DNA from: Aminomonas paucivorans DSM 12260
GTDB lineage: Bacteria > Synergistota > Synergistia > Synergistales > Synergistaceae
Reading direction: 5' to 3'
Assembly: GCF_000165795.1 (NCBI RefSeq)
Contig: NZ_CM001022.1
Location: 2,451,812-2,515,811 of the forward strand
Length of the DNA stretch: 64,000 nt
Shown: in pieces, positions 1 through 64,000 of the stretch
How the letters are laid out: each line of letters starts with the position of its first letter
Position numbering within the stretch: the first letter of the stretch is position 1
Notes under the pieces: generated by a model
The model's database searches: none
Seen by the model: the letters and a program-made list of their open reading frames with translations, nothing else
Told to the model about the DNA's origin: nothing
Position numbers and translations under genes: made by a program

Positions 1-799
1 AAAGCCCCTCGGGACGGGCTACCATGATGACCACCAGCACGAGGCCGTAGATCAGCATGCGGTACTGGGAGATGGGGCGGAACAGCTCCGTCACCAGGGT
101 CAGGATGGCGGACCCCAGGAGACACCCGCTCATGGAGCCCAGGCCTCCGAACACCACCACCGCGGTCAGCTCCGTGGATTTTCCTCCATCGAACATGACG
201 GGCTGGATGAAGGACATGAACCCCGCCATGAGGGCTCCCGCCACACCGCAGTAGAACCCCGAGATGGCCAGGGAGAGCACCCGGTAGCGGGCGGTGTGGA
301 AGCCCAGGAGGGACGCGGCCAGGTAGTCGTCCCGGCAGGCCTTGAAGGCCCGGCCGAAGTTGCCGTTGATGAGCAGGAACATGGCGGCGGACAGGGCCAC
401 CAGAAAGCCCACCGCCACGGGCAGGGTGGTGAAGCCGTCGATGCCCGGATAGCCCCGGGCGCCCAGGGTGATGTCCCCCCCGTTCTCCAGGAGCAGGCGG
501 ATGGCCTCTCCCAGCCCCAGGGAGGCGATGGTGTAGTAGTCCCCCAGCAGGCGCAGGGTGGGCACCCCGATGACGAAGGACACCAGCATGGCTAAAAGGC
601 CCCCCAGAAGGATCGCCGGGAGCCAGTGGACCCCGTATTCCACCGTGAGGATGGCCGCCACATAGGCCCCCACGGCCATATACCCCGCATGTCCGAGGCT
701 GAAGATCCCCGTGAAGCCCGTGAGGAGGGAAATCCCCAGGGCGGCGATGCAGTTGATGCACAGCAGGATGACGATGCCCTGCCCGTATCCGTCCAACAT
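1..799 (-). CDS. livM: LivM-type branched-chain amino acid ABC permease (partial, 3' end outside window)
   Basis: Inner-membrane permease of a branched-chain amino acid type ABC importer, which would pair with the LivH-like permease encoded just upstream. Reading back from ATG 799, 266 residues are visible with no stop before the window edge. The block GFTGIFSLGHAGYMAVGAY at about residues 28-46 is the LivM signature, and several hydrophobic spans follow. A GGGGTGGG run just before the ATG serves as ribosome site, and the gene begins 11 nt after the livH stop. It is the last visible gene of a minus-strand operon that also encodes an aminotransferase and a threonine-synthase-like enzyme, so the imported substrate is probably catabolised by them. 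ATP-binding and binding-protein genes are not visible. The family call is firm; substrate identity is inference. Confidence 0.93.
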   Translation of the reverse strand, partial: MLDGYGQGIVILLCINCIAALGISLLTGFTGIFSLGHAGYMAVGAYVAAILTVEYGVHWLPAILLGGLLAMLVSFVIGVPTLRLLGDYYTIASLGLGEAIRLLLENGGDITLGARGYPGIDGFTTLPVAVGFLVALSAAMFLLINGNFGRAFKACRDDYLAASLLGFHTARYRVLSLAISGFYCGVAGALMAGFMSFIQPVMFDGGKSTELTAVVVFGGLGSMSGCLLGSAILTLVTELFRPISQYRMLIYGLVLVVIMVARPEGL

Positions 800-810
800 G
801 ATCCCACCCC

Positions 811-1695
811 CTAGACCTTCTCGTCCACGGACTTGCCGAAGAAACCCGTGGGGCGCACCAGCAGGGTGATGATCAGCATGGCGAAGACCACCAGGTCCCG
901 GAACTGGCTGGAGATGAACCCGGCGGTGAGCATCTCCGCCAGGCCCAGGATGAGGCTCCCCAGCACCGCCCCGGGGAGGGAGCCCAGGCCCCCGATCACC
1001 GCCGCCACGAAGGCCTTGGTGGTGATGGCCCCCAGCTGCGGGAAGAGGGTATAGCGCACGGAGAGGAAGATGCCCCCCACCGCCGCCAGAAGCCCTGCCA
1101 CGAAGAAGACGATGGAGATGAGGAGGTTCACGTTCACCCCCATGAGCCCGGCGGTGCGGAGGTTGTAGGACGCCGCCCGGATGGCCAGGCCCCACTTGGT
1201 CTTCACCAGGAAGAGCTGGAGCCCCACCAGGCAGACCACCGAGGTGACCAGGGAGAGGAGGTCGAAGGCGCTGGTGGTGGCCAGGCCGAAGAGGTTCACC
1301 GGGTTCGTGGGGATCACCGGAGGCAGGGCGCGGAAGCGGCCTCCCACGGTGACCACGAAGAGGTTCTCGATGACGATGCTGATGCCCATGGAGGCGATCA
1401 TCATGTACAGCGTCAGGGGGGTCCGCTCCCGGATGGGTTTGTACCCCAGGCGCTCCGTCAGCACCGCCGCGATGCCCGCCCCGATCAGGGCCACCCCTGC
1501 GGCGACCCAGATGTTTCCTCCTTGGAGGCGCAGGATGCCGTAGCACAGATACCCGCCGATGACCAGGAAGCCCCCGTGGGCGAAGTTGGAGAACAAAAGG
1601 ATGGAATAGACCAGGGAATACCCCACCGCGATGAGGGCATAGACCGAACCCAGGGACAACCCGTTGATGACCTGCTGGAAGAACATGCCGTTCAC
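811..1695 (-). CDS. livH: LivH-type branched-chain amino acid ABC permease
   Basis: Second permease subunit of the LivHM-type importer, 294 residues, an almost entirely hydrophobic inner-membrane protein. The N-terminus carries NGLSLGSVYALIAVGYSLVY (about residues 11-30) followed by FSNFAHGG, the LivH hallmark. I chose GTG 1695 because GGAGGAG lies about 10 nt upstream and the resulting N-terminus matches the family; the longer open frame upstream is Gly/Pro-rich noise that overlaps the previous gene. The start overlaps the stop of the preceding PLP-enzyme gene as GTGA, so the two are translationally coupled. An ATG three codons downstream is an alternative start. Substrate cannot be read from the sequence. 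Confidence 0.94.
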   Translation of the reverse strand: MNGMFFQQVINGLSLGSVYALIAVGYSLVYSILLFSNFAHGGFLVIGGYLCYGILRLQGGNIWVAAGVALIGAGIAAVLTERLGYKPIRERTPLTLYMMIASMGISIVIENLFVVTVGGRFRALPPVIPTNPVNLFGLATTSAFDLLSLVTSVVCLVGLQLFLVKTKWGLAIRAASYNLRTAGLMGVNVNLLISIVFFVAGLLAAVGGIFLSVRYTLFPQLGAITTKAFVAAVIGGLGSLPGAVLGSLILGLAEMLTAGFISSQFRDLVVFAMLIITLLVRPTGFFGKSVDEKV

Positions 1696-2957
1696 GAACG
1701 CACCCCCCTCTCCTCCGGCGACCCGCCCCCGCGGGGGGGCATCCGCCGTGCCGCCTCTTCCCGAAGCGCCTCGGGGACCCCGGCCCCCCGGGGGATCCGA
1801 AGGATCGACCGGTCCAGGTTCTCCAGGTCCTCCCACTCCCCCAGGACCTTCAGCCCCGTCCCCGTGGCCACCGCCACCGCCACATCCCCCTCCCGGACCA
1901 GTCCCTCCCTGCGGCAGCGCAGCAGCGCCGCCAGGGAGACCGCGCCGGTGGGTTCCACCAGCATGCCCTGTCGGGCCAGGAGGAGGGTGGCCGCAGCCAG
2001 CTCCGCCTCCTCCACCGCCACCGCCTCGCCCCCCGAAGCCTCCAGGGCCTGCCGGGCGATCTCCCCATCCGCGGGAAAGGGCACCGCGATGGTGAGCGCC
2101 AGGGTCCTGCCCGGACAGGGCTCCCGCCGGAGGGGTCGCCCCTCCCGCACCGCCCGCACGAAGGGAGCGCAGGCCGCCGCCTGGGCCGCCACGGGCCGGG
2201 GGACCCGGTCCGTCAGCCCCAGGTCCGCCAGGTCCCGGAAGCCCCGGCAGACCCCCGCGCAGACCCCGCCTCCCCCCAGGGGCACGGACACCCAGTCCGG
2301 GACGCGCCCCAGTTCCTCGAAGATCTCGTAGGCGATGGTCTTGTCCGCCTCCTCGTGGTAGGGGTTCAGGTGGATCGCCGTGGAACCGTCAGGGTAGCCC
2401 AGCTCCCGCCCCCAGGCCTCGCTGACCTCCAGGCAGTCGTTGATGTCCCCCTCCACCAGCACGATCCGGGCCCCGCAGGCCGCCGCCTGACGGCATCGGA
2501 ACGCCGGGGTGTCCCGGGGCATGAGCACCAGGCAGGGCAGTCCCGCCCGGGCCGCGTAGGCCGCCACGGCGGGGCCGTTGTTCCCGTCGCTGGCCACGAT
2601 CACCCCTCCCGCCCCGGTCTCCCGGGCCCGGGAGACCGTCACCGAGGCGGGACGGTCCTTGTAGGTCCCCGTGGGGTTCAGCCCCTCCCACTTCACCCAC
2701 AGCCTCCCCGGTCCGGAATCCTCCCGCAGGGGGACCAGGGGGGTGTCTCCCTCCCCCAGGGTCACCGGATCGGCCCCCTCCAGGGGAAGCCGGGGCCAAT
2801 AGCGCCACATCCGACGAAACCGGGAGTCCTTCAGGGGAAGGGCCGGGTCGAAGCGGGGGACGCCGTAGGAACCGCACCGGGGACACCGCCCCCAGGGGTT
2901 CTCCCGGGACAGGACCTCCCCGCAGGCAAAGCAGACCCGTCGGAAACGGACGCCCAT
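1692..2957 (-). CDS. Threonine-synthase-like PLP enzyme (fold type II)
   Basis: Pyridoxal-phosphate lyase/synthase of the threonine synthase branch, 421 residues. An N-terminal zinc-ribbon-like segment (CFAC near 9-12, CPRCG near 25-29) precedes the catalytic domain, as in many threonine synthases. NPTGTYKDRP near residue 93-102 holds the PLP lysine, SDGNNGPAVAAYAA is the phosphate/substrate loop, and a glycine-rich PLP phosphate loop (VPLGGGGVCAG) follows. True threonine synthases usually read NPTGSFKDR and sit beside hom/thrB; here the neighbours are an aminotransferase and an amino-acid importer, so a catabolic lyase or a related beta/gamma-replacement enzyme is equally possible. ATG 2957 starts 4 nt after the aminotransferase stop, and the 3' end overlaps livH by 4 nt. 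Confidence 0.85.
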   Translation of the reverse strand: MGVRFRRVCFACGEVLSRENPWGRCPRCGSYGVPRFDPALPLKDSRFRRMWRYWPRLPLEGADPVTLGEGDTPLVPLREDSGPGRLWVKWEGLNPTGTYKDRPASVTVSRARETGAGGVIVASDGNNGPAVAAYAARAGLPCLVLMPRDTPAFRCRQAAACGARIVLVEGDINDCLEVSEAWGRELGYPDGSTAIHLNPYHEEADKTIAYEIFEELGRVPDWVSVPLGGGGVCAGVCRGFRDLADLGLTDRVPRPVAAQAAACAPFVRAVREGRPLRREPCPGRTLALTIAVPFPADGEIARQALEASGGEAVAVEEAELAAATLLLARQGMLVEPTGAVSLAALLRCRREGLVREGDVAVAVATGTGLKVLGEWEDLENLDRSILRIPRGAGVPEALREEAARRMPPRGGGSPEERGVRS

Positions 2958-2961
2958 GGCC

Positions 2962-4110
2962 CTACCCCAGGATCCCCGCGAGGCGCCCCAGGGCCTCCCG
3001 GATGGTGTCCTCCGAGGCGGCGAAGCAGAGGCGCACGTACCCCTCCCCGTGAGGCCCGAAGCCGCTTCCCGGGACCACCACCACCCGTCCCCGGCGCAGC
3101 CAGTCCATGGCCACCTCCTGGGAGCTTCCCAGGACCTCCACGTTGGCGAAGGCGTAGAAGGCCCCCTCCGGGAGGATGCAGTGCACCCCGGGAAGGCGGT
3201 TCAGCCCCTCCACCAGCAGGTCCCGCCTGCGGCGATAGGCCTCCACCATGACCCGGGTGCAGTCCTGGGACCCCCGAAGGGCCTCCAGGGCGGCCCACTG
3301 GGCGCAGGCGGTGACGCAGGCGCTCATGCCCTCCTGGAGCTTCACCAGCTCCGTCACCACCTCCTCCGGGCCGTGGATGTACCCCACCCTCCAGCCCGTC
3401 ATGGAGTAGGTCTTGGAGAAGGAGTTCACCGTCAGCACCCTCTCCGCCATCCCGGGCAGGGAGGCCGGGCTCAGGTGCCGGGCTCCGTCGTAGAGGAACT
3501 TCTCATAGGGCTCGTCGGAGATCACCGTGAGATCGTGCCGGATCGCCAGATCCGCCACCTCTCGAAGCTCCTCCGGGGAGGTCACCGCCCCCGTGGGGTT
3601 CCCGGGGGAGTTGAGGAGGAGAAGCCGGGTGCGGGGGGTGATCCGGGGGGCGATGCGCTCCGCCCGGACGTGGAACCGTTCCGATTCCAGGAGGGGGTAG
3701 GGCACCGTCGTGCCTCCCGCCATGTGGACCTGGCCGTAGTAGTTGGGCCACCCCGGATCGGGGACCAGCACCTCGTCCCCCGGCTCCACCAGCCCCAGGA
3801 GGCTCAGCATGATGGCCTCGCAGGCCCCGGAGGTGACCACCAGGTTCCTCTCCGGATCGCAGGCCAGGCCGTTCTCCCGGGACAGCTTCTCCGCCAGGCC
3901 CCGGCGCAGCTCCGGGATGCCCGCGTTGGGGGTGTACTTCGTGCGCCCCTCGTCCAGGGCGCGTTTGCCCGCCTCCCGGATGTGCTCCGGGGTGGGGAAG
4001 TCGGGCTCCCCGATGCCCAGGCTCAGGGCGTCGGGGTACCCGGCGGCCAGGGAGAACATGGTGCGGATCTCCGAACGGGGGGCGGAAAGGCATTTGGCAC
4101 TGGGTCGCAT
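2962..4110 (-). CDS. Class I/II PLP-dependent aminotransferase
   Basis: Cytoplasmic fold-type-I aminotransferase of 382 residues, aspartate aminotransferase superfamily. Visible signatures are LGIGEPDFPTP near the N-terminus, KYTPNAGIPELR, the NSPGNPTGAV substrate/PLP loop, SDEPYEKFLYDG, and the Schiff-base lysine in NSFSKTYSMTGWRVGY. The start MRPSAKCLSAP at ATG 4110 is preceded by GGAAAGAGG about 9 nt away. An open frame continues upstream but has no ribosome site. First gene of an operon with the threonine-synthase-like enzyme and livHM, and downstream of iclR on the same strand. The amino acid it deaminates is unknown; context suggests the same compound as the LivHM importer brings in. 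Confidence 0.93.
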   Translation of the reverse strand: MRPSAKCLSAPRSEIRTMFSLAAGYPDALSLGIGEPDFPTPEHIREAGKRALDEGRTKYTPNAGIPELRRGLAEKLSRENGLACDPERNLVVTSGACEAIMLSLLGLVEPGDEVLVPDPGWPNYYGQVHMAGGTTVPYPLLESERFHVRAERIAPRITPRTRLLLLNSPGNPTGAVTSPEELREVADLAIRHDLTVISDEPYEKFLYDGARHLSPASLPGMAERVLTVNSFSKTYSMTGWRVGYIHGPEEVVTELVKLQEGMSACVTACAQWAALEALRGSQDCTRVMVEAYRRRRDLLVEGLNRLPGVHCILPEGAFYAFANVEVLGSSQEVAMDWLRRGRVVVVPGSGFGPHGEGYVRLCFAASEDTIREALGRLAGILG

Positions 4111-4378
4111 GTGGACACGCCTCTTTCCGAAGGGGATAGAAACCCGGAGCCGACGCAGCGCCCCCGGGCAGGGACCGCAGGTTCGCAAACCGCCCCCGGC
4201 GAGGGATCGCCCGGGGCAGGGGACCATCTGCAGGACGGACACCGCAGACTTGGAAGATGAGCCGCCTCTTCCCCCCTTCCTTCCCCCCGCCATCCCGGTG
4301 GAAGGGCAGACCACCAACAGCGCCCGCGGTTGGACCGCAGCGCCTCCGAAACGCCTGGAACCGATCAGGGAAACCTCG

Positions 4379-5143
4379 TCAGCCCCGGAAGCCGAAGTGT
4401 CGGGAGATCTGTCGCGCCACCCCTTGGATCAGCAGGCCGAACTCCCGGGCCCGCTCGTCCGGAAGGCGGTACTCCGGAGCGGTGACGCTCACCGCCCCCA
4501 CGGGGTAGCCCTCGGAGTTGCGGATCGCGGCGCCCACGCACCGGATCCCCTCCTCGTTCTCCTGGTTCTCCTCGGAGAAGCCCCGCTCCCGGGCGATCCG
4601 GACGATCTCCCGGAGTGACTCCGGGTCCGCACAGGTGTAGGGGGTGCGCCGCTCGAGGACCGTGCGCTCCAGGTAGTCCCGAAGCTCCTCCTCCGGCAGG
4701 CAGGACAGGATGGCCCGCCCCGCGGCGGTGGAGTACAGCACCGGGTTCACCCCGATCTCCGCGGACAGGCGCACCTTCTGGGGGCTCTCGATCCGGTGGA
4801 TGTAGTAGGCCGCCCGGTTGTCGTAGGAGAAGAGGTGGACGGTCTCGGAGGTCCGGCGGTTGAGTTCCTCGATGTAGGGCTTGGAGATGTGGATCAGGCT
4901 GGAGTGCTTGTTGAACCCCCCCGCCCAGAAGAGCACCTTCGGGCCGATCTGGTAGTTCCCCTTGGGATCCTTGATGACCAGGTCGTGCTCCACCAGGGTG
5001 GCCAGGAGGCGAAACGCCGTGGCCTTGGAAAGCTCCGTCTGCCGACCGATCTCGGAGACCCCCAGGGGTTCCTCAGCCCCCGCCAGGAGGGACAGGACCG
5101 CGATGCCCCTCTCCAGGACCCGAACCCCGCTCATTTCCGCCAT
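4379..5143 (-). CDS. IclR-family transcriptional regulator
   Basis: DNA-binding one-component regulator of 254 residues. Residues about 5-65 form the winged helix-turn-helix (VLERGIAVLSLLAGAEEPLGVSEIGRQTELSKATAFRLLATL). The remainder is the IclR effector-binding domain with the typical INPVLYSTAAGRAILSCLP-like and GIRCVGAAIRNSEGYPVGAVSVTAP blocks. ATG 5143 has GGGGGAG about 7 nt upstream. A good sigma70-type promoter and a 9-bp inverted repeat lie between it and position 5234, suggesting autoregulation. The aminotransferase/livHM operon begins 268 bp downstream on the same strand and is the likely target, though I found no second full copy of the palindrome in front of it. Confidence 0.95.
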   Translation of the reverse strand: MAEMSGVRVLERGIAVLSLLAGAEEPLGVSEIGRQTELSKATAFRLLATLVEHDLVIKDPKGNYQIGPKVLFWAGGFNKHSSLIHISKPYIEELNRRTSETVHLFSYDNRAAYYIHRIESPQKVRLSAEIGVNPVLYSTAAGRAILSCLPEEELRDYLERTVLERRTPYTCADPESLREIVRIARERGFSEENQENEEGIRCVGAAIRNSEGYPVGAVSVTAPEYRLPDERAREFGLLIQGVARQISRHFGFRG

Positions 5144-5163
5144 GCCGGCTCCCCCTTCGACGT

Positions 5164-5188
5164 CATCGTTTCATTCTAAGAAACGATG
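5164..5188. promoter_or_regulatory. Candidate IclR operator palindrome
   Basis: CATCGTTTC (5164-5172) and GAAACGATG (5180-5188) form a perfect 9-bp inverted repeat around a 7-bp AT-rich centre. It sits between the predicted iclR promoter and the iclR start. IclR/KdgR-type operators commonly have GTTTC/GAAAC arms, so autorepression is the simplest reading. A related half-site, CGTTTCATTA, recurs near 5313-5322. Confidence 0.6.
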
Positions 5189-5205
5189 ATCCTTCTAGCA
5201 AAACC

Positions 5206-5234
5206 ACAATAGGGGATTCTCCTCGGAAGGTCAA
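5206..5234 (-). promoter_or_regulatory. sigma70-type promoter of iclR
   Basis: On the minus strand TTGACC (5234-5229) is separated by exactly 17 bp from TATTGT (5211-5206). Transcription would start near 5199, leaving the operator palindrome in the short leader before ATG 5143. Confidence 0.65.
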
Positions 5235-5439
5235 GATTCCCCCACCTTCGCCGCCGCCCCGCCTCTTCCGGAAGGGGCCTTCCCCTCCGGCGGCGGAGCG
5301 TACTCCATGCTCGTTTCATTATGGGGCAGCGGGCCTCGGGGATTCAACGGGGAAAGGGGTTTTGCGGGAAACGGTCACCGACGGGGAGTGCGGGAAAAGA
5401 GGGAAACGGAGAAAAGGAATAGGGAGGAGCAAAGAACCC

Positions 5440-6666
5440 TCAGCGGCTCAGGAGGGAATCCGCCAGCAGGCCCAGCTGGAGGGCTAAGAGGTCGTCCGGG
5501 TCCTCCAGGTCCCGGTGGGTGATCTCCCGGATCTTCCGGAGCCGGTAGGCCAGGGTCTGACGGTGGATGAAGAGGACCTGGGCGGTGCGGTTCTTGTTTC
5601 GGTCCCGCAGGTAGGTCCGCAGGGTGAGGACGAGCTGGCTCCGGTTGGCCCGGTCGTATTCCGCCAGGGGACGGATCGTGCCGGAACAGAACCGTTGCAG
5701 TTCCCCCCGGTCGTTGGCCCCCCCGAGGAGGTGCAGCACCGCCACGTCCCGAAAGGAGGTGACGGGGCTGCGGAACTCCCGGTGACGGCTCAGGTCCAGG
5801 GCCACCTGGGCCTCCTCGTAGCTCTCCGCGATGCAGTCCAGGTCCTCCTTGGACTCCCCGATCCCCATGAGCAGGTCGAACTCCCGGTGCACCCGGCACA
5901 GGTGGGAAAGGGCCTCCAGAAAGGGACCCTTCTCCTCCCCCGGGGCGTGGAACAGCACCGTCAGGTGTCGGGGGCGGCGCCTCCAGTACATGGCGGCAAA
6001 GGGAAACGGCCGCCCCCGAAGGGTCTCCAGCAGCTCCCCCTCCAGGCGCTCCAGGTCCTCGGAGTTCCACGGCCGCTCCGGATCCGGGATCAGGCGGAGC
6101 ACCCCCACCCGGTAGGACAGGTCCGTGCGGAACCCCAGGGATTCCGCGCGGATGTAGAAGTTCCGGTAGCTGGTGTCCACGCTGCGGTCCAGCAGGTCGT
6201 CCAGGAGGTTGTCCATGAGGGGACGGGTCAGCCCCTCGCTGCTTCGGATGCGCAGGGCCAGGGTCCGCTCCTCCGGGTTCCTGGGGGCGAGCCCCAGGAT
6301 GTCGAAAAGGGTCTTGGTGATGCGGCTGAAGGAAAGACGCTTGGGGAGGCTCATCAGGGGAAGGGCGTGACGCTTTGCGGCGGCCACGAAGGAGGGGGGG
6401 ATCTCCTCGATGTAGTACCCCGTCTGGAGGGCCAGGCCCGCGATGCCCCGCCGTGCCAGCTCCGAGACGATGGCCTCCGCCGCCGACGGGTCGTCCCAGA
6501 GCCCGAAGCCCGTGGAGATGAGGAACTCCCCGGGCTGGAGCTGATGCAGGTCGTCCAGGATCTCCATGAGGTTCACCCAGGAGACCTCGTTGTCCAGGCG
6601 CTCCGTCCCCGCCACCACCTCGACCCCCTCGAAGGGGTCGAGCTTCAAGAGGTTGTCCAGACGCAC
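5440..6666 (-). CDS. PucR/CdaR-type transcriptional regulator
   Basis: Regulator of 408 residues with the PucR architecture. Residues about 1-120 match the purine-catabolism regulatory domain (FEGVEVVAGTERLDNEVSWVNLMEI, then GFGLWDD and GIAGLALQTGYYIEEIP). The C-terminal ~60 residues are the PucR helix-turn-helix (LRTYLRDRNKNRTAQVLFIHRQTLAYRLRKI). GTG 6666 follows GGAGG by about 6 nt. It lies alone between iclR and a chemoreceptor gene. The family usually senses a small metabolite and activates nearby catabolic or transport genes; here the adjacent candidates are the chemoreceptor and NhaC/kamA genes upstream and the amino-acid operon downstream. Target and ligand are not evident. Confidence 0.92.
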   Translation of the reverse strand: MRLDNLLKLDPFEGVEVVAGTERLDNEVSWVNLMEILDDLHQLQPGEFLISTGFGLWDDPSAAEAIVSELARRGIAGLALQTGYYIEEIPPSFVAAAKRHALPLMSLPKRLSFSRITKTLFDILGLAPRNPEERTLALRIRSSEGLTRPLMDNLLDDLLDRSVDTSYRNFYIRAESLGFRTDLSYRVGVLRLIPDPERPWNSEDLERLEGELLETLRGRPFPFAAMYWRRRPRHLTVLFHAPGEEKGPFLEALSHLCRVHREFDLLMGIGESKEDLDCIAESYEEAQVALDLSRHREFRSPVTSFRDVAVLHLLGGANDRGELQRFCSGTIRPLAEYDRANRSQLVLTLRTYLRDRNKNRTAQVLFIHRQTLAYRLRKIREITHRDLEDPDDLLALQLGLLADSLLSR

Positions 6667-6748
6667 CGTCCCACCTCCAGGGTCTCTTCGTCTCTTCCCG
6701 GTGTCCCCCGAAGTCTAAGGGAAGACGAGGCGGCCCGCATGAAAGGGA

Positions 6749-8821
6749 TCACGCCGCCCCGGCCTCTCCCGCCCTTTCCGCAAGCCCGGGAGGCCCCTCC
6801 TCCAAGGCAACCCGGGCCAGGAGGCCCCGAAGGCGGTTCGTCCCCTGGGCAAGGCGCCCAGAAACCTCCGCCACCTGCTCCGCCGCACCGGAGGTGGTCT
6901 CGGAGGAACTCCGGATGGCTCCGAGGGCTTCCCCCACCTCCCTGGTGGTCCGTTCCGCCTCCCGCACCGCGGAGGACAGTTCCCCGCTGGCCAGGGCCTG
7001 TTCCTGGGATGCCGAGGCCAGTTCCCCCATGACCTGATCCAGCCGACGGATCCGCCCCATGGCCTGCCCGAGGCGCTCCTGGGCCTCCCTCGCCCGGGCG
7101 AGGGTTCCCTCGAGCGCCTGCTCCGACTCCTGGGAGGACTCCAGGGACCCTCGGGTCTTGGCCTGAAGGGTGGCGATGCGGACCTCCACCTCCCGGGCCG
7201 CCCGGCTGGACTCCTCCGCCAGCTTGCGCACCTCCTCCGCCACCACGGCGAAGCCCCGTCCCGCCTCCCCCGCCCGGGCCGCCTCGATGGCGGCGTTCAA
7301 GGCCAGCAGGTTCGTCTGGTCGGCGATGCCCTGGATGGTGGATACGAAGCCGGAAATGGAGGACACGGAATCCGCCACCTCCCGGATCCTCTCCGCCGAG
7401 GCTCCGGCCTGCCCCCCGATGCGGAGCACCTCCTGGACCACGTGGTCCATCTGCCCCTCCACGTCCTCCGACAGCTCCACCGTCCGGGCCGCCTCCTCGG
7501 ATCCCGTTCCCGCCGCAGCGGCGGCGGCAAGGGCGGCCTGCTCCATCTCCTCGGTCTTCTCGCGGGTGTTTCGGAAGATCTCCCCGTGGGCATCGCTCAG
7601 GGCTGCCACCCGGTCCACGGAGGCCCGGGCCTCCTCCATGGAGGCCAAAGACTCCTGGGACAGCCCCGAAAGGGATTCCGCCCAGTCGGCGCTGCACCGG
7701 ACATCCTCCCGGATCTGGACCAGGATGTCCCTCATGGCCTCGTGGAACCGGCCCAGGGAACCCGCCATGGCCCCCACCTCCGACGCATCCCGCCCCCACC
7801 GGTCCAGGACGTCGCTTCGGGTCAGGTCCAGATCCCCCAGCCTCTTGAGGGATCGGGAGATGGCCTCCACGGGCCGGAGGATGCTCCTTCCCAGGAGAGC
7901 CAGGAGGACCAGCATCACCCCCAGGGTCACGCCTCCCGCCAGAAGCTGCCGCAGGGCCAGGGAGTTCACCAGCCCCGCCAGAAGGGACTGAGGCAACACC
8001 AGGGCCAGCACGGGGCCGTAGGCGCTGGGAGCGAAGAAGACCCGCCGTCCTTCCCCCAAAGCCTCGTAGTCCCCGAACCCCGTCTCCCGGGCCACCATGC
8101 GCCGTCCCACCCCCTGGGCCAACGCCTCCGGGATGACCTTGCTGGGGCGGAGGACATTCTCCTTCAGGACCAGCTCCTTGCGGGGATGGGCCAGCACGAC
8201 CCCCTTGGGCCCCACCAAAAAACCGTACCCTCCTCCCAGAAGGCGTTGCCCCGTCACCAGCCGGGAGAGGGTCTCCAGGTTCACGTCGATGGCCGCCACC
8301 CCCAGAAGCGCCCCCTTTTCGGTGCGCACGGGGGTCGCCAGGCTCACCACCAGGGTCTTGGACTCCCCGTCCACGTAGGGCTCCGTGAGGATCGGCCTTC
8401 CCGCCTCCACCGCCTCCCGGTACCAGCTCCGCCTGCGGGCGTCGTAGTCCCCCGGCTCCTTCCATCCCGTCCCGTCGGCGAAGCTGCCGTCCCGTTCCAG
8501 GCCCATGTAGACGCAGATCACCCCCAGGTCCTTGTTGGCCTGGTAGAGTCGCGTCATGAGGGGTTCCAGGTCGTCGTCCCCCACCGCGCCCCGGGCCTCC
8601 AGAAGCTCCAGGGCCCCCTCCCGGGCGCACCGCACCACCGCCTCCAGCTTGCCGAAGTACTGGTCCATCTCCCGGGCGCCGTTCTCCGCCGTGGCCAGCC
8701 CCACCGTGTCGGCCTGCCGGCTCAGGACGTTCCGTCCCTGGAGGTACACCGTCCCCGCCATGAGGGCCAGGAGGCAGGCCAGACCCGCCCCCAGAAGGCC
8801 CAGTTTCGCCTTGATGGTCAA
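6749..8821 (-). CDS. Methyl-accepting chemotaxis protein with periplasmic dCache domain
   Basis: Transmembrane chemoreceptor of 690 residues. Membrane helix 1 spans about residues 8-26; a dCache-type sensor follows to about 280, then membrane helix 2 ([19 protein letters not shown]), a HAMP linker and a cytoplasmic coiled coil. The hairpin tip has the canonical [21 protein letters not shown] sequence, with [13 protein letters not shown] after it. In the sensor, [13 protein letters not shown] followed by [13 protein letters not shown] resembles the amino-acid-binding dCache motif (Y, R, W-Y, Y, D), so an amino-acid attractant is likely. The start is TTG 8821 with GGAGGAGAGAGG directly upstream. 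No CheW-binding pentapeptide for CheR is evident at the C-terminus. Confidence 0.93.
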
Positions 8822-8903
8822 CCTCTCTCCTCCCTTCCCCCGTTTCCCCGATCCCCCGGGGGCGCGGGAGGACGGTCGCCCCCTCGCGCCCCGAAGAAAC
8901 CCT

Positions 8904-10436
8904 TTAGAGGTGCGTCAGCTCCTCCGGACGGGTCCGGGCGAGGACCGGCTCCCCCCCCCGCCCCCTCCAGGCCACCCCGATGCCCAGGTAGGTGAGCAGG
9001 ATGGCCATGAGGGGGTTCAGCCAGTTCAGGAAGGCGTAGGGGATGTACTGCGCCGTGGGCACCCCCAGGGCCCCGCTCATGTAGGCGCCGCAGGTGTTCC
9101 AGGGCACCAGGGAGGAGGTCATGGTGCCCGCGTCCTCCAACGTCCGGGAGAGCATCCGGGCGTGGAGGCCCTTCTTCTCGAAGGCGCTCTTGAAGATCCG
9201 GCCGGGCATGACCAGGGACAGGTACTGGTCCCCCAGAAAGAGGTTGCTCAGGACGGCGGAGACGATGACGGAGGTCACCAGCCCTCCGACGGTGCGGACC
9301 ATCTTCATGATGGCCTCCAGCACCACGTCCAGGAAACCGCAGCGTTCCATGATGCCCCCGAAGGAGAGGGCGCAGGTGATCAGGGCGATGGTGTTGGCCA
9401 TGGACATCATGCCCCCCCGGGTGAGGAGGGTATCCAGCATCCCCCCCACCTCCCTGGCCAGCGCCGGGGACAGGCCGACCACCTGGTGGTCCGTCAGGAC
9501 CTTGGCCACCGCCCCCAGGTCCGGGGCACCGGCGATCTCCCCCGCCAGGGCGGCGGTGTAGCCGTCCAGGGTGAAACCCAGGACGTCCCCCACGGAGTAG
9601 CCCCCCATGAGGGCCATGGCGGCCCCCGCCGCCACCCCCGAGAAGAGCCCCGGGATGGCGGGACACTTGGCCACGCACAGGGCGATGACGATGATCGGAG
9701 GCACGAAGCCCAGAAGGCTGATGTGGAACTCCCCCGCCAGGATGGCCTGGATGGCGGAGATCTTCGCCCCGTCCAGAGACCCCCCGGCGTACCGGAACCC
9801 CATGACCGTGGCGATGACGCAGACCACCAGGTAGGTGGGGATGGTGGTCCAGCACATGGCCCGGATGTGCTGGAACAGGTCCGTCCCCGCCACCGCCGGG
9901 GCCAGGTTGGTGGTGTCCGACAGGGGGGACATCTTGTCCCCCACGTAGGCCCCGGAGATGATGATCCCCGCCGTCACCGGCGCCGGGATCCCCAGCCCCG
10001 CCCCGATGCCCATGAAGGCGATGCCCACGGTGCCCGCGGTGCTCCAGGAACTGCCCGTGGCCAGGGAGACGATGGAACAGATGATCAGGGCGGTAAGGAG
10101 AAAGACCGAGGGAGACAGGATGGACAGGCCGTAGGAGATCATGCTGGGCACCACCCCCGCGGGGATCCAGGTGCCGATGATCATGCCGATGATGTAGAGA
10201 ATCAGCATGGCCTGCATGGCCATCATGATGCCCTGGATCATCCCCTCCTCGATGTTCGTCCAGGGACGTTTCAGGACGAACCGACCCACCAGGGCCGCCA
10301 GGGTGGCGGCCACCACGATGGGGATGTGCACCGAGACCTCCCAGTACAGCACCCCCGCTCCGATGAAGACGCCGCTGAAGAACAGGACCGCCAATGCCTC
10401 CGCCAACGTGGGTTTTCGACCGATCTGTTCGGACAT
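8904..10436 (-). CDS. NhaC-superfamily Na+/H+ antiporter-like transporter
   Basis: Polytopic inner-membrane transporter of 510 residues in the NhaC family. Typical elements are [50 protein letters not shown] and a C-terminal block [16 protein letters not shown] 10436 is preceded by GGGGAGGTAGG; an upstream open stretch lacks a start with a ribosome site. It follows the lysine 2,3-aminomutase gene on the same strand after 168 bp. NhaC-superfamily members near lysine genes (LysW-type) have been predicted to carry lysine, so a lysine or beta-lysine role is an attractive alternative to simple Na+/H+ exchange. That is inference from context. Confidence 0.92.
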
Positions 10437-10604
10437 GCCTACCTCCCCTTTCCGGGACGAACGGATGTGGTCCGGCCTGCAAAACACCCTTCCCCCGCGA
10501 TGGTTCCTTCCTCCCCCCCCTCTTTCCACGCCCATCGGTTCCTCTCGCGAAGGGGGAGGGAACGGGCCCCGGTCCGCAGCGAGGCTCGCCCCCTCCCCTT
10601 CCTC

Positions 10605-11873
10605 TCAGCTCCCTTGGTGCGTCCCCCGTTCCCGACGGCTCAGGGCGGCGGGTTCCAGGGAGATGGAGTCTCCTTCCAGCAGGGGGATCAGCCCCTCCCG
10701 GGAAAAGCCCTTCTGCCGGTCGCAGAAGGCGGCGCAGTGTTCGGGACAGCGGCTGATCCGATCCGCAGGCTCCGCGTAGGTGCTGAACACCCCCTCGTAG
10801 TTCCGCAGTACCACCCGCTTGTCCGACATGGACACCAGGTAGTTGGGCAGGAGGGGGATCTTCCCCCCGCCCCCGGGGGCGTCCACGATGAACGTGGGCA
10901 CCGCCATGCCGGAGGTGTGTCCCCGCAGGTACTCCATGATCTCCAGGCCCTTGGCCACGGGGGTGCGGAAATGCTCGATCCCCTGGGAGAGGTCGCACTG
11001 GTAGATGTAGTAGGGCCGCACCCGGAGGGTCAAAAGCTGCTGGTTCAGCTCCCGGAAGACGTAGGGACAGTCGTTGACCCCCTTGAGGAGCACCGACTGG
11101 TTCCCCAGGGGGATTCCCGCGTTCGCCAGCTTGGCGCAGGCCGCCCGGGACTGGGGGGTGATCTCCCGGGGGTGGTTGAAGTGGGTGTTCACCCACACCG
11201 GGTGGTGTCGCTTGAGGAGGGCGCAGAGGTCGTCGGTGATCCTCTGGGGCATCACCACGGGGGTCCGGGTCCCGAACCGGACGATCTCCACGTGGGGGAT
11301 GGAGCCCACCTCCGTGAGCACCCAGTCCAGAGTCCCGTCGTCCACCAGGAAGGGGTCCCCCCCGGTGAAGAGCACGTCCCGGAAGGTGGGGGTCCGACGG
11401 ATATAGTCCAGGGCTGCGGCGATCCGATCCCGGGAGTAGGCGTGGTCCGTCTCCCCCGCCTTCCGGCGCCGGGTACAGTGGCGGCAGTACATGGAGCACT
11501 GGTCCGTGAGGAGCAGGATCCCCCGGTCGGGGTAGCGATGGGTCAGCCCCGGCACGGGGGAGTCCACGTCCTCGTGCAGGGGGTCCCGAAGGTCCGTCTC
11601 CGCCACGTGGGTTTCCAGGATGGAGGGCACCGCCTGGCGGCGCACCGGGTCCTCCGGGTCCTTCGGATCGATCAGACTGGCGTAGTAGGGAGTGATGGCC
11701 ATACGCAGGGCCCCCAGGCTCTCCTGGATCTCCCGGGCCTCCGGATCGCTCAGGGGGATCACCCTCCGCAGCACCTCCACGGTGGTGATCCGGTTCGCCA
11801 CCTGCCAGCGCCAGTCGTTCCACTGGGCTTCCGTCACGTCCTTCCACAGTTCGATGTCCCTGTAGTCCCGCAA
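10605..11873 (-). CDS. kamA: Lysine 2,3-aminomutase (radical SAM, PLP)
   Basis: Converts L-lysine to L-beta-lysine using S-adenosylmethionine, a [4Fe-4S] cluster and PLP. From TTG 11873 (AGGAGG 8 nt upstream) the protein has 422 residues. The radical-SAM cysteines are C126, C130 and C133 (CSMYCRHC), the PLP lysine is K338 in DAPGGGGKIPLLPNY, and Asp294 and Asp331 align with the two aspartates that bind the lysine epsilon-amino group in the clostridial enzyme. These aspartates argue against glutamate 2,3-aminomutase. A C-terminal CPEHCAAFC matches the zinc site. The numbering is one off from the clostridial enzyme, which supports TTG; an ATG at 11912 would add 13 unaligned residues. No kamDE or ablB acetyltransferase is adjacent, so fermentation versus osmolyte synthesis is unresolved. 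Confidence 0.95.
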   Translation of the reverse strand: MRDYRDIELWKDVTEAQWNDWRWQVANRITTVEVLRRVIPLSDPEAREIQESLGALRMAITPYYASLIDPKDPEDPVRRQAVPSILETHVAETDLRDPLHEDVDSPVPGLTHRYPDRGILLLTDQCSMYCRHCTRRRKAGETDHAYSRDRIAAALDYIRRTPTFRDVLFTGGDPFLVDDGTLDWVLTEVGSIPHVEIVRFGTRTPVVMPQRITDDLCALLKRHHPVWVNTHFNHPREITPQSRAACAKLANAGIPLGNQSVLLKGVNDCPYVFRELNQQLLTLRVRPYYIYQCDLSQGIEHFRTPVAKGLEIMEYLRGHTSGMAVPTFIVDAPGGGGKIPLLPNYLVSMSDKRVVLRNYEGVFSTYAEPADRISRCPEHCAAFCDRQKGFSREGLIPLLEGDSISLEPAALSRRERGTHQGS

Positions 11874-12265
11874 CGTCTCCACCTCCTCGCCGGACCGCGA
11901 AGGGTCCGGCATCCGGCCCGAAGGGCCTTCCCCTCCCGTCGGCGGATCCTCCGCCGGGAGGATGCGATCTTCCCGTGTACCGCCTTCCCTTCCCCCTCGC
12001 TTCCCGCTTCCTCGGGCCCGACGCCGGACACGACGCCATCATGGGGAGCGCGAGAACGCACCTTCGGCTTCCGTAAATTTTGAAACTTCGATTTCGGATT
12101 ACCTGTGGGGGTCTTGCCCTAGAGGATAGAAAACTCGCAAGATAGGGTCAATTCTGCACCTTGTCGTGCCTTTTGGCCGCTGTACCCACCAACCTGCACA
12201 AATGGATACTCCACACAGGGGTTCGAGACGCCGGAAGGACCCGGGAAGCGGGAGGGGCGGAGGGA
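11874..12265. other. Gene-free stretch: kamA leader with stacked hairpins and recQ 3' flank
   Basis: The 392 bp between kamA and recQ hold no convincing gene. Read on the minus strand, the part after the promoter is a leader of about 240 nt. It carries an ATCCTCC/GGAGGAT hairpin near 11943-11963, a GGCCC/GGGCC hairpin near 11914-11926 and a CCGGACC/GGTCCGG hairpin near 11890-11910, the last just before the ribosome site. The segment 12060-12200 is markedly AT-richer than its surroundings. I could not match it to a known riboswitch. Confidence 0.5.
12123..12151 (-). promoter_or_regulatory. sigma70-type promoter of kamA
   Basis: Minus-strand TTGACC (12151-12146) and TATCCT (12128-12123) are spaced by 17 bp within an AT-rich island. 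A transcript starting near 12116 would have a roughly 240-nt untranslated leader before kamA. Confidence 0.6.
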
Positions 12266-14065
12266 TCAGGGGGATTCGGAAAGCAGCTGCAGGAACCGGT
12301 CCCCGTAGCGACGGAGCTTGGACTCCCCCACCCCGGGGACCTCCAGGAACTCCTCGGGGGTGGAGGGACGGAGGCGGCACAGGGCCCGGAGGGTGCTGTC
12401 CGGGAAGACCACGTAGGGGGGCACCCCCTGCTCCTCGGCGATGCGCCGCCGCAGGGCCCGAAGGGTCTCGAAGAGGTCCTCCGCCGCCTCCTCCCGGGGG
12501 GTCCAGAACCCCTCCGCCCGGGAGCGGGGAACCCGACGGGGGAGGAGCACCCGGTCCTGCCCCTTGAGGAAGGTCCAGGCCCGGGGGGTGAAGGTGGCCA
12601 CCGGCCGGTCGTCGTCGGAGAGGGCCAGGTATCCCTCCGCCGCCAGGGTGTCCACCAGGTCCCGGATCCCCTCCCGGGGCATGTCCCGCAGCAGCCCCCA
12701 GGTGGAGAGTTCCTGGAACCCCAGGGACCGGACCTCCCGGTCCAGCCCCCCCTTGAGCACCTTCGTCAGGAGGGCGGGGGAAAAGCGCCTGCCCCCGGCT
12801 CGCTCCCCCATGCGGTACACGCAGGACAGGACCATCTTGGTCTCCAGGGTGGCGTCCCGCAGCTCCGTCCCGTCGTCGCAGGAGCCGCAGTTGCCGCAGC
12901 GCTCCGGCACGTCCCGATCCCCGAAGTAGCGCAGCAGGGTCCCCCGGAGACACCGGGGGGTGTGGCAGTAGTCCACCATGGCCTGGAGCTTGCGGAAGCC
13001 CTGGCGCCGCGCCTCCTCCCCCTCCGCCTGCCCCACCAGGAACCGGGCGGTGGCCACGTCCCCGGGGGCGTAGAGAAGGAGGCACTCGCTCCGCTCCCCG
13101 TCCCGCCCCGCCCGGCCCGCCTCCTGGTAGTACCCGTCCAGGCTCAGGGGCATGTTGTAGTGCACCACGAAGCGCACGTCGGACTTGTCGATGCCCATGC
13201 CGAAGGCGTTGGTGGCCACCATCACCGGGGCCCGGTCCCGCACGAAGGCCTCCTGGTTCGCCTCCCGCTCCTCGTCCTCCAGCCCCGCGTGGTAGCGCAC
13301 CGCCCCCACCCCCCGGTCCCGGAGGAAGGCGCACACCTCCTCCACCGCCTTGCGGGTGGCGCAGTACACGATGCCCGAGCGGCTGCCCCGGGGTCCCAGG
13401 AAGTCCCGCAGAAAGGCCTTCTTGTCCCGGGGACGCTCCACCCGGAAGGAGAGGTTGGGCCGGTCGAAGCCCGTGGAGAGCACCAGGGGGTCCCGCAGCC
13501 CCAGACGCAGGACGATGTCCTCCCGCACCTCCGGGGTGGCGGTGGCGGTGAAGGCCCCCAGGGGGGGGCGGTGGGAGAGCCGGGCCAAGGCCTCGGGGAT
13601 GCGCAGGTAGGAGGGGCGGAAGTCGTGGCCCCACTGGGAGACGCAGTGGGCCTCGTCCACCACGAAGAGGTTCACCCACAGGGATTCCAGCACCTGGAGG
13701 AAGAAGGGGGTCTCCAGGCGCTCCGGGGCCACGTAGAGCAGGCAGGGGCTCTCGGTGCGCAGCCGCCGGAGGATCCGGGGCCACTCCCCCTCCGGCAGGG
13801 CGCTGTGCAGGGCCTCCGCCGCCACCCCGCTCTCCCGGAGGGCGTCCACCTGGTCCTTCATGAGGGAGATGAGGGGGGACACCACCAGGGTCACCCCCTC
13901 CCGGGCCAGGGCGGGGATCTGGTAGCACAGGGACTTTCCCGCCCCCGTGGGCATCACCCCCAAGGCGTCCCGTCCCTCCAGGAGGGCGGTCACCAGGGGC
14001 TCCTGCCCGGGGCGGAAGGAACGGTAGCCGAAGACGTGACGCAGCAGGGAGAGCGGGTCGGGCAA
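12266..14065 (-). CDS. recQ: ATP-dependent DNA helicase RecQ
   Basis: 3'-5' DNA helicase acting in recombination and fork repair, 599 residues. Order of parts: motif 0 FGYRSFRPGQ, Walker A MPTGAGKS (about 38-45), DEAHCVSQWGHDFRPSY, TATATPEVREDI, then helicase motifs V/VI (NAFGMGIDKSDVRFVVHY, YYQEAGRAGRDG). A zinc-binding C-terminal region (CHTPRCLRGTLLRYFGD...CGNCGSCDD) follows, then a winged helix and a C-terminal HRDC domain (RALCRLRPSTPEEFLEVPGVG). I chose TTG 14065 because AAAAAGGAG lies about 9 nt upstream; another TTG at 14098 adds 11 residues with only a G-run upstream. Full length for the family. Confidence 0.97.
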   Translation of the reverse strand: MPDPLSLLRHVFGYRSFRPGQEPLVTALLEGRDALGVMPTGAGKSLCYQIPALAREGVTLVVSPLISLMKDQVDALRESGVAAEALHSALPEGEWPRILRRLRTESPCLLYVAPERLETPFFLQVLESLWVNLFVVDEAHCVSQWGHDFRPSYLRIPEALARLSHRPPLGAFTATATPEVREDIVLRLGLRDPLVLSTGFDRPNLSFRVERPRDKKAFLRDFLGPRGSRSGIVYCATRKAVEEVCAFLRDRGVGAVRYHAGLEDEEREANQEAFVRDRAPVMVATNAFGMGIDKSDVRFVVHYNMPLSLDGYYQEAGRAGRDGERSECLLLYAPGDVATARFLVGQAEGEEARRQGFRKLQAMVDYCHTPRCLRGTLLRYFGDRDVPERCGNCGSCDDGTELRDATLETKMVLSCVYRMGERAGGRRFSPALLTKVLKGGLDREVRSLGFQELSTWGLLRDMPREGIRDLVDTLAAEGYLALSDDDRPVATFTPRAWTFLKGQDRVLLPRRVPRSRAEGFWTPREEAAEDLFETLRALRRRIAEEQGVPPYVVFPDSTLRALCRLRPSTPEEFLEVPGVGESKLRRYGDRFLQLLSESP

Positions 14066-14147
14066 GGGGGAGGTCTCCTTTTTCTCGGGGGCTGGCAAGC
14101 CCCCCCATGATACCCCAGCCCTCGAAGGTGCGCCCTCGAAAACGCCC

Positions 14148-15056
14148 CTAGCCCTTCAGGGCCTCCACGATCTGCCGGATGTGGAGGTCCGCGTCCCCGT
14201 AGGGGACCTGGCAGGTGCCCACCATCCGGTGTCCCCCGCCCCCGTGGCGGAGCATGAGGCTGCCCACGTCCACGGCGCAGGTGCGGTTGAGGACGCTGTA
14301 GCCGCAGGCGATGGCCACGTTCTGCTTCTGCCTGCCGTCCACGATCCACACCGACACGTTCTGCCCCGGGTAGAGGCTGTAGATGAGGAAACGGTTCCCC
14401 GCGTAGATGGGGGAGACGTCCCGCAGGTCCGTGAGGATGACGTTGCCCTCCACCTCCGTGTGCTCCCGCACCATGTCCTCGAAGAGGCGCGCCTGCTCCA
14501 GATAGAGGTCCACCCGTTCCGCCACGTCGGGAAGGGCCAGGATCTCGTGGATGCCCATGTGGCGGCAGTGGTTGATGAGTTCCCCCATGAGCTGGTAGTT
14601 GCTGATGCGAAACTCCCGGAAGCGTCCCAGGCCCGTGCGGGGGTCCGACAGGAAGCCCAGCAGCACCCAACCCGTGGGGTGGAGGATCTCCTCCCGGGTG
14701 AGCTGCCCCGAGTCCACCCGGTCCACCGCCTCGATCATGGCCTCGCAGTCGGGAAACCGCGTCGCCCCGCCGTAGTATTCGTAGACCACCCGGGCGGCGG
14801 AGGGGGCGAGACGGCTTTCCCCCTTCACGTCCTGGGACCAGCCCACCCGTTCCACCTCGGAGCTGTGGTGGTCGAACCACATGCCACACCCCGGGACGAA
14901 GGGCACGTTGGCCAGCACGTCGTCCTCCGTGGGCTGGAAGAGCCCGTCCTGCAGGTCCTTGGGGTGGACGAAGACCCAGGAATCCACCACCCCCGCCTCC
15001 TTCAGGAGCATCCCACAGATCAGTCCGTCGAAATCCGAGCGCGTCACGAGCCGCAT
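14148..15056 (-). CDS. DHH-family phosphoesterase
   Basis: Cytoplasmic metal-dependent phosphoesterase of 302 residues. The N-terminus has the first metal-ligand motif (RSDFDGLICG, residues 6-15), DHHSSE at 62-67 is the DHH motif, and the C-terminal DHHA1-type domain contains RHGGGGHRMVGTCQV. Relatives include exopolyphosphatases, cyclic-dinucleotide or nanoRNA phosphodiesterases and RecJ-like proteins; length and motifs fit the exopolyphosphatase-related group best, but the substrate is not determinable. ATG 15056 has GAGGAGG about 9 nt upstream. It lies about 180 bp downstream of the mscS-like gene on the same strand and about 80 bp upstream of recQ. Confidence 0.88.
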   Translation of the reverse strand: MRLVTRSDFDGLICGMLLKEAGVVDSWVFVHPKDLQDGLFQPTEDDVLANVPFVPGCGMWFDHHSSEVERVGWSQDVKGESRLAPSAARVVYEYYGGATRFPDCEAMIEAVDRVDSGQLTREEILHPTGWVLLGFLSDPRTGLGRFREFRISNYQLMGELINHCRHMGIHEILALPDVAERVDLYLEQARLFEDMVREHTEVEGNVILTDLRDVSPIYAGNRFLIYSLYPGQNVSVWIVDGRQKQNVAIACGYSVLNRTCAVDVGSLMLRHGGGGHRMVGTCQVPYGDADLHIRQIVEALKG

Positions 15057-15235
15057 GGCGAAGCCACCTCCTCAGGCATCTGTCCTTCCCGACCGCGTCC
15101 CGCGGGGACCGAGCCCGGGGAGGTTCGGGAAAGGCCTCGGGAAGGGAGACGGACCCCGGGGCCGGGACAACCCGATTCTACAACGTCTTCCCGGGCGACC
15201 CCAGGGCTTCGCGGGGGCCCCTCGGGAAGGGTGGC

Positions 15236-17464
15236 TCACCTCGGGGCCCCGTCGTTCCCCTTCGGGAAGGGGTCCCCCGCGGGGAAACGGACGTCCATGA
15301 GCCCGCCGGGGACAATGTCGATCCCCGCGGCGGGGAGGCTCTCCGCCAGGGCGAAGCGCAGGTCGCTTCGGGCATCCTCCAGGATGCGCCCCGACCGGAC
15401 CAGCTCCTCCTGGGACAGGAAGACGGTGAGTCGGAAGAGGAGGGCGCTGTTTTGAAACTCCGCGAAGCGCACGTAGGGTTCCGGATCCGCCAGGACGCGG
15501 GGGTGGGCCTCCGCCGCCTCCAGCATCAGGCGGCGCACCGTCCCGGGGTCGGAACCGTAGGCCACGGTGACGTCCACCTTGACCTTCACGGTCCGGTGAG
15601 CGTAGGTACGGTTGCGGATCTTGTCCCCCAGAAAAGCGCTGTTGGGGAGGAAGAGGTCCACCCCGTCGAAGGTGCGCACGTGGGCGGTGCGGGAGTCGAT
15701 CTCCTTCACCACGGCATACTCCCCGTCGATCTCGATGATGTCCCGGATGCGCACGGGCTTCTCCACCATAAGGATGAGGCCGCTGATGAGGTTTCGAAAG
15801 AAGTCCTGGGCTCCCACGCCGATCCCGATGGCCACGGCGCCTCCCAGGAAGGCGAAGGCGGTGAGGGGGATGTGCACCACGTGCAGGGCGAAGAGCACCA
15901 GCCCCGCCACGAAGAGGTAGTACACCAGCCGCTGGAGCAGCAGGGCCAGGTGGATGTCCCGCTTCTCGTTGGCGTGGATCCGGGCCCGGACGATCCGGGA
16001 GAGAAGGTTGGCCAGGAAGACCCCGGCCAGGAGGATCCCCAGGGCCTGCACCACCTTGCCCAGGGTGACGGAACGCCCCTCCACCACCCACAGCTCCCGC
16101 TCCCAGGCCACCCCCGCCGCCTGGGAGACCGCCGCCTGGGCGTTCCGCCACCACCCCACCTTGGTCTCCCGAGAGGCGATCTCGTCGGAGAAACGCCCCG
16201 AGAGGGCTTGAAGGGCCAGGAACCGGGCGATGGTCTCCAGGGTCTGTTCCCGGGTCTCCGCGATGCCCCGGAGCAGCTCCGACCGGACGCCCCCTTCTCC
16301 CTCCCCTTTTTCGGCGGGAAGGCTTCGGACCAGGGATTCCACCTGGGTCTGGAAACTCGCCAGGACCTGTTGCCGCTCCGTCACGGTCTCCCGGAGGAAG
16401 GCGATCCAGAGGTCGTTCTCCTCCTTCCAGCGGTGGAGCATGGACACCTCCGGGGCCTCGTCTCCCCCCTTCAGGAGGCTGTAGCGCCGTTCCCAGACCT
16501 GGCGGGTCTGAAGGAGAACCTGCTCCGCCTGCCGCGCCTGATCCTCCAGACGCTGGTACAGGGAGAGCAGCAGGTCCAGGGCCTCCCCCTCCGGGTCCTC
16601 CTTTCCCCCCCGAGCCCCTCCCCGGCGGGCCAGGAGTCCCGTCAGGTCCGCCTGGTGCTCCTCGTTTTGCCGCGCCCAGCGGGCGAAGAGGTTCAGCTTC
16701 TCCTCCACCAGGTGCCGTTGGGCCTCGAGGTCCTGGGCGCTGTAGCCCACCTTGGGGAGCAGGGCGCTCAGGAGCTGTGCATCCCGGTCCCGTCCCGCGG
16801 TCAGGAGAAGCTGCTCCGCCTCTATTCCCTTCATGCGAAGCTCCAGGCTCGCCAGGGCGGCCCGGCACAGGCGCTCGTCCAGGAGGGCGGCCTCCAGCTT
16901 CCAGGCGACCCGCAGCCTCTCCCGGCGGGAAAGCCCCGCCTGGTCCAGCCTTTCCCGCAGCACCCGCTGCTCCGCCTGGGCGTTCTTGAGTTCGTCCAGG
17001 TCGGACTCCCGGTCTGCGGCGTAGGACCGTTTGAGGAACCGGTCCTTGTCCAGACGCCGCTGGGCGTTCTCCATGCGGTCCCGGATCCCGTCCAGGAGGG
17101 AAAGGGGGTAGGGAGGAGCCCCCTCCGGAAACGCCGGCCCCTGATCCGCCGAGAGGACCTTCCTCCGGGTCTCCAGCTCCCCGAGCCAGCGACGCTCCGC
17201 CTGGATCCGCAGGACCAGGTTGCGGAGCACCGCCAGGTTGTCGCTGTACTCCCGCAGGTCCTCCAGGGGCACCCCCAGGCGGGCGGCGTTCTGGGAGGTC
17301 TCGTCCCGACGTGCCGCGGCGATCTCCTGGTCCAGCCGGTGGAGGTCCGGGAGGGACACCTCCCCGGTGGCGCCGGCCGTCTCCTGTCCCCGGGCGGGAA
17401 GGCCCCCCAGGGACAGGCAGGCCAGGGCGAGGCAGCAGAGCAGAAACCGTTTGATGGGTCTCAT
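15236..17464 (-). CDS. Large MscS-family mechanosensitive channel with N-terminal coiled-coil region
   Basis: Exported membrane protein of 742 residues. A signal peptide (MRPIKRFLLCCLALACLSLGG) is followed by some 400 residues of charged, heptad-like helical sequence predicted to be periplasmic. After several membrane helices comes the MscS core: GGAVAIGIGVGAQDFFRNLISGLILMVEKPVRIRD and the beta domain (DGEYAVVKEIDSRTAHVRTFDGVDLFLPNSAFL). The layout resembles MscK/YbdG-type large channels that release solutes on osmotic downshock. ATG 17464 begins only 3 nt after the stop of the GNAT-ligase gene, so it belongs to that operon. A role in releasing an accumulated product is possible but speculative. 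Confidence 0.92.
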   Translation of the reverse strand: MRPIKRFLLCCLALACLSLGGLPARGQETAGATGEVSLPDLHRLDQEIAAARRDETSQNAARLGVPLEDLREYSDNLAVLRNLVLRIQAERRWLGELETRRKVLSADQGPAFPEGAPPYPLSLLDGIRDRMENAQRRLDKDRFLKRSYAADRESDLDELKNAQAEQRVLRERLDQAGLSRRERLRVAWKLEAALLDERLCRAALASLELRMKGIEAEQLLLTAGRDRDAQLLSALLPKVGYSAQDLEAQRHLVEEKLNLFARWARQNEEHQADLTGLLARRGGARGGKEDPEGEALDLLLSLYQRLEDQARQAEQVLLQTRQVWERRYSLLKGGDEAPEVSMLHRWKEENDLWIAFLRETVTERQQVLASFQTQVESLVRSLPAEKGEGEGGVRSELLRGIAETREQTLETIARFLALQALSGRFSDEIASRETKVGWWRNAQAAVSQAAGVAWERELWVVEGRSVTLGKVVQALGILLAGVFLANLLSRIVRARIHANEKRDIHLALLLQRLVYYLFVAGLVLFALHVVHIPLTAFAFLGGAVAIGIGVGAQDFFRNLISGLILMVEKPVRIRDIIEIDGEYAVVKEIDSRTAHVRTFDGVDLFLPNSAFLGDKIRNRTYAHRTVKVKVDVTVAYGSDPGTVRRLMLEAAEAHPRVLADPEPYVRFAEFQNSALLFRLTVFLSQEELVRSGRILEDARSDLRFALAESLPAAGIDIVPGGLMDVRFPAGDPFPKGNDGAPR

Positions 17465-17467
17465 GGT

Positions 17468-19423
17468 CTACCCGATGTAGCGGATCTTGAAGCTCTGGGG
17501 GGTCATGATCTCCTCCCGCCGGACGAACCGCACCCGGGGAAGGGCCAGATGGGGCCGGTCCGCCAGGACCTGGGCGTAGATGCCCCCCCGGCCCGCCGCC
17601 AGGGCCTCCGCGAAGGCCCGGGAGGCCTCTGCGGGATCCAGGTCCGGCGCGTCGGGTCGGGGCACCAGGGCCAGGTCCAGGTGGGGGTCCTGGTTCTCGT
17701 CGGTGCTCCGCTTCATCTGGAACTCCCCGGAGAACCGGGCCGCCAGGTAGGGGGTCCCCTCCAGCACCTCCTTGACCTGGGAGATGAGGATCTTGGTGCC
17801 GCAGAAGGCCAGCCCGTCCAGCCGCCCCGTCACCAGCACGAAGGGATCCCGGGTGGACAGGGCGGGGTCGTGGCCCCGCTCCGCCAGGAGGCGCAGGGGG
17901 TCGTGTCCCCGGGCCCGCAGGGGTTCCACCAGCTCGTCGAAGCCCAACAGCCGCCCCCCGTCCCCGGAGCGGTACCGCACCAGGGGCACCGCGTTGTACC
18001 GGGTCATCACCAGCTCCCCCTCCACCTCCTCCAGGAACAGGTCCCCCGGGGTGATCTGGCAGAGGGTGGGCATGGCGTCCAGCCCCAGCAGCTCCCCCAG
18101 CAGTCCCTGCTCGTGGAGGATCCGGCGGATCGCCACGCAGAGGGGGGTTTCCTTCCCCACGTTACGGAAGTCCGTGGCCCCGTAGCCCGACACCACCGAG
18201 TCCAGGGTCCCGTAGGGGTACCCCAGAAGCTCGTTGATCCGGTCCCGGAAGGCCTCCGAGTACCCCTCCCCGAGGAGACGGAGCTTCACGTGCAGGTCCT
18301 TCACCGGGATCCCCCGGGCCTCGGCGGTTTCCAGCACGTTCTTGGCGGTGGCCCCGTAGGAGAAGAGCACCGTCTGCTCGAACAGGGGGGCGTACTCCCG
18401 CAGCGCCTCCAGACACCCCTCCTCGTCCCGCCCGGGGGTCACCAGGGTGATCTCCCCCGTCTCGATGCCCACCGCCCGGAGGGCGTAGGCGAACAGCGCC
18501 CCGCTGAGGTTGCCCCCCATGAGGACCCCCAGGATCACCAGGGTGGAGCGGGAACGGATCCGGTAGTTCCGCTCCAGCTCGTCGTAGGTGCGCTGCCAGT
18601 AGCCCTTCTCCAGCTCCGGCAGCATGGGCCAGGGGGTGTGGCGCCCCGAGGAACCGGAGCTGTGGGCGATCAGGTGCTTGCCCTTCAGGGTTCCGTCCAG
18701 GCACCGGTCCTCCAGGGGGTAGGCCGCCACGTACCCCGGTTTGTCCATGAAGGGCAGCTTCCGAAAGTCCTCCAGGTCCCGCACCTCCGGCACGGCGCCG
18801 CACCGTTCCTCCAGGAAGCGGCGGTACGCGGGCACCCGGTCTGCGGCGATGCGGTAGGTCTCGATGGGGGTCTTGGCCATGGTCCTCTCTCCGTCCTTTC
18901 TCCCGTCGGGGCTCTCCTCGACGGTCTTTTCCCCGGAGGCGTCCCGGGGCGCGTCCCCTTCCACGGGGTACTCCAGATCCAGCAGGAGCCGGTCCCGAAG
19001 CCAAACCCCCTCTTCCATGATCGTCTCGGGGTAGTTCCTCGGGAAGTAGTCCCGATCCACCTCCCGAACCCGAAACCCGCAGCGCTGGTAGAACCGAAGC
19101 TGGTAGCCGAAGCTCCCGGTGCCCAGCTCCAGGCGTCGGGCCCCCTCCCGGCCCAGGGTCTCCGTCACGTGGCGCAGCAGCCTCGTCCCCAGGCCCGTGC
19201 CCTGCGACGAGGGCTCCACCGCCAGGTTCATCAGCTCGTGGACCCCTCCCCCCCGGGACAGGACCGCGCAGACCCCCAGGATCCGCACCCCGGAGCAGAG
19301 GGCGAAGCACCGCGACCGGGGCAGGTAGGCCTCCACCGTCTCTCGGCACGGGTCGGCCAGGAGCAGCAGGTCCCAGGGGGCCTCCCCCGGGGGGATCTCT
19401 CGGATCCGCGCCTCCGTATCCAT
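17468..19423 (-). CDS. GNAT acyltransferase fused to PaaK/CapK-like adenylate-forming ligase
   Basis: Fusion of 651 residues. Residues 1-150 are a GNAT acyltransferase: acyl-CoA loop EPSSQGTGLGTRLL (70-83) and FYQRCGFRVREVDRDYFP. A charged linker (about 151-181) leads into a phenylacetate-CoA ligase/CapK-type adenylating domain with the P-loop-like AHSSGSSGRHTPW and the later SGYGATDFRN and VTGRLDGLAF blocks. ATG 19423 lies 2 nt after the stop of the racemase-like gene. Met182 (ATG 18880) has its own GGAGAGAGG, so the ligase may also be made separately. The GNAT part next to an NSAR-like enzyme recalls the N-succinylating acyltransferase of the D-to-L amino acid racemisation pathway. The adenylating partner is unexplained and the substrate is unknown. 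Confidence 0.85.
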   Translation of the reverse strand: MDTEARIREIPPGEAPWDLLLLADPCRETVEAYLPRSRCFALCSGVRILGVCAVLSRGGGVHELMNLAVEPSSQGTGLGTRLLRHVTETLGREGARRLELGTGSFGYQLRFYQRCGFRVREVDRDYFPRNYPETIMEEGVWLRDRLLLDLEYPVEGDAPRDASGEKTVEESPDGRKDGERTMAKTPIETYRIAADRVPAYRRFLEERCGAVPEVRDLEDFRKLPFMDKPGYVAAYPLEDRCLDGTLKGKHLIAHSSGSSGRHTPWPMLPELEKGYWQRTYDELERNYRIRSRSTLVILGVLMGGNLSGALFAYALRAVGIETGEITLVTPGRDEEGCLEALREYAPLFEQTVLFSYGATAKNVLETAEARGIPVKDLHVKLRLLGEGYSEAFRDRINELLGYPYGTLDSVVSGYGATDFRNVGKETPLCVAIRRILHEQGLLGELLGLDAMPTLCQITPGDLFLEEVEGELVMTRYNAVPLVRYRSGDGGRLLGFDELVEPLRARGHDPLRLLAERGHDPALSTRDPFVLVTGRLDGLAFCGTKILISQVKEVLEGTPYLAARFSGEFQMKRSTDENQDPHLDLALVPRPDAPDLDPAEASRAFAEALAAGRGGIYAQVLADRPHLALPRVRFVRREEIMTPQSFKIRYIG

Positions 19424-19425
19424 CC

Positions 19426-20682
19426 CTAATCCCCCAGGTCCAGGTCTTCGATGCCCCAGCCCGCCCCCGAGGGGACGGTCAGGCGGCCCCGGCGGTACTC
19501 CGGGGAGCTTCCCACGTTGCGCACGAAGTAGGGGGCCTGGGACACGTGGTCCCCCGGCAGGTCCACCTCGTCCCGGGAGCTGAAGTGCACGTTGGCGGTC
19601 TTGCCCAGGGCGGACTCGTGCATCCCCCCGCACCACACCGAGACCCCGTTGTCGCAGCAGAGGCGGGCGATGCGGATGGCCTCCAGGTAGCCCCCCACCC
19701 GGGGAGGCTTGATGTTCACCACCAGCCGGGAAGGGTGGGAGTGCTCCTTCCAGAGCTGGATGGCCTGCCGGGCGTGGACGGCGTGGAGGATGCTCTCGTC
19801 CAGGCAGATGGGGGTGGAGAGGTGGGCCAGCTGTCGGGCGTGGTCCAGGATGTCGTCGTTCCGACCGGGCTGCTCGATCATCAGGAGGCCGAACCGGTCG
19901 AAGTCCTTCAGCAGGGCCAGATGGGCCGGGTCGAAGAGGTCGTAGGCCGCGTTGGCGTCCACCTGGAGGGGCAGGTCGGGGTAGCGGTTCCGGATGGCAT
20001 CCAGGTAGGCCAGGTCCCGCCCGGGCTTGACCTTCACCTTCACCCGGACCACCTCCATCTCCCGGACCGCCCGGTCCACCTTGTCCATCAGGGCCTCCAC
20101 GGTGGGCTCCAGGCCCACGGAGGTTCCCGTCAGGACGGCCTTCCTCGTGCCCCCCCACAGGGAGGACACGGAGACCCCCCGGAGCCGGGCGACCCCGTCC
20201 CAGTAGGCTCCCTCCATCCCCGCCTTGGCCATGGGGTGCCCCACGATCCAGCGGTACCGGGAGGTGAAGGAGAGCACGTCCGTCACCGGCGGTTCCTTCC
20301 CCGAGGCGACGCCGTCCGCCTCCTCCACCGGCTTGCCCGTGAGGGAGGCCACCAGGTAGCCCAGGGCGGTGGCCACGCTCCGGTGGCATTCGTAATCGTA
20401 CCAGGGGGCGGAGAGGGGGGAGCACTCCCCCACCCCCGTCACCCGTCGGCCGTCCTCCGTCCGGAAGGTGATCTCCGGGTAGAGGCGCACCAGGGAGTCG
20501 AACCGGCCGAAGGAGGTCTCGAAGGGGATCCTCAGGTCCATCTTCCGGCTGCGCACCCGCACCGCCTCCACGGTCAGGGGAAGGGGGTTCTCGTAGATCC
20601 CCAGGACCTTCGGGGTCAGGACGCGTTCATCCAGGCACCCCCAGGTCGCCGTCCGACCGCGCGTTTCCTTCCATGTCTCCAT
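19426..20682 (-). CDS. Enolase-superfamily enzyme, N-acylamino acid racemase / o-succinylbenzoate synthase-like
   Basis: Mg2+-dependent enzyme of 418 residues in the muconate-lactonising branch of the enolase superfamily. The catalytic KxK is K215/K217 in RVKVKVKPG. The metal ligands are D242 (VDANAAY), E270 (IEQP) and D295 (CLDES), and the second catalytic lysine is K325 in NIKPPRVGG. This pattern matches the NSAR/OSBS family. No menaquinone genes are near, while GNAT domains are in the two flanking operon genes, so N-acyl amino acid racemisation is the better guess. An unusually long N-terminal extension of about 35 residues precedes the capping domain. ATG 20682 follows GGAGGAGG by 6 nt; an upstream start at 20703 lacks one. 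Confidence 0.87.
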   Translation of the reverse strand: METWKETRGRTATWGCLDERVLTPKVLGIYENPLPLTVEAVRVRSRKMDLRIPFETSFGRFDSLVRLYPEITFRTEDGRRVTGVGECSPLSAPWYDYECHRSVATALGYLVASLTGKPVEEADGVASGKEPPVTDVLSFTSRYRWIVGHPMAKAGMEGAYWDGVARLRGVSVSSLWGGTRKAVLTGTSVGLEPTVEALMDKVDRAVREMEVVRVKVKVKPGRDLAYLDAIRNRYPDLPLQVDANAAYDLFDPAHLALLKDFDRFGLLMIEQPGRNDDILDHARQLAHLSTPICLDESILHAVHARQAIQLWKEHSHPSRLVVNIKPPRVGGYLEAIRIARLCCDNGVSVWCGGMHESALGKTANVHFSSRDEVDLPGDHVSQAPYFVRNVGSSPEYRRGRLTVPSGAGWGIEDLDLGD

Positions 20683-20709
20683 GACGCACCTCCTCCGGAT
20701 CAATCCGCC

Positions 20710-22113
20710 TCAGGCTTCCTCCCCCGTCCCACCGCCCTCCGGCCCCCTTCGGGTCCGGGCCAGGGACAGGACCATCCCCAGACAGCAGACCCCGGCGAAG
20801 AAGGCGAAGCACCGCCTCGTGGCCCCCAGCATGTCCCCGTACCGCTCCGGGGGGATGCCCTTCACCTGCCCCAGGGCCAGGAGGAAGGCGACGCCGCAGA
20901 GGATGATGCTGCACTGCATCCCCAGGTTGCGCATGAGGGAGTTGGACGCCGCCGCCATCCCCCGGCGCTCCGGGGGGGCCGCCTGCATGATGATGCTGGT
21001 GTTGGGGGCGGAGAAGAAGGAAATCCCCACCCCCACCAGCACCAGCCCCGTCACCAGCAGGGAGAGGGGGGTCTGTTCGGTGAGGCGGGAGAAGAGCACC
21101 AGCGCCGCGGCGATGAGCCCCATGCCCCCGGTGGCCACCCACGCGGGAGGCACCCGGGAGGCCAGCCACCCCGCCAGGGGGGAGAAGAACACCTGCATCA
21201 GGGGCTGGTACAGGGTGATCTTTCCCGCCTCCAGGGGGCTCATGCCTCGGTTGCACTGGAGGTACAGGGGCAGCAGGTACTGGGACCCGTAGGTGGCCAG
21301 GAAATTCAGAAACACCGCCCCGTTGGCCAGGGCGAAGACCCGGTTGGTCAGGAAGAGGCGCAGGTCGAACACCGGGTTCTCCGCCCGGGTCTGCCGCCGA
21401 AGGAAGAGGGCGAAGGCCAGGGCGCATCCCCCCAGGAGCCAGGGCCCCCAGGGGGAGGTGAGGCGGCTCGCCCCGGTCTGGAGGGACACCAGGGCCAGGG
21501 CGTAGAAGAGGATCCCCGGGACGTCCAGGGGGCCCCGGTTCCCTCCCCCGGGCCGGGTGGCGGGGACCAGCAGCTGCAGCAGCACCAGGGCCACCCCAGC
21601 GCCCCCGGCGGCGCTCCAGAAGATGCTGCGCCAGCCGAAGACCTCCGTGAGGGCTCCCCCCACGAAGCTCCCCACGGAGTTGCCGAAGTACACCAGCCCC
21701 GAGAGCACCCCCAGGGCGGTGGTGCGGTGCTTCGGGGGCACCACCCCCACGATGATGGGGGTGTTGGACACCACCAGAAAGGCCGAGGCCACCCCCTGGA
21801 TCCCCCGCAGCAGCAGGAGGGACCGGAACCCCTGGGCCAGGAGGGGCACCAGCAGGTTGGAGAGGATGAAGAAACCGCAGCCGAACACCAGGGTCCGCTT
21901 GGGACCGTAGGTGTCCGACACCTTCCCGAAGGGGACGATGCAGACGCTGGAGCAGAGCAGGTACACCGACGTGAGGAGGCTCAGGGACGACGGGGAGACC
22001 GCCAGTTCCGTGCCGATGGTCTTGAGGGCCAGGTTCACCGACGAGGACAGGTAGGTGGACAGGAAGGACGTGAGCCCCGTGGCGAAGACCACCAGGACCA
22101 GGCGGAGGCTCAC
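20710..22113 (-). CDS. MFS drug/metabolite exporter (DHA2-like)
   Basis: Major facilitator superfamily transporter of 467 residues with about 14 hydrophobic segments, the size of the DHA2 group. Loop 2-3 carries GKVSDTYGPKRTLVFG, the family motif A, and FLVVSNTPIIVGVVPPKHRTTALG resembles the exporter-specific motif C region. The start is GTG 22113, which overlaps the previous stop as GTGA and places the first membrane helix (LVLVVFATGLTSFLSTYLSS) at the N-terminus; longer upstream reading is out-of-frame shadow. It lies between the RsbW-GNAT fusion and the racemase-like gene in one operon, so it probably exports the pathway product. Substrate unknown. Confidence 0.93.
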   Translation of the reverse strand: MSLRLVLVVFATGLTSFLSTYLSSSVNLALKTIGTELAVSPSSLSLLTSVYLLCSSVCIVPFGKVSDTYGPKRTLVFGCGFFILSNLLVPLLAQGFRSLLLLRGIQGVASAFLVVSNTPIIVGVVPPKHRTTALGVLSGLVYFGNSVGSFVGGALTEVFGWRSIFWSAAGGAGVALVLLQLLVPATRPGGGNRGPLDVPGILFYALALVSLQTGASRLTSPWGPWLLGGCALAFALFLRRQTRAENPVFDLRLFLTNRVFALANGAVFLNFLATYGSQYLLPLYLQCNRGMSPLEAGKITLYQPLMQVFFSPLAGWLASRVPPAWVATGGMGLIAAALVLFSRLTEQTPLSLLVTGLVLVGVGISFFSAPNTSIIMQAAPPERRGMAAASNSLMRNLGMQCSIILCGVAFLLALGQVKGIPPERYGDMLGATRRCFAFFAGVCCLGMVLSLARTRRGPEGGGTGEEA

Positions 22114-23579
22114 GGGCGCCCCCCCGGGAGGAAGACCTCCGGGCTCTGGCGGCGCAGGAACGCCAGGATCTCCCCGGCGCTTTCCTGATGGAGGTGGATT
22201 TCCTCCGGGTCCAGGGGCGGGCCGCCGATCCGCTGGAGCTGGAGGGCGTCCTTCCCGTCGGAGGTGCCGTCTGGAAAGACCCCGGAGTAGACGAACCCCA
22301 GCCGGGCCGCCGTCTCCGCCAGGGGGATCGCCCCCGGGTCCTCCAGGTTCAGGGAGAGGAGGATGCAGGCCACCTCCTGCTCCCGAAGCAGCTCCGTGTA
22401 GGCCTCCAGGCGGGCGCAGGCCGCCCCGCCCCCCCGAAGCTCCAGGGTCGCCCGGTTCCACACCAGGTCCCGGTCCAGGGAGCCGTCCTCCCGCTCCGTC
22501 GGGTCCGCCGGGTTCCCCAGCTCCACCGGCAGGTCCAGCCACCCGTAGGTCCGAAGGATCAGGTCCCGGTACCGTTCCGGGGGGTACACCACCCGACGGG
22601 GCCGGGGGTTCAGGGGGTGCACGTTCAGCACCGTGGTCACCCGGTCCCCCGGGCGGGCTCCCTCCACGAAGACCCCCGGGGAAGAGGCCAGGCGGATCCC
22701 CACGGTGCGCCTCCCGTAGCGCTCGCTCACCTTCTGGGTGGCGGTGTGGTTCGTCACGGAGAGGGAGAAGATCCCCCGGAGGCCGCTGCGGAAAGCGTCC
22801 CGGTGGGCCTCCTCGGCGAGCTGCCCGAAGACCCCCTCCCGGCGCCGCTCCGGGCGCACGAAGGCCGCCCCCATCTCCCCCACCGACGCGTCGATCCTCT
22901 TGCGGATCAGGGCATAGTGGCCGTGCACCGTGCCCCCCTCGTCCACGGCGATCCAGGAGCGCATGAGCCCCCCCCGGTTCTTCTCCAGAAGCTGTTCGGG
23001 GTAGTAGATCACGTCCTTGTAGGCGTAGCGGTACACGTCGTAGGCGCACACCGCCACCGCCAGGGCGTCCGCCTCGTCCCGGAGCAGACGGTATTCCATC
23101 CGTCCCGCCACCGGCACCCCCTCCGCGGGGAGGGGGGGGCGGACCTCCTCCCCCAGGAGGGGGGAGGGGAAGGCCTTGAACAGGGTCAGCTCCCGCCCCT
23201 GTTTCTCCAGGTAGCGCCAGCTGAGGGAGTCCACGCTGTGTCGCATGAGGAAGAGCCCCAGCCCCGCCTGGGAGGTCTCGCAGTCCTCCGGGCTGAACTG
23301 GGGGAGCTTGCGGAAGTCGAAGGGGCGCCCCGGGGCCAGGAGGCGGAAGCGCACCGCCGAGGAATCCACGCCCACGGTGACCTTCAGGGGCTCCTCCCGG
23401 TCGGCGGCACCTCCCTGCTCCATCAGGGCCGTCAGCCCCTCTTCCAGGGCCAGTTCCAGATCCTGCCGGGTCCGGCCGGGAATCCGAAGGCTCTCGCAGA
23501 GGGCCAGGACAAACCCCTGGACCGCGGCGATGCTGGAGGGTTCCTGGGGAACGGAGAGTTCCGCTTCGTAGACTTTCAT
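22110..23579 (-). CDS. RsbW-like HATPase domain fused to GNAT acetyltransferase domain(s)
   Basis: Protein of 489 residues. Residues 1-135 resemble the serine-protein-kinase/anti-sigma fold (LALCESLRIPGRTRQDLELALEEGLTALMEQ, then a G-box-like SQAGLGLFLMRHSVDSLSW). The normal Asn of the ATP-binding N-box is not evident, so kinase activity is doubtful. From about residue 170 on, a GNAT region appears (AAFVRPERRREGVFGQLAEEAHRDAFRSGLRGIFSLSVTNHTATQKVSERYG), followed by a further 170 residues that may be a second degenerate GNAT fold. ATG 23579 is preceded by GGAGGAGG at about 14 nt. First gene of the racemase/ligase operon. The function is unknown; regulation of the acyltransferase by the HATPase-like domain is speculation. 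Confidence 0.82.
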   Translation of the reverse strand: MKVYEAELSVPQEPSSIAAVQGFVLALCESLRIPGRTRQDLELALEEGLTALMEQGGAADREEPLKVTVGVDSSAVRFRLLAPGRPFDFRKLPQFSPEDCETSQAGLGLFLMRHSVDSLSWRYLEKQGRELTLFKAFPSPLLGEEVRPPLPAEGVPVAGRMEYRLLRDEADALAVAVCAYDVYRYAYKDVIYYPEQLLEKNRGGLMRSWIAVDEGGTVHGHYALIRKRIDASVGEMGAAFVRPERRREGVFGQLAEEAHRDAFRSGLRGIFSLSVTNHTATQKVSERYGRRTVGIRLASSPGVFVEGARPGDRVTTVLNVHPLNPRPRRVVYPPERYRDLILRTYGWLDLPVELGNPADPTEREDGSLDRDLVWNRATLELRGGGAACARLEAYTELLREQEVACILLSLNLEDPGAIPLAETAARLGFVYSGVFPDGTSDGKDALQLQRIGGPPLDPEEIHLHQESAGEILAFLRRQSPEVFLPGGRP

Positions 23580-23665
23580 CGGATGGGACGAACCTCCTCC
23601 GGGACGGATGGGAAGCGGCAGGACCGGCGCCTCGGGGGATCGAGCCAACGCGGCACCGTCGCGAA

Positions 23666-23674
23666 ATCGTAGCA
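23666..23674 (-). promoter_or_regulatory. Extended -10 promoter element of the RsbW-GNAT operon
   Basis: Minus-strand TGCTACGAT (TGN plus TACGAT) lies about 87 bp upstream of the first gene of the operon. The -35 region is poor, as is common for extended -10 promoters. Confidence 0.35.
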
Positions 23675-23712
23675 CGAAACCCCCCTTCCGGAACGGCCTC
23701 CCGGCGCCCCCT

Positions 23713-26337
23713 TCAGATGGGAGAGGTACGGTCCCGGGACAGGAGTTTGCGGACCTGACACAGCGCCGTGGGCAGCAGGGCCCCTGCGGCCACGCAGCCC
23801 CACTGGGGAGCGGAGAGGGGGGCGATGTCCAGCACCTCCTGGAGGAGGGGGACGTGGGCCGCCGCCACCTGGACCAGCAGGGTGGCGACGATCCCTCCCA
23901 GCAGAAGGGGGTTGGAGATCAGCTGCCTCGGGTCCCGGAGGAAGGACTCCCGGCGCAGGTTCAGGACGAAGCAGAGCTGCGCCGTCACCAGGGTGAAGAA
24001 GGCCACCTCGCTGGCCCCCCGGTAGTCCCCCGGGCGGAGGACCAGGCAGGCGCCGTAGGCCCCCAGGACCCCCAGGGTCAGCAGGAGGCCCTGGACGAGG
24101 ATCCGCCACCGCAGGGGACGGGGCAGCAGGTCCTCCTCCCGGGCCCGGGGGGGACGACGCATCACCCCGGGCTCCGCGGGGTCCAGGGCCAGGGTCAGGG
24201 CGGGGACCACGTCGGTGGCCAGGTTCACCCAGAGGATCTGCAAAGGGGTCAGGAGGGTGGGCAGGTTCGCCGCCAGCCCCAGGAACACCGTGAACACCTC
24301 CGAGAGGTTGCAGCAGAGGAGGAAGAGGATGGCCTTGCGGATGTTGTCGAAGATCCGCCGCCCCTCCTCCACCGCGTCCACGATGGTGGCGAAGCGGTCG
24401 TCCTTCAGGACCACGTCCCCCGCCTCCTTGCTCACCTCCGTGCCCGTGATCCCCATGGCCACCCCCACGTCGGCGGCCTTGAGGGCGGGGGCGTCGTTCA
24501 CCCCGTCCCCGGTCATGGCCACCACCTCTCCCGCCTCCCGCAGGGCCTGGACCAGCCGGACCTTGTGTTCCGGGGCCACCCGGGCCAGCACCGCCAGGTC
24601 CTTCGCCGCCTCCGCCACCCGGTCCTCCGGCAGGGCCCCGAACTCCCTGCCCGTGATCCCCCGGAGCCCCTCCCGCAGGATCCCCGTCTCCTCCGCCACC
24701 GCCCGGGCGGTGAGCAGGTGGTCCCCCGTCACCAGGATCACCCGAATCCCCGCCTCCCCGCAGGCCGCCACCGCCCCCCGGACCTCCGGACGGGGCGGGT
24801 CCAGGATACCCGCCACCCCCAGCAGGGCGGCCCCTTCCCGGTCCTCCCCGGAGGCGAAGGCCAGGGTCCTCATCCCCTGTGCCGCCAGCGCCGCCACCCG
24901 CTTTCGCCACCCCTCCCGGGCGGGCTCGTCCAGGGGGCTTCGTCCCTCCGGGGTCCGGACGTACCGAAGCTCCTCCAGGAGCCTCTCCGGGGCTCCCTTG
25001 ATCGCCACCCCCGCGGCGTGAAACGTGACCATCCTCATGGTGGAGGAATCGAAGGGCTCCTCGTCCAGACGGGGTTCCGCCGCCCGGAGCCCCTCCGGGT
25101 CGACCCCCGCGTCCCGGGCGGCCCGGAGGAGGGCCGTCTCCATGGGGTCTCCGATGTCCCCGTCCCGCCCCAGTGCCCCGTTGTTGCACAGGGCCGCCAC
25201 CCGCCAAAGCTCCCCCTCCTCCCCCGGCACGGCGGGCAGGAGGACCCGGAGGGTCATGCGGTTCTCCGTGATGGTGCCGGTCTTGTCGGAGCACACCACG
25301 GTAGTGCTCCCCAGGGTCTCCACCGCCGCCAGGTTCCGCACCAGGGCGCGGCGGCGGGCCATCTGCCGGACCCCCACGGCCAGGGTCATGGTGGCCACGA
25401 AGGGCAGCCCCTCCGGCACCGCCGCCACCGCCAGGGCGATGCCCGTCTCCAGCATCTCCAGCAGGGGGCGGCCCTGCAGGGAGCCCAGGACCACCACCGC
25501 CCCGCCCACCCCCAGCACCAGCCAGACCAGGAAGCGTGAGAAGCGCTCCAGCCGCTCCTCCAAGGGGGTGCGCCCCTTGTCGAGGCGGGTCAGGAGCCCC
25601 CCGATGCGCCCCATCTCCGTGGCCGCCCCGGTGGCGAAGACCAGGGCCCGGGCGGTGCCCCGGACCAGGGACGTCCCGGCGAAGAGACAGTTCCGCCGAT
25701 CCCCCAGATCCGTCTCCTCCGGGAGGGGATCGGCGTGTTTTTCCACCGGCACGGACTCCCCCGTGAGGGACGCCTCCCCGGCGGCAAGGCGGGAGGCCTG
25801 GAGGATCCGGGCGTCCGCCCCGGGGATGTCCCCCGCCTCCAGGACCAGCAGGTCCCCGGGCACCAGGTCCGCCGCGTCCACCACCTTGGCGACCCCCTCC
25901 CGCACCACCCGGGCGGTGGGGGAGGTCATCTTCTTCAGGGCCTGAAGGGAACGCTCCGCCCGGTACTCCGTGGCGAAGCCGATGAGCCCGTTGACCAGCA
26001 CCACCGCTCCGATGGCCCCCGCGTCCAGGAGGTCCCCCATGGCGATACTGATCCCCGCCGCCCCCGCCAGGAGGAAGACCATGCCCCCCCGAAACTGGCG
26101 CAGGAGCACCCGCCACCAGGGGACCGAGGCCTCCCGGGACAGGACGTTGGGACCGAAGCGCTCCCGTCTTCTTTCCGCCTCCTCCTCCGAAAGCCCCCGC
26201 TCCGGGTCCGAACCCAGGAGGCGGAGAACCTCCTCGCCGGAGAGGGCATGGGCGGAGGGAACCCCGCCCCCCGGGACAGGGACCTCCTGGCCGCTTCGAG
26301 ATAATCCCGTCGCCGCCCGTGTCCTGTCCTCCTCCAT
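23713..26337 (-). CDS. Calcium-type cation-translocating P-type ATPase (P2)
   Basis: Polytopic ATPase of 874 residues in the SERCA/PMCA class. Visible parts: N-terminal cation-ATPase domain (GLSEEEAERRRERFGPNVL), actuator TGES (SLTGESVPVEKH), M4 VAAVPEGLPFVAT with the PEGL ion motif, phosphorylation motif CSDKTGTITENRM, nucleotide site KGAPERLLEEL, hinge TGDGVNDAPALKAADVGVAMG, and M5-M6 NLSEVFTVFLG...LWVNLATDVVPALTLALDP, where N and D are cation ligands. Ca2+ efflux is the default role. ATG 26337 has AAGGAGGGAG about 5 nt upstream; an earlier in-frame start at 26397 is less favoured. Monocistronic on the minus strand. Confidence 0.95.
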   Translation of the reverse strand: MEEDRTRAATGLSRSGQEVPVPGGGVPSAHALSGEEVLRLLGSDPERGLSEEEAERRRERFGPNVLSREASVPWWRVLLRQFRGGMVFLLAGAAGISIAMGDLLDAGAIGAVVLVNGLIGFATEYRAERSLQALKKMTSPTARVVREGVAKVVDAADLVPGDLLVLEAGDIPGADARILQASRLAAGEASLTGESVPVEKHADPLPEETDLGDRRNCLFAGTSLVRGTARALVFATGAATEMGRIGGLLTRLDKGRTPLEERLERFSRFLVWLVLGVGGAVVVLGSLQGRPLLEMLETGIALAVAAVPEGLPFVATMTLAVGVRQMARRRALVRNLAAVETLGSTTVVCSDKTGTITENRMTLRVLLPAVPGEEGELWRVAALCNNGALGRDGDIGDPMETALLRAARDAGVDPEGLRAAEPRLDEEPFDSSTMRMVTFHAAGVAIKGAPERLLEELRYVRTPEGRSPLDEPAREGWRKRVAALAAQGMRTLAFASGEDREGAALLGVAGILDPPRPEVRGAVAACGEAGIRVILVTGDHLLTARAVAEETGILREGLRGITGREFGALPEDRVAEAAKDLAVLARVAPEHKVRLVQALREAGEVVAMTGDGVNDAPALKAADVGVAMGITGTEVSKEAGDVVLKDDRFATIVDAVEEGRRIFDNIRKAILFLLCCNLSEVFTVFLGLAANLPTLLTPLQILWVNLATDVVPALTLALDPAEPGVMRRPPRAREEDLLPRPLRWRILVQGLLLTLGVLGAYGACLVLRPGDYRGASEVAFFTLVTAQLCFVLNLRRESFLRDPRQLISNPLLLGGIVATLLVQVAAAHVPLLQEVLDIAPLSAPQWGCVAAGALLPTALCQVRKLLSRDRTSPI

Positions 26338-26443
26338 GGTCTCCCTCCTTGCCTGGCCCTCACCCGTTGCGGGGAAGGAATCTCCCCGTTCTTCCATCCT
26401 CTGCGGGACCTTGGATCGTCAACTCAAACGCGACAGGGTGGAG

Positions 26444-27403
26444 CTACCTCACGGAACAGGAGGGGTGCATTCCCTCCAGCCCCAGGGGGGTCACCTTCCC
26501 CTGAGGATCCATCCGGTAGAGCCGGAACCGAATCCGCAGTCCCTCTCCCTTTCCCGTCACGTCCCGGACACCGAAACCGTCAAACACCACCCCGCCGTCC
26601 GCCAGAGGAGAAGGATGAGACGCGGAGAGGGAAGAGGGGGAGAGACGACGCCGCTCTCCCCCTGGAAGGAGGAGCCCCACCTCCGAGGCGGGTTCCGACA
26701 CCGCCCGAGCTACCGGGTGGGAAGCGTCGAGTCGGGCCCCGTCGAAGAGCCAGGCTCCGTCGGGGAGGGGACAGAGCCGCAGGGCGCTGTCCGGCGACAG
26801 GCTCCCCAACACCTCTTTGAGGGGACGCCGCTCCGTCAGCGTCCCGGAGAGATCGAACCGGTAGAGGGTCCGTAGGTCCTGGGCGTAGAGGCTCTCTCCC
26901 CGGGGATCCCAGGCGGGGGAGTAGACCCCTCCGGGCAGAGAAGGGAAGAGATGCAGCCCCGTGCCGTCCGGAGCCGCCACCCCCAGGGTCCAGTTCGACG
27001 CTTTCCGGTCCCAGTGGTTGAAGACCAGGAGCTTCCCGTCGGGGGACCACCGGGGACCGTAGCTGTTGTCCCCAGGGAGGGGGAGCACCCGCAGGGAACG
27101 GTTCTCCAGATCCAGCACCGCCACGGTCCGCCCTCCCCGGGAATCCGAGCGGGTGAAGGCCACCCGGGTTCCCTCGGGGGAGATCTCCGGATCCGCCCCC
27201 CGGGCCACCGACAGGGGCTTTCGGGCGGACAGGTCCGACAGCCAGATCCGGTCGTCCCCGGGGCGCTGGAACACCAGCCGGCCCGGCAACGCCGCCGCCG
27301 GGCCGGGACCCACCAGACAGATCCCCCAAAGCAGAAGCCCCAGGAGGCCCCCGGCGGGGAATCGGATCGGACGACGGGACAGCATCGCAGGGTTTCGGGA
27401 CAT
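26444..27403 (-). CDS. Exported TolB/PD40-like beta-propeller protein
   Basis: Secreted or periplasmic protein of 319 residues. A signal peptide with a GGLLGLLLWGICLVGPGPAAA core precedes repeats of the WD40-like PD40 type: DRIWLSDLSARKP, DPEISPEGTRVAFTRSDSRGG, SYGPRWSPDGKLLVFNHWD and YSPAWDPRGESLYAQD. These repeats form the same propeller as in TolB and DPP-IV families. No catalytic or Pal-binding features are recognisable and no tol genes are near, so it is probably a stand-alone binding protein. ATG 27403. It lies about 106 bp upstream of the P-type ATPase gene on the same strand, with no obvious functional link. Confidence 0.75.
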   Translation of the reverse strand: MSRNPAMLSRRPIRFPAGGLLGLLLWGICLVGPGPAAALPGRLVFQRPGDDRIWLSDLSARKPLSVARGADPEISPEGTRVAFTRSDSRGGRTVAVLDLENRSLRVLPLPGDNSYGPRWSPDGKLLVFNHWDRKASNWTLGVAAPDGTGLHLFPSLPGGVYSPAWDPRGESLYAQDLRTLYRFDLSGTLTERRPLKEVLGSLSPDSALRLCPLPDGAWLFDGARLDASHPVARAVSEPASEVGLLLPGGERRRLSPSSLSASHPSPLADGGVVFDGFGVRDVTGKGEGLRIRFRLYRMDPQGKVTPLGLEGMHPSCSVR

Positions 27404-27476
27404 GGCCGTTCCTCCTCGACATCAGGGTGGCGCCATTGTACCCCAACGAACCGACCCACCAGGGGGGAAACCGAGG

Positions 27477-27510
27477 GAGGAGCGGGAGGCCCAAGGCCCC
27501 CCACTCCTCC
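27477..27510 (-). terminator. Hairpin terminator of the grd operon
   Basis: A GGAGGAG..GGCC arm and a GGCC..CTCCTCC arm form a long, nearly perfect stem with a 3-nt loop about 60 bp after the grdB-type stop. On the minus strand it is followed by a short, weak T-containing run, so termination efficiency is uncertain. Confidence 0.5.
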
Positions 27511-27572
27511 GGGTGATTCGAATCCCCGATCGGGATGGAAAGCCCCGACCCAGCGTGCTTGCTTTGCTTCCC

Positions 27573-28883
27573 CTACTCCTCGAAGACCGTCTGCTCCCGG
27601 ATCTCCGTGCCCAGGGCCTTCAACGCCCGAAGGAGCAGCTCCCGTCGTGCCTTTCGGTCCCCCTCGGGCCCCTCGTCGGGACGCCCCACCGGATGGGGGA
27701 TGGCTACCCCCGGCACGATCCGGTTGGCCCCCACGGTGAGCATGATGGGCACGATGGTGGCGATCTGCACCACCGGAATCCCCGCAACCCGCTCGATCTC
27801 CCGGGTCATCGATGCGCCGCATCGAGTGCAGGTGCCTCAGGTGGCGGTGAGGATCGCCCCGTCCACCCCCGCGGCCTTGAGTTCCTCCCCGATCTCCCGG
27901 CCGAAGCGCTCCGCGTGGGCCACCGCGGTGCCCGTGCCGGTGGTGGAGTAGAACATCCCGTAGACCCCCCCGATGACCCCCTCCCGCTCCAGCTCCCGCA
28001 GGCCGTCCAGGGGCACCACCACGTTGGGGTCCCGGTTGGCCCAGGTGCGGTCGTACCCCCCGTGGACGGACTCGAAGGTCTCGGGGGTCATGCGGTCCAG
28101 GACGGAGATGTCGTAGCGCCCCCAGCTTTCCGCGGAGGAGACCCGGATGCGGTCCGGGTTCCCCTGGGGCACCACCCCCCCGGAGGTGACCAGGGCGAGG
28201 ACGGCCTTGGAGAGGTCCCTCAGGGGCGGGGCCGGGGGGATCTTCTTGAAGGTGGGCATCTCCAGCTCCGTGCGGAAGGGACGCCCCGCCAGCTTGTCCA
28301 AAAGCAGGGCCACCCCGCGCTCCGCCGCGTTCACCTCCTGGGGGAATCCCTTGCGGATCCCCCGGTGGAGGTACCCCTCCAGCCGGGCGGGGCCCAGGGG
28401 CTCCCCGCTGGCCAGCTTCCGGGCCAGGGCGGCGGTGCGGGCCAGGGTGTCCCGCATTCCCGCGGCGCTCTCCGGGGCGGGGACGATGAAGGTCCGTCGC
28501 CGGTACAGCTCCACCCCCGGGTTCTCCGGGTGCAGGGCCGTGAGGGTGGGGATCCCCAGCTCCTCCCCCACGGCGGCGCACAGGTCCCCGCAGGCCAGGC
28601 CGTAGCGTCCCGCGTTGAAGGCGGGTCCCGCCACGAACAGGTCCGGCCGCAGGTCCTTCACCAGGGCGAGGCAGGCGGCCCGGCACGCCTCGGTACGCTC
28701 CCCGTAGGCGTTGTCCCCGCAGACCACCGTGCCCACCACCTCCGCGCCCTCTCCCAACAGCTCTCCCAGCTTCGCCGCGGGCCCAACGGCCCCGGGGCGG
28801 ACCAGGGGATCCAGGCCCGCCGCTTCCTCTCCCCCCATCCCCGCGTAGAACTGGTTCAGGTAGCACACCACCCGGACGGTCAT
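27573..28883 (-). CDS. grdB: Glycine/sarcosine/betaine reductase component B, selenocysteine-containing subunit (UGA recoded)
   Basis: Substrate-activating selenoprotein of the Stickland-type reductases; it acts on glycine, sarcosine or betaine with its GrdE-type partner and passes a carboxymethyl group to selenoprotein GrdA. An in-frame TGA at 27839-27837 is read as selenocysteine. The frame continues after it with GTCTRCGAS, then MTREIERVAGIPVVQI and GANRIVPGVAIPHPVG, the conserved end of GrdB/GrdF/GrdH. Recoded length is 436 residues with Sec349, essentially the GrdB position. A hairpin 11 nt after the UGA fits a bacterial SECIS. ATG 28883 starts 13 nt after the grdE-type stop. Because no grdA lies between the two genes, a sarcosine (grdF) or betaine (grdH) version is plausible. 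Standard gene calling would split it in two. Confidence 0.95.
27809..27825 (-). promoter_or_regulatory. Candidate bacterial SECIS hairpin downstream of the Sec UGA
   Basis: Minus-strand TCGATGCGGCGCATCGA forms a perfect 7-bp stem with a GGC loop. It lies 11 nt after the UGA codon (27839-27837), putting the apical loop about 18 nt downstream, inside the distance range tolerated by SelB. The element is inside the coding sequence, as expected for bacterial SECIS. Confidence 0.65.
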
Positions 28884-28896
28884 GCCCTTCCCCTCC

Positions 28897-30180
28897 TCAA
28901 ATCCACTCGCAGCCCAGACGGCTGAAGCCCTGCTCGTTGGTGGAGCCGATGACGGACTGAAGCTCCACCTTCATGGACCCGTCGGGAGCCAGGCTCTCCG
29001 CGCTGCCCCCGGAGAGCACCGCGATGGCCTTCGGATCCCCCAGCACCCGCTCCATGGGGGGCACCCAGATCATCTCGTTCACGTTCCCCGTGGAGACGAA
29101 GGCATCCATCTCCGGGGTGGCGTCCGCCAGGCTCTGGCTGGCCCCGTCGGTCCCTGCCGCCTCGTCGGCGATCACCACCACCCGGATCCCCGCCCGCTCC
29201 AGCTCCCGGGCGTTGAGGCACAGGTCCGTGTCGGGGTTTCCGTACCCCTCCTCCGTGACCACCACCCCCTGGGCCCCCAGGGACCGGGCCAGGTTCCGGT
29301 TCATGGAGGCCGCCCGGAGCTTGCCTTCCAGCATCACGTCCTCCAGGGTGGGTACCACTCCCAGGAAGACCAGGTCCACCCCGTGGCGCCGGTACAGGGC
29401 CTGCACCACCGGGTCGTTCACGTGGTGGTAGGTGGTGTTCTTGTCGCAGGCGGAGACGCAGTTCCCCGACACCAGGGCCCCGTCCAGCACCTCATTGGGG
29501 TGCAGCAGGGTGGGGAGACTCCTCTTCAGGTCCACCCCGTATACGTAGGTGTCGTGGAGCAGCCCCTGGGTGATGGACATGCACAGGTAGAGCACCCGGG
29601 GAAGGTCCGGGTGGGCGGCGCAGGCCTCCGGGAGGGATTCCCGCTCGTAGACCCGCACCTCGTCGGGGGACGCCCCGGCGCAGCGCGAGGCCAGGTGCTC
29701 CGCCAGCTTCAGTCCCGCGAGGCGCAGGGCCGCCTCGTAGCCGTGGGGCTCCAGCCCCTCCCGGGGGACGGCGGTGAGCACCACGTTGCAGGTCCCGGAG
29801 AAGGGGGTGTAGTCCGCCCCGGGGCCGCTCATGTCGATGAACCCTTCCTGGAAGCCCACCACGGGGCCGCAGGTCACCACCGCCGCCCCCTCCAGCACCA
29901 GGGTGACCCCTTCTCCCGCGGAGCCCATGGGGGCACAGAAGCCCGGGAAGTAGCCCTTGCCCCCCTCCAGCTTGGTCCGAGGCTCCACCACGTCCTTCAC
30001 GGGGATGAGGCGCACCCTCTCCCCCGGGCAGGCCAGGTCCAGCTCCAGGGAGGCGAAGCGTTCGTCCGCCGCCGCCGCCAGAGCCTCCTCCCGACACACC
30101 TGAAGGACCCCGTCCCGGACCTCCGTGACGGGACCAAAGCGCAGCCCCTTCACCCGAACCCGCCGCTGTTCCAACCGCAT
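28897..30180 (-). CDS. grdE: Glycine/sarcosine/betaine reductase component B proprotein (GrdE/GrdG/GrdI type)
   Basis: Proprotein of 427 residues, self-cleaved to alpha and beta subunits of reductase component B. The cleavage site is visible as SGN-CVSACDKNTTY, with Cys241 expected to become the N-terminal pyruvoyl group that forms a Schiff base with the substrate amine. Length and site position match the family (cleavage near 242). ATG 30180 follows a GGGAGAGGGGGAAGGG run; a longer frame upstream lacks support. Followed by the selenoprotein subunit after 13 nt and divergent from a CdaR-type regulator 191 bp away, which probably controls it. No grdA, grdC, grdD or thioredoxin genes are visible here, so component A and C must be encoded elsewhere. 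Assignment among glycine, sarcosine and betaine types is open. Confidence 0.94.
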   Translation of the reverse strand: MRLEQRRVRVKGLRFGPVTEVRDGVLQVCREEALAAAADERFASLELDLACPGERVRLIPVKDVVEPRTKLEGGKGYFPGFCAPMGSAGEGVTLVLEGAAVVTCGPVVGFQEGFIDMSGPGADYTPFSGTCNVVLTAVPREGLEPHGYEAALRLAGLKLAEHLASRCAGASPDEVRVYERESLPEACAAHPDLPRVLYLCMSITQGLLHDTYVYGVDLKRSLPTLLHPNEVLDGALVSGNCVSACDKNTTYHHVNDPVVQALYRRHGVDLVFLGVVPTLEDVMLEGKLRAASMNRNLARSLGAQGVVVTEEGYGNPDTDLCLNARELERAGIRVVVIADEAAGTDGASQSLADATPEMDAFVSTGNVNEMIWVPPMERVLGDPKAIAVLSGGSAESLAPDGSMKVELQSVIGSTNEQGFSRLGCEWI

Positions 30181-30371
30181 GACCCTTCCCCCTCTCCCTG
30201 GCATTCCCACGAGGTCAGTCTAGGAGGACAGGGGGCGGAAGCGCATGGGGCGGCGGACCAAACCCTCGCCTCGGGGGGATGGCCCTTTTCGTGCATCTGC
30301 ATAAAAATGTGGGGAGGCAAGCGGGAAAGCCCGGGACCAGGTTTGGACGAAACCACAAGGGAGGTGGGGCC

Positions 30372-31580
30372 TTGCTGCGGGAGGTGGCCCAGGAGATCGC
30401 GGAGAGCGCCAGCGGCATCATCGGGCACGGGGTGATCCTCACGGACGAACGAGGGGTGGTGATCGGGGCCAGCGACCCCTCCCGCCTGGGACAGCGCCAC
30501 GGCCCCTCCCTGGACTGCCTGCAAAGCGGCCGTCTGGAGGTCACCGACGAGGCCCAGGCCCGGGAACGGGAGGTGCTCCCGGGGGTGACGGTGCCCGTTT
30601 CGGTGGCGGGAAGGTACGTGGGCACCCTGGCCATCTCCGGACCCCCGGGGGAGGTGGCCCGGTACGGAAGGCTGGTGCAGAGCCAGGCGGAGATCCTGCT
30701 GCGGGAGCAGGCCCTGACGGAATCGACCCTGCTTCGGGAGCAGGCCCTGCGGGACCTGGTGCGGGAGATCGGGGCCTTCGACCCCCTCCGCTCGGGGATC
30801 ACCCCCCTCCTGACCAGGGGGCGGGAGCTGGGGGTGGACCTGAGGCTGCCCCGGCGGGCCCTGGCCCTGGAGGTGCGGGGGCAGAGGCCCTGCGGGAGGG
30901 GGCCGGAGGATCGGGCCGAGGAAGGGCGGATCCTGGAGGCCCTTCGGGAGGCCTTTCCCCACCCCCAGGATCTGCGGGTGGGCCTGGGGGAGTGTCGCTT
31001 CGCCCTCCTGGTCCTGGAAGGACGGGAGGGCTCCTCGGGGGAGGATCGGGTGGAGGAACGAGCCAGGGGGCTCCTGGCAACCCTGAAGGGCCTGGGTTGG
31101 GAGGCCTTCGCGGGGATGGGGCACCCTGCGGCGGGTCCGGAGGGGCTGCCCGGCTCCTGGGAGGAGGCCCTGGAGGCCCTGGACCTGGGGCTTCGTCTGG
31201 GGCGCGGCCCGGGGCTCTACCCCCTTCGGGACTGGGCGGTGGAGTCGGCGCTTCTGTCCGCCGCCCCCTCCCGGCTGGACCGGCTGGTGCGGGACACCCT
31301 GCCGAGCCGGGCAGCCCGGGACCGGGAGGAGCTGGCCCGCACCTTCCTGGCCTGGTGCGAATCCCCCTTCGCCCCCGGGGAGGTGGCCCGCAGGCTCCAC
31401 CTGCACCGGAACACCCTGGCCTACCGGCTGGACCGGATCCGACGCCTCACGGGGCTGGACCCCCGGGACTTCCGCCAGGCCTTCCGCCTCTACCTGGCCC
31501 TCATCGCCCGGGAGCTGCGGGAGGGGACACCTCGAGAACGGGGAGAACCCGACGACCACGCCCCCGGGGCGGGACCGTGA
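30372..31580 (+). CDS. CdaR-family transcriptional regulator (diacid-recognition/PucR HTH)
   Basis: Regulator of 402 residues. The N-terminus matches the sugar-diacid recognition fold of CdaR (LREVAQEIAESASGIIGHGVILTDERGVVIGASDPSRLGQRH), a PAS-related ligand pocket. The C-terminus is the PucR-type HTH (FAPGEVARRLHLHRNTLAYRLDRIRRLTGLD). I chose TTG 30372 because GGAGG is 7 nt upstream and CdaR proteins begin at this point; an ATG at 30279 adds 31 unaligned residues. It is transcribed away from the grdE/grdB-type operon, so it is likely to activate it in response to the substrate amine or a degradation product. No operator was recognised in the 191-bp gap. Confidence 0.93.
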   Translation: MLREVAQEIAESASGIIGHGVILTDERGVVIGASDPSRLGQRHGPSLDCLQSGRLEVTDEAQAREREVLPGVTVPVSVAGRYVGTLAISGPPGEVARYGRLVQSQAEILLREQALTESTLLREQALRDLVREIGAFDPLRSGITPLLTRGRELGVDLRLPRRALALEVRGQRPCGRGPEDRAEEGRILEALREAFPHPQDLRVGLGECRFALLVLEGREGSSGEDRVEERARGLLATLKGLGWEAFAGMGHPAAGPEGLPGSWEEALEALDLGLRLGRGPGLYPLRDWAVESALLSAAPSRLDRLVRDTLPSRAARDREELARTFLAWCESPFAPGEVARRLHLHRNTLAYRLDRIRRLTGLDPRDFRQAFRLYLALIARELREGTPRERGEPDDHAPGAGP

Positions 31581-31834
31581 CGTCGACAGGGAAGCCGCCC
31601 GTTTCTTCCACAAAAGGGGCGAGGGGGAGGACATGCTCGCCCCTGAGAGGCAACCCGCCGAAGGGGTACGGGTGTCGCCCTTCCGTTCATGAAAGGTCCT
31701 CCCCCAGGGAAACCAAGGGACAGGACCTGATGGTCTCGAAATCGTAGCGCATGCAAAAGACCAAAGTCTGGGAGACCGCCGGTTCAGGTCCGTTTCCAGG
31801 GACCGGGCATCCCGCGGCGGAGGGACACGGCCTC

Positions 31835-32197
31835 CTACCCCGCCCTCGTTCCGTTGGGGACCGGTGTCTCGGGCTGAGCCAGCACCGGTCGGATCCCGTC
31901 GGCATAGCCGATGTCGAAGAGCATGCCCTCCGAGAGGACCCCCCGGATCCGCCTAGGAGGGAGATTCACCACAAACAGAGCTTGGCGCCCCTCCACTTCT
32001 TCCGGATGCTCCCGCTCCTGCCGCAGCCCCACCACGATCCGACGCCGATGATCCCCCAAGTCCACCTCCAGCACCACCAGCTTGTCCGAACGTTCCACCG
32101 GCTCCACCCGCAGGATGGTGCCTACCCGAACGTCCAGCTTCTCCAGGACCTCCGTTTCCACCTCCGGCTTCACCGGAGCGGGGGCAAAGGGATTCAT
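31835..32197 (-). CDS. Small tRNA-binding domain protein (CsaA / MetG C-terminal-like)
   Basis: Protein of 120 residues consisting of one OB-fold tRNA-binding domain: EKLDVRVGTILRVEPVERSDKLVVLEVDLGD, RIVVGLRQ, and ALFVVNLPPRRIRGVLSEGMLFDIGYADG. The same module forms the C-terminus of methionyl-tRNA synthetase and the stand-alone CsaA chaperone-like protein. ATG 32197 has AAGGAGG about 10 nt upstream. It could associate in trans with a MetG lacking this domain, or act alone as CsaA; the sequence does not decide. Convergent with the CdaR gene, with 254 bp between that hold no gene. Confidence 0.86.
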   Translation of the reverse strand: MNPFAPAPVKPEVETEVLEKLDVRVGTILRVEPVERSDKLVVLEVDLGDHRRRIVVGLRQEREHPEEVEGRQALFVVNLPPRRIRGVLSEGMLFDIGYADGIRPVLAQPETPVPNGTRAG

Positions 32198-32552
32198 GGT
32201 CTCGTCTCCTCCTTGGGAACCCGTCATCCTTGCCTACGCAACCGTCCCTCTTCCTCCCCCCTTCAAGGGTCCCCCAAGGCAGAAAGACAATCCCAGCCGT
32301 ATGGGACACCCCCGAAAGGGTACCTTCTCGGCGAGCCCGATCCTTCACGGATGCCGCCCCCGGGATCTCGGGAACCGAGGCGAAAAGGCACTGCGTCCCG
32401 TATTCCCCAAGGGTACAGGAAATAGTATAGCCCTCCGATCCGGCAGAGCACGAAGGGAGCGTCCCTGCTTCTACCCTTCCTCCCCGAAGAGGACCTTCTC
32501 CATGACGGCAAGGATGCCCCGCCGGTGGAGAGGGGCTTTCTCCTTCGGTTTC
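32198..32552. other. Gene-free stretch between tRNA-binding protein and SpoIIE-type gene
   Basis: No coding region is convincing in these 355 bp. On the minus strand a TATACT box near 32423-32428 could be a -10 element for the downstream tRNA-binding gene, but the -35 is poor. No clear terminator for the hydrogenase-sensor operon is visible. Confidence 0.4.
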
Positions 32553-33734
32553 CTAAAGGTAGCGCACGAAGGTCCTCTTGAGGTACCGGGTCTCCAGAAG
32601 GGCCGCCAGGCTTCGCACCAGCCCCCGGCGCATTTCGATCTCCACGGGCAGGGAGGGGTCCTGGTGGGCCTCGTTGATCCGGGTCCCCACCACGAACTCG
32701 ATGACGTCGCTGTCCAGGAGCAGGTCCACCAGACGGCGGGCCCCGTCCCGGGGCTCGTCCAAGACCCCTTCGGTCTCCAGAAGCCGCCGGGCCTTGGTGA
32801 GGGTGAGGATCCCCTCCGTCACCAGGTCCACCCCCTCCATGCGGGACAGGGGGGGGAGGTTCCGGGTGGAGGTGCGCAGGTCCGTCTCCAGGGGACGCCC
32901 CAGCTCCCGGGAGACGATCTCCGCGGTGGTGCCCCCGCACACCACCGTGCGCCCCTCGAAGCCCGTCAGGAGGTGAGCGAACTCCCCGTCCCGGGAGGGG
33001 TCGAAGGGAGGTCCCGTGAGCACCCGACACCTCCGGGGGGTCCGGAAGTAGAGCACCGCGCAGGTCATGTCGTCCCCCGGGCGGTGCTGGGGCTCCTTCC
33101 AGAGGGCATCCCGCAGGACGGCCCGGCTCAGGCGATGGGCGGAGACCTGGGGATCCCGGCGGACCCGGTCCAGCACGAAGGCCTTCATCCGTTCCTCCCC
33201 CCAGCCCAGGGGGAACGCCGGGCTCCCCATGCCCGCCTGGGTGATGCCGTCGGACAGGAGCACCAGACGGTCCCCGGGGCGCGTGGCCACCTCGCTCTGC
33301 CGGAGGGTGCGGGCCTTCCAGCGGGAGGAGGAGAAGGAACGCTTCCCCACCGGGACCGCCTCCCCGTCCCGGACGAGGAGCACCCCCGGGTTGTCCATCT
33401 CCATGATGCGGGTCCACCCGTGGAGCACCGCCTCCACCACCGTGAAGGTGGCGTAGCTGATCCCCCTCTGGCGGCACACGGGCAGGGCGTCCATCATCAC
33501 GTCCGCGGACCGGAGGAACTCCATCTTCCCCTCCACGAACTTGAGGGCCATGGAGGCGGTCATGGAAGAGAGCACGTTGGCCTTCACCCCGCTGCCCAGT
33601 CCGTCGGAGAGCACCACGATGATCCGCCCCTCCCCCTCCACCCGGCGGGTGAGGAAGCTGTCCCCGCAGATGCGCTGCCCCTCCTTGCAGCACTGGGCCA
33701 CGTCCACCTCCAGAAACAGGGAGTCATCCTTCAC
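32553..33734 (-). CDS. SpoIIE/PP2C-family serine phosphatase
   Basis: Cytoplasmic protein phosphatase of 393 residues. The PPM core has CKEGQRICGDSF, VLSDGLGSGVKANVLSSMTASMALKF, RQRGISYATFTVVE, RPGDRLVLLSDGITQAG and HRPGDDMTCAVLYF, with the Mg2+-binding aspartates in GDS, SDG and GDD. About 140 further residues of unknown fold end in ETRYLKRTFVRYL. GTG 33734 overlaps the stop of the hydrogenase-sensor gene as GTGA, so output coupling is direct. The family often dephosphorylates anti-anti-sigma factors. Pairing with a hydrogenase-like sensor is known for sensory [FeFe]-hydrogenases, making this the probable signal output. Confidence 0.92.
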   Translation of the reverse strand: MKDDSLFLEVDVAQCCKEGQRICGDSFLTRRVEGEGRIIVVLSDGLGSGVKANVLSSMTASMALKFVEGKMEFLRSADVMMDALPVCRQRGISYATFTVVEAVLHGWTRIMEMDNPGVLLVRDGEAVPVGKRSFSSSRWKARTLRQSEVATRPGDRLVLLSDGITQAGMGSPAFPLGWGEERMKAFVLDRVRRDPQVSAHRLSRAVLRDALWKEPQHRPGDDMTCAVLYFRTPRRCRVLTGPPFDPSRDGEFAHLLTGFEGRTVVCGGTTAEIVSRELGRPLETDLRTSTRNLPPLSRMEGVDLVTEGILTLTKARRLLETEGVLDEPRDGARRLVDLLLDSDVIEFVVGTRINEAHQDPSLPVEIEMRRGLVRSLAALLETRYLKRTFVRYL

Positions 33735-35461
33735 GGCCGGTCCGCTCCCCCTTCCCGGGTCCGGGGGTCCGCGTAGCCCTCGGCGATGGACCGAAGGAGC
33801 ATCTCCGTCTCCGCCATGTGCTCCCCCAGGCGGCAGGCGATCTCCTGCACCGTGGAGAGGTTCCGGCGGATGACCTCCTCCGCCCGTTGGGCGATCTGCT
33901 CCCGCTTGATCTCCCGGTGGGTCACGTCCATCACCACCCCCCCCACGGTCTGCCCCGGATCGATGGGGAAGAGGGTGAGGTCGAAGAGCTGGTCCTTGTG
34001 GCGCAGCAGGTCCAGGTGCAGGTCCTCCCCCGTCTCCAAGGTGGCCCGAAAGAGGTCCGGGAAGGGGACGATCCGGTCCAGACGGGCCCCTTTGAGCCCC
34101 TCGCAGGCCCGGTAGGCCAGCAGGGCGTCCTCCCCGAAGAGGACGGCGAAGTGCTCGTTGCACTCCACGATGTTCAGGTCCCGGTCCACGATCACCACCC
34201 CCGAGGGCATGCACCGCAGCAGGGCGTTGGCCTTCCTCTGGGCCTGGTTGCGCATGTGGGATACGCACATGCTGGGCTCCGCCCTCCCCAGGACCAGGGC
34301 CCGGGCGAAGGCCCGGCAGGTGTCGTAGCCGCAGCCCCCGCAGTTCAGCTCGTCCTCCCGGCTCACCTTGCCCACCTGCCGGAGGGCGAGGCGGATCGCG
34401 TCCTCCCCCGGCTCCTCCACGTCCTCGGGACAGGACACGTAGGCCTGATGGAGTTCCAGTGTGGGGAGGCGGCGGATGGGCGCCTCGGGCACCTGGGCGT
34501 GCCCCTCCACCTGAGCCCGGCGCCAGAGCACCGGCGTGGTGGCCCGAGACCCCGGGCCGTTGACGCACCCCCCGGGACAGGCGAGACACTCCAGGAAACA
34601 GGGAACGTCCAGGGAGCCCGGGTCCAGCCCCTGCAGGGAGATGCGCAGGGCCTCCAGCCCCGAGACGGTGGCGAACCGAACCCGCTCCAGCCCCCCCTGG
34701 GCCCGGAGGGTCTCCGTCATACCTCCCTCCACGGGGTACAGGGCTCCCTCCTCCGCCTCCCGCAACAGGAACCGCCCCGTGGGGGGCAGGCTCCAGGGGT
34801 CCAGCCCCCGCTCCTCCAGCCACCGGTAGAGATCGTCGAAGGTCAGGGAGGCCTCCACTTCCCGAGGCCACCGATCCGCCTCCCGCTTCTTCGCCACGCA
34901 GGGCCCCACAAACACCACCGCCGTCTCCGCCCCCAAGGCCTCCCGAAGCAGACCGGCGTGGGCCCGCAGGGGAGAGGGCAGGGGCGTCAGGGAGCCCACC
35001 AGGTCGGGCAGGTACTTCTCCACGTACTCCACCGAGGCGGGACAGGCGGTGGAGAGGTACAGCCCCGGAGGGACGTCCTGGAGAAGCCGGGCGGTGGAAG
35101 CGCTCACCTCCTGGGCCCCCAGGGCGGTCTCCCCCACCCCGGCGAACCCCAGGGCCTCCAGGGCCGCCACCAGGGACCCCGCGGGAAGGTCCGGGAACTC
35201 CCCCACCCAGGAGGGGGCCAGGGAAACCACGACGGTGCGCCCCGAGGCCAACAGCTCCTCCACCCGGGAGCGATCGTCCCGGATGCACTTGGCCTTGGCC
35301 GGGCAGACCTCCACGCAGAGGCCGCAGGAGACGCACAGCTCCGGCAGCACCCGGGCGTGCCCCTCCTCCAGGCGGATGGCCTTCACGGGACACTGGCGCA
35401 GGCACTTGAAACAGTCGTGGCAGTTGTTCGTTTGGGTGTAGACGGGAAAGACCCGATCCAT
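33731..35461 (-). CDS. Sensory [FeFe]-hydrogenase-like protein with ferredoxin, FeS and PAS domains (HydS type)
   Basis: Soluble sensor of 576 residues. Two [4Fe-4S] ferredoxin motifs (C14, C17, C20, C24 and C43, C46, C49, C53) precede an H-cluster domain. L1 reads STACPASVEY, L2 GPCVAKKREAD and L3 ECLACPGGCVNGPG, keeping all four cluster cysteines but replacing the proton-relay cysteine of catalytic enzymes with Ala. Next come a small FeS domain (NCGGCGYDTCRAFA) and a PAS domain (ALLRCMPSGVVIVDRDLNIVECNEHFAVLFG), then a helical tail. This is the group C (sensory) layout; bulk H2 turnover is unlikely. ATG 35461 starts 8 nt after the small [2Fe-2S] gene, and the stop overlaps the SpoIIE gene. 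H2 or redox sensing is inferred from the family. Confidence 0.93.
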   Translation of the reverse strand: MDRVFPVYTQTNNCHDCFKCLRQCPVKAIRLEEGHARVLPELCVSCGLCVEVCPAKAKCIRDDRSRVEELLASGRTVVVSLAPSWVGEFPDLPAGSLVAALEALGFAGVGETALGAQEVSASTARLLQDVPPGLYLSTACPASVEYVEKYLPDLVGSLTPLPSPLRAHAGLLREALGAETAVVFVGPCVAKKREADRWPREVEASLTFDDLYRWLEERGLDPWSLPPTGRFLLREAEEGALYPVEGGMTETLRAQGGLERVRFATVSGLEALRISLQGLDPGSLDVPCFLECLACPGGCVNGPGSRATTPVLWRRAQVEGHAQVPEAPIRRLPTLELHQAYVSCPEDVEEPGEDAIRLALRQVGKVSREDELNCGGCGYDTCRAFARALVLGRAEPSMCVSHMRNQAQRKANALLRCMPSGVVIVDRDLNIVECNEHFAVLFGEDALLAYRACEGLKGARLDRIVPFPDLFRATLETGEDLHLDLLRHKDQLFDLTLFPIDPGQTVGGVVMDVTHREIKREQIAQRAEEVIRRNLSTVQEIACRLGEHMAETEMLLRSIAEGYADPRTREGGADRP

Positions 35462-35469
35462 GGGATCGC

Positions 35470-35754
35470 CTAAAGCAGCTCCCGCTCCAGCAGGGCGGGA
35501 AGGTCTTCCTGGTTGATCCGGGGGAACAGCCGATCCCCGATGCGCAGGTTCGGCCCCTGGGTGCAGGCCCCCTCGCAGCGGCTGCCCACCAGGGACACCC
35601 GATCCTCCATCCGGTGGTCCTTCAGGAACTGCCGGATCACCTCCAGGTTCTTCTGGTTCCCCCGGGCGAAACAGGAACTGCCCATGCAGAGGGTCAAGAC
35701 CACCCGCTCCCCCTTCTCCGTCGCGCTTCCCACCGGCTCTCCGCTTTCCGCCAC
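35470..35754 (-). CDS. Thioredoxin-like [2Fe-2S] ferredoxin (NuoE/HydC-like, short)
   Basis: Small protein of 94 residues with the thioredoxin-like [2Fe-2S] pattern: CMGSSCFARGN supplies the first two cysteines and CEGACTQGPNLRIGD the last two. This equals the C-terminal part of NuoE/HydC without the helical N-terminus. The start is GTG 35754 with GGGGGGAG about 6 nt upstream. First gene of the sensor operon, directly downstream of a promoter and a Rex-like site. It probably hands electrons between NADH-linked partners or ferredoxin and the hydrogenase-like sensor. Confidence 0.9.
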   Translation of the reverse strand: MAESGEPVGSATEKGERVVLTLCMGSSCFARGNQKNLEVIRQFLKDHRMEDRVSLVGSRCEGACTQGPNLRIGDRLFPRINQEDLPALLERELL

Positions 35755-35777
35755 CGCCGCTCCCCCCGTCCCTCGGT

Positions 35778-35795
35778 TTGTGCAAAAATTAACTT
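35778..35795. promoter_or_regulatory. Rex-like redox operator candidate
   Basis: TTGTGCAAAAATTAACTT has the 7-4-7 layout of Rex sites (TTGTTAA, four bases, TTAACAA), matching at 10 of 14 arm positions. It stands out in a GC-rich background. It lies just downstream of the -10 box of the hydrogenase-sensor operon, a position suited to NADH/NAD+-responsive repression. Confidence 0.5.
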
Positions 35796-35811
35796 TACCC
35801 CCGATCCCTCC

Positions 35812-35839
35812 ATCCTAACATCCCCTGCGGGGCCGTCAA
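35812..35839 (-). promoter_or_regulatory. sigma70-type promoter of the hydrogenase-sensor operon
   Basis: Minus-strand TTGACG (35839-35834) and TAGGAT (35817-35812) with a 16-bp spacer. The start point near 35805 precedes the Rex-like site and the first gene. Confidence 0.62.
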
Positions 35840-35979
35840 GGGAACCCCCGCAACCCGCCCCCGGCTCAAGACGCCCTCTCCCCTGCCGAACATGCAAAAT
35901 GCCGGGGAGCCCCTGGCCCCCCGGCGAAAGGACGCGGTTTCGGTCCGGACGGACCGTTTCAGGCGACCCGGCGGCCCCT

Positions 35980-38742
35980 TCAGCGAGGCGCGCCCCCCTT
36001 GTCGTCCGGGATGTCGGAAATCCCCCTCCGTTTCCCTCGGTGACCCGAGGCCAACAGGGGCAGCAGGAGGACCGGCAGGCCGAAGCCCAGGAAGCAGCCC
36101 CCTCCGCCGCCGGAACCGGTGGGAGACACGGACACGGGGGACGTCGTCGTGGGCGTGGGGCTTCCCGGTACCCCCGAGGCGGGTACCGCCAGCAGGACGT
36201 TCAGGGTCCGGGCCGTCAGGACGCCGTCGGCCTTCCCGTCCAGGTCGTAGGGCCCCCCGTCGGCCAGGGGAAGGGGCAGCCAGGTCTCGGAGGAGGCGGA
36301 GCGGGCAGAGAAGCGCACGCTCTGGGGCAGCCACCACTTGCGGGTGGCGGGGTTCCACACCAGACACGCCCAACGGTAGGCATAGCCCCCTTCGAGGTGC
36401 AGGGGAGAGGGGATCTTCAGGGTCACCACCCCCCCCGGATCGGTGAGGTAGGTCACCGTGCCCCCCTGTCCCGTCAGCACCACCTGGTAGAGCAGGGGAT
36501 CGATGCCCGCGCCGAGCAGGGCTTCGAGCATCTCCGGAGACAGGTCCACATTCCCGGGGTTGGACCTTCCCGTGATCGGCAGGTCCGAAGGAGGGACGGG
36601 GGTGGGGGACACCAGGGGCGTGCCGCCCTCTACGGTGACCGACGGCTCCGGCAGCCCCGAGGGAAGCGGGTAGGGAAAGGGGGTCGGAGAAGGTCCCGGC
36701 GTGGGGGAGGGACCGGGCGTGGGGGTGGGACCCGGCGTGGGCGTCACGGCGGCGGGATCCAGCTCGTAGGCTCCCATGTCGTACCCCGCCCCCTTGGGGC
36801 GCCCCACCCCCCGCTGGTCCGTGGCGGGAGCCCCGCCGTCCGTCCCCCCGTCCACGGCGGAGCTGCCCCAGGGCAGGGCACAGGTCTTGGTGGGGCCGCC
36901 GTTGTCCGCCAAGGGGCCCAGGTTCGGGTTGGCGAAGCGGTTTCCCGTTCCCGAAAAGCCTCCCTTGACGACGCAGTAGGTCACGGTGGGCCAAAGGGCG
37001 CCGGAAAACTCCTCCGTGCTTTCGTTCCAGAAGATGCAGTTCTTCGCCGTGATGTTCCCGCTACCCGTACACGCCACCACGGTTCCCGCAGAGGCGCTGT
37101 TGCCCGACAGCGTGCAGTTGGTCAACGTGGCGTTTTGCAGGGTGTACAGACCCCCTCCGTTCGCCGCGTTGTTGCCCGAAAGGGTGCCGTTCGTCAGCGT
37201 GACGGTGCTGGCGTTGCACAGGCCCCCTCCGTTCGTGGCGCTGTTGCCCGACAACGTGCAGGCCGTCAACGTGGCGTTTTGCGCGTTGTACAAGCCCCCT
37301 CCGCCCGCCGCGCTGTTCCCCGAAAGAGTGCAGTGGGTCAACGTCGCGGTACCGCTGGCGTTGTACAAGCCCCCGCCGCAGATCGTGGCGCTGTTGCCCG
37401 ACAACGTGCAGGCCGTCAACGTGGCGCTTTGCGCGTTGTGCAGGCCCCCTCCGTCCTCCGCGCTGCCCCCCGAGAGGGTGCAGTCCGTCAGCGTCACGGT
37501 GGCGTTGTCGTTGCACACCCCCCCGCCCCGCAGAACCGCCGTGTTGTCCGAAAAGGTGCAGCGGGTCAACGTGGCGGTACCGCCTTGACGGTTGTGAAAA
37601 CCCCCACCGTGGTTCGTGGCGCTGTTCCCCGAAAGGGTGCAGTCGGCCATGACCAGGGTGCCGCTGTAATCGCTCAGTCCCCCGCCGTACTTTGCGCTGT
37701 TCCCCGAAAGGGTGCAGCCCGTCAGCGTCTGGTTGCCGGTTAGGTTGACCAACCCCCCGCCGTAGTCCGTGGCGCTGTTGCCCGAAAGGGTGCAGCCCGT
37801 CAGCGTCTGGTTGCCGCCGTCAACGCACATCCCCCCGCCGTACTTTGCGCTGTTCCCCGAAAGGGTGCAATGGGACAGGGTTGGGTTGCCGCCCCCCTGG
37901 TTGTACAGCCCCCCACCCCGTTCCGTGGCGCTGTTGCCCGACAACGTGCAGTCCGTCAACACCGGGGTGCTGTTGACGCTGTACACCCCCCCACCGAAGC
38001 TCGTGGCGCTGTTCCCCGACAATGTACAGCCTGTCAGCACCGCGTTGCCCCCCGAAAGAGCGTGGATCGCGCCTCCGAGGTCTGCCGTGTTCCCCGTAAA
38101 GGTGCTGTTCGTCACCGTAGGGCTGCAGGCGATGACGAACATGCCCCCTCCCCACTTCGTCGCAGCGTTCCCCGAGAAGGTGCAGTTCGCCACCGTGACG
38201 CTGGAAAGGTCGATGAGCATCCCGCCGGCGCGGGAGGTGGTGTCGTGGGGGTTACCCACGTCCGCTCTTCCCCCGGTGACGGTGAAGCCGTCGAGGACGG
38301 CGGTGGCGTCCGTACCATTCGCCGTCACCACGTGGTAGCTGTTGTCCGTCGCACTTGCGGGGTCGCCGAGGTTCCCCGAGAGGATCGTGACGTTTCCCGC
38401 TGCGTTCCGCTGGGTTCGGGCCGTCTCGGTGCCTCCGAAGCCGCCGTAGAGGGCCACGCCGGTCTTCAGGACGAAGGACACGCTCCGGTCCGCATCGGCG
38501 GTGGGGTTGTACGTCCCCGCCGCCACCCAAAACTCCGTGGCCCCGTTTCCGGGCGCCCCGCCTAACACCGTGCGGAACTCCGCCTCGCCGCAGGCGTCGG
38601 CCCAGCTGCTGCCGTCCTTCGCCCCCGCGCCGCTCGGGGTGACGCGCACCACCGCCGCCTCCGCCCGCAGGCACATCAGGGAAAGGACCAGCGCGAAGAC
38701 CCCCACCCACCGCAACCAAGGACGACCTGCACGCATCTCCAT
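35980..38742 (-). CDS. Secreted beta-helix repeat surface protein with Synergist-CTERM-type tail
   Basis: Exported protein of 920 residues. A signal peptide (WLRWVGVFALVLSLMCLRAEA) is followed by a domain typical of right-handed beta-helix proteins (GSSWADACGEAEFRTVL, ATEFWVAAGTYNPT). About fourteen repeats of the form CTLSGNSAT..GGGL.N...TLT follow, the polymorphic-outer-membrane-protein pattern, then a Pro/Thr/Gly linker (PTPGP repeats) and a C-terminal domain. The C-terminus GGGGGCFLGFGLPVLLLPLL plus a basic tail has the Gly-Cys, hydrophobic, Arg/Lys layout of the Synergist-CTERM sorting signal. I chose ATG 38742, 8 nt after GGAGG. Probably an adhesin or surface-layer-associated protein, divergent from a membrane LuxR-type regulator that may control it. 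Confidence 0.88.
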   Translation of the reverse strand: MEMRAGRPWLRWVGVFALVLSLMCLRAEAAVVRVTPSGAGAKDGSSWADACGEAEFRTVLGGAPGNGATEFWVAAGTYNPTADADRSVSFVLKTGVALYGGFGGTETARTQRNAAGNVTILSGNLGDPASATDNSYHVVTANGTDATAVLDGFTVTGGRADVGNPHDTTSRAGGMLIDLSSVTVANCTFSGNAATKWGGGMFVIACSPTVTNSTFTGNTADLGGAIHALSGGNAVLTGCTLSGNSATSFGGGVYSVNSTPVLTDCTLSGNSATERGGGLYNQGGGNPTLSHCTLSGNSAKYGGGMCVDGGNQTLTGCTLSGNSATDYGGGLVNLTGNQTLTGCTLSGNSAKYGGGLSDYSGTLVMADCTLSGNSATNHGGGFHNRQGGTATLTRCTFSDNTAVLRGGGVCNDNATVTLTDCTLSGGSAEDGGGLHNAQSATLTACTLSGNSATICGGGLYNASGTATLTHCTLSGNSAAGGGGLYNAQNATLTACTLSGNSATNGGGLCNASTVTLTNGTLSGNNAANGGGLYTLQNATLTNCTLSGNSASAGTVVACTGSGNITAKNCIFWNESTEEFSGALWPTVTYCVVKGGFSGTGNRFANPNLGPLADNGGPTKTCALPWGSSAVDGGTDGGAPATDQRGVGRPKGAGYDMGAYELDPAAVTPTPGPTPTPGPSPTPGPSPTPFPYPLPSGLPEPSVTVEGGTPLVSPTPVPPSDLPITGRSNPGNVDLSPEMLEALLGAGIDPLLYQVVLTGQGGTVTYLTDPGGVVTLKIPSPLHLEGGYAYRWACLVWNPATRKWWLPQSVRFSARSASSETWLPLPLADGGPYDLDGKADGVLTARTLNVLLAVPASGVPGSPTPTTTSPVSVSPTGSGGGGGCFLGFGLPVLLLPLLASGHRGKRRGISDIPDDKGGAPR
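37060..38190 (-). repeat. Tandem coding repeats of the beta-helix protein
   Basis: About fourteen degenerate in-frame units of roughly 60-80 bp recur, each containing a GTTGCCCGA or GTTCCCCGA core (plus strand) that encodes SGNS. The third units from each end are nearly identical in places, suggesting recent unit duplication or exchange. This is repeat structure inside a gene, not a CRISPR. Confidence 0.8.
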
Positions 38743-38961
38743 CCCCATCTCCTCCCTCTCCTCTTCCATCCGCCGCACCCGCAAGCTCTCGGCGAGGGCA
38801 CGACGAACCGGCCCCTTCGGGAGGCTTGGGGGAAAGCTACCAGAGGCAGGGGGGGTCTCCAAGGGTGATTTTTCTCACCCCCCCGAGGAAAGCCCGTAAC
38901 CGCAAGGGCTTAGAGGACCTTCCTTTTTCGTGTTATGCTTGAAAAAAGGGGAGGTGGGAGG

Positions 38962-40401
38962 GTGGTCGACGCTCTGGGCCTGGGGTCCATCCTTCTCTGG
39001 CAGTGGCTCACGGTCCTCCGGGGATCCCTGTTCTCCCCGTCTTCCGGGACCTTCTTCGCGGAACCTCGCATGGCCTATGCGTTCTTCTCCCTGGTGCTCT
39101 GCGGGACCTTCCTGGCCCTCTCCCGCTGGGGAAACCGCCTTTCCCCCCGGTGGTGGCGCGTCGCCCCCTGGGTGGCCGCGGGGCTCATGTCCCTGGCGTG
39201 GCTTCCCCAGGGTGCGGGGCTTCGCCGGATTCCCGAGGCGGGGGTCTTCCTCGCCCTGGGCCTTCCCGCCGTGGGATCGGCGATCCAGCTGACCCTCTGG
39301 GAATGGCGCTTGGCCTTCGCCCCCTTCTCGGGACAGGCCTCCGTCTTCGGCGTGGCCTGCGCCGTGAGGACGGGGGGGGTCCTGCTGGTCTCCCTGCTCT
39401 TCCCCCCCCTGCTCCCCTTCCTGGCGAGGGCGCTCCCCTTCCTGGGAGCGCTGCTCTGGGCTCCCCCTCACCGGGACCTCCCCGCCGCCTTCGGGCCTCC
39501 GGGAAAGCGGGTCTTCCCCCTTCGGCCCGCCCTTCGAGCGGCGTCGTTCTTCCTCCTCTCCGCCCTGTTCCTCTCCCTGCTTCTGGGGCGGGAAACCCCG
39601 GGGACCGGCCTGGCGAAGGTGTTCTGCGACCCCCTCTACACCCTGGGGGCGCTGGGCGTGGGGGCGGCGCTGCGCTTCGTCCCGGGGCTGGAGCTTCGGA
39701 GGATCCACCTCGGGGCGGAAGCCTTCCTCGTCCTGGGCTTTCTGGCCTTCGCCGCCCTGGGGGAGAAGCACCCCCTCGTCCCCCTGGCGCTCCTCCAGAC
39801 GGGGGCAGGGATCTTCGGGGCCTACGTGTTCACCCTGATCCTCTACCTGGGGGGAAGGGCGGGGCATGCGGGTGCCCTCTCCGTGGTGGCCGCGGGGCAG
39901 CTGGTGGTGACGGGTTCCGTGACGGCGGGGCTGCTTCTGACCGACGCGGTGGGATCCCTGGCCCAGCGGGAGGGGGTTCCCTTCGTCCTGGCCGTGAGCC
40001 TCCTGGGGGTGGGGCTGTTGTTCTTCTCCAACCTGCTCCTCCGGGACGACCGGGACACCTTCGCGGGCTGCGATCTCTACGACGGAGAGGGAGAAACGGG
40101 GCTCCCGGATCCCCTCCGGGAGGAGGGCACCCCTCCGAGGACCCCGACGGAGGAGGGGCGGGGGGGGCCCTCCGCCTGGGAGGAGGACCGGCTGCACCTC
40201 CAGCTTCTGCAGGAGGCGCTGTCCCGCCAGGAGGTCCGGGTGGCCCTGCTGGTGGCCCGGGGACACTCCAACGAGGACATCGCCCGACAACTGAACATCA
40301 CCGGCAACACCCTCCGGACCCACATGAAGAACATCCACCGGAAACTGGGCTCCGCCAACCGGCAGGAGCTGCAGTCCCGGCTGCTGCACCGAACCCCTTA
40401 G
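38962..40401 (+). CDS. Membrane-embedded LuxR-type HTH regulator (about 12 TM helices)
   Basis: Protein of 479 residues. About 360 residues form roughly twelve hydrophobic segments without recognisable MFS motifs. A charged linker (about 365-410) leads to a C-terminal GerE/LuxR helix-turn-helix (LSRQEVRVALLVARGHSNEDIARQLNITGNTLRTHMKNIHRKLGSANRQEL). I chose GTG 38962, 7 nt after GGAGG; an ATG at 38935 has no ribosome site. Such membrane-anchored LuxR proteins are common in some anaerobes such as Eggerthellaceae and their ligands are largely unknown. It is divergent from the beta-helix surface-protein gene (gap about 220 bp), the likely target. The 3' end overlaps the HD-GYP gene by 4 bp on the opposite strand. 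Confidence 0.88.
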   Translation: MVDALGLGSILLWQWLTVLRGSLFSPSSGTFFAEPRMAYAFFSLVLCGTFLALSRWGNRLSPRWWRVAPWVAAGLMSLAWLPQGAGLRRIPEAGVFLALGLPAVGSAIQLTLWEWRLAFAPFSGQASVFGVACAVRTGGVLLVSLLFPPLLPFLARALPFLGALLWAPPHRDLPAAFGPPGKRVFPLRPALRAASFFLLSALFLSLLLGRETPGTGLAKVFCDPLYTLGALGVGAALRFVPGLELRRIHLGAEAFLVLGFLAFAALGEKHPLVPLALLQTGAGIFGAYVFTLILYLGGRAGHAGALSVVAAGQLVVTGSVTAGLLLTDAVGSLAQREGVPFVLAVSLLGVGLLFFSNLLLRDDRDTFAGCDLYDGEGETGLPDPLREEGTPPRTPTEEGRGGPSAWEEDRLHLQLLQEALSRQEVRVALLVARGHSNEDIARQLNITGNTLRTHMKNIHRKLGSANRQELQSRLLHRTP

Positions 40402-41114
40402 CTTCGGGAAACCCCCTCCCCCGCGCCGCTTCCCACCGGGACGAGCATCCCCTCCCGGGGCACCCCCCGGGGGACCCGGACGGAGTGCATCAGATCCCCG
40501 TGGAGGGCCTCCTCCACCGCGAGGAAGGCCACGTCCCGAGCCCGGAGCAGCCGGGCCTCCACCTGGCGGAAGGCCTCCACCACCCGGGGGTCGAACTGTT
40601 CCCCCTCGTGATCCAGGATCTCCCCCAGGGCCACTTCGTGCGGCATCCCCCGCCGGTAGGGACGCTGGGCGGTCATGGCGTCGTAGGCGTCCGCCAGGGC
40701 GATGATGCGGGACTCCAGGGGGATGCGCTCCCCCGCCAACCCGTCGGGGTAGCCCCAGCCGTCCCACCGTTCGTGGTGGTGCAGCACCGTCCGCACCAGG
40801 TCCTGGGGGAAGCGGATCTTCCGAAGGATCTCCGCCCCGATGCGGGGGTGCTCCTGGATGGCCCGGCGTTCTCCTTCGCTCAGGCTGCCGGGCTTGTTGA
40901 GCACCCCGTCGGGCACCCCGATCTTCCCGATGTCGTGGAGCAGCGCGGCGATCCAGAGCCCCTGCCGGGCCGGGCGCGCAAGCCCCAGGGTTTCCCCCAG
41001 GAGCAGGCTGATCCGGGCCACCCGGCCGGAGTGACGCCGGGTCAGGGGATCCCGAACCTCCAGGGTGGCGAGGATGGCGAAGGTCAGCGAGGACAGATTC
41101 GAAGGCAAGGTCAC
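40398..41114 (-). CDS. HD-GYP domain c-di-GMP phosphodiesterase
   Basis: Protein of 238 residues made almost entirely of an HD-GYP domain: RDPLTRRHSGRVARISLLLGETLGL, HDIGKIGVPDGVLNKPG, EHPRIGAEIL, HHHERWDGWGYPDGLAGERIPLESRIIALADAYDAMT. All metal and GYP residues are present, so hydrolysis of c-di-GMP is expected. No sensor domain is fused; the C-terminal 50 residues are unassigned. The start is GTG 41114 with AGGAG about 8 nt upstream. Convergent with the LuxR-type gene, sharing 4 bp at their 3' ends. Confidence 0.94.
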   Translation of the reverse strand: MTLPSNLSSLTFAILATLEVRDPLTRRHSGRVARISLLLGETLGLARPARQGLWIAALLHDIGKIGVPDGVLNKPGSLSEGERRAIQEHPRIGAEILRKIRFPQDLVRTVLHHHERWDGWGYPDGLAGERIPLESRIIALADAYDAMTAQRPYRRGMPHEVALGEILDHEGEQFDPRVVEAFRQVEARLLRARDVAFLAVEEALHGDLMHSVRVPRGVPREGMLVPVGSGAGEGVSRS

Positions 41115-41152
41115 GGGTCATCTCCTGCTCGTGGGATCGGTCTCTCCTCATA

Positions 41153-41187
41153 GGGCCAGCGGCGCGAAGGGTTCACGCCGCTGGCCC
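41153..41187. terminator. GC-rich 12-bp hairpin at the 3' end of the feo operon
   Basis: GGGCCAGCGGCG (41153-41164) pairs perfectly with CGCCGCTGGCCC (41176-41187) around an 11-nt loop. It lies about 40 bp after the DUF2023 stop, but no T-tract follows on the minus strand. Confidence 0.5.
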
Positions 41188-41227
41188 AGAGGGAAGGGAA
41201 GGAAAGGAGGGTGCAGTTCCCGAGAGG

Positions 41228-41572
41228 TCAGCCTACGAGGCGTTCGCGGCTTCGCTCCCGGAAATCGAGAAAGCGTCGGCACTGCTGGAGCTTGTCGTAC
41301 CCCAGGAGGATTCCCAGGATGAAGTCCTCCTCCTCTGTCCATTCCGTCAGGTTGGGCTTGGCGATGCGGCGCACCACCTCCACGCAGAGGGGGTTGCCGA
41401 AGAACAGGTTCACCCGGGAACACCCCAGGGGGTAGGCCACGTAGGCGATTTCCTCTTTTCGGAGCCGCGCCTCCATCTCGCAGAGGTGCTCCGTCAGGGT
41501 GGTGTGGAGGATCAGCTGCCGCACCCCCTTGAGGTACTCGTACACGTGGTGCAGAAACACCTGCAAGGCCAT
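41228..41572 (-). CDS. DUF2023 family protein linked to feoB
   Basis: Small cytoplasmic protein of 114 residues with the DUF2023 pattern: FLHHVYEYLKGVRQLILHTT, AYVAYPLGCSRVNLFFGNPLCVEVV and LTEWTEEEDFILGILLGYDKLQQC. The family is short and uncharacterised; its recurrence beside iron-transport genes is remembered from other genomes, not shown here. ATG 41572 follows AAGGAGG by 2-3 nt, and the gene begins 19 nt after the feoB stop, so it is co-transcribed. A role in FeoB-dependent iron handling is inferred from position only. Confidence 0.85.
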   Translation of the reverse strand: MALQVFLHHVYEYLKGVRQLILHTTLTEHLCEMEARLRKEEIAYVAYPLGCSRVNLFFGNPLCVEVVRRIAKPNLTEWTEEEDFILGILLGYDKLQQCRRFLDFRERSRERLVG

Positions 41573-41591
41573 CGCCTCCTTGATCGGTTCT

Positions 41592-43619
41592 CTAGCCCAG
41601 CCCCAGAAGCCGCCCCGCCTGGAACACGGCCAGAGCCAGGACGTAGGCCACCCCGGTGCTGTAGAGGACGAAGAAGGCGGTCCACTTCCAGCTGTTGGTC
41701 TCCCGGTAGTAGGCCCCCACCACCGCCACGCAGGGCACGTAGAGCAGGGTCATCACCATGAAGGACAGGGCGCTCAAGGGGGTGAACAGGGCGGGCAGAG
41801 CCCCCGCCAGGGCCTCTTCCCCCGTGCCCAGGAGGGTCCCGAAGGTCCCCACCACCACTTCCTTGGCCAAGAAGCCGAAGAACAGGGCCACCCCGGCCTG
41901 CCAGAACCCGAAGCCCAAGGGGGCGAAGATGGGGGCCAACAGGTGTCCCAGACGCCCCACCAGGCTCTCCGCGGAACCGTACTCCACCCCGAGGGGCAGG
42001 CTCGCCAGGGCCCACACCAACAGCACCGCCCCGAAGATCACCGTGCCGGCCTTGCGGACGAAGAGCCACGCCCGCTCCCCGGCGCTTCGCACCACCGTGA
42101 GGGCCTTGGGCAACCGGTAGGGAGGCAGTTCCATGACGAACTGGGAGGTCTCCCCGGAGAAGAGGGTCCCCGCCAGGACCTTGGCGGACACCACCGCCAC
42201 GGCGATGCCCAGGACGTACAGGGCGAACACCACGTTCCCCGCGCTTTGCCCGAAGAAGGTTCCCGCGAAGAGCAGGAACACGGGAAGCCGGGCGGAACAG
42301 CTGACGAAGGGCAGCACCAGCAGGGTGATCTGCCGGTCCCGGGGGCTGTCCAGGATGCGGGTGCCCATGATGGCGGGGACGCCGCAGCCGAAGCCGATGA
42401 GCATGGGGATGAAGCTCTTCCCGTGAAGGCCCAAGGCCCTCATGATCCGGTCCATGACGAAGGCCCCTCGGGCCATGTACCCCGAATCCTCCAGCAGGGC
42501 GATGAAGGCGAAGAGGATGAAGATGTGGGGCACGAAGACCACCACGGAGCCCACGCCTCCCAAGAGGCCGTCCACCACGAAGCTCTGGAGGACCGAACCC
42601 GCGCCCTGGGCCTCCAGCCAGCCCGTCACGGCCTCCCCGAAGGTCCCCAGGACCCCCTCCAGCCACTCCGCCGTGGGGTCCCCCACCAGGAAGGTGGTGC
42701 GGAACATGACCCAGGCCACCGCCAGGAAGAGGGGCAACCCCAGGAACCGGTTCGTCACCACCCGGTCCACCCGGTCCGAGAGGGAAAGGGTCGTCTTGTA
42801 GGCAGGGTCGAAGGACACCGCCTGTCCCGTCAGGGAGGAGACGAAGTGCCAGCGCCGCTCGATCACCCCGGTCTGCAGGTCCATGCCCACCGCCGCCTCC
42901 AGGGTGCGGTTCTCCTCGGCGATCCGCTCCTCCAGGAGCCGCCGTCCCTCGTCGTCCAACATCGCCCCGATCCGGGGGTCTCCCTCCGCCGCCAGCACCG
43001 CACCCCGTTCCCCCGGGATGCCCGACCTCCCCCGGAGCCGGGGGGCCAGGAACTCCCCCAGGCGCCCCAGGGAGGCCTCAATCTGCCTGCCGTAGGGGAT
43101 CGCCAGGGGGCGCGCGCCGGCGGCGTCGTCCAACCGGGCGGAAAGCCGCCGCTTCAGCTCCTCCGCCCCTTCCCCGGTGCGGGCCACCGTGGGAACCACG
43201 GGCACCCCCAGCAGATCCTCCAGCTTCTTCGGGTCCACCCGAACCCCCTGGTCCGTGGCGGCGTCCACCATGTTCAGGGCCACCAGCACCGGGGCCCCCG
43301 CCTCCAGAAGCTGCACCACCAAATAGAGACTGCGCTCCAGGTTGGAAGCGTCCACCACCGCCACCACCGCCTTGGGGGCGGCGGTCTGCAGGAACTCCGA
43401 GGCGATCTGCTCGTCCACCGAGGCGGCTCCCAGGCTGTACACCCCCGGGAGGTCCACCAGCAGGACATCCCCCTCGGGCAGCCGAAGCCGCCCCTCCTTG
43501 CGCTCCACCGTCACCCCGGGCCAGTTCCCCACCTTCTGGCGGGACCCGGTGAGGACGTTGAACAGACTGGTCTTGCCCGTGTTGGGGTTTCCCGCCAGGG
43601 CCACCACGGAAGCAGACAT
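41592..43619 (-). CDS. feoB: Ferrous iron transport protein B
   Basis: Inner-membrane Fe(II) transporter of 675 residues. The N-terminal G domain has G1 GNPNTGKTS (10-18), a G3-region DLPGVYSLG and G4 NMVD, followed by the guanine-dissociation-inhibitor helices. The membrane part contains the two Gate motifs, with conserved cysteines in PFVSCSARLPVF and VPCVAVVGAYYRE, and the block GFGCGVPAIMGTRIL. ATG 43619 overlaps the feoA stop as TGATG. Gene order is dtxR-feoA2 / feoA-feoB-DUF2023, all minus. Uptake of ferrous iron under anaerobic conditions is the expected role. Confidence 0.97.
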   Translation of the reverse strand: MSASVVALAGNPNTGKTSLFNVLTGSRQKVGNWPGVTVERKEGRLRLPEGDVLLVDLPGVYSLGAASVDEQIASEFLQTAAPKAVVAVVDASNLERSLYLVVQLLEAGAPVLVALNMVDAATDQGVRVDPKKLEDLLGVPVVPTVARTGEGAEELKRRLSARLDDAAGARPLAIPYGRQIEASLGRLGEFLAPRLRGRSGIPGERGAVLAAEGDPRIGAMLDDEGRRLLEERIAEENRTLEAAVGMDLQTGVIERRWHFVSSLTGQAVSFDPAYKTTLSLSDRVDRVVTNRFLGLPLFLAVAWVMFRTTFLVGDPTAEWLEGVLGTFGEAVTGWLEAQGAGSVLQSFVVDGLLGGVGSVVVFVPHIFILFAFIALLEDSGYMARGAFVMDRIMRALGLHGKSFIPMLIGFGCGVPAIMGTRILDSPRDRQITLLVLPFVSCSARLPVFLLFAGTFFGQSAGNVVFALYVLGIAVAVVSAKVLAGTLFSGETSQFVMELPPYRLPKALTVVRSAGERAWLFVRKAGTVIFGAVLLVWALASLPLGVEYGSAESLVGRLGHLLAPIFAPLGFGFWQAGVALFFGFLAKEVVVGTFGTLLGTGEEALAGALPALFTPLSALSFMVMTLLYVPCVAVVGAYYRETNSWKWTAFFVLYSTGVAYVLALAVFQAGRLLGLG

Positions 43620-43903
43620 CAGCGACATCCCCCGCAACCGCCACAACCGCCGCAGCCGCCGCCGCAGAGGGCCACCCGGACCGACTGGGCCTCGGGCAGG
43701 CGCAGGCTCAGCTCGTAGCCCCGAAAGACCACCGAGACCGGGTCGCCCAGGGGAGCCCGACGCTGCACCCGCACCTCCGTCCCCGGCACCAGGCCCATGT
43801 CCAGCACCCGCCGGCGCAGGTCCTTATCCCCCTCCACCCCCGTCACCCGGGCTGCGATCCCGGGAGCCAGCTCCGAAAGCCGCGTTTCCTTTGCCATACC
43901 CAT
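43619..43903 (-). CDS. feoA: FeoA-like protein with Cys-Gly-rich C-terminal tail
   Basis: SH3-like accessory protein of ferrous iron transport, 94 residues. The FeoA core is clear (LSELAPGIAARVTGV, LRRRVLDMGLVPGTEVRVQRRAPLGDPVSVVFRGYELSLR). After it comes the unusual tail CGGGCGGCGGCGGCR, five cysteines in fifteen residues, which most FeoA proteins lack. Cys-rich tails are better known on the C-terminus of FeoB, or as FeoC, so an Fe-S or metal-relay site may have moved to FeoA here. ATG 43903 follows GGAGGGG by about 7 nt. It overlaps feoB by 1 nt. A DtxR-type operator candidate lies just upstream. Confidence 0.93.
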   Translation of the reverse strand: MGMAKETRLSELAPGIAARVTGVEGDKDLRRRVLDMGLVPGTEVRVQRRAPLGDPVSVVFRGYELSLRLPEAQSVRVALCGGGCGGCGGCGGCR

Positions 43904-43925
43904 ACCCGACCCCTCCAGAACTCTT

Positions 43926-43943
43926 TGTTTTATCTTCCAAACA
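43926..43943. promoter_or_regulatory. Candidate DtxR-type operator upstream of feoAB
   Basis: TGTTT-N8-AAACA inverted repeat about 23 bp upstream of feoA. The same arms and the same 8-bp spacing occur at the dtxR-type gene (44922-44939). The element overlaps a possible -10 (GATAAA) on the minus strand. Confidence 0.55.
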
Positions 43944-43954
43944 CGAGTGAACCC

Positions 43955-43979
43955 CAAAGAAAACCCGGCTCGCGCCGGG
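43955..43979 (-). terminator. Intrinsic terminator between feoA2 and feoAB
   Basis: On the minus strand CCCGGC-GCGA-GCCGGG is followed by TTTTCTTT. It would end or attenuate transcripts of the dtxR-feoA2 pair and separates them from feoAB, which has its own operator. Confidence 0.75.
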
Positions 43980-43996
43980 GAAAGAAACCTCCGTCT

Positions 43997-44233
43997 TCAG
44001 GCGGCGTCGTCCTGGACCACGAAGACCCTTCCCGCCATCTCCCGTCCCATGGCCATGCGGCAGCTTCCTCCCCGATGGATCAGCACCGCCCCCCCATCAG
44101 CGCGCAGCACCGTCAGGCTCGCCCCGGGGATGATGCCCATCTCCGCAAGCCTCTGGGCCATGCAGCAGCCCCCCGCCACCCGGACCACGCACACCCGGGA
44201 ACCCTCCCGGGCCATCGTCAAGGGACACATCAC
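43997..44233 (-). CDS. feoA: Second, small FeoA-like protein
   Basis: FeoA/SH3-like protein of 78 residues: GGCCMAQRLAEMGIIPGASLTVLRADGGAVLIHRGGSCRMAMGREMAGRVFV. Length and fold match stand-alone FeoA. It has three cysteines near the N-terminal half (VCVVRVAGGCC) and one in the second half. The start is ambiguous because GTG 44233 overlaps the dtxR stop (GTGA) and ATG 44230 overlaps it as TGATG; either way it is translationally coupled to the regulator. A terminator follows. It may modulate FeoB or the regulator, whose own C-terminus is also FeoA-like. Confidence 0.9.
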   Translation of the reverse strand: MMCPLTMAREGSRVCVVRVAGGCCMAQRLAEMGIIPGASLTVLRADGGAVLIHRGGSCRMAMGREMAGRVFVVQDDAA

Positions 44234-44940
44234 CCTTCCACCTCCTCACTCTCCACCCAGACCGTTGCCGCCTCGCTCCGCCGGAGGGCCAGACGCCCTC
44301 CCCGGATCTCCACGTCCAAGGGGTCCCCCAGGGGGGAGAACCCCCGATGCACCAGAAGCGTCCCCGGGACGAAGCCCTGCTCCAGAAGCCTCTTTCGCAG
44401 GACCCCCTCGGCGGTGACCCGGACCACCCGATAGCGGGAACCCGATTCCCCCATGGTCAGGGGGCGGGGCAACCGAACCGGATCGTTCAACCGCGCCTGA
44501 AGCTCCTCCATCCAGGGAGCCCCTTCCCGGAGCCCCTTTCCCAGGTAATCCGTCAGGAGAAACAGGCGCGCCTCGGAATTCTCGTCCAGCAGGTGTTCCA
44601 TCTCGCAGGCCAGGTTCACCGCGTGGTCCCTTCGGATCCCCAGGACCTCCCCGAAGAGAAAGGAGAGGATCTGGTGGCGCCGGTAGATGGTCAGGGCTTT
44701 CTGACGGCCTGCCTCAGTGAGGGAGGGGGTGCCGTAGCGCTCGTGGTCCAGGAGCCCTTCTTCCACCAGCTTCTTCAGGGCCGGGACCACGGTGCCCTTG
44801 GTGACGGAAAGCCGCTCCGCCAGACGGGTGACCGTGGGGCTTCCCCCCCGGACCTCCTCGTCGAACACCGCTTCCAGATAGTCCTCGATGCGTGCGGTGG
44901 GTATGACGAGCCCCTCCCCTCTGTTTGGGTTACAAAACAT
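44230..44940 (-). CDS. DtxR/MntR-family metal-dependent regulator with FeoA-like C-terminal domain
   Basis: Metal-responsive repressor of about 236 residues. The winged HTH is ARIEDYLEAVFDEEVRGGSPTVTRLAERLSVTKGTVVPALKKLVEEGLL. The metal-binding/dimerisation domain follows (RRHQILSFLFGEVLGI, NLACEMEHLLDEN, with the expected His/Glu/Cys ligands), then a C-terminal SH3/FeoA domain. Linked to feoA and feoAB, so Fe(II) control of iron uptake is expected. ATG 44940 has GGGGAGG close by but also forms part of the best -10 box; if that promoter is used, translation must start inside, and a rare AUA at 44904 with GGGGAGGGG upstream would give the usual family N-terminus (PTARIEDYLEA). Start therefore uncertain. 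Confidence 0.93.
   Translation of the reverse strand: MFCNPNRGEGLVIPTARIEDYLEAVFDEEVRGGSPTVTRLAERLSVTKGTVVPALKKLVEEGLLDHERYGTPSLTEAGRQKALTIYRRHQILSFLFGEVLGIRRDHAVNLACEMEHLLDENSEARLFLLTDYLGKGLREGAPWMEELQARLNDPVRLPRPLTMGESGSRYRVVRVTAEGVLRKRLLEQGFVPGTLLVHRGFSPLGDPLDVEIRGGRLALRRSEAATVWVESEEVEG
44922..44939. promoter_or_regulatory. Candidate DtxR-type operator at the dtxR start
   Basis: TGTTT-N8-AAACA inverted repeat, AT-rich in a GC-rich region, placed directly after the predicted -10 box of the regulator gene. It has the same arms and spacing as the site before feoAB (43926-43943), implying autoregulation and co-regulation. Confidence 0.55.
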
Positions 44941-44967
44941 CCTACCTCCCCTCCGGAGCATCGTCAA
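44939..44967 (-). promoter_or_regulatory. sigma70-type promoter of the dtxR-feoA2 pair
   Basis: Minus-strand TTGACG (44967-44962), 17-bp spacer, TAGGAT (44944-44939). The start point near 44932 would fall inside the operator palindrome. Confidence 0.55.
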
Positions 44968-45001
44968 GAGCGGCCGCCCCAAGTCGGCGGGGGAAGGGGG
45001 C

Positions 45002-45031
45002 TTGACAGAACCCCGGACCTGCTGCTAAGGT
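45002..45031 (+). promoter_or_regulatory. Promoter of the trp leader / trpB transcript
   Basis: TTGACA (45002-45007) and TAAGGT (45026-45031) with an 18-bp spacer; TGC before the -10 makes it an extended -10 element. The start point falls near 45036-45039, at the first codon of the leader peptide. Confidence 0.72.
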
Positions 45032-45038
45032 CCCGGGC

Positions 45039-45101
45039 ATGACGACTATGGTGAACCTCTCGGGCACGACGATGACTTCCCTTTGGTGGCGGCGCTTCTA
45101 G
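45039..45101 (+). CDS. trpL: trp operon leader peptide with tandem Trp codons
   Basis: A 20-residue reading frame, beginning MTTMVNLSGTT and ending SLWWRRF before a TAG stop, carries two consecutive Trp codons (45084-45089) just ahead of a hairpin and a terminator upstream of trpB. This is the classical ribosome-stalling attenuator layout: scarce charged tRNA-Trp stalls the ribosome on the tandem UGG codons and lets an antiterminator form. No Shine-Dalgarno is visible and the predicted transcript starts within a few bases of ATG 45039, so the peptide may be translated from a leaderless mRNA. ATG 45048 is an alternative start. The overlapping GGCGGCGCT/AGCGTCGCC hairpin (about 45088-45108) could be the pause structure. 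Confidence 0.85.
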   Translation: MTTMVNLSGTTMTSLWWRRF

Positions 45102-45129
45102 CGTCGCCGTAGACCCGGCTGTGGCATTC

Positions 45130-45165
45130 GGGGCTGCGGGGACATCCTTCCCGCAGCCCCTTTTC
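45130..45165 (+). terminator. trp attenuator terminator 1
   Basis: GGGGCTGCGGG (45130-45140) pairs perfectly with CCCGCAGCCCC (45150-45160), then TTTTC. An 11-bp stem with U-tract, 29 nt after the leader-peptide stop. It is the probable rho-independent attenuator. Confidence 0.85.
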
Positions 45166-45185
45166 TATTCCTCACGTGGCACCGA

Positions 45186-45225
45186 GGGAGGGGCTCGCGA
45201 ATCCAAGCGAAGCCCCTCCCTTTTT
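45186..45225 (+). terminator. Second tandem terminator/attenuator before trpB
   Basis: GGGAGGGGCT (45186-45195) pairs with AGCCCCTCCC (45211-45220); three more pairs continue after a one-base bulge, and TTTTTC follows. It lies between attenuator 1 and the trpB ribosome site, giving a double block on read-through. Confidence 0.8.
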
Positions 45226-45259
45226 CTTATCCATCCAAACCCTAGAGGAGGCAGACGAG

Positions 45260-46447
45260 ATGACCACCCAGACGAGCGTAGCGGAGAAGAAGGGCTATTT
45301 CGGAGAGTACGGAGGCAGCTTCGTGCCCGAGGGGCTTCAGCCCCGGCTGGACGAGCTGGAGCAGGCCTACGAGGACGCGCGCAGCGACCCCGCCTTCGGG
45401 GCGGAGTACGCCCGGCTGCTGAAGGAGTACGTGGGGCGTCCCTCGGCGCTGACGGAGTGCGCCAACCTCTTCCGGCACCTGGGGGGCGGGCGGCTCTTCC
45501 TGAAGCGGGAGGACCTGAACCACACGGGGGCCCACAAGATCAACAACGCCCTGGGGCAGGCCCTGCTGGCCAAACGCATGGGCAAGACGGAACTCATCGC
45601 CGAGACGGGGGCGGGGATGCACGGCACCGCCAGCGCCACCGTCGCGGCCCTGATGGGGATGCACTGCACCGTCTACATGGGAGAGGTGGACGTGGCTCGC
45701 CAGGCTCCCAACGTGGCCCGCATGAAGGCCCTGGGGGCGGAGGTGGTGTCGGTGAGGGAGGGACAGCGCACCCTGAAGGAGGCGGTGGACGCGGCCCTGG
45801 TGGCCTTCGCCACCCGGCCGGAGACCTTCTATCTCCTGGGCTCCGCAGTGGGACCCCACCCCTACCCGGGGATGGTGCGGGACTTCCAGAGCGTCATCGG
45901 CCGGGAGGCCCGGCAGCAGTTCCTCCAGAGGGAGGGGCGTCTGCCGGACTACGGGGTGGCCTGCGTGGGAGGGGGCAGCAACGCCATCGGGCTGTTCTCG
46001 GGCTTCCTGGAGGACCCCTCGGTGCGGCTGGTAGGGGTGGAGCCCTCGGGCCGGGGACTCCAGACGGGGGACCACGCCGCCACCCTCACCGCCGGGGCCC
46101 CGGGGGTGATCCACGGCTTCCGCTCCTACGTCCTGGCGGACGACCGGGGGGAGCCCGCCCAGGTGTACAGCATCTCCGCCGGGCTGGACTACCCCGGGGT
46201 GGGTCCGGAACACGCCCACCTGAAGGACACGGGACGGGTGCGCTACGAGATCGCCTCGGACCGGGAGGCCCTGGACGCCTTCCGGCTCCTCTGCCGCCAC
46301 GAGGGGATCATCCCCGCCCTGGAGAGTTCCCACGCCCTGGCCTACGCCCTGCGCCTGCTTCCGACCCTGAAGGGGGACCAGACGGTGCTGGTGAACCTCT
46401 CCGGCCGGGGGGACAAGGACCTGGACACCGCCCTTCCCCTGCTGTAG
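45260..46447 (+). CDS. trpB: Tryptophan synthase beta chain
   Basis: Makes L-tryptophan from indole and L-serine; 395 residues. PLP lysine K93 is in [13 protein letters not shown], the catalytic Glu region is [19 protein letters not shown], the phosphate loop is GGGSNAIG, and the C-terminus SGRGDKD is typical. The sequence is of the standard TrpB1 type. ATG 45260 has AGAGGAGG about 8 nt upstream; the frame runs back to 45176 without support. No trpA or other trp gene is adjacent; a terminator follows immediately. The enzyme may pair with a distant TrpA or salvage indole. Control by the Trp-codon leader and tandem terminators upstream shows that it is a biosynthetic gene sensitive to tRNA-Trp charging. 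Confidence 0.97.
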
Positions 46448-46453
46448 ACACCC

Positions 46454-46490
46454 CGAGGGGGGCGTCCCGTCGGGACGCCCCCCTCGTTTT
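46454..46490. terminator. Strong terminator after trpB, probably bidirectional
   Basis: CGAGGGGGGCGTCCC and GGGACGCCCCCCTCG form a 15-bp stem with a GTC loop, followed by TTTTGTCTTT on the plus strand. It also lies just beyond the stop of the convergent chemoreceptor gene. Confidence 0.88.
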
Positions 46491-46507
46491 GTCTTTCGGC
46501 CCCGGGC

Positions 46508-48514
46508 CTAAAGGCGGAACTGCCGCAACAGGGCGTCCTGCTCCAGGGCCAGCTTGGAGAGGTTGTGGCTGGAGGAGGCGATCTCCTCCATGGAGGCCAG
46601 CTGCTCCTCCGTGGCGGCGGAGACGGTCTGGGCCTCCCCGGCCACGTCGGCGGCGATGCGGCTGGTTTCGGTGATGTGTTCCACCACCTCCGCCCCCTGG
46701 GCCGCCGTCCGTCGGGTCACCTCCCCGAAGGTTTCCACCCCCCGGGCCACCTCTCCGAACCGATCCACCAGCCGCTCCAGAGACCCCACCGCCCGCTCCA
46801 CCGTCTCGATGCCCCGGCGGACGTTTCCGTCTCCCTCCTGGGCGGAGGTCGCGGCCTGGGCCATGTCCGCCCGGGTCCCCTCGATGAGGGTATGGATCTG
46901 CGCCGCCGCGTCCCGGGACTGTTCCGCCAGCTTGCGCACCTCCTCCGCCACCACCGCGAAGCCCCGACCCGCCTCTCCCGCCCGGGCCGCCTCGATGGCG
47001 GCGTTTAAGGCCAGCAGGTTCGTCTGGTCCGCGATGCCCGTGATGAGGTCCACGATCTCCCCGATCCGGGCGGAGCCGCCTTCCAGCTTCCCGATGGCCT
47101 GGGCGATACCCCGGGAGCTTTCCCCCACCAGGCGCACCTGGGCCACCGCCGCCTGGGCGTCCCTCCTGCCCGTCTGGGCGTCCTCCGCTCCCCGCTTGGC
47201 CAGGTCTCCCAGGCGACGGGCCTCCTCGTCGGCGGCTCGGGCGCTTTCGGCGATCCCCCCGACCAGGGAGGCGGCCTCCTCGGTGAGGGAGCGCTGCCGA
47301 TCCGCCCCCTCCGCGGCGCCTGTGACCGACTGGGCCACCATCTCCGCCGCCCGGGCGGACTGATCCGCGCTGGCGGAGAGTTCCTCCGCCGACTCGGACA
47401 GGGTGGCGGACACCTCCTCCACCCTCTTCAGGGTGGCACGCAGGGACTCCACCAGGGTCCCGTAGGCCTGTCCCATGCGCCCCAGCTCGTCGTCCCGGTC
47501 CAGGGTCACCGTACCGGAAAGGTCCCCTCCCGCCGCCTCCGCCATGGCGCTCTCCAGATAGAGCAGGGGACGGGTCAGGCCCCGGACCAGCATCTCCGTG
47601 AGGGCGTAGGCCAGAACCAGGGTGAGCAGGGCCACCACCCCCAGGGAGAGGAGGATGTGGTTGCGGGCCTGGTGGACCAGTTCGGTGCTCTCCCCGGCGA
47701 AGAGCACCCCCAGGGGCTTGCCGTCAGGTCCCGGAAGGGGCTTGTAGGCGGTGATGTAGTCCTTCCCCAGGATCGCCGCCTCCCCGGTGAAGCTCTCCCC
47801 CTTCCCCAGGACCCGTTCCGCCAGGTCCGCCTTGAGCTTGGTGCCCACCGCCCGCTTGCCGTTCTCCTGGATGGTGGTGGAGACCCGCACGTCCCCCAGA
47901 AAGAGGGTGGCGTCCACGCCGAAGAGATCCTTCACCCGGTCCACCAGGGTGTCCTTCTCCGTGAGGTTGAACCCCCCGGAGACGACCCCCACCACCGCTC
48001 CGGAGGGGTCCTTCACCGGGGCACCCCCCCGGGCGGAGAGCTTCACCACCGTCCCGGGCTCCACCGCCCCCAGGGGGGAGCCCGACAGGGCGGAACGCAC
48101 GTTGTCCTGCCCCGTGACGCTGTCCCCGAACTTCTCCGGCTGGTGGGTCCGGGCCAGGACGTTTCCCTCCCGGTCCGTCACGGTGACAAAGTCCAGCCCG
48201 GAGGTCTCCACCAGGGGGGTCAGCAGCCGCAGGATCTCCTCCCGATTGCCCGCCGCCACCGCCACCGCCAGCTCCGGGTCCGCCGCGAAGGTCCGGGCCT
48301 CCCCCAGGGCCTTATCCCGAAGGTCGTTCAGGGAGCGCTCCAACCCCTCCACCCCCTGGAGGGCCTCCCTGCGGGCCTCCTCCGTCAGGGCCCGGGAGAT
48401 CACCACCGTGGCGGTTCCCACGGAGGCCCCCACGGCCACCAGGACGAGAAAGAAGACCGTCAGCACGAACCGTCGGCGGATCGACCGCCCCTGTTTCCTC
48501 AGGACCAATTTCAC
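46508..48514 (-). CDS. Methyl-accepting chemotaxis protein with Cache-type sensor
   Basis: Transmembrane chemoreceptor of 668 residues. Membrane helix 1 ([24 protein letters not shown]) is followed by about 250 periplasmic residues resembling a single Cache domain ([58 protein letters not shown]). Membrane helix 2 ([19 protein letters not shown]), HAMP and the signalling hairpin ([24 protein letters not shown]) complete it. The sensor fold recalls sCache_3 receptors for small organic ligands. I chose GTG 48514, with GGAGG about 7 nt upstream; a longer frame to 48577 lacks a ribosome site. Convergent with trpB, sharing the terminator. Confidence 0.93.
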
Positions 48515-48870
48515 AAAGCCACCTCCATGGTGTCGCTGCTTTGTTACGATCTTGCCACGATCCCTTCCTAAATACAAGCCATGTCGATGACAGAATATGC
48601 TTTTTCTCTTTCAGAACACCACTCTTATGACCAAACATCTCTTTTCCGCGTCTCCGGAACCCCCGCCCTCCCGTTCCGCTCCTCCCCATTCCGGTGAGTT
48701 CAAGCGCCCGGGGGGCGTCGGGCCAGGCCCCAGGGGGGGAAAAACCGCCCGAACTTCGATGCGGAACACCCCCGAGCCAACACGCTCCCCCGATTTCGCG
48801 CTAAAATGACAAAGGAACTGGACTCCCCTTCCGGGAAGACCGGGATCCCCCGGGGGAAGGAGGTTACGCC
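48515..48870. other. Divergent intergenic region, AT-rich
   Basis: These 356 bp separate a minus-strand chemoreceptor from a plus-strand sensor gene and must hold both promoters. The block around 48540-48660 is clearly AT-richer than the rest of the window. A TAAAAT box near 48800 could be the -10 of the sensor gene, but no good -35 is paired with it, and no flagellar-type promoter is obvious for the chemoreceptor. No gene seen. Confidence 0.4.
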
Positions 48871-50835
48871 ATGGACCGCCTTCTTCACTGCCCTTCCGCG
48901 CCACCCCCGATCCAGGGGATGCGAGCCCTGGCCCTCCTGGCCTGGGGGTGCCTGTTTCTGCTCCTCCCCGCCCCCCTCCGGGGGGAGGAGGTCCTCCGGG
49001 TGGGGCTCTACGAGAACCCCCCGAAGATCTTCACCTCCCCCTCCGGCAGGCCTGAGGGCATCTTCCCGGACCTGATCCGGGCCATCGCCGCCCAAGAGGG
49101 CTGGACCCTGAAGTTCGTCCCCGGCACCTGGGCACAGTGCCTCGACCGCCTCGGGAAGGGGGAGCTGGACATCATGCCCGACGTCTCCTTCTCCCCGGAA
49201 CGGGCCCGGCTCTACTCCTTCCCCTCGGAACCGGTGCTTTCCGACTGGCTCCAGGTGTACGCCCTCCCGGGCAGCGACATCCGCTCCCTCCCGGACCTGA
49301 ACGGCAAACGGGTGGCCCTCCTGGCCGGTTCCATCCAGGAGGATTCCCTGCGGACCCTGGCCCGGGAGTTCGAGCTGTCCGTCACCCCCGTTCCCTTCCC
49401 TTCCTTCAACGAGGCCTTCCGGGCGGTGGAGGAGGGGCGGGCGGACGCGGTGCTCTCCAACCGCTTCTTCGGACACCACAACCGGGACCGGTTCCGCCTG
49501 GAGGAGACGGGGGTGATCTTCCGCCCCAGCAAGCTGTTCTTCGCCGCGTCCCCCCTGGCGAACCCCGCCGTCGTCGCGGGGCTGGACCGTCAGCTCCGCC
49601 TCCTGAAGGAAGACCCCCAGTCGGCCTACTACAAGTCCCTCGGCAGGTGGCTCTCCGGGGAGGTGCAGCCCGGCGCCCCTCCCTGGGTGGAAGGGGGGGT
49701 CTACGTCCTGTTGGGGCTGCTCTTCCTGGGGATCGCCTTCCACGTGGCACTGCACCGCCGGATCGGCGCCCGGACTCGGGAGCTGGAGTCGGCGAACCGT
49801 GCCCTCGCCCTGTCCCGGAACACTTGGCGCTCCACCTTCGACGCGGTGCAGGACGCCCTCTGGGTCCTGGACGCCGACGCCGTCGTCCTCTCCGCCAACG
49901 CGGCCACCCAATGGGTGCTGGGGACAGACCCCCGGACGGTGGAGGGGCGCCCCTGGTCGAGCGTCCGGGAGGAGCACCTGCCGACCCTGGACGACGGCCT
50001 CCTGCAGGCCGCCCGGACCAACGGGAGACGGGAAAGCACCTACCTCTGCCGGGAGGACCGATGGTTCAAGGCCACCGTCGACCCCATCCCGGGAGAGGGC
50101 GGGACCTTGCGGGGGTTCATCCTGTCCGTCGGGGACATCACCGACCTGAAGCGGGCGGAGGAGGAGATCGAGGAGAAGGCTCAGAGCATCTCCTCCATCA
50201 ACCGAAAGCTCCAGGAGAGCGTGGTGGAACTCAAGAACACCCTGCAGCAGACCATCCAGATCCTGGTCAACGCCTCGGAGCTGAAGGACCCTTACACGGC
50301 GGGGCACCAGCGCCGGGTGGCGACGCTGGGACACGCCATCGCCCTGGAGATGGGGCTGACGGCGGAGAAGGCCCGGCGCGTGGAGCTGGCGGGGCTGGTC
50401 CACGACATCGGGAAGATCGAGATCCCCTCGGAGATCCTGGTGAAGCCCCGGCGGCTCAGCGACATCGAATACCGGCTGGTGCAGACCCATCCCGCCGCGG
50501 CGTTCCGCATCCTCAAGGACGTCCCCGCCGCCTGGCCCCTGGCAGAGATCGTCTACCAGCACCACGAGCGGCTGGACGGGTCCGGCTACCCCCGCAACCT
50601 GCGGGGGGACGCGATCCTCCCGGAGGCCCGCATCCTCAGCGTGGCGGACACGGTGGAGGCCATGTCCACCCACCGCCCCTACCGCGCCGCCCGGGGGGTG
50701 GAAGCCGCCCTCAAGACCATCGAGGCCGAAAAGGGAACCTCCTTCGACCCCCTGGTGGTGGACGCCTGCGTGCGCCTCTTCCGGCAACGGGGGTTCTCCT
50801 TCCGCGAGATCGACCCTCCCGAGACCGTCGACTGA
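48871..50835 (+). CDS. Periplasmic-binding (SBP_bac_3)-PAS-HD-GYP sensor
   Basis: Membrane-anchored signalling protein of 654 residues. After a signal peptide (MRALALLAWGCLFLLLPAPLRG) comes a type 3 solute-binding domain (about 40-270: LRVGLYENPPKIFTSPSGRPEGIFPDLIRAIA, LDIMPDVSFSPERARLYSFP, GKRVALLAGSIQED). A single membrane helix (YVLLGLLFLGIAFHVAL) leads to a PAS domain (FDAVQDALWVLDADAVVLSANAATQWVLG) and an HD-GYP domain with HD at 511-512 (HDIGKIEIPSEIL) and HHERLDGSGYP near 564. All catalytic residues are present, so ligand binding outside probably controls c-di-GMP hydrolysis inside. ATG 48871 follows AAGGAGG by 8 nt. The ligand may be an amino acid. Confidence 0.94.
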   Translation: MDRLLHCPSAPPPIQGMRALALLAWGCLFLLLPAPLRGEEVLRVGLYENPPKIFTSPSGRPEGIFPDLIRAIAAQEGWTLKFVPGTWAQCLDRLGKGELDIMPDVSFSPERARLYSFPSEPVLSDWLQVYALPGSDIRSLPDLNGKRVALLAGSIQEDSLRTLAREFELSVTPVPFPSFNEAFRAVEEGRADAVLSNRFFGHHNRDRFRLEETGVIFRPSKLFFAASPLANPAVVAGLDRQLRLLKEDPQSAYYKSLGRWLSGEVQPGAPPWVEGGVYVLLGLLFLGIAFHVALHRRIGARTRELESANRALALSRNTWRSTFDAVQDALWVLDADAVVLSANAATQWVLGTDPRTVEGRPWSSVREEHLPTLDDGLLQAARTNGRRESTYLCREDRWFKATVDPIPGEGGTLRGFILSVGDITDLKRAEEEIEEKAQSISSINRKLQESVVELKNTLQQTIQILVNASELKDPYTAGHQRRVATLGHAIALEMGLTAEKARRVELAGLVHDIGKIEIPSEILVKPRRLSDIEYRLVQTHPAAAFRILKDVPAAWPLAEIVYQHHERLDGSGYPRNLRGDAILPEARILSVADTVEAMSTHRPYRAARGVEAALKTIEAEKGTSFDPLVVDACVRLFRQRGFSFREIDPPETVD

Positions 50836-50966
50836 ACCCCTCCCCTCCTTTTCTTCCTGCCTTCTCTTTCGTCCCGACCCTCCCCTCGGGCCTTCCGAAA
50901 GCCTGTCCTTCCGCGGAAGGAGGTATAAAATGCGGGAAGCGCACAAGACGAGGAGGTCGATGGATC

Positions 50967-52598
50967 GTGTGGTGGCAGACGGGACTGTTGGCGACGGGGC
51001 TCTTCCTGGCGGGCGCCGGGACGGCGGCGGCGAGGACCTGGGAGGAGGAGCTGGACGGGCTGGTGGCGGCCCGCCGGGACGAGGAGGTCCGAGCGATCCA
51101 GGAGGTCTTGAGGATTCCCAGCTACAACCACGGCTCCCCCACCACCCCCGCCCCGGGGGTGGTGCGAGTGCTGGACGCCCTGCTGGCCCGGGCGGAGGGG
51201 ATGGGGATGCGCACCCGCCGGCACCCCGAGGCCCGGTACGGCATCGTGGAGATCGGCCCGGAGGACGCCCGGGAGATGGTGATGGTGCTGGGACACCTGG
51301 ACACGGTGCCCGAGGGGAACCCCGCCCTCTGGACCCTGGCGGGGCCCTTCGAGGGCAAGGTGGTGGACGGCCGGATCGTCGGTCGGGGGGCCACGGACGA
51401 CAAGGGACCCTGCGTGGCCTCCCTCTACGCCATGAAGGCCCTCCAGGAGGCGAAGCTCCCCCTGAAGCGCCGGATCCGCCTCTTCCTGGGAACCTCCGAG
51501 GACGGGGCGGGGCTGGACGGCCTCTCCTGGAGCTGCGTGGCGGCCTATGCGGAACTCTGCCGCCGGGGGGAGGAGGAGTGGCCCACCCTGGGCTTCTCCC
51601 CCGACACGGGGAGCTTCACGGTGACCTACATCGAGAAGACCGGGGTCAACGTCCTGGGAGACCTGCCCCTGCGGTCCCCCGCCTCGGTCCGCCTTGCCGC
51701 CCTCCAGGGGGGCAGCGCCCCCAACGCCGTCTCGGACCTGTGCACCTTCGTCCTGGAGACGACGGATGAGGCGGGGGCGGAGGCCCTGCGGGCCGCCCTG
51801 GAGGCCGCGGCGGCGGGACAGCCCTGGCGGGACGCCGCGAAGGTCCGCCGGGAGGGGACGACGGTCCGGGGAGAGGTCATCGGCGTGGCTGCCCACTCCG
51901 GCCAGGCCTGGAAGGGCCGAAGCGCCAACGTGAGGGCCCTGTTCCTCCTGGCTCAGGCGGCCCCGGGAGAGGACTGGGCACAGGGGGCGGCGAAGCTGGT
52001 GGAACTCCTGGGGGTGGACCGGGCGGACGGGGAGGCCCTGGGGATCCGGCAGGGGGACCCGGAAAAGGACGACAACGTCACGGTGAACCTGGGGCTTCTT
52101 GAGCTGAAGGTCCGGGAAGGAGAGCCCCGACTGACCTTCCACGTGAACATCCGCTACCCGGGGGCGGGGGCGGACCTGAAGGTCCCCACCCTGCGGCACT
52201 TCACGGGAGGCCAGATCCGGGAGAAGGTGGCGACGGCCTTCCGGGCCGCGGGCTTCCAGGTGGGGGAGGGCAAGGAGATCGCCCTGACGGGGGGCGGGGA
52301 GCCCTACACCGTCCCCTGGGATTCGGAGATCGTGGTGCGGCTGCGGAAGGCCTACCGGGACGCGGCGGGGGAGGACCGGGAGCCGGAGATCGTCTTCGGG
52401 GGCACCTACGCCAGCGCCTGGCGGAACGAGCCCGTGGACGACCGGGGCACCCTCTTCGGCTACCGCATGGCCGCCTGGGGCATGGAGGGGGGCGCGGGGG
52501 AACACGAACCCGACGAATCCCTCACCCTGGAGGGCATGGAGCGGAGCACCCGCATCCTGGCCCGGGCCCTGGCGGGTCTGGGAGGGGCGACGAACTAG
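50967..52598 (+). CDS. Exported M20-family (PepV/Sapep-like) metallodipeptidase
   Basis: Zinc metallopeptidase of about 543 residues. The metal and catalytic motifs are GHLDTVPEG, GRGATDDKGP, GTSEDGAGLDG and the C-terminal GEHEPDES; FGGTYASAW matches the Sapep/PepV branch acting on dipeptides or carboxypeptidase substrates. A hydrophobic leader (QTGLLATGLFLAGAGTAAA) indicates export, which is unusual for PepV. GTG 50967 has AGGAGG 10 nt upstream, but the leader then lacks basic residues. A perfect AAGGAGG-TATAAA-ATG at 50930 opens MREAHKTRRS in another frame; removal of one base near 50960 would join it to the leader, so a frameshift or sequencing indel is possible. It would supply amino acids from extracellular peptides. 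Confidence 0.88.
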   Translation: MWWQTGLLATGLFLAGAGTAAARTWEEELDGLVAARRDEEVRAIQEVLRIPSYNHGSPTTPAPGVVRVLDALLARAEGMGMRTRRHPEARYGIVEIGPEDAREMVMVLGHLDTVPEGNPALWTLAGPFEGKVVDGRIVGRGATDDKGPCVASLYAMKALQEAKLPLKRRIRLFLGTSEDGAGLDGLSWSCVAAYAELCRRGEEEWPTLGFSPDTGSFTVTYIEKTGVNVLGDLPLRSPASVRLAALQGGSAPNAVSDLCTFVLETTDEAGAEALRAALEAAAAGQPWRDAAKVRREGTTVRGEVIGVAAHSGQAWKGRSANVRALFLLAQAAPGEDWAQGAAKLVELLGVDRADGEALGIRQGDPEKDDNVTVNLGLLELKVREGEPRLTFHVNIRYPGAGADLKVPTLRHFTGGQIREKVATAFRAAGFQVGEGKEIALTGGGEPYTVPWDSEIVVRLRKAYRDAAGEDREPEIVFGGTYASAWRNEPVDDRGTLFGYRMAAWGMEGGAGEHEPDESLTLEGMERSTRILARALAGLGGATN

Positions 52599-52605
52599 AA
52601 GTTCC

Positions 52606-52627
52606 GGGGGGGCCTGCGGGCCCCCCC
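52606..52627. terminator. Terminator between convergent peptidase and cobO genes
   Basis: GGGGGGGC and GCCCCCCC form an 8-bp stem around CTGCGG, followed on the plus strand by TTAT. The U-tract is weak. Its position between two converging stops suggests a shared function. Confidence 0.6.
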
Positions 52628-52647
52628 TTATCCCCTCCCCCGGGGGA

Positions 52648-53172
52648 TCAGAACTCGATGCCCTCCCGGGCCTTGACCCCCCGATGGTAGGGGTGGCGCA
52701 CCTCCCGCATCTCCGTCACCAGGTCCGCCCGTTCCAGGAACGCCTCGGGGGCGTAGCGCCCCGTGAGCACCACCTCCGTGCGGGGGGAGCGAGCGTCCAG
52801 GAGGGCAAGAACCTCCTGGGGCTCCACCAGGCCATAGTCCGTCGCCACGTTGATCTCGTCCAGGATGACCAGGTCGTAGTCCCCGCCGGTCACGGCCTCC
52901 CGGGCCAGATCCATCCCCCGCCGGGCCTCCTGGAGGTCCAAGGGACGGGCCCCTCCCTTGGGGACGTAGTCCGGCGTGCCCGTCCGGACCAGCTCGAACC
53001 CCGGCAGGGCCTCCACCCCCCGGATCTCCCCGTAGAAGTCCCAGCCCTTGAGGAACTGGATCATCTTCACCCGCCAGCCGTGGCCGCAGGCCCGCACCGC
53101 CAGCCCCAGGGCCGCGGTGGTCTTGCCCTTCCCGTTTCCCGTGTAGATCTGGATTCCCCGGATCGGGTCCAT
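52648..53172 (-). CDS. cobO: Cob(I)alamin adenosyltransferase (CobO/BtuR type)
   Basis: Transfers the adenosyl group of ATP to the cobalt of corrinoids, giving adenosylcobalamin. It has 174 residues: P-loop GNGKGKTTAALGLAVRACGHG (12 onward), FLKGWDFYGE, DYDLVILDEINVATDYGLV (Walker B-like) and EVVLTGRYAPEAFLERADLVTEM, the family signature. ATG 53172 follows GGAGGGAG by about 3 nt. Monocistronic. No other corrinoid genes or cobalamin riboswitch are visible. B12-dependent enzymes of amino-acid fermentation would be the users. Confidence 0.96.
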   Translation of the reverse strand: MDPIRGIQIYTGNGKGKTTAALGLAVRACGHGWRVKMIQFLKGWDFYGEIRGVEALPGFELVRTGTPDYVPKGGARPLDLQEARRGMDLAREAVTGGDYDLVILDEINVATDYGLVEPQEVLALLDARSPRTEVVLTGRYAPEAFLERADLVTEMREVRHPYHRGVKAREGIEF

Positions 53173-53296
53173 TTTCTCCCTCCTCCATCTTGTCCCTGCG
53201 CAAGGGACAGCGTTCCTTGATAGAATTGCACGGGTGGGTGGGTTCGTGCCCATCCGGGATCAGGATACCTGAACCAGAGAAAAGGGAGGGTTCCTC

Positions 53297-54163
53297 ATGG
53301 CGGATATGAAGATCGGCTTCGTCGGCGGCGGCGAAGGCGCCCTCAAGCTCCTGCAGCATTTTCGCAAGCTGGGTTTCGAGGTGGGCGGCGTCATGGACAT
53401 CGCCCCGGAGGCCCCCGCCATGGCGGAGGCCCGAAGGCACCACATCCCCACCTTCACGCGGCTGGAGGACCTGCTCTCCCAATCCCTCGACCTGGTGGTG
53501 GAGGTCACGGGGAAGGATCAGGTGGTCCAGAAGATCCAGGAGCTGAAGAACCCCCGGACGGGGCTCCTGCGCTCCTCCGACGCCCGCTTCCTCTACGAGA
53601 TCGTCTCCCGGGAGGAGCGGAACCACCGTCTGCTGGAGGAGCAGATCCGGGAGATGGGGACCCTCCGGGAGACCCTCTCCGCCCTGGCCGCCCCCCTGGA
53701 AAAGGCCTTCGACGGCCTGGTGGCGGGAAACCAGGAGGTCACGGGATCCCTCAAGCCCATGCTGGCCAACATGGACCGGCTGGGGGACCAGACCAAGCGG
53801 TCCGACGAGCTGGTGGGGGCCATCCACGCCATCGCCCGGCAGACCAAGATGCTGGGGCTCAACGCGGCCATCGAGGCCGCCCGGGCGGGGGACCTGGGGA
53901 AGGGCTTCGCGGTGGTGGCCGACGAGGTGCGCAAGCTGGCGGAACAGACCACCGCCTCGGTGCAGGAGGTGGGGAAGGTGCTGGTGGACATCGGGGCCCT
54001 CTCCCAGGAACTGGAGGCCCCCATCCGGCAGATGAGTTCCATCGTGGAGGGGCGCCTGGACGCCATCGACAACCTCCAGGGGAAGATCCACCAGCTGGGA
54101 GACGCCATCCGCGCCACCCAGGAGATCGAGGCGAAGCTGGAGCAGCTCCTCTCCCGGTGCTGA
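53297..54163 (+). CDS. Cytoplasmic chemoreceptor-like protein with N-terminal Rossmann domain
   Basis: Soluble protein of 288 residues with no membrane helix. Residues 1-80 form a dinucleotide-binding-like fold ([68 protein letters not shown]), similar to the N-terminus of oxidoreductases or CoA-binding domains. A helical linker leads to a shortened MCP signalling hairpin ([44 protein letters not shown]). The tip deviates slightly ([12 protein letters not shown]). ATG 53297 has GGGAGGG upstream. It may report NAD(P)H or CoA state to the chemotaxis array. The start of the photolyase gene overlaps its end by 7 nt. Confidence 0.9.
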
Positions 54164-55551
54164 CGGGACGGGAGGACCGAGGGGTCCTGGAGGGCGCCCC
54201 GGAACGGATCACCTGTCTGCGTCGGGCCCCTCGTCGAGAGGGGCCCGTTCTGTACTGGATGGGGCGGGAACAGCGGGCCCGGGACCACTGGGGCCTGGCG
54301 GCGGCCCAGGAGCTGGCGGCGGAGCGCCGCGTCCCCCTGGCCTGCATCTTCACCCTGAGCCCGACCTTTCTGGGAGCCCCCCTGCGGGCCTACGCCTTCC
54401 TCCTGCGGGGCCTGAGGGAGACGGCCCGGGAACTGGCGGCCCGGGACATCCCCCTCTTCCTCCTCCGGGGCGACCCGCCGGAGGAGGCGGCCCGGTTCGC
54501 GATCCGCCACCGGGTCGCCCTGACGGTGACGGACTTCGACCCCCTTCGGGTCCGGCGGGGCTGGACGGAGGCCTTCCTGGAGCGCACCGAGGGGACGGCC
54601 CTGGAGGTGGACGCCCGCAACGTGGTGCCCTGCCGGTTCGTCTCCCCCAAGCGGGAGTGGTCCGCCGCCACCCTGCGCCGGAAGCTCCGCCCCCTGCTGG
54701 ACCGGTTCCTGCCCTTCCTGCCCCCGCCCCTGGAGACCCACCCGGTCCCCTGGACGGACACCCCTCCCCCGTCCTGGGACCCCCTGGACCTGCTGGCCTC
54801 GGGGAGCTTCGAAGGGGTGCCCGAATCGCCCCTGCCCCCGGGAAGCGCCGCGGGGCAGGCCCGGCTGGAGGCCTTCCTGCGGGAGGGGTTGCCCCGGTAC
54901 GCCCGGGACCGGAACGACCCCCTCCGGGAGGGGCAGTCCGGCCTGTCCCCCTACCTGCACTTCGGCCAGATCTCCCCCCAGAGGGCCGCCTGGGAGGTCC
55001 TGCGGGCGGACGCCCCCCCGGAGGACCGGGAGGCCTTCCTGGAGGAGCTGGTGGTGCGGGGAGAGCTGGCGGAGAACTTCTGCCTCCACACCCCGGGGTA
55101 CGACACCGTCGAGGCCTTCCCGGACTGGGCCCGAAAGACCCTGGCGGCCCACGCCTCGGACCGGCGGCCCGCCCTCTACTCCCTCCGGGAGCTGGAGGAG
55201 GGACGCACCCACGACCCCCTCTGGAACGCCGCCCAGAGGGAACTGGTCCTCACGGGCAGGATGCCCGGCTACCTGCGCATGTACTGGGGGAAGAAGCTCC
55301 TGGAGTGGACCCCCTCCCCGGAGGAGGCCCTGAGGGCGGGGGTGGCCCTGAACGACCGATACGAGCTGGACGGCCGGGATCCCAAGGGGTACGCGGGCCT
55401 GGCCTGGTGCCTGGGAGGGGTCCACGACCGGCCCTGGCCCTCCCGCCCCGTGTTCGGCAGCGTCCGGTCCATGACCGCCGCAGGCATGGCCCGGAAGTTC
55501 GACGTGGAGGCCTACTGTCGCCGGGCGGCGGCCCTGCCCCCCTCCCCTTGA
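54157..55551 (+). CDS. phr: Class II deoxyribodipyrimidine photolyase
   Basis: FAD-dependent, light-driven repair of cyclobutane pyrimidine dimers; 464 residues. Class II features: [24 protein letters not shown] near the N-terminus, [71 protein letters not shown], and the strongly class II ending [35 protein letters not shown] 54157 is the best in-frame start and overlaps the previous stop; the first ~25 residues are weakly supported. Light-driven repair in a presumed strict anaerobe is mildly surprising and implies periodic light exposure. Probably co-transcribed with the Rossmann chemoreceptor gene. Confidence 0.94.
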
Positions 55552-55597
55552 CCTTCCCCCTGGGGCAACCCCTACCCTTCCCCACCAGGAGGAACCC

Positions 55598-56452
55598 ATG
55601 AAGACCTTTCTCACCATAGGCGAGTTCTCCCAGGCCGCCCGCATTTCCCCCAAGGCCCTCCGGCTCTACCAGAGGGAGGGGATCCTGGTCCCCGCGTGGA
55701 TCGACGAGGCCACGGGATACCGCTACTACCTGCCCAGCCAGTTCGCCGAGGCCCACCGGGTGCGGTGGCTCCGGAACCTGGAGATCCCCCTGGAGGAGAT
55801 CCGCACCTTCCTCCGCCAGAAGGACCCGGGGGACATGAGACGGCTCCTGGAGGAGTACCGCCGGAGGCTGCGACGGCGCATGGAGAAGCTGGAGGCGGAC
55901 CTGAAGCTTCTGGAGCGGGTCTGCGCCGAAGGGGAGGAGGCCTTCTTCGGGACCTACGAGATCCGACTGCGCCGCATCCCTTCCCTGCGGGCCCTGACCC
56001 GCCGCTTCCTGGTGGACAAGACCCGGTTCGACGAGGAAGTGGACGAGGCGTTCCGGGTCCTCCACCGGGCGGGGGAGCGCCTGGGGGCGGAGGAGAGGGG
56101 ACCGGAGTTCTGCCTGTTCCACCGGCCGGACCTGGAGGAATCCCACTGGGACGTGGAGTGCTGCCTTCCCGTGAACCCGGACCTTCCCGGGACAGGGCAG
56201 TCCCTCCGGGAGATCCGGGGGTGCCTGGCGGCCTGCACCCTCCACCTGGGACCCTACGAGGAGATCGAAGGGGCCTACGGGGCCCTGCTTCGATGGATGG
56301 ACGGACACAATCTGTTGCCCCGCTACCCCAGCCGGGAGACCTACCTGCACCGACAGGACCCGGGAGGAGCGGAACCGTTGCGGGTGGAACTCCTCTGGCC
56401 CGTGCGGCGAAAGCCCCCGAAAGGAGAAGAGAAGGACCATGCGCCACCCTGA
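55598..56452 (+). CDS. MerR-family multidrug-binding regulator (BmrR-like)
   Basis: Regulator of 284 residues. The MerR winged HTH is at the N-terminus (LTIGEFSQAARISPKALRLYQREGILVPAWIDEATGYRYYLPSQF), followed by a dimerisation coiled coil (RRLRRRMEKLEADLKLLERV). The C-terminal ~150 residues resemble the GyrI-like effector domain (LRALTRRFLVDKTRFDEEV...CLAACTLHLGPYEEIEGAYGALLRWMDGHNLL), which binds amphipathic drugs in BmrR. ATG 55598 has AGGAGG about 5 nt upstream. It overlaps the MATE exporter gene by 14 nt, and activation of that exporter is the obvious role. Confidence 0.93.
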   Translation: MKTFLTIGEFSQAARISPKALRLYQREGILVPAWIDEATGYRYYLPSQFAEAHRVRWLRNLEIPLEEIRTFLRQKDPGDMRRLLEEYRRRLRRRMEKLEADLKLLERVCAEGEEAFFGTYEIRLRRIPSLRALTRRFLVDKTRFDEEVDEAFRVLHRAGERLGAEERGPEFCLFHRPDLEESHWDVECCLPVNPDLPGTGQSLREIRGCLAACTLHLGPYEEIEGAYGALLRWMDGHNLLPRYPSRETYLHRQDPGGAEPLRVELLWPVRRKPPKGEEKDHAPP

Positions 56453-57908
56453 CGGACACGCCCCCGATTCCCTTCGGGAGCTTCAGACCCAACCCATCCC
56501 CCGGCTCCTGCTCCGCTTCGCCCTCCCCGCCCTGGCGGGCATGCTGGCCCAGGGACTGTACAACGTGGTGGACCGGATCTACGTGGGCAACCTGGTGGGG
56601 CCCTCCGCCCTGGCGGCCCTGTCGGTGTGCTTCCCCCTCACCCTGGGGATGCTGGCCTTCGGCATGACCCTGGGGGTGGGAGCGGCCTCCCGCATCTCCC
56701 TGGCCCTGGGAGAGGGGCGAGTGGAGGCGGCCCGGGAGACCTTCCGGCAGACCCTTCTGCTGGCGGGAGGCGGCTCTCTGGGGATCACCCTCCTGACCGC
56801 CCTGGGGCTGGACCCCCTCCTGCGGCTCTGCGGCGCAGGAAGGGAGCTGCTGCCCCTCGCCCGGACCTACCTGGAGATCCTCCTCTGGGGCGTCCCCTTC
56901 TGGATCCTCGCCTCCTGCCTGAACTACGTCATCCGGGCCTGCGGGGCCCCCCGCTACGCCATGTCCGTCCTCCTGCTGGGAGCGGGGTGCAACGTGGTGC
57001 TGGACGGGGTGCTGATGCTGGGGTTCTCCCTGGGGGTGCGGGGAGCCGCCTGGGCCACCGCGGTCTCCCAGGTTCTGTCGGCCCTCTGGGGACTTCGGTT
57101 CTTCCTTCGGGACAGGGGAGGGCTGGGGTTTCCCCGTCTCGCCGGAGGGCTCCGGCGGCAGGAAGTGGGGGCCATCCTTCGGGTGGGCACCTCCCAGGGG
57201 GTGGTGGAGCTGTCCTTCATGGTCTTCTCGGTGATCTTCAACCGGGCCCTGCGGGTCCACGGGGGGGACGAGGCCATCGCCGCCCTGGGGGTGGTGCTGG
57301 GGTGGGCGGCGTTCCTCTACATGCCCGCCATGAGCCTCTCCGAAGCCGCCATGCCCCTGGTGGGGTACAACTACGGGGCGGGGCGCCCGGATCGGGTGCG
57401 CACCACCCTGAAGTACGCCCTGGGGATGAGCTGCGCCTTCTTCACCCTGGTCACCCTGGGGGTGGCCCTCTTCATGGACCCCATGATCCGGCTCTTCGTG
57501 TGGGACGCCCCCCGGACGAACCCCCGATTCCTGGAGCTGACCCGGCAGTGCATGGTGTCCTTCAACGTCACCATCGTCTTCACCGGCACCGCCATCGTCA
57601 CCACCGGCTTCCTCCAGGCCCTGGGGCGCGGGGGGCTGAGCCTCCTGTTCACCCTCGTCCGGGAGCTGCTGGTGCCGGTGCCCCTGATCCTTCTGCTTCC
57701 CCGGCTCTACGGTCTTACGGGAATCTGGATCACCTACCCGGCCCTGGACCTGCTGGTGTTCGCCCTGGCCTGCGCCCTTCTGCTGCGGGAGGACCGGAGG
57801 CTGGCCCGTCGGGAACCGGTCTGGGAAGGGGTCGCCCCGGAGGCGGCTTCGGGGGCGAAACGCCCCCGAAGCGGAAGCCCGCTCCCTCAGGGACGAAGCT
57901 GCCGGTAG
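56439..57908 (+). CDS. MATE-family multidrug/cation efflux transporter
   Basis: Inner-membrane antiporter of 489 residues with twelve predicted helices. Characteristic parts: PRLLLRFALPALAGMLAQGLYNVVDRIYVGNLVGPSALAALSVCFPL (MATE N-terminal half), GVGAASRISLALGEG, a second-half repeat with MSLSEAAMPLVGYNYGAGRPDRVRTTLKYA, and FNVTIVFTGTAIVTTGFLQALGRG. Nearest described relatives are the MepA/NorM group. ATG 56439 lies inside the 3' end of the MerR gene. The 3' end overlaps the convergent aminotransferase gene by 22 bp, and a perfect hairpin is embedded in its last codons. Confidence 0.95.
   Translation: MRHPDGHAPDSLRELQTQPIPRLLLRFALPALAGMLAQGLYNVVDRIYVGNLVGPSALAALSVCFPLTLGMLAFGMTLGVGAASRISLALGEGRVEAARETFRQTLLLAGGGSLGITLLTALGLDPLLRLCGAGRELLPLARTYLEILLWGVPFWILASCLNYVIRACGAPRYAMSVLLLGAGCNVVLDGVLMLGFSLGVRGAAWATAVSQVLSALWGLRFFLRDRGGLGFPRLAGGLRRQEVGAILRVGTSQGVVELSFMVFSVIFNRALRVHGGDEAIAALGVVLGWAAFLYMPAMSLSEAAMPLVGYNYGAGRPDRVRTTLKYALGMSCAFFTLVTLGVALFMDPMIRLFVWDAPRTNPRFLELTRQCMVSFNVTIVFTGTAIVTTGFLQALGRGGLSLLFTLVRELLVPVPLILLLPRLYGLTGIWITYPALDLLVFALACALLLREDRRLARREPVWEGVAPEAASGAKRPRSGSPLPQGRSCR
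57846..57872. terminator. Perfect 12-bp hairpin inside the 3' end of the MATE gene
   Basis: GCTTCGGGGGCG-AAA-CGCCCCCGAAGC lies 36 bp before the MATE stop and just beyond the stop of the convergent aminotransferase gene. It lacks a T-tract on either side. It may act as a bidirectional transcript-end hairpin despite its coding position. Confidence 0.45.
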
Positions 57909-59083
57909 GCCTCCAGCCCCCGGCCCAGCACCTCCGCCGCCCGTACCAGCCGGTCCGGAGCGATGGCGTAGGCCACCCGGACCTCGTCCCGTCCCGCCCC
58001 GGGGGTGGCGTAGAACCCTTCGCCCGGGGCCACCATCACCGTGTCCCCCTGGTGCTGGAACTCCCGCAACATCCAGGCGGCGAAGTCCGAGGTGTCCTCC
58101 ACCCCCAGGCGGACCATGAAGTAGAACGCCCCCTCGGGCACCCGGCAGGAGACCCCCTCCACCCGGGAAAGGGCCCCCACCAGGGCGTCCCTTCGGACCC
58201 GGTAGGCCTCCCGCTGCTCCGCGAAGAAGGAGGGAGGTTGGCCGTACAGGGCCGCGGCCCCCCGCTGCTCCACCGTGGACACCGCGAGCCGCCCCTGCCC
58301 CAGCTTCAGGGCCAGAGCGGCCAGGTCCAGCCGGGGGGTGGCCAGGCACCCCACCCGGACCCCGCAGGCGGAGAACCGCTTGGACACGGAATCGCAGATC
58401 ACCAGGCGGTCCCGCACCTCCTCCAGCTCCCCGAAGCTGACGAACCCGCCCTCCCGGTAGACGAAGTCCCGGTACACCTCGTCCGCCAGAACGAAGAGGT
58501 CATGCCGGGCGGCAAAGCGCCCCAGGCGTTCCATGTCCTCCCGGGGAAGCACCGTCCCCGTGGGGTTGTTGGGGTTGGTCACCAGCACCGCCCGGGTTCG
58601 GGAGGAAAGCCGAGCCTCCAGGTCCGCGTCCGGGGGCAGGGCATACCCCTCCTCCGGGTCCGTGCGCACCGACACCAGCTTCACCCCGGCGGTGTCGGCG
58701 AAGAAGTTGTAGTTGGTGTAGAAAGGCTCCGCCACCAGCACCTCGTCCCCGGGATCGCAGAGGGTCAGCAGGGAGAAGAGCAGGGCCTCGCTCCCCCCGG
58801 CGGTGACCAGGATGGATTCGGGGTCCAGGGCCACCCCCCGGACGCGGAAATCCTCCCGGATCGCCTCCAGAAGCTCCGGAAGCCCCTGAGAGGGGGCGTA
58901 GGGGGTGTAGGGGGCGTCGAAGGAGCGGATCGCCTCGTAGTAGGCCCGTGGGGTGGGCAGGTCGGGCTGGCCGATGTTGAGGGGAAGCACCCGGACCCCC
59001 CGCTCCTCCGCCTTGCGGGCCAGGGGAGCCAGGTGACGGATGGGGGAAACCCCCAGAGCTTGGATGCGACGCGACGGATTCAT
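57887..59083 (-). CDS. Class I/II PLP-dependent aminotransferase
   Basis: Fold-type-I aminotransferase of 398 residues, aspartate aminotransferase superfamily but clearly different from the one at 2962-4110. Motifs: LNIGQPDLPTP, YTPYAPSQGLPELLEAI, TAGGSEALLFSLL, VTNPNNPTGTVLP, LADEVYRDFVY and the PLP lysine in CDSVSKRFSACGVRVG. The Ser-Lys-Arg-Phe-Ser-Ala-Cys-Gly-Val-Arg run is typical of the AspB-like group seen in anaerobes. ATG 59083 follows GGGAGGG by about 7 nt. Divergent from the GntR-NhaC-saccharopine-dehydrogenase cluster with a 266-bp gap, so it may belong to the same amino-acid pathway. Confidence 0.94.
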   Translation of the reverse strand: MNPSRRIQALGVSPIRHLAPLARKAEERGVRVLPLNIGQPDLPTPRAYYEAIRSFDAPYTPYAPSQGLPELLEAIREDFRVRGVALDPESILVTAGGSEALLFSLLTLCDPGDEVLVAEPFYTNYNFFADTAGVKLVSVRTDPEEGYALPPDADLEARLSSRTRAVLVTNPNNPTGTVLPREDMERLGRFAARHDLFVLADEVYRDFVYREGGFVSFGELEEVRDRLVICDSVSKRFSACGVRVGCLATPRLDLAALALKLGQGRLAVSTVEQRGAAALYGQPPSFFAEQREAYRVRRDALVGALSRVEGVSCRVPEGAFYFMVRLGVEDTSDFAAWMLREFQHQGDTVMVAPGEGFYATPGAGRDEVRVAYAIAPDRLVRAAEVLGRGLEAYRQLRP

Positions 59084-59271
59084 GACAGATCCCTCCCGAA
59101 GCCAGGATGTCCTTTCGGGCCTCGTGCCGGATCGACCCAAAGTACTGCACCCTCGGCAAAGCGTTTCCGGGCATTGTAGCGTCCCCTGCGTTCCCCGCCA
59201 AGGGGAGGGGACCTCCCCCCCCCCGCCCGAGGGGGACGATCTCCTCCCGGTGATAGGGGATTCCCTTCCCC

Positions 59272-59300
59272 TTGACAGGGGAAAGGGATGTTTCTAGTAT
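59272..59300 (+). promoter_or_regulatory. sigma70 promoter of the gntR gene
   Basis: TTGACA (59272-59277), exactly 17 bp, TAGTAT (59295-59300): one of the best promoters in the window. Start point near 59307, about 43 nt before ATG 59350. Confidence 0.8.
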
Positions 59301-59326
59301 CCTCGAAAGGACACAGAAAAGGATAC
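59297..59326. promoter_or_regulatory. Inverted repeat over the gntR promoter/leader
   Basis: GTATCCT (59297-59303) and AGGATAC (59320-59326) are a perfect 7-bp inverted repeat spaced by 16 bp. The left arm covers the -10 box and the right arm lies in the leader. It could be the GntR autoregulatory operator or two half-sites. Confidence 0.45.
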
Positions 59327-59349
59327 AACTTAGTGGTAGGAGGAACGAA

Positions 59350-60030
59350 ATGAAGGCCCCCACTGCGGAGGATCGGGCGCATCAGGAGATCCTGAAGCTG
59401 ATCGTGAGTCAGAAGTACGCCCCCGGGGACCGGCTGGTGGAGACGGAGCTGGCGGAGGAGCTGGGCTTGAGCCGCACCCCCGTGCGCAACGCCCTGCGGA
59501 AGCTCCTGGCGGAGGGGGTGCTGGAAAGCGAAAAGGGGGTGGGGTGTTCCATCCCCCGTCTGACCCCCTCGGACATGGAAGGGGTCTTCCAGACCCGCAT
59601 CCTCCTGGAAAGCCGGGCCGCCGCGGCGGCCGCCAAGACCGCCTCCCGACCGGAGATCGAACGGCTCCAGAAGCTCCTGGAGGAGGAGCGGTCCCTCTAC
59701 GTCGCCGGGGAGATGGACCGGTACACCCGGATCAACGAGCGCCTCCACCTGGGCATCGCCGCCCTGAGCAAGAACGACTACATCGAGCGCTTCGCCCGGC
59801 AGGTGTTCTGGCGGTCCGAGCTGTACATCTTCTTCTTCGACCGATTCTACGCCAACCGGGCTCCCCAGGAGGAGCTGCTCCGGGACCCGGAGCAGTCCCG
59901 AAGCTGCCGGGAACACGCCGAGCTGATCGAGGCCATCGCCGCCCGGGATGCGAAGCGGGCGGAGGAGGCCATGAGAACCCACGTGACCTCCACCTACCAG
60001 ACCCTGACCCAGAGGGTCACCCTGTTCTAG
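59350..60030 (+). CDS. GntR-family (FadR subfamily) transcriptional regulator
   Basis: Regulator of 226 residues. The N-terminal winged helix has EILKLIVSQKYAPGDRLVETELAEELGLSRTPVRNALRKLLAEGVLESEKGVGCSI. The all-helical FCD effector domain follows (DMEGVFQTRILLESRAAAAAA, INERLHLGIAALSKNDYIERFARQVF, SREHAELIEAIAARDAKRAEEAMRTHV-like block), with the metal-binding Asp/His residues expected in FCD domains. ATG 59350 follows AGGAGG by 6 nt. It precedes, on the same strand, an NhaC-type transporter and a saccharopine-dehydrogenase-like gene 260 bp downstream, which it probably controls. Confidence 0.95.
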   Translation: MKAPTAEDRAHQEILKLIVSQKYAPGDRLVETELAEELGLSRTPVRNALRKLLAEGVLESEKGVGCSIPRLTPSDMEGVFQTRILLESRAAAAAAKTASRPEIERLQKLLEEERSLYVAGEMDRYTRINERLHLGIAALSKNDYIERFARQVFWRSELYIFFFDRFYANRAPQEELLRDPEQSRSCREHAELIEAIAARDAKRAEEAMRTHVTSTYQTLTQRVTLF

Positions 60031-60048
60031 CCGCCCCGTAAGGGGCGG
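60031..60048 (+). terminator. Hairpin directly after the gntR stop
   Basis: CCGCCCC-GTAA-GGGGCGG starts at the base after the stop codon. No T-run follows, so it may stabilise the mRNA end or terminate weakly. Confidence 0.4.
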
Positions 60049-60290
60049 GCAAAGCGGCTGTCTGAGAACGCCCCGTTTCGGGAGAGGGCCCGCCCCTCCC
60101 GCTGGATGGATTGTTGTCTTTTCGGCTTTCCCCGAGGACCGTTCCTTCATCTCCCCCCCTCGGCGTGTTGCGCAGAAGGCTTCCCCAATCGAAGGCTCCC
60201 GAAGGGAGGGATGGGATGTCCGACCCGATCCCCTGATGGTGCAGTGCCCTACAGACCGGTTCCACGACATGGAAAGGAGAGAGAACGGAC

Positions 60291-61838
60291 ATGGAGAGTT
60301 ACGGCTTCCTTTCGATCCTTCCCCCCCTGGTGGCGGTTCTTCTGGCCTGGCGGTTCAAGAACGTGCTGGCCTCCCTGCTGGCAGGCTGCTTCACCGGAAC
60401 CCTGATCCTGTTCCACGGGAACCCCATGACGGCGGTGGTGGACCTGATCCGCAACACCATCTTCGTGCAGGCCGCGGACGCCTACAACTCCAACCTGCTG
60501 GTGATGATGGTGTTCATCGGAGGGTTCGTGGGGGTGGTCACCTACTCCGGCGGAGCCCGGGCCTTCGCGGAGAAGTCGGCGGCCTGGATCAGCAGCCGGG
60601 CCAAGACCCAGGTGGCCACGTGGCTTGCGGGCATCCTGGTTTTCTTCTCCGACTCCGCCAGCCCCCTGCTGGTGGGATCCGTGTTCCAACCCATCTGCGA
60701 CCGCATGAGGGTGAGCCGGGAGAAGCTGGCCTGGCTGTTGGACACCACCGCCTCCCCGGTATGCATCCTCATCCCCTTCATCGGCTGGGGCATCTTCATC
60801 CAGGGGCTCATCCAGAAGGAGTACGCCGCCCTGAAGCTGGCGGACTCGGAATGGGACGTGTTCCTCCAGGTGATCCCCTTCCAGTTCTACGCCCTGGGAG
60901 CCCTGGCCATGGTGCCCCTGGTGGCCTTCCTGGGCTTCGAGTTCTCCGCCATGTACCGGGCGGAGGAACGGACCCGCCGCACCGGCCAGCCCTTCTGGCC
61001 CGAGGCCAAGCCCCTGCGCCCCTCCGTGGAGTTCGATACCTTCCAGGGAACCCAGCCCCGGGCCTCCCTGATCCTGGTGCCCCTGTTCATCCTCTTCGCC
61101 TGCATCGTCGGGCTGCTGCTGCCCTTCGGCTTCCCCTTCCAGAAGATCAACGGCTCCATGCTCCGCACCGCCCTCTGCACGGGCTACTTCCTGGGCGCCC
61201 TGGCCTGCATGGCCATGATGGTGGGCATGAAGATCAAGACCGCCGGGGAGGCCTACGGCATGTACATGCAGGGGGCCCGGGAGATGATGTTCATCCTCAT
61301 GATCCTGGTGCTGGCCTGGTCCCTGGGATCGGTGTGCAAGGCCGTGGGCACTGCGGGGTACATCGTGAACCTGGCCAAGGGCAGCGTGCCCGGCTGGGCC
61401 GTGCCGTCGCTGCTCTTCGTCACCGGCGCCCTGGTGAGCTTCGCCACCGGCTCCTCCTGGGGCACCTTCGCCATCCTCATCCCCCTGGCGGTCCCCATGG
61501 CCCACGGCCTGGAGGCCCCCATCCTGGTCTCCATCGGGGCGGTGCTCTCCGGGGGGCTCTTCGGGGACCACTGTTCCCCCATCTCCGACACCACCATCCT
61601 CTCCTCCATGGGAGCGGCCTGCGACCACCTGGACCACGTGAAGACCCAGCTCCCCTACGCCGTCACCGTGGCTCTGGCCTCCCTGGGGGCCTACGTGGTG
61701 GCGGGGATCTTCCCCCACCCGGCGGTGCTGGCCCTCTCCCTGGGGCTGGTGGCGGTCCTCCTGGTGGTCTTCGGGAAGATCTGGGGAAGGCGCGTGGAGA
61801 ACTACACCGTGAAGGACCTGGAGCGGGAAGGGGCCTGA
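60291..61838 (+). CDS. NhaC-superfamily Na+/H+ antiporter-like transporter (second copy type)
   Basis: Polytopic inner-membrane transporter of 515 residues. Family features are VVTYSGGARAFAEKSAAWISSRAKTQ, FFSDSASPLLVGSVFQPICDRMRVSREKLAWLLDTTASPVCILIPFIGWG, and the C-terminal GSSWGTFAILIPLAVPMAHG with LFGDHCSPISDTTILSSMGAACDHLDHV. It belongs to a different subgroup from the protein at 8904-10436 (YfkN/YqkI-like rather than the kamA-linked type), judging from the SDSASPLLVGS block. ATG 60291 follows AAGGAGAGAG by about 8 nt. The gene is 46 nt upstream of the saccharopine-dehydrogenase-like gene. An amino acid may be the real substrate. Confidence 0.92.
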   Translation: MESYGFLSILPPLVAVLLAWRFKNVLASLLAGCFTGTLILFHGNPMTAVVDLIRNTIFVQAADAYNSNLLVMMVFIGGFVGVVTYSGGARAFAEKSAAWISSRAKTQVATWLAGILVFFSDSASPLLVGSVFQPICDRMRVSREKLAWLLDTTASPVCILIPFIGWGIFIQGLIQKEYAALKLADSEWDVFLQVIPFQFYALGALAMVPLVAFLGFEFSAMYRAEERTRRTGQPFWPEAKPLRPSVEFDTFQGTQPRASLILVPLFILFACIVGLLLPFGFPFQKINGSMLRTALCTGYFLGALACMAMMVGMKIKTAGEAYGMYMQGAREMMFILMILVLAWSLGSVCKAVGTAGYIVNLAKGSVPGWAVPSLLFVTGALVSFATGSSWGTFAILIPLAVPMAHGLEAPILVSIGAVLSGGLFGDHCSPISDTTILSSMGAACDHLDHVKTQLPYAVTVALASLGAYVVAGIFPHPAVLALSLGLVAVLLVVFGKIWGRRVENYTVKDLEREGA

Positions 61839-61884
61839 CCCCGCCCTCCGGGGACACGCAAAGAAAGCGAGGCTGGATCAAGGC

Positions 61885-63216
61885 ATGAAGAACGTACTGG
61901 TGTTCGGGGCGGGAAGGGTCTGCGGCCCCTGCGTCCGCTACCTGGCCGCCCGGGAGGGCGTGGACGTGACAGTGGTGGACGCGGTGCAGGAGAACCTGGA
62001 CCGGGTCCTGGAAGGGACCCGGGGCAAGGGCATCCGGGCGGACGCGGCCTCCCGCATGGGAGAGCTGCTGGAGCGGGAACGGCCCCAGGTGGCCATCGGC
62101 CTCCTGCCCCCCCGGTTTCTGGTCCCCCTGGCGGAGCAATGCGTGAAGCACCGGGTCCACCTGGTGGCCCCTTCCTACGCCAAGGAGGAGCTTCGGGCCC
62201 TGGACGGCCCGGCCCGGGAGGCGGGGGTGACCCTGCTGGCGGAACTGGGCCTGGACCCGGGGATCGACCACCTCTCCGCGGCCCGCACGGTGAGCCGCAT
62301 CCACCACATGGGGGGGCGGGTGGACGCCTTCTGGTCCGTCTGCGGTGCCCTCCCCGCCCCGGAGTCCAACGACAACCCCCTGGGCTACAAGCTCTCCTGG
62401 GCCCCGGGAAGTCTGGTGGGGGCCAGCCGGCGGGACGCCCGGATCCTGGAGGACGGGGCGGAGCGCCTCCTGCCCGACGGAGAGACCTTCCGCCGGGTGG
62501 GGCTGACGGAGATCCGGGGGTTGGGGTGGTTCGAGCACTACGCCAACGCGGACTCCCTGCCCTACGTGAAGCTCTACGACATGCCGGAGGTCCGAAACGT
62601 CTACCGGGGCACCCTGCGCTACCCCGGATGGTGCGAGACGGTGTGCGCCCTTCGGGAACTGGGGTTCTTCGACCTGGAGCGGGTCGACTTCCGGGGACGG
62701 ACCTTCCCCTCCCTGCTGCGGGAACGGATGGGGATCAGCTCCTCCGCCTGCCTGAAGACGAAGGTCCTGGAACGGATCGGGGCCCGTCCCCACCACGCCG
62801 TGGCCCTGCGCCTGGAGTGGCTTGGGGTCTTCGAGGACACCCCCCTGCCCCTGGAGGAGGGGACCATGCAGGACCTGACGGCGGCGCAGTACGAACAACG
62901 TCTGCCCTTCCTCCCGGGGGAGCGGGACCTGGTGGCCATGGAGCACCGCTACGAGGCCACCTTCCCCGCCACGGGCAGGCGCTTCCGGTTCACCTCCACC
63001 CTGGTGGACCGGGGGACCGTGGGCTCCCCGGAGGGGACCTCCATCGCCCGCACCACCGGCCTGCCCCCCGCCATGGGGGCCCGGATGCTCCTGGAGGGCC
63101 GGGTGCGCCGCGCCGGTCTGGTGGTGCCCACCACCCCGGACCTGTACGAACCCCTCCTGGAAGAGCTGGAAGGGCACGGCATCCGCTTCCGGGAGCGGGA
63201 GGAGCTGCTGGACTAG
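61885..63216 (+). CDS. Saccharopine dehydrogenase-family protein
   Basis: NAD(P)-dependent oxidoreductase-like protein of 443 residues. The Rossmann start is KNVLVFGAGRVCGPCVRYLAAREGVDVTVVD, and LLAELGLDPGIDHLSAARTV with SVCGALPAPESNDNPLGYKLSWAPGSLVG matches the saccharopine dehydrogenase (glutamate-forming) family. The central domain includes YPGWCETVCALRELGFFD. In lysine metabolism this family links lysine-derived aminoadipate semialdehyde and glutamate, but homologues act on other amino acids. ATG 61885 lacks a strong ribosome site (AAGAAAGCGAGG upstream). It follows the NhaC-type transporter, suggesting uptake and oxidation of the same compound. Confidence 0.9.
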   Translation: MKNVLVFGAGRVCGPCVRYLAAREGVDVTVVDAVQENLDRVLEGTRGKGIRADAASRMGELLERERPQVAIGLLPPRFLVPLAEQCVKHRVHLVAPSYAKEELRALDGPAREAGVTLLAELGLDPGIDHLSAARTVSRIHHMGGRVDAFWSVCGALPAPESNDNPLGYKLSWAPGSLVGASRRDARILEDGAERLLPDGETFRRVGLTEIRGLGWFEHYANADSLPYVKLYDMPEVRNVYRGTLRYPGWCETVCALRELGFFDLERVDFRGRTFPSLLRERMGISSSACLKTKVLERIGARPHHAVALRLEWLGVFEDTPLPLEEGTMQDLTAAQYEQRLPFLPGERDLVAMEHRYEATFPATGRRFRFTSTLVDRGTVGSPEGTSIARTTGLPPAMGARMLLEGRVRRAGLVVPTTPDLYEPLLEELEGHGIRFREREELLD

Positions 63217-63242
63217 ACGGAATCGGCGTCGGCACAAACGTC

Positions 63243-63279
63243 GCGGGGGCGGGGGACCTTCTCGGTCTCCCGCCCCCGC
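63243..63279. terminator. Long hairpin terminator between convergent genes
   Basis: GCGGGGGCGGG..GGACC and GGTCT..CCCGCCCCCGC form a continuous stem of about 16 bp (one G-U pair) with a TTCTC loop. It ends 25 bp before the stop of the convergent minus-strand gene. The T-content after it is modest. Confidence 0.65.
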
Positions 63280-63303
63280 ATCGTCTCTGTCCCCCGGGGT
63301 TGC

Positions 63304-63693
63304 CTATTCCACCACGGGAGGAGGCAGGCGATACCCCTCTCCGCCCTGCGCCAGCACGGGCAGGGAGAGCATGACCCGATCCTCGAAGGAGAAGGACACG
63401 GACCGCTCCACCGTCTTGGTCACGTTGCCGTTTCCGTCCAGGATCTCCAGCTTCACCTGGGCACGAAGACCCCGGGTCTGGACCACGTCCCGGTCGTCCG
63501 CGGCGAACTCCAGGGGTTCCCCCCCGTCCACGGTGACCCGTACCGACTCCAGGGCAGGAACCTCCGCCCCTCCCACGGCCAGGGCCTTGTTGTCCAGGAA
63601 CACCTGGTGCTCCTTGCCCAGGGCGAAGAGCACCACCCCGAGCCCCACGAGGAGCAGCACCAGAACGGTTCGGATGCCGTTGCGTCGCGTCAT
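63304..63693 (-). CDS. Small membrane-anchored protein, DUF6672-like, next to an ABC permease
   Basis: Protein of 129 residues with an N-terminal membrane anchor (TVLVLLLVGLGVVLFALG) and a beta-rich extracytoplasmic part (HQVFLDNKALAVGGAEVPALESVRVTVDGGEPLEFAADDRDVVQTRG...KLEILDGNGNVTKTVERSVSF). I recall similar short proteins (DUF6672) beside sugar/nucleoside ABC transporters, but cannot confirm this. ATG 63693. It lies 16 bp after the ABC permease gene on the same strand, so it is probably an accessory of that transporter. Function unknown. Confidence 0.7.
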   Translation of the reverse strand: MTRRNGIRTVLVLLLVGLGVVLFALGKEHQVFLDNKALAVGGAEVPALESVRVTVDGGEPLEFAADDRDVVQTRGLRAQVKLEILDGNGNVTKTVERSVSFSFEDRVMLSLPVLAQGGEGYRLPPPVVE

Positions 63694-63709
63694 GGTCTGT
63701 CCTCCTCCC

Positions 63710-64000
63710 TCACGCCGTGTCCCCGCGCAGGCTGCGCCTCGCCCGCTCCCGGTCCTTCTGCCGCCTCCAGGCGTGCAGGGCCAGGGAGATGGCGATGATG
63801 CCGTAGGAGACGAACACCCGGAAGTACTCGCCCAACTGGGCCTGGCCGATGAGTTCCTTGCCCGCCATGGGGGAGACCACGAACATCAGGTGGAAGAGCA
63901 CCACCCCCACGAAGACGTTGGTGATGGTGGCCCGGGCCACCGTGGCACCTCCGATGAGCAGGGCGGCGATGGCGAACATCCCCGCCTGGTCATGGCTGTT
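63710..64000 (-). CDS. ABC transporter permease, RbsC/BPD_transp_2 type (partial, 5' end outside window)
   Basis: C-terminal fragment of an inner-membrane ABC permease, open to the window edge. The sequence MFAIAALLIGGATVARATITNVFVGVVLFHLMFVV followed by a periplasmic loop (KELIGQAQLGEYFRVFVSYGIIAISLALHAW) and a basic C-terminus (RRQKDRERARRSLRG) fits the last helices of ribose/nucleoside-type permeases. About 97 codons are visible. It heads the minus-strand pair with the small DUF6672-like protein. Substrate and partner subunits lie outside the window. Confidence 0.75.
   Translation of the reverse strand, partial: NSHDQAGMFAIAALLIGGATVARATITNVFVGVVLFHLMFVVSPMAGKELIGQAQLGEYFRVFVSYGIIAISLALHAWRRQKDRERARRSLRGDTA

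Follow-up and report, generated by a model that had tools for sequence, protein, structure and literature searches.

A patchily distributed four-gene cassette of Aminomonas paucivorans that may make and export an N-acyl amino acid

The genome of Aminomonas paucivorans, an amino acid-fermenting member of the Synergistota, contains genes of an RsbW-GNAT fusion, a DHA2-type MFS exporter, an NSAR/OSBS-type enolase and a PaaK-like ligase, which recur together as a core in other genomes. We consider the chances about even that they form a mobile cassette in which an acid is activated and joined to an amino acid, the resulting N-acyl amino acid is racemised and the product is exported. The PaaK-like ligase would convert a carboxylic acid and ATP to acyl-AMP, possibly acyl-CoA, and the acyl group would be passed to the amino group of the amino acid; this transfer might be catalysed by the ligase, which would then resemble ClxA, or else by the GNAT portion of the RsbW-GNAT protein. 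Next, the NSAR-type enolase would racemise or epimerise the N-acylated amino acid through Lys/Lys proton transfer, and the DHA2-type MFS protein would carry the product out, while the RsbW-like part may act as a scaffold or docking domain. We infer the reactions themselves (acid activation, amide formation and racemisation) as well as their order, the direction of transport and the class of product. The presence of a ligase and an exporter alongside the enolase argues for the making and exporting of an acylated amino acid, as the original prediction had supposed on similar grounds, with detoxification as its alternative.

The genome is a single contig of 2,630,170 bases; for strain GLU-3, 2,630,120 bp and 67.6% GC have been published (PMC3035310). 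The window, i.e. the whole 64-kb stretch of DNA analysed, carries five tightly packed genes on its minus strand at 15236-23579 (Table 1). The RsbW-GNAT and MFS genes overlap by 4 nt, and the following gaps are 27 nt (MFS/enolase), 2 nt (enolase/GNAT-ligase) and 3 nt (GNAT-ligase/MscS), in agreement with the packing described originally (gaps of 2-30 nt or overlaps). The range first proposed, 14148-23579, does include the five genes but also takes in the gene of a 302-aa protein outside the set, which lies about 180 nt past the MscS gene, adjoins RecQ and had no Pfam or NCBIfam match; by eye, this protein resembles DHH-type phosphoesterases. The fusion of GNAT and ligase is a true open frame, and an internal ATG at 18880, with a Shine-Dalgarno-like stretch (GGAGAG), would start the ligase alone. 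The MscS gene is probably cotranscribed with the ligase in this genome. A promoter scan of the locus gave zero sigma-70 sites, and terminator-like sites were no commoner there than in shuffles. Elsewhere in the window (10605-11912), a lysine-2,3-aminomutase-type radical SAM enzyme is encoded, which fits an amino-acid-fermenting host.

Table 1. Genes and gene parts of the Aminomonas paucivorans locus (positions in the window)
Feature	Position	Strand	Length	Evidence and remarks
RsbW-like/GNAT fusion	22110-23579	-	489 aa	Pfam HATPase_c_2 49 bits, GNAT 18.7 bits (sub-threshold); core gene
DHA2/EmrB-like MFS exporter	20710-22113	-	467 aa (from GTG)	Pfam MFS_1 227 bits; core gene
NSAR/OSBS-family enolase	19426-20682	-	418 aa	TIGR01928, best PDB match, residue table, tree; core gene
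GNAT-ligase fusion, whole frame	17468-19423	-	651 aa	
PaaK-like adenylate-forming ligase part	17468-18880	-	470 aa	Weak phmmer match to PaaK 2y4o, fold matches, motifs; core gene
GNAT domain fused in frame to ligase	18881-19423	-		Pfam Acetyltransf_1 45.9 bits; outside the conserved core
MscK-like MscS channel	15236-17464	-	742 aa	Pfam; outside the conserved core
302-aa protein	14148-15056		302 aa	Outside the set

All four core genes, in the same order as in the window, were found in one other of the 188 genomes of the phylum, which belongs to another Synergistota family (G018, L063); the identities are 55% for RsbW-GNAT, 67% for the MFS protein, 75% for the enolase and 63% for the ligase. Two genomes of one phylum outside the Synergistota, the MAG bacterium ADurb.Bin243 (L105/L198) and G232 (L202), also contain all four genes, in a changed order, and in both of them a single 887-aa open frame encodes enolase and ligase together. 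Because L198 and L202 are nearly identical copies, they amount to little more than one independent case. In a Chlorobiota MAG (L107), three of the four genes, MFS, ligase and enolase, are contiguous up to the contig end; its MFS frame contains one break, which is either a sequencing error or real, and L107, like L106, is a short MAG contig with possible misbinning. In a gammaproteobacterial MAG (G189), the enolase and a cassette-type RsbW-GNAT are on separate short contigs, and the bin yielded no ligase. Another genome of the same order (G488) encodes a 54-56% identical enolase alone, with no cassette beside it, so the enolase is not always part of the core unit. Searches with strict enolase patterns gave zero matches in viral contigs, and plasmids yielded only NSAR/OSBS members less than 60% identical.

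The recurrence of the core in distant genomes with shuffled gene order is more than would be expected by chance; the four genes are a real, if patchy, unit, probably spread by horizontal transfer. The MFS gene is conserved in L063, L198, L202 and L107. In L063, L198 and L202, no MscS gene accompanies the cassette; the ligase-fused GNAT is absent from these three and from L107, its fusion being present in no ligase-bearing relative; GNATs about 50% identical to it, without a ligase, occur in G025, G026 and G028. Neither MscS nor the GNAT-ligase fusion can thus be regarded as a conserved part, and of the five-domain unit originally proposed, four genes are conserved together.

The enolase scored above the cut-off of the OSBS/NSAR model TIGR01928 (205.5 bits versus 200.65; 206-220 bits for its relatives), whereas the nearest rival profiles reached about 70 bits or less (DgcA 69, Thermotoga-type epimerase 50). 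Its best PDB match was the N-acylamino acid racemase/OSBS (NSAR) of Amycolatopsis (1sja, E 5e-56). In the tree, six cassette-type enolases and a Patescibacteria sister formed one clade (100/100) within NSAR/OSBS, and the cassette enolases were separated, again with 100/100, from epimerase-like paralogues of Synergistota. By its sequence, then, the enolase is an NSAR/OSBS-family member; the reading as a dipeptide epimerase, an outcome named at the outset as one that would refute the prediction, was rejected on the profile scores and the tree. The residue table also bears out the view that all catalytic residues of NSAR/OSBS are kept: the Lys/Lys pair K217 and K325 (the former in K215xK217), the metal ligands D242, E270 and D295, and R328, the equivalent of Arg266 of the Amycolatopsis enzyme. 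Arg266 is a marker of NSAR activity. The same residues are present in the relatives wherever the region is. Two pocket positions differ, which we take to have a role in acyl binding: at position 293, where Amycolatopsis has Ile and 74 of the 76 others have Leu, the cassette clade has His (His355 of the window enolase), with Tyr in L106, and at position 296 it has Ala in place of Gly. The acyl specificity of the cassette enolase has therefore probably changed, and His293 and Ala296 make an activity other than N-succinyl amino acid racemisation possible.

Among the closest known systems is the NSAR route for D-amino acids, which combines a GNAT succinyltransferase, an N-succinylamino acid racemase and an M20 deacylase, and the cassette resembles it in having an enolase of the same family with intact residues and a GNAT nearby. 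However, the cassette GNAT belongs to another subfamily and is fused to an RsbW-like domain, M20 is absent, an exporter and a PaaK-like ligase are additional, the latter being joined to the enolase in two genomes, and the enolase has His at the pocket position of Ile293. In a scan of 80 loci of the NSAR family, the succinylation-route GNAT was near 49, M20 near 35 and both near 31; beside the cassette enolases neither was found, M20 occurring only at the Patescibacteria sister (L108). In the same scan, a PaaK-like ligase adjoined the enolase as a separate gene only in L107 and L108, L105 carrying the fusion and L106 being truncated where its contig stops. The likeness to the succinylation route drawn in the original prediction was thus not borne out, since the GNAT differs in subfamily and since an enolase with the ligase next to it is seen only in the cassette clade and in the sister of that clade. 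In L108, a MAG of Patescibacteria, the sister enolase gene precedes genes for a PaaK-like ligase of a different subfamily and a DapE/ArgE-type M20 deacylase; RsbW-GNAT was not found there. Directly upstream of these three genes lies a gene of a 483-aa protein with no Pfam or NCBIfam match (L108:7369-8820).

MenC, an enolase, and MenE, an ANL ligase, catalyse consecutive steps in menaquinone synthesis, and the cassette might be built alike, the enolase making an acid by dehydration or racemisation, the fused ligase activating it, the GNAT passing it on to an amine, and the resulting amide leaving the cell through the MFS protein. The pairing of an enolase-superfamily enzyme with an adenylate-forming ligase and the TIGR01928 score above the cut-off are shared with MenC-MenE, and the 887-aa fusion, together with the L108 pair that lacks RsbW-GNAT, suggests consecutive steps. 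The fusion indicates that enolase and ligase belong together, yet it leaves their order of action undecided. The complete set of NSAR residues, with the equivalent of Arg266 among them, speaks against this scheme, as do the ligase, which is PaaK-like and not MenE-like, and MenD, the one men gene searched, whose best score in the host genome was 85.6 bits against the TIGR00173 cut-off of 244.2. The cassette further differs from MenC-MenE in having GNAT and MFS genes. We regard a MenC-MenE-like order of reactions as unlikely. The low MenD score also makes the role of menaquinone OSBS unlikely for the enolase, and its identification as MenC was rejected on this ground; a men pathway lacking its own OSBS had been named at the outset as a refuting outcome.

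The ligase did not match Pfam AMP-binding and scored far below the cut-off of the NCBIfam PaaK models, which points to a divergent PaaK-like member of the ANL superfamily. Its predicted structure (pLDDT 82) matched the fold of the PaaK enzymes 4r1m and 2y4o and of the amide ligases ClxA and McbA; the alignments had an rmsd of 8-12 A, probably due to domain placement, and the match was for this reason counted for fold class only. An SSGSSG loop, YGATD, GR-D and a C-terminal Lys465 are conserved across the cassette ligases, which end in TPQSFKIR, TPASFKIR or TPVSFKIR. Judged by the modelled fold, the core motifs and the C-terminal Lys, the protein is a PaaK-like ANL ligase. ClxA of closoxazole biosynthesis in the anaerobe Clostridium cavendishii, also of PaaK-like ANL fold, is reported to adenylate an acid and to couple it to an amine as well, forming an amide (PMC12519233). 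ClxA is, however, 15% identical to the cassette ligase in the structural alignment, and its pathway is not known to include an enolase. A stand-alone ligase paralogue (48%) is encoded elsewhere in the genome of A. paucivorans (L067:9927-11330, C1:518926-520320), with orthologues in several Synergistota genera.

The predicted structure of RsbW-GNAT (pLDDT 83.8) starts with an RsbW-like domain and continues with GNAT-like domains, the second of which is putative and was read from the secondary structure of the model. Foldseek matched it to RsbW (6m37, TM 0.87 by target) and to amino-acid N-acetyltransferases. The HATPase_c_2 fold is that of the RsbW/SpoIIAB anti-sigma kinases, but the cassette proteins are fused to GNAT, have no RsbV beside them and have degenerate ATP-site motifs: the acidic residue of the G1 box is kept in none of the five cassette-type proteins and the N-box Asn in one of them, both being kept in most paralogues. 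The RsbW-like part probably no longer binds ATP, and the loss of the acidic residue makes an ATP-dependent anti-sigma kinase unlikely; the RsbW-like regulator domain of the original prediction is accordingly hard to maintain as a working ATP-dependent regulator. Identity between the window and L063 is 46% in the RsbW part and 66% in the GNAT part, a difference that fits relaxed constraint on the former.

A further explanation might be that RsbW-GNAT is a lysine acetyltransferase of the Pat class I-beta type, which silences the neighbouring ligase through its catalytic lysine. Class I-beta Pats likewise combine GNAT with a domain of nucleotide-binding type next to an AMP-forming ligase, RsbW-GNATs adjoin AMP-forming ligases of several families, and known Pats with a regulatory domain and GNAT target acyl-CoA synthetases, recognising the motif PX4GK (PMC6434083). 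The cassette ligases, however, end in TPxSFKIR and lack PX4GK, the nucleotide-site motifs of the putative sensor domain are degenerate, and the M20 and Amidohydro_3 hydrolases beside paralogues point to small molecules, so that such silencing appears quite improbable.

RsbW-GNAT paralogues lie beside LuxE, LuxC and MFS genes (in Synergistota and others), beside genes of an acyl-CoA synthetase, MFS, M20 and ThiF, or beside those of an AMP-ligase/ACP/acyltransferase protein and MFS, and some are near M20 hydrolases or an Amidohydro_3 hydrolase. Since several paralogues have no such neighbours, the link with acyl-activating enzymes is frequent and not universal, and it comes from a plain listing of neighbourhoods. 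The operons with RsbW-GNAT, LuxC, LuxE and MFS (L094:8784-15160, L097:6185-12664, L098, L096 and L247) belong to Synergistota and another phylum and encode enzymes of aldehyde-forming type, with no luciferase seen nearby; the second half of their LuxC protein lies outside the LuxC domain. Two other operons (L241:2767-10865 and L194:7132-13629) encode an acyl-CoA synthetase, a DHA2-like MFS protein (L241), RsbW-GNAT, a ThiF-like protein, a 463-aa protein and M20. In the genome of A. paucivorans itself and in G348, an RsbW-GNAT paralogue adjoins RsbV- and RsbW-like genes. The former (L101:9476-10933, C1 about 2,581,475-2,582,932) is 30% identical, and beside it lie genes of the STAS/RsbV-like and RsbW-like kinds and one for a sensor-like protein.

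The best NCBIfam model for the MFS protein was EmrB (TIGR00711, 152.8 bits, under its cut-off); a crude hydropathy count of its transmembrane helices gave overlapping segments and was discarded. Detoxification, in which a foreign D-amino acid or analogue would be N-acylated and then pumped out or inverted for use, is the least probable of the explanations, for although the MFS protein is of drug-efflux type and the fold matches of GNAT include phosphinothricin and arsinothricin acetyltransferases, GNAT-to-GNAT fold matches are unspecific, an acetyl-CoA route requires neither a dedicated ligase nor a racemase, and no resistance family scored above its profile cut-off.

Returning to the synthesis and export of an N-acyl amino acid, the cassette may be a variation on known N-acyl amino acid chemistry, and the case for its novelty, a weak one, is that no description of it or of the RsbW-GNAT fusion was found in open-access papers (subscription papers lay outside the search). 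More tentatively, RsbW-GNATs might represent an undescribed acyltransferase family, combined in a modular way with varied acyl-activating enzymes (a PaaK-like ligase with a racemase, LuxE/LuxC, acyl-CoA synthetase or AMP-ligase/ACP/acyltransferase) and an MFS exporter, i.e. a new class of small, NRPS-free biosynthesis and export systems in anaerobes; the A. paucivorans cassette would then export an N-acyl D-amino acid or the corresponding amide. If the proposed pathway is right, a compact set of ligase, racemase, acyltransferase and exporter, patchy across several phyla, would join N-acyl amino acid metabolism. Some enzymes annotated as o-succinylbenzoate synthase would gain a genomic setting that speaks against a role in menaquinone synthesis, and the RsbW-GNAT family would provide a handle for finding further pathways of this kind.

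Follow-up and report, generated by a model that had tools for sequence, protein, structure and literature searches.

What an [FeFe]-hydrogenase-like protein senses, and what it then instructs, when its gene is joined to that of a protein phosphatase is the question raised by positions 32553-35839 of the window, the 64,000-nucleotide stretch of Aminomonas paucivorans DNA that was analysed. The interval holds, on the minus strand, a compact three-gene operon for a [2Fe-2S] protein, a HydS protein and a SpoIIE/PP2C phosphatase, with the following features (gene starts of all three genes are inferred):

35812..35839, minus strand: predicted sigma70-like promoter upstream of the operon, TTGACG-16-TAGGAT with extended -10, from a consensus scan
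35470..35754, minus strand: gene 1, thioredoxin-like [2Fe-2S] protein, 94 aa (PF01257, E 4e-9)
33731..35461, minus strand: gene 2, HydS, probable group C3 sensory [FeFe]-hydrogenase, 576 aa (PF02906, E 4e-41; FeS, PAS and dicluster ferredoxin matches; tree)
35291..35440, minus strand: HydS N-terminal 2x[4Fe-4S] domain, residues 8-57 (Pfam Fer4_7/Fer4_10)
34553..35236, minus strand: HydS H-cluster domain, residues 76-303 (PF02906, E 4e-41)
34262..34348, minus strand: HydS C-terminal [4Fe-4S] motif, residues 372-400 (PF04060 FeS, E 4e-12)
33920..34225, minus strand: HydS PAS domain, about residues 413-514 (PAS_8, E 4e-6 over 413-461; PAS_9)
32553..33734, minus strand: gene 3, SpoIIE-type PP2C phosphatase, 393 aa (PF07228, E 2e-12)
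32553..33038, minus strand: phosphatase C-terminal domain, residues 233-393, Rossmann-like alpha/beta (conserved residues; fold model)

The sequence-only reading had described three genes that overlap or nearly touch, and the coordinates bear this out. The [2Fe-2S] gene (GTG start at 35754, last stop position 35470) is separated by an 8-nt gap from the HydS gene (ATG 35461, last stop position 33731), which shares 4 nt with the phosphatase gene (GTG 33734, last stop position 32553), the sequence GTGA placing the HydS stop over the phosphatase start. The consensus scan gave 1 match against 0.1 expected by shuffling, and the start of this predicted promoter, at 35839, is the upper end of the studied interval. 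Among relatives, the HydS gene lies immediately 5' of the phosphatase gene in 94 of the 96 phosphatase loci whose upstream sequence is long enough, which excludes a chance arrangement; stop-to-start distances are mostly -29 to +10 nt, and the three genes form a single coding unit both in this window and across 15 phyla or more. Elsewhere in the window, at about 23.2 kb, a HATPase match unlinked to the operon lies in a long open frame that, judged by eye, looks like an ATPase-acetyltransferase fusion.

The domain order of HydS, in which a PAS domain comes after the C-terminal [4Fe-4S] motif, is that of group C. All of the cluster ligands (C300, C355, C499 and C503; this and other active-site numbering, including C299, M353, K358, E361 and M497, is that of CpI) are present, the PCxxKxxE and CxxxC motifs are intact, Lys191 (K358) and E361 are retained, and the L1 motif reads STACP, with Ala139 in place of the catalytic proton-relay Cys299. 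Gly186 and Leu293 occupy the M353 and M497 positions (M353G, M497L). These residues agree with the earlier description of a protein that keeps the cluster cysteines and has alanine for the proton-relay cysteine, and the view that this alanine is typical of sensors also holds, as it is found in 71 of 94 phosphatase-linked HydS proteins and in about 43% of all sensory enzymes (PMC10055695). Each of the eight N-terminal cysteines is kept in 87-94 of the 94 proteins, and the four of the C-terminal motif are invariant (94/94). An extra metal site in the PAS domain was considered and rejected, the PAS cysteines not being conserved, and a motif-search impression that Bacteroidales HydS proteins (616-626 aa) lack the H-cluster site gave way to an alignment showing the ligand cysteines largely retained and K358 missing.

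HydS scores far under the cut-offs of the catalytic families, with 98 bits against 406 for TIGR02512 (group A) and 163 bits against 450 for TIGR04105 (group B). The phylogeny of the H-cluster domain that had been suggested as a check, a quick maximum-likelihood tree from which published references of groups C and D, TmHydS included, were absent, puts the window HydS in a phosphatase-linked clade of 43 rows (SH-aLRT 96), separate from group A (99) and group B (97), and so favours the proposed sensor of group C type over a catalytic enzyme. HydDB recognises group C3 by a serine/threonine phosphatase gene next to the sensor gene, the position that the SpoIIE/PP2C gene occupies here, and the operon is probably a group C3 sensory [FeFe]-hydrogenase operon, a label assigned through phosphatase linkage, with a tree that held no HydDB C3 references. 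That group is already named 'phosphatase-linked (putative)' in HydDB (PMC5037454), so the kind of operon has a name, and its sensory role is still called putative (PMC8924675).

The [2Fe-2S] protein had been regarded as an unusual extra; it is instead a standard member of the operon, present in 78 of the 91 loci with enough sequence. It matches only the C-terminal half of PF01257 (profile positions 64-142 of 145, the NuoE C-terminal half), and Cys 23, 28, 60 and 64 are kept in 76-77 of 77 aligned orthologues. Because it is a half-length NuoE-like domain with no flavin or NADH subunit adjoining, the NADH-linked input proposed for it does not follow, and a ferredoxin-like or protein-partner role is possible.

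As anatomy, the phosphatase output that had been claimed stands: the catalytic domain (PF07228; AlphaFold2 model of the protein, pLDDT 91) has D25, D44-G45, D162-G163 and D221-D222, the metal and catalytic residues, invariant in 61 sequences, and its closest solved folds are 3pu9, 5mqh and 3ke6. As function, the output is a prediction. The remaining ~160 residues form a domain conserved in the 61 relatives of the alignment, which span 15 or more phyla, with G241, P243, D249, G267, T269, P294, E307, G308, T311, G350 and N354 invariant. It belongs to no described family and is new with respect to the published C3 class: no match was found in Pfam or NCBIfam, and a search of PDB sequences for a solved relative also came back empty. 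The fold model (pLDDT 92) gave weak Foldseek matches only (best E 7e-4 with TM 0.24) and VIA-align Z scores of 8.5-9.6 to FhcB/FwdB (molybdopterin-oxidoreductase-like) domains, against a usual background of 7-8; because these matches are weak or little over background, the domain is called only Rossmann-like.

Among phosphatase-linked loci, recurrent neighbours are HydF, HydG-like, AdhE and Rex proteins, and hydrogenases adjoin 52 of the 73 loci with full flanks (34 of group B type, 18 HydABC/HydA). In the window genome the operon stands alone, with no catalytic hydrogenase adjoining; the genome's own catalytic HydA matches NF040763 (NADH-dependent A6) over the cut-off, and an NADH-dependent HydABC-type operon lies at C1:266-271 kb.

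Taken as a whole, the locus is best explained as a group C3 system in which a H2- or redox-sensing HydS of the slow type is wired to a phosphatase (probability roughly 0.7), both H2 sensing and phosphatase activity being predictions. The [2Fe-2S] protein and the N-terminal clusters of HydS would trade electrons with the H-cluster, and the state of the clusters would be set by H2 pressure or by the redox state of electron carriers. The C-terminal [4Fe-4S] cluster and PAS domain would then relay that state by direct contact to the co-translated phosphatase, which would strip phosphate from serine or threonine of a regulator other than the genome's STAS proteins, possibly recognised via the C-terminal alpha/beta domain, and hydrogenase genes and genes for fermentative electron disposal would be adjusted as a result. 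The nearest candidate target here is the HydABC-type operon, which would be acted on in trans. Two reports weigh against this scheme, as do the isolation of the operon from any catalytic hydrogenase in this genome and the missing HydG described below. The C-terminal cluster of the group D enzyme TamHydS is not reduced by H2 (PMC13104023), which undermines signalling through the redox state of such a cluster, and the genome paper of A. paucivorans GLU-3, apparently the window's organism, lists acetate and formate and leaves hydrogen unmentioned (PMC3035310).

Three other explanations were weighed against this one. The intact H-cluster ligands, and the measurable activity that the group C enzyme TmHydS retains (PMC10055695), would suit a low-rate catalytic hydrogenase with the phosphatase as an incidental neighbour, but the replaced proton-relay cysteine, the PAS and C-terminal Fe-S domains and the near-constant pairing of HydS with the phosphatase make this very improbable. 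Classical partner switching, in which the phosphatase would dephosphorylate a STAS anti-anti-sigma factor and so free a sigma factor, draws on the SpoIIE/RsbU-type catalytic domain with its invariant metal-binding Asp, and on a genome with three STAS proteins and several anti-sigma-like ATPases. The search for such partners that had been suggested earlier showed, however, that each of the three STAS proteins lies within about 6 kb of its own SpoIIE and HATPase, and therefore none looks unclaimed. A partner adjoining the operon was also rejected, no STAS or anti-sigma family being a recurrent neighbour in about 100 loci, and the large extra domain on the phosphatase is a further departure. With no unclaimed STAS protein found in the genome, partner switching is unlikely, a STAS partner encoded in trans being possible.

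A stronger rival, though still a doubtful one, is that HydS reads carrier reduction rather than H2, by way of the [2Fe-2S] protein and of its own [4Fe-4S] clusters, with an H-cluster that is optional or lost and a phosphatase output as the conserved core. The 12 Fe-S cysteines and the ligands C300, C355 and C503 persist almost throughout the 94 HydS proteins, whereas Lys358 is absent in 17, and a Rex-like protein, from a family of NADH/NAD+ sensors, recurs near the operon. The whole operon is retained in five Synergistota genomes (G029, G043, G087, G105, G122), with K358 changed to R or S in all five, and in them no catalytic group A/B [FeFe]-hydrogenase, HydF or HydG was found, nor any BATS-domain match and therefore no HydE. 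Several of these genomes are drafts, one of them 82% complete, and four come from two genera within a single family, so that as few as two independent losses may have occurred. The window genome likewise yielded no HydG, though HydE and HydF are present, and H-cluster assembly in the organism is therefore not assured. Against a pure redox sensor, the window HydS retains K358, E361 and all ligands, and most relatives adjoin H2-evolving hydrogenases. The maturase-free relatives without Lys358 and the missing HydG nonetheless point to a switch that possibly responds to the redox state of Fe-S clusters as well as to H2. Tentatively, the unit at root may be an Fe-S redox switch with an optional H-cluster, some lineages having lost H-cluster biosynthesis and Lys358, and with an output phosphatase that carries an undescribed ligand- or partner-binding alpha/beta domain.

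The kind of operon is not itself new. HydDB C3 (PMC5037454) links an H-cluster sensor gene to a serine/threonine phosphatase gene under the same proposed logic, but the published class describes that linkage only; the present analysis extends it with the [2Fe-2S] gene, the C-terminal domain of the phosphatase and the maturase-free relatives. The architecture seen here has already been proposed to sense H2 in Ruminococcus albus, according to PMC6776011, which cites Zheng 2014. There the cluster, with its H-cluster/PAS sensor and Ser/Thr phosphatase subunit, is regulated with H2 and is 111-fold down in co-culture (PMC6776011), and it shares a transcript with a catalytic hydrogenase and AdhE, whereas the A. 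paucivorans operon is alone. TmHydS of Thermotoga maritima (group C) shares the domain order, Ala at C299 and Gly at M353 with the window HydS, and differs at the M497 position in having Ser rather than Leu (PMC8163306); a [2Fe-2S] protein has been described from the T. maritima iron-hydrogenase operon (Pan 2003, as cited in PMC10055695). Thermoanaerobacter mathranii TamHydS is likewise a low-activity sensory type with a C-terminal [4Fe-4S] cluster and M497 changed to Leu, but it has no PAS domain, and its neighbour is a histidine-kinase-like ATPase, with no phosphatase reported. A TamHydS-like locus occurs elsewhere in the window genome, at C1:1191574. With SpoIIE/RsbU PP2C phosphatases the window phosphatase has the catalytic fold and metal-binding Asp in common; it differs in its extra C-terminal domain, in the lack of an identified STAS partner and in having HydS in place of the usual regulatory domains.

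New here are the phosphatase C-terminal domain, the finding of no unclaimed STAS protein, the five maturase-free Synergistota operons and a window genome in which HydG was not found. In A. paucivorans GLU-3 propionate replaces acetate as the main product during growth with the methanogen Methanobacterium formicicum (PMC3035310). A stand-alone single operon, apparently in this cultured strain, offers a handle on group C sensor physiology and on the phosphatase target, and the few invariant residues of the C-terminal domain offer one for mutation, while the natural maturase-free relatives let H2 sensing be told apart from plain redox sensing.

An operon that links a sensory [FeFe]-hydrogenase (HydS) to a phosphatase is of a kind known before, and the one in the window is a further case. 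Group C3 of HydDB is named 'phosphatase-linked (putative)' (PMC5037454), and an H-cluster/PAS subunit accompanied by a Ser/Thr phosphatase subunit is described in PMC6776011. The sequence-only reading correctly spotted a three-gene sensor operon ending in a phosphatase gene, with a gap of 8 nt between the first two genes and an overlap (GTGA) of the HydS stop with the phosphatase start:

35754-35470, minus strand: thioredoxin-like [2Fe-2S] protein, 94 aa
35461-33731, minus strand: HydS, 576 aa
33734-32553, minus strand: SpoIIE-type PP2C phosphatase, 393 aa

At 35839, the exact upper limit given in that reading, starts a sigma70-like promoter whose -10 is extended; a terminator-like hairpin immediately precedes it. 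Directly upstream of the operon, on the minus strand at 35980-38862, a large secreted-type protein carries many imperfect repeats of ~20-25 aa with the form 'LTxCTLSGNSAxxxGGGLY'. The operon is solitary in its genome (a single contig, C1, of 2,630,170 bases; GC ~67-70% in the stretches examined), and a catalytic hydrogenase scoring above the cut-off of the NADH-dependent A6 model is encoded elsewhere, at C1:266-271 kb.

HydS consists of an N-terminal 2x[4Fe-4S] dicluster domain, an H-cluster domain (PF02906, E 4e-41) and a C-terminal part with a [4Fe-4S] motif (PF04060) and a PAS domain. As first proposed, the cluster cysteines are kept and Ala occupies the proton-relay position: the set of H-cluster ligands is complete and the catalytic Cys299 (CpI numbering) is replaced by Ala139, with Met353 replaced by Gly, Met497 by Leu, and Lys358 and Glu361 retained. 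The group C sensor of Thermotoga maritima (TmHydS) and the group D sensor of Thermoanaerobacter mathranii (TamHydS) have reportedly been characterised biochemically. TmHydS shares the Gly at 353 but has Ser at 497, whereas TamHydS has Ser at 353 and shares the Leu at 497 (PMC8163306); in TamHydS, H2 does not reduce the C-terminal cluster (PMC13104023). Consistent with the suggestion of a sensor-type protein outside catalytic groups A and B, HydS scores far under the NCBIfam cut-offs of both (98/406 and 163/450 bits, respectively). In a quick-search maximum-likelihood tree of H-domains, whose 96 rows did not include published group C/D references, it falls inside a 43-row phosphatase-linked clade (SH-aLRT 96), separate from HydABC-type group A (99) and from proteins of ~485 aa (97), three of which were scanned and all three found above the group B cut-off TIGR04105.

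Scanning the phosphatase alignment against GTDB genomes confirmed at least 584 relatives, the best 80 of which span at least 15 phyla, judged by record title, and were analysed together with ~20 Synergistota loci. HydS lies directly upstream of the phosphatase in 94 of 96 loci with enough upstream sequence, and the [2Fe-2S] gene precedes HydS in 78 of 91. Among loci with full flanks, a ~485-aa group B-type hydrogenase lies downstream in 34/73 and a HydABC/HydA operon occurs in 18/73; also seen repeatedly nearby are HydF, a HydG-like radical-SAM BATS protein, an additional [2Fe-2S] protein, a Rex-like regulator and an AdhE-like alcohol/aldehyde dehydrogenase. These hydrogenase, maturase, AdhE-like and Rex-like neighbours point to fermentative H2 and electron disposal as the operon's setting.

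Seven Synergistota loci (L075-L081) hold a second type of [2Fe-2S]-HydS-phosphatase operon, ~30% identical, with Cys at the HydS proton-relay position. At another (L066, draft genome G112), HydS points away from the [2Fe-2S] and phosphatase genes, which lie together on the other strand; a rearrangement or an assembly error may be the cause. In Bacteroidales (L123, L135, L142, L148, L149, L154, L159) and Marinifilum (L139, L147), a divergent HydS of 616-626 aa (575 aa in the truncated L149), without Lys358, lies beside the phosphatase; Marinifilum has normal and divergent pairs in tandem.

Of the NuoE family, the [2Fe-2S] protein covers just the C-terminal half; its four Cys are kept in 76-77 of 77 orthologues. 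Since flavin and NADH domains are both absent, the NADH-linked input once proposed for it does not follow; it may pass electrons between a carrier and HydS.

Several features favour H2 sensing by HydS, namely the intact H-cluster ligands, Lys358 and Glu361, the hydrogenase neighbours in other genomes, and two H-cluster maturases in its own genome:

C1:703738-704904: HydF
C1:702660-703688: HydE

Also counted in favour is the sensor-phosphatase cluster of Ruminococcus albus, which falls 111-fold when R. albus is co-cultured with Wolinella succinogenes (PMC6776011). Counted against H2 sensing, a TIGR03955 search (E <= 1e-30) recovered no HydG, the third maturase, from this genome, which has a catalytic group A [FeFe]-hydrogenase and whose BATS-domain proteins are HydE and BioB only; the same model likewise found no HydG in the Synergistota genomes G038, G040, G052, G112 and G076. 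That hydG is missed in some acetogens, and that activation by HydE and HydF only is weak in vitro, are discussed in PMC9431212. A further point against H2 sensing comes from five more Synergistota genomes (G029, G043, G087, G105 and G122; loci L042, L067, L070, L071 and L074; completeness 100, 98, 99, 82 and 93%), which keep the HydS-phosphatase operon; in these, searches for a catalytic [FeFe]-hydrogenase and for HydE, HydF and HydG gave no match. In all five, Lys358 of HydS is replaced by Arg or Ser and the Fe-S cysteines are kept (the N-terminal part in G029 lies outside the stretch read). Since two genera of a single family account for four of these genomes, maturase loss with retention of the operon may represent few events. 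This pattern suggests that the [2Fe-2S]-HydS-phosphatase unit could work without an H-cluster.

A second sensory-type hydrogenase of A. paucivorans (C1:1190502-1192647; L064:3503-5648) is very divergent, 434 aa long and without PAS; a DRTGG protein and a histidine-kinase-like ATPase precede it, resembling the setting of the group D TamHydS. In 10 Synergistota genomes checked, this kind is the sole type of PF02906 protein, and there is no HydF.

For the output of the phosphatase, whose PP2C metal-binding Asp residues are present and invariant in 61 relatives, a STAS or anti-sigma partner elsewhere in the genome had been envisaged. Classical partner switching through such a STAS substrate is unlikely, since neither STAS nor anti-sigma families turn up repeatedly near the operon in other genomes, and all three STAS proteins found in this genome are grouped with a HATPase and SpoIIE of their own:

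C1:58-65 kb: STAS-HATPase-SpoIIE module
C1:340-344 kb: STAS-HATPase-SpoIIE module
C1:2578-2583 kb: STAS-HATPase-SpoIIE module

Among the parts of the system that lack an explanation, the C-terminal domain of the phosphatase is the best conserved. Residues 233-393 have no match in Pfam, NCBIfam or PDB sequences, and contain 11 positions invariant across the 61 relatives (G241, P243, D249, G267, T269, P294, E307, G308, T311, G350 and N354), with H357 and Q358 near-invariant. AlphaFold2 models it with confidence (pLDDT 92) as a Rossmann-like alpha/beta fold, whose closest structural matches, to an FhcB/FwdB domain, are barely over background (Z 8.5-9.6). We infer that this domain binds a ligand or partner. 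No description of it, of the near-universal [2Fe-2S] gene across phyla, or of the maturase-free relatives was found in the literature searched, which is weak evidence because the search covered open-licence papers only. The operon is of moderate interest through its unexplained phosphatase domain and the question of the H-cluster.
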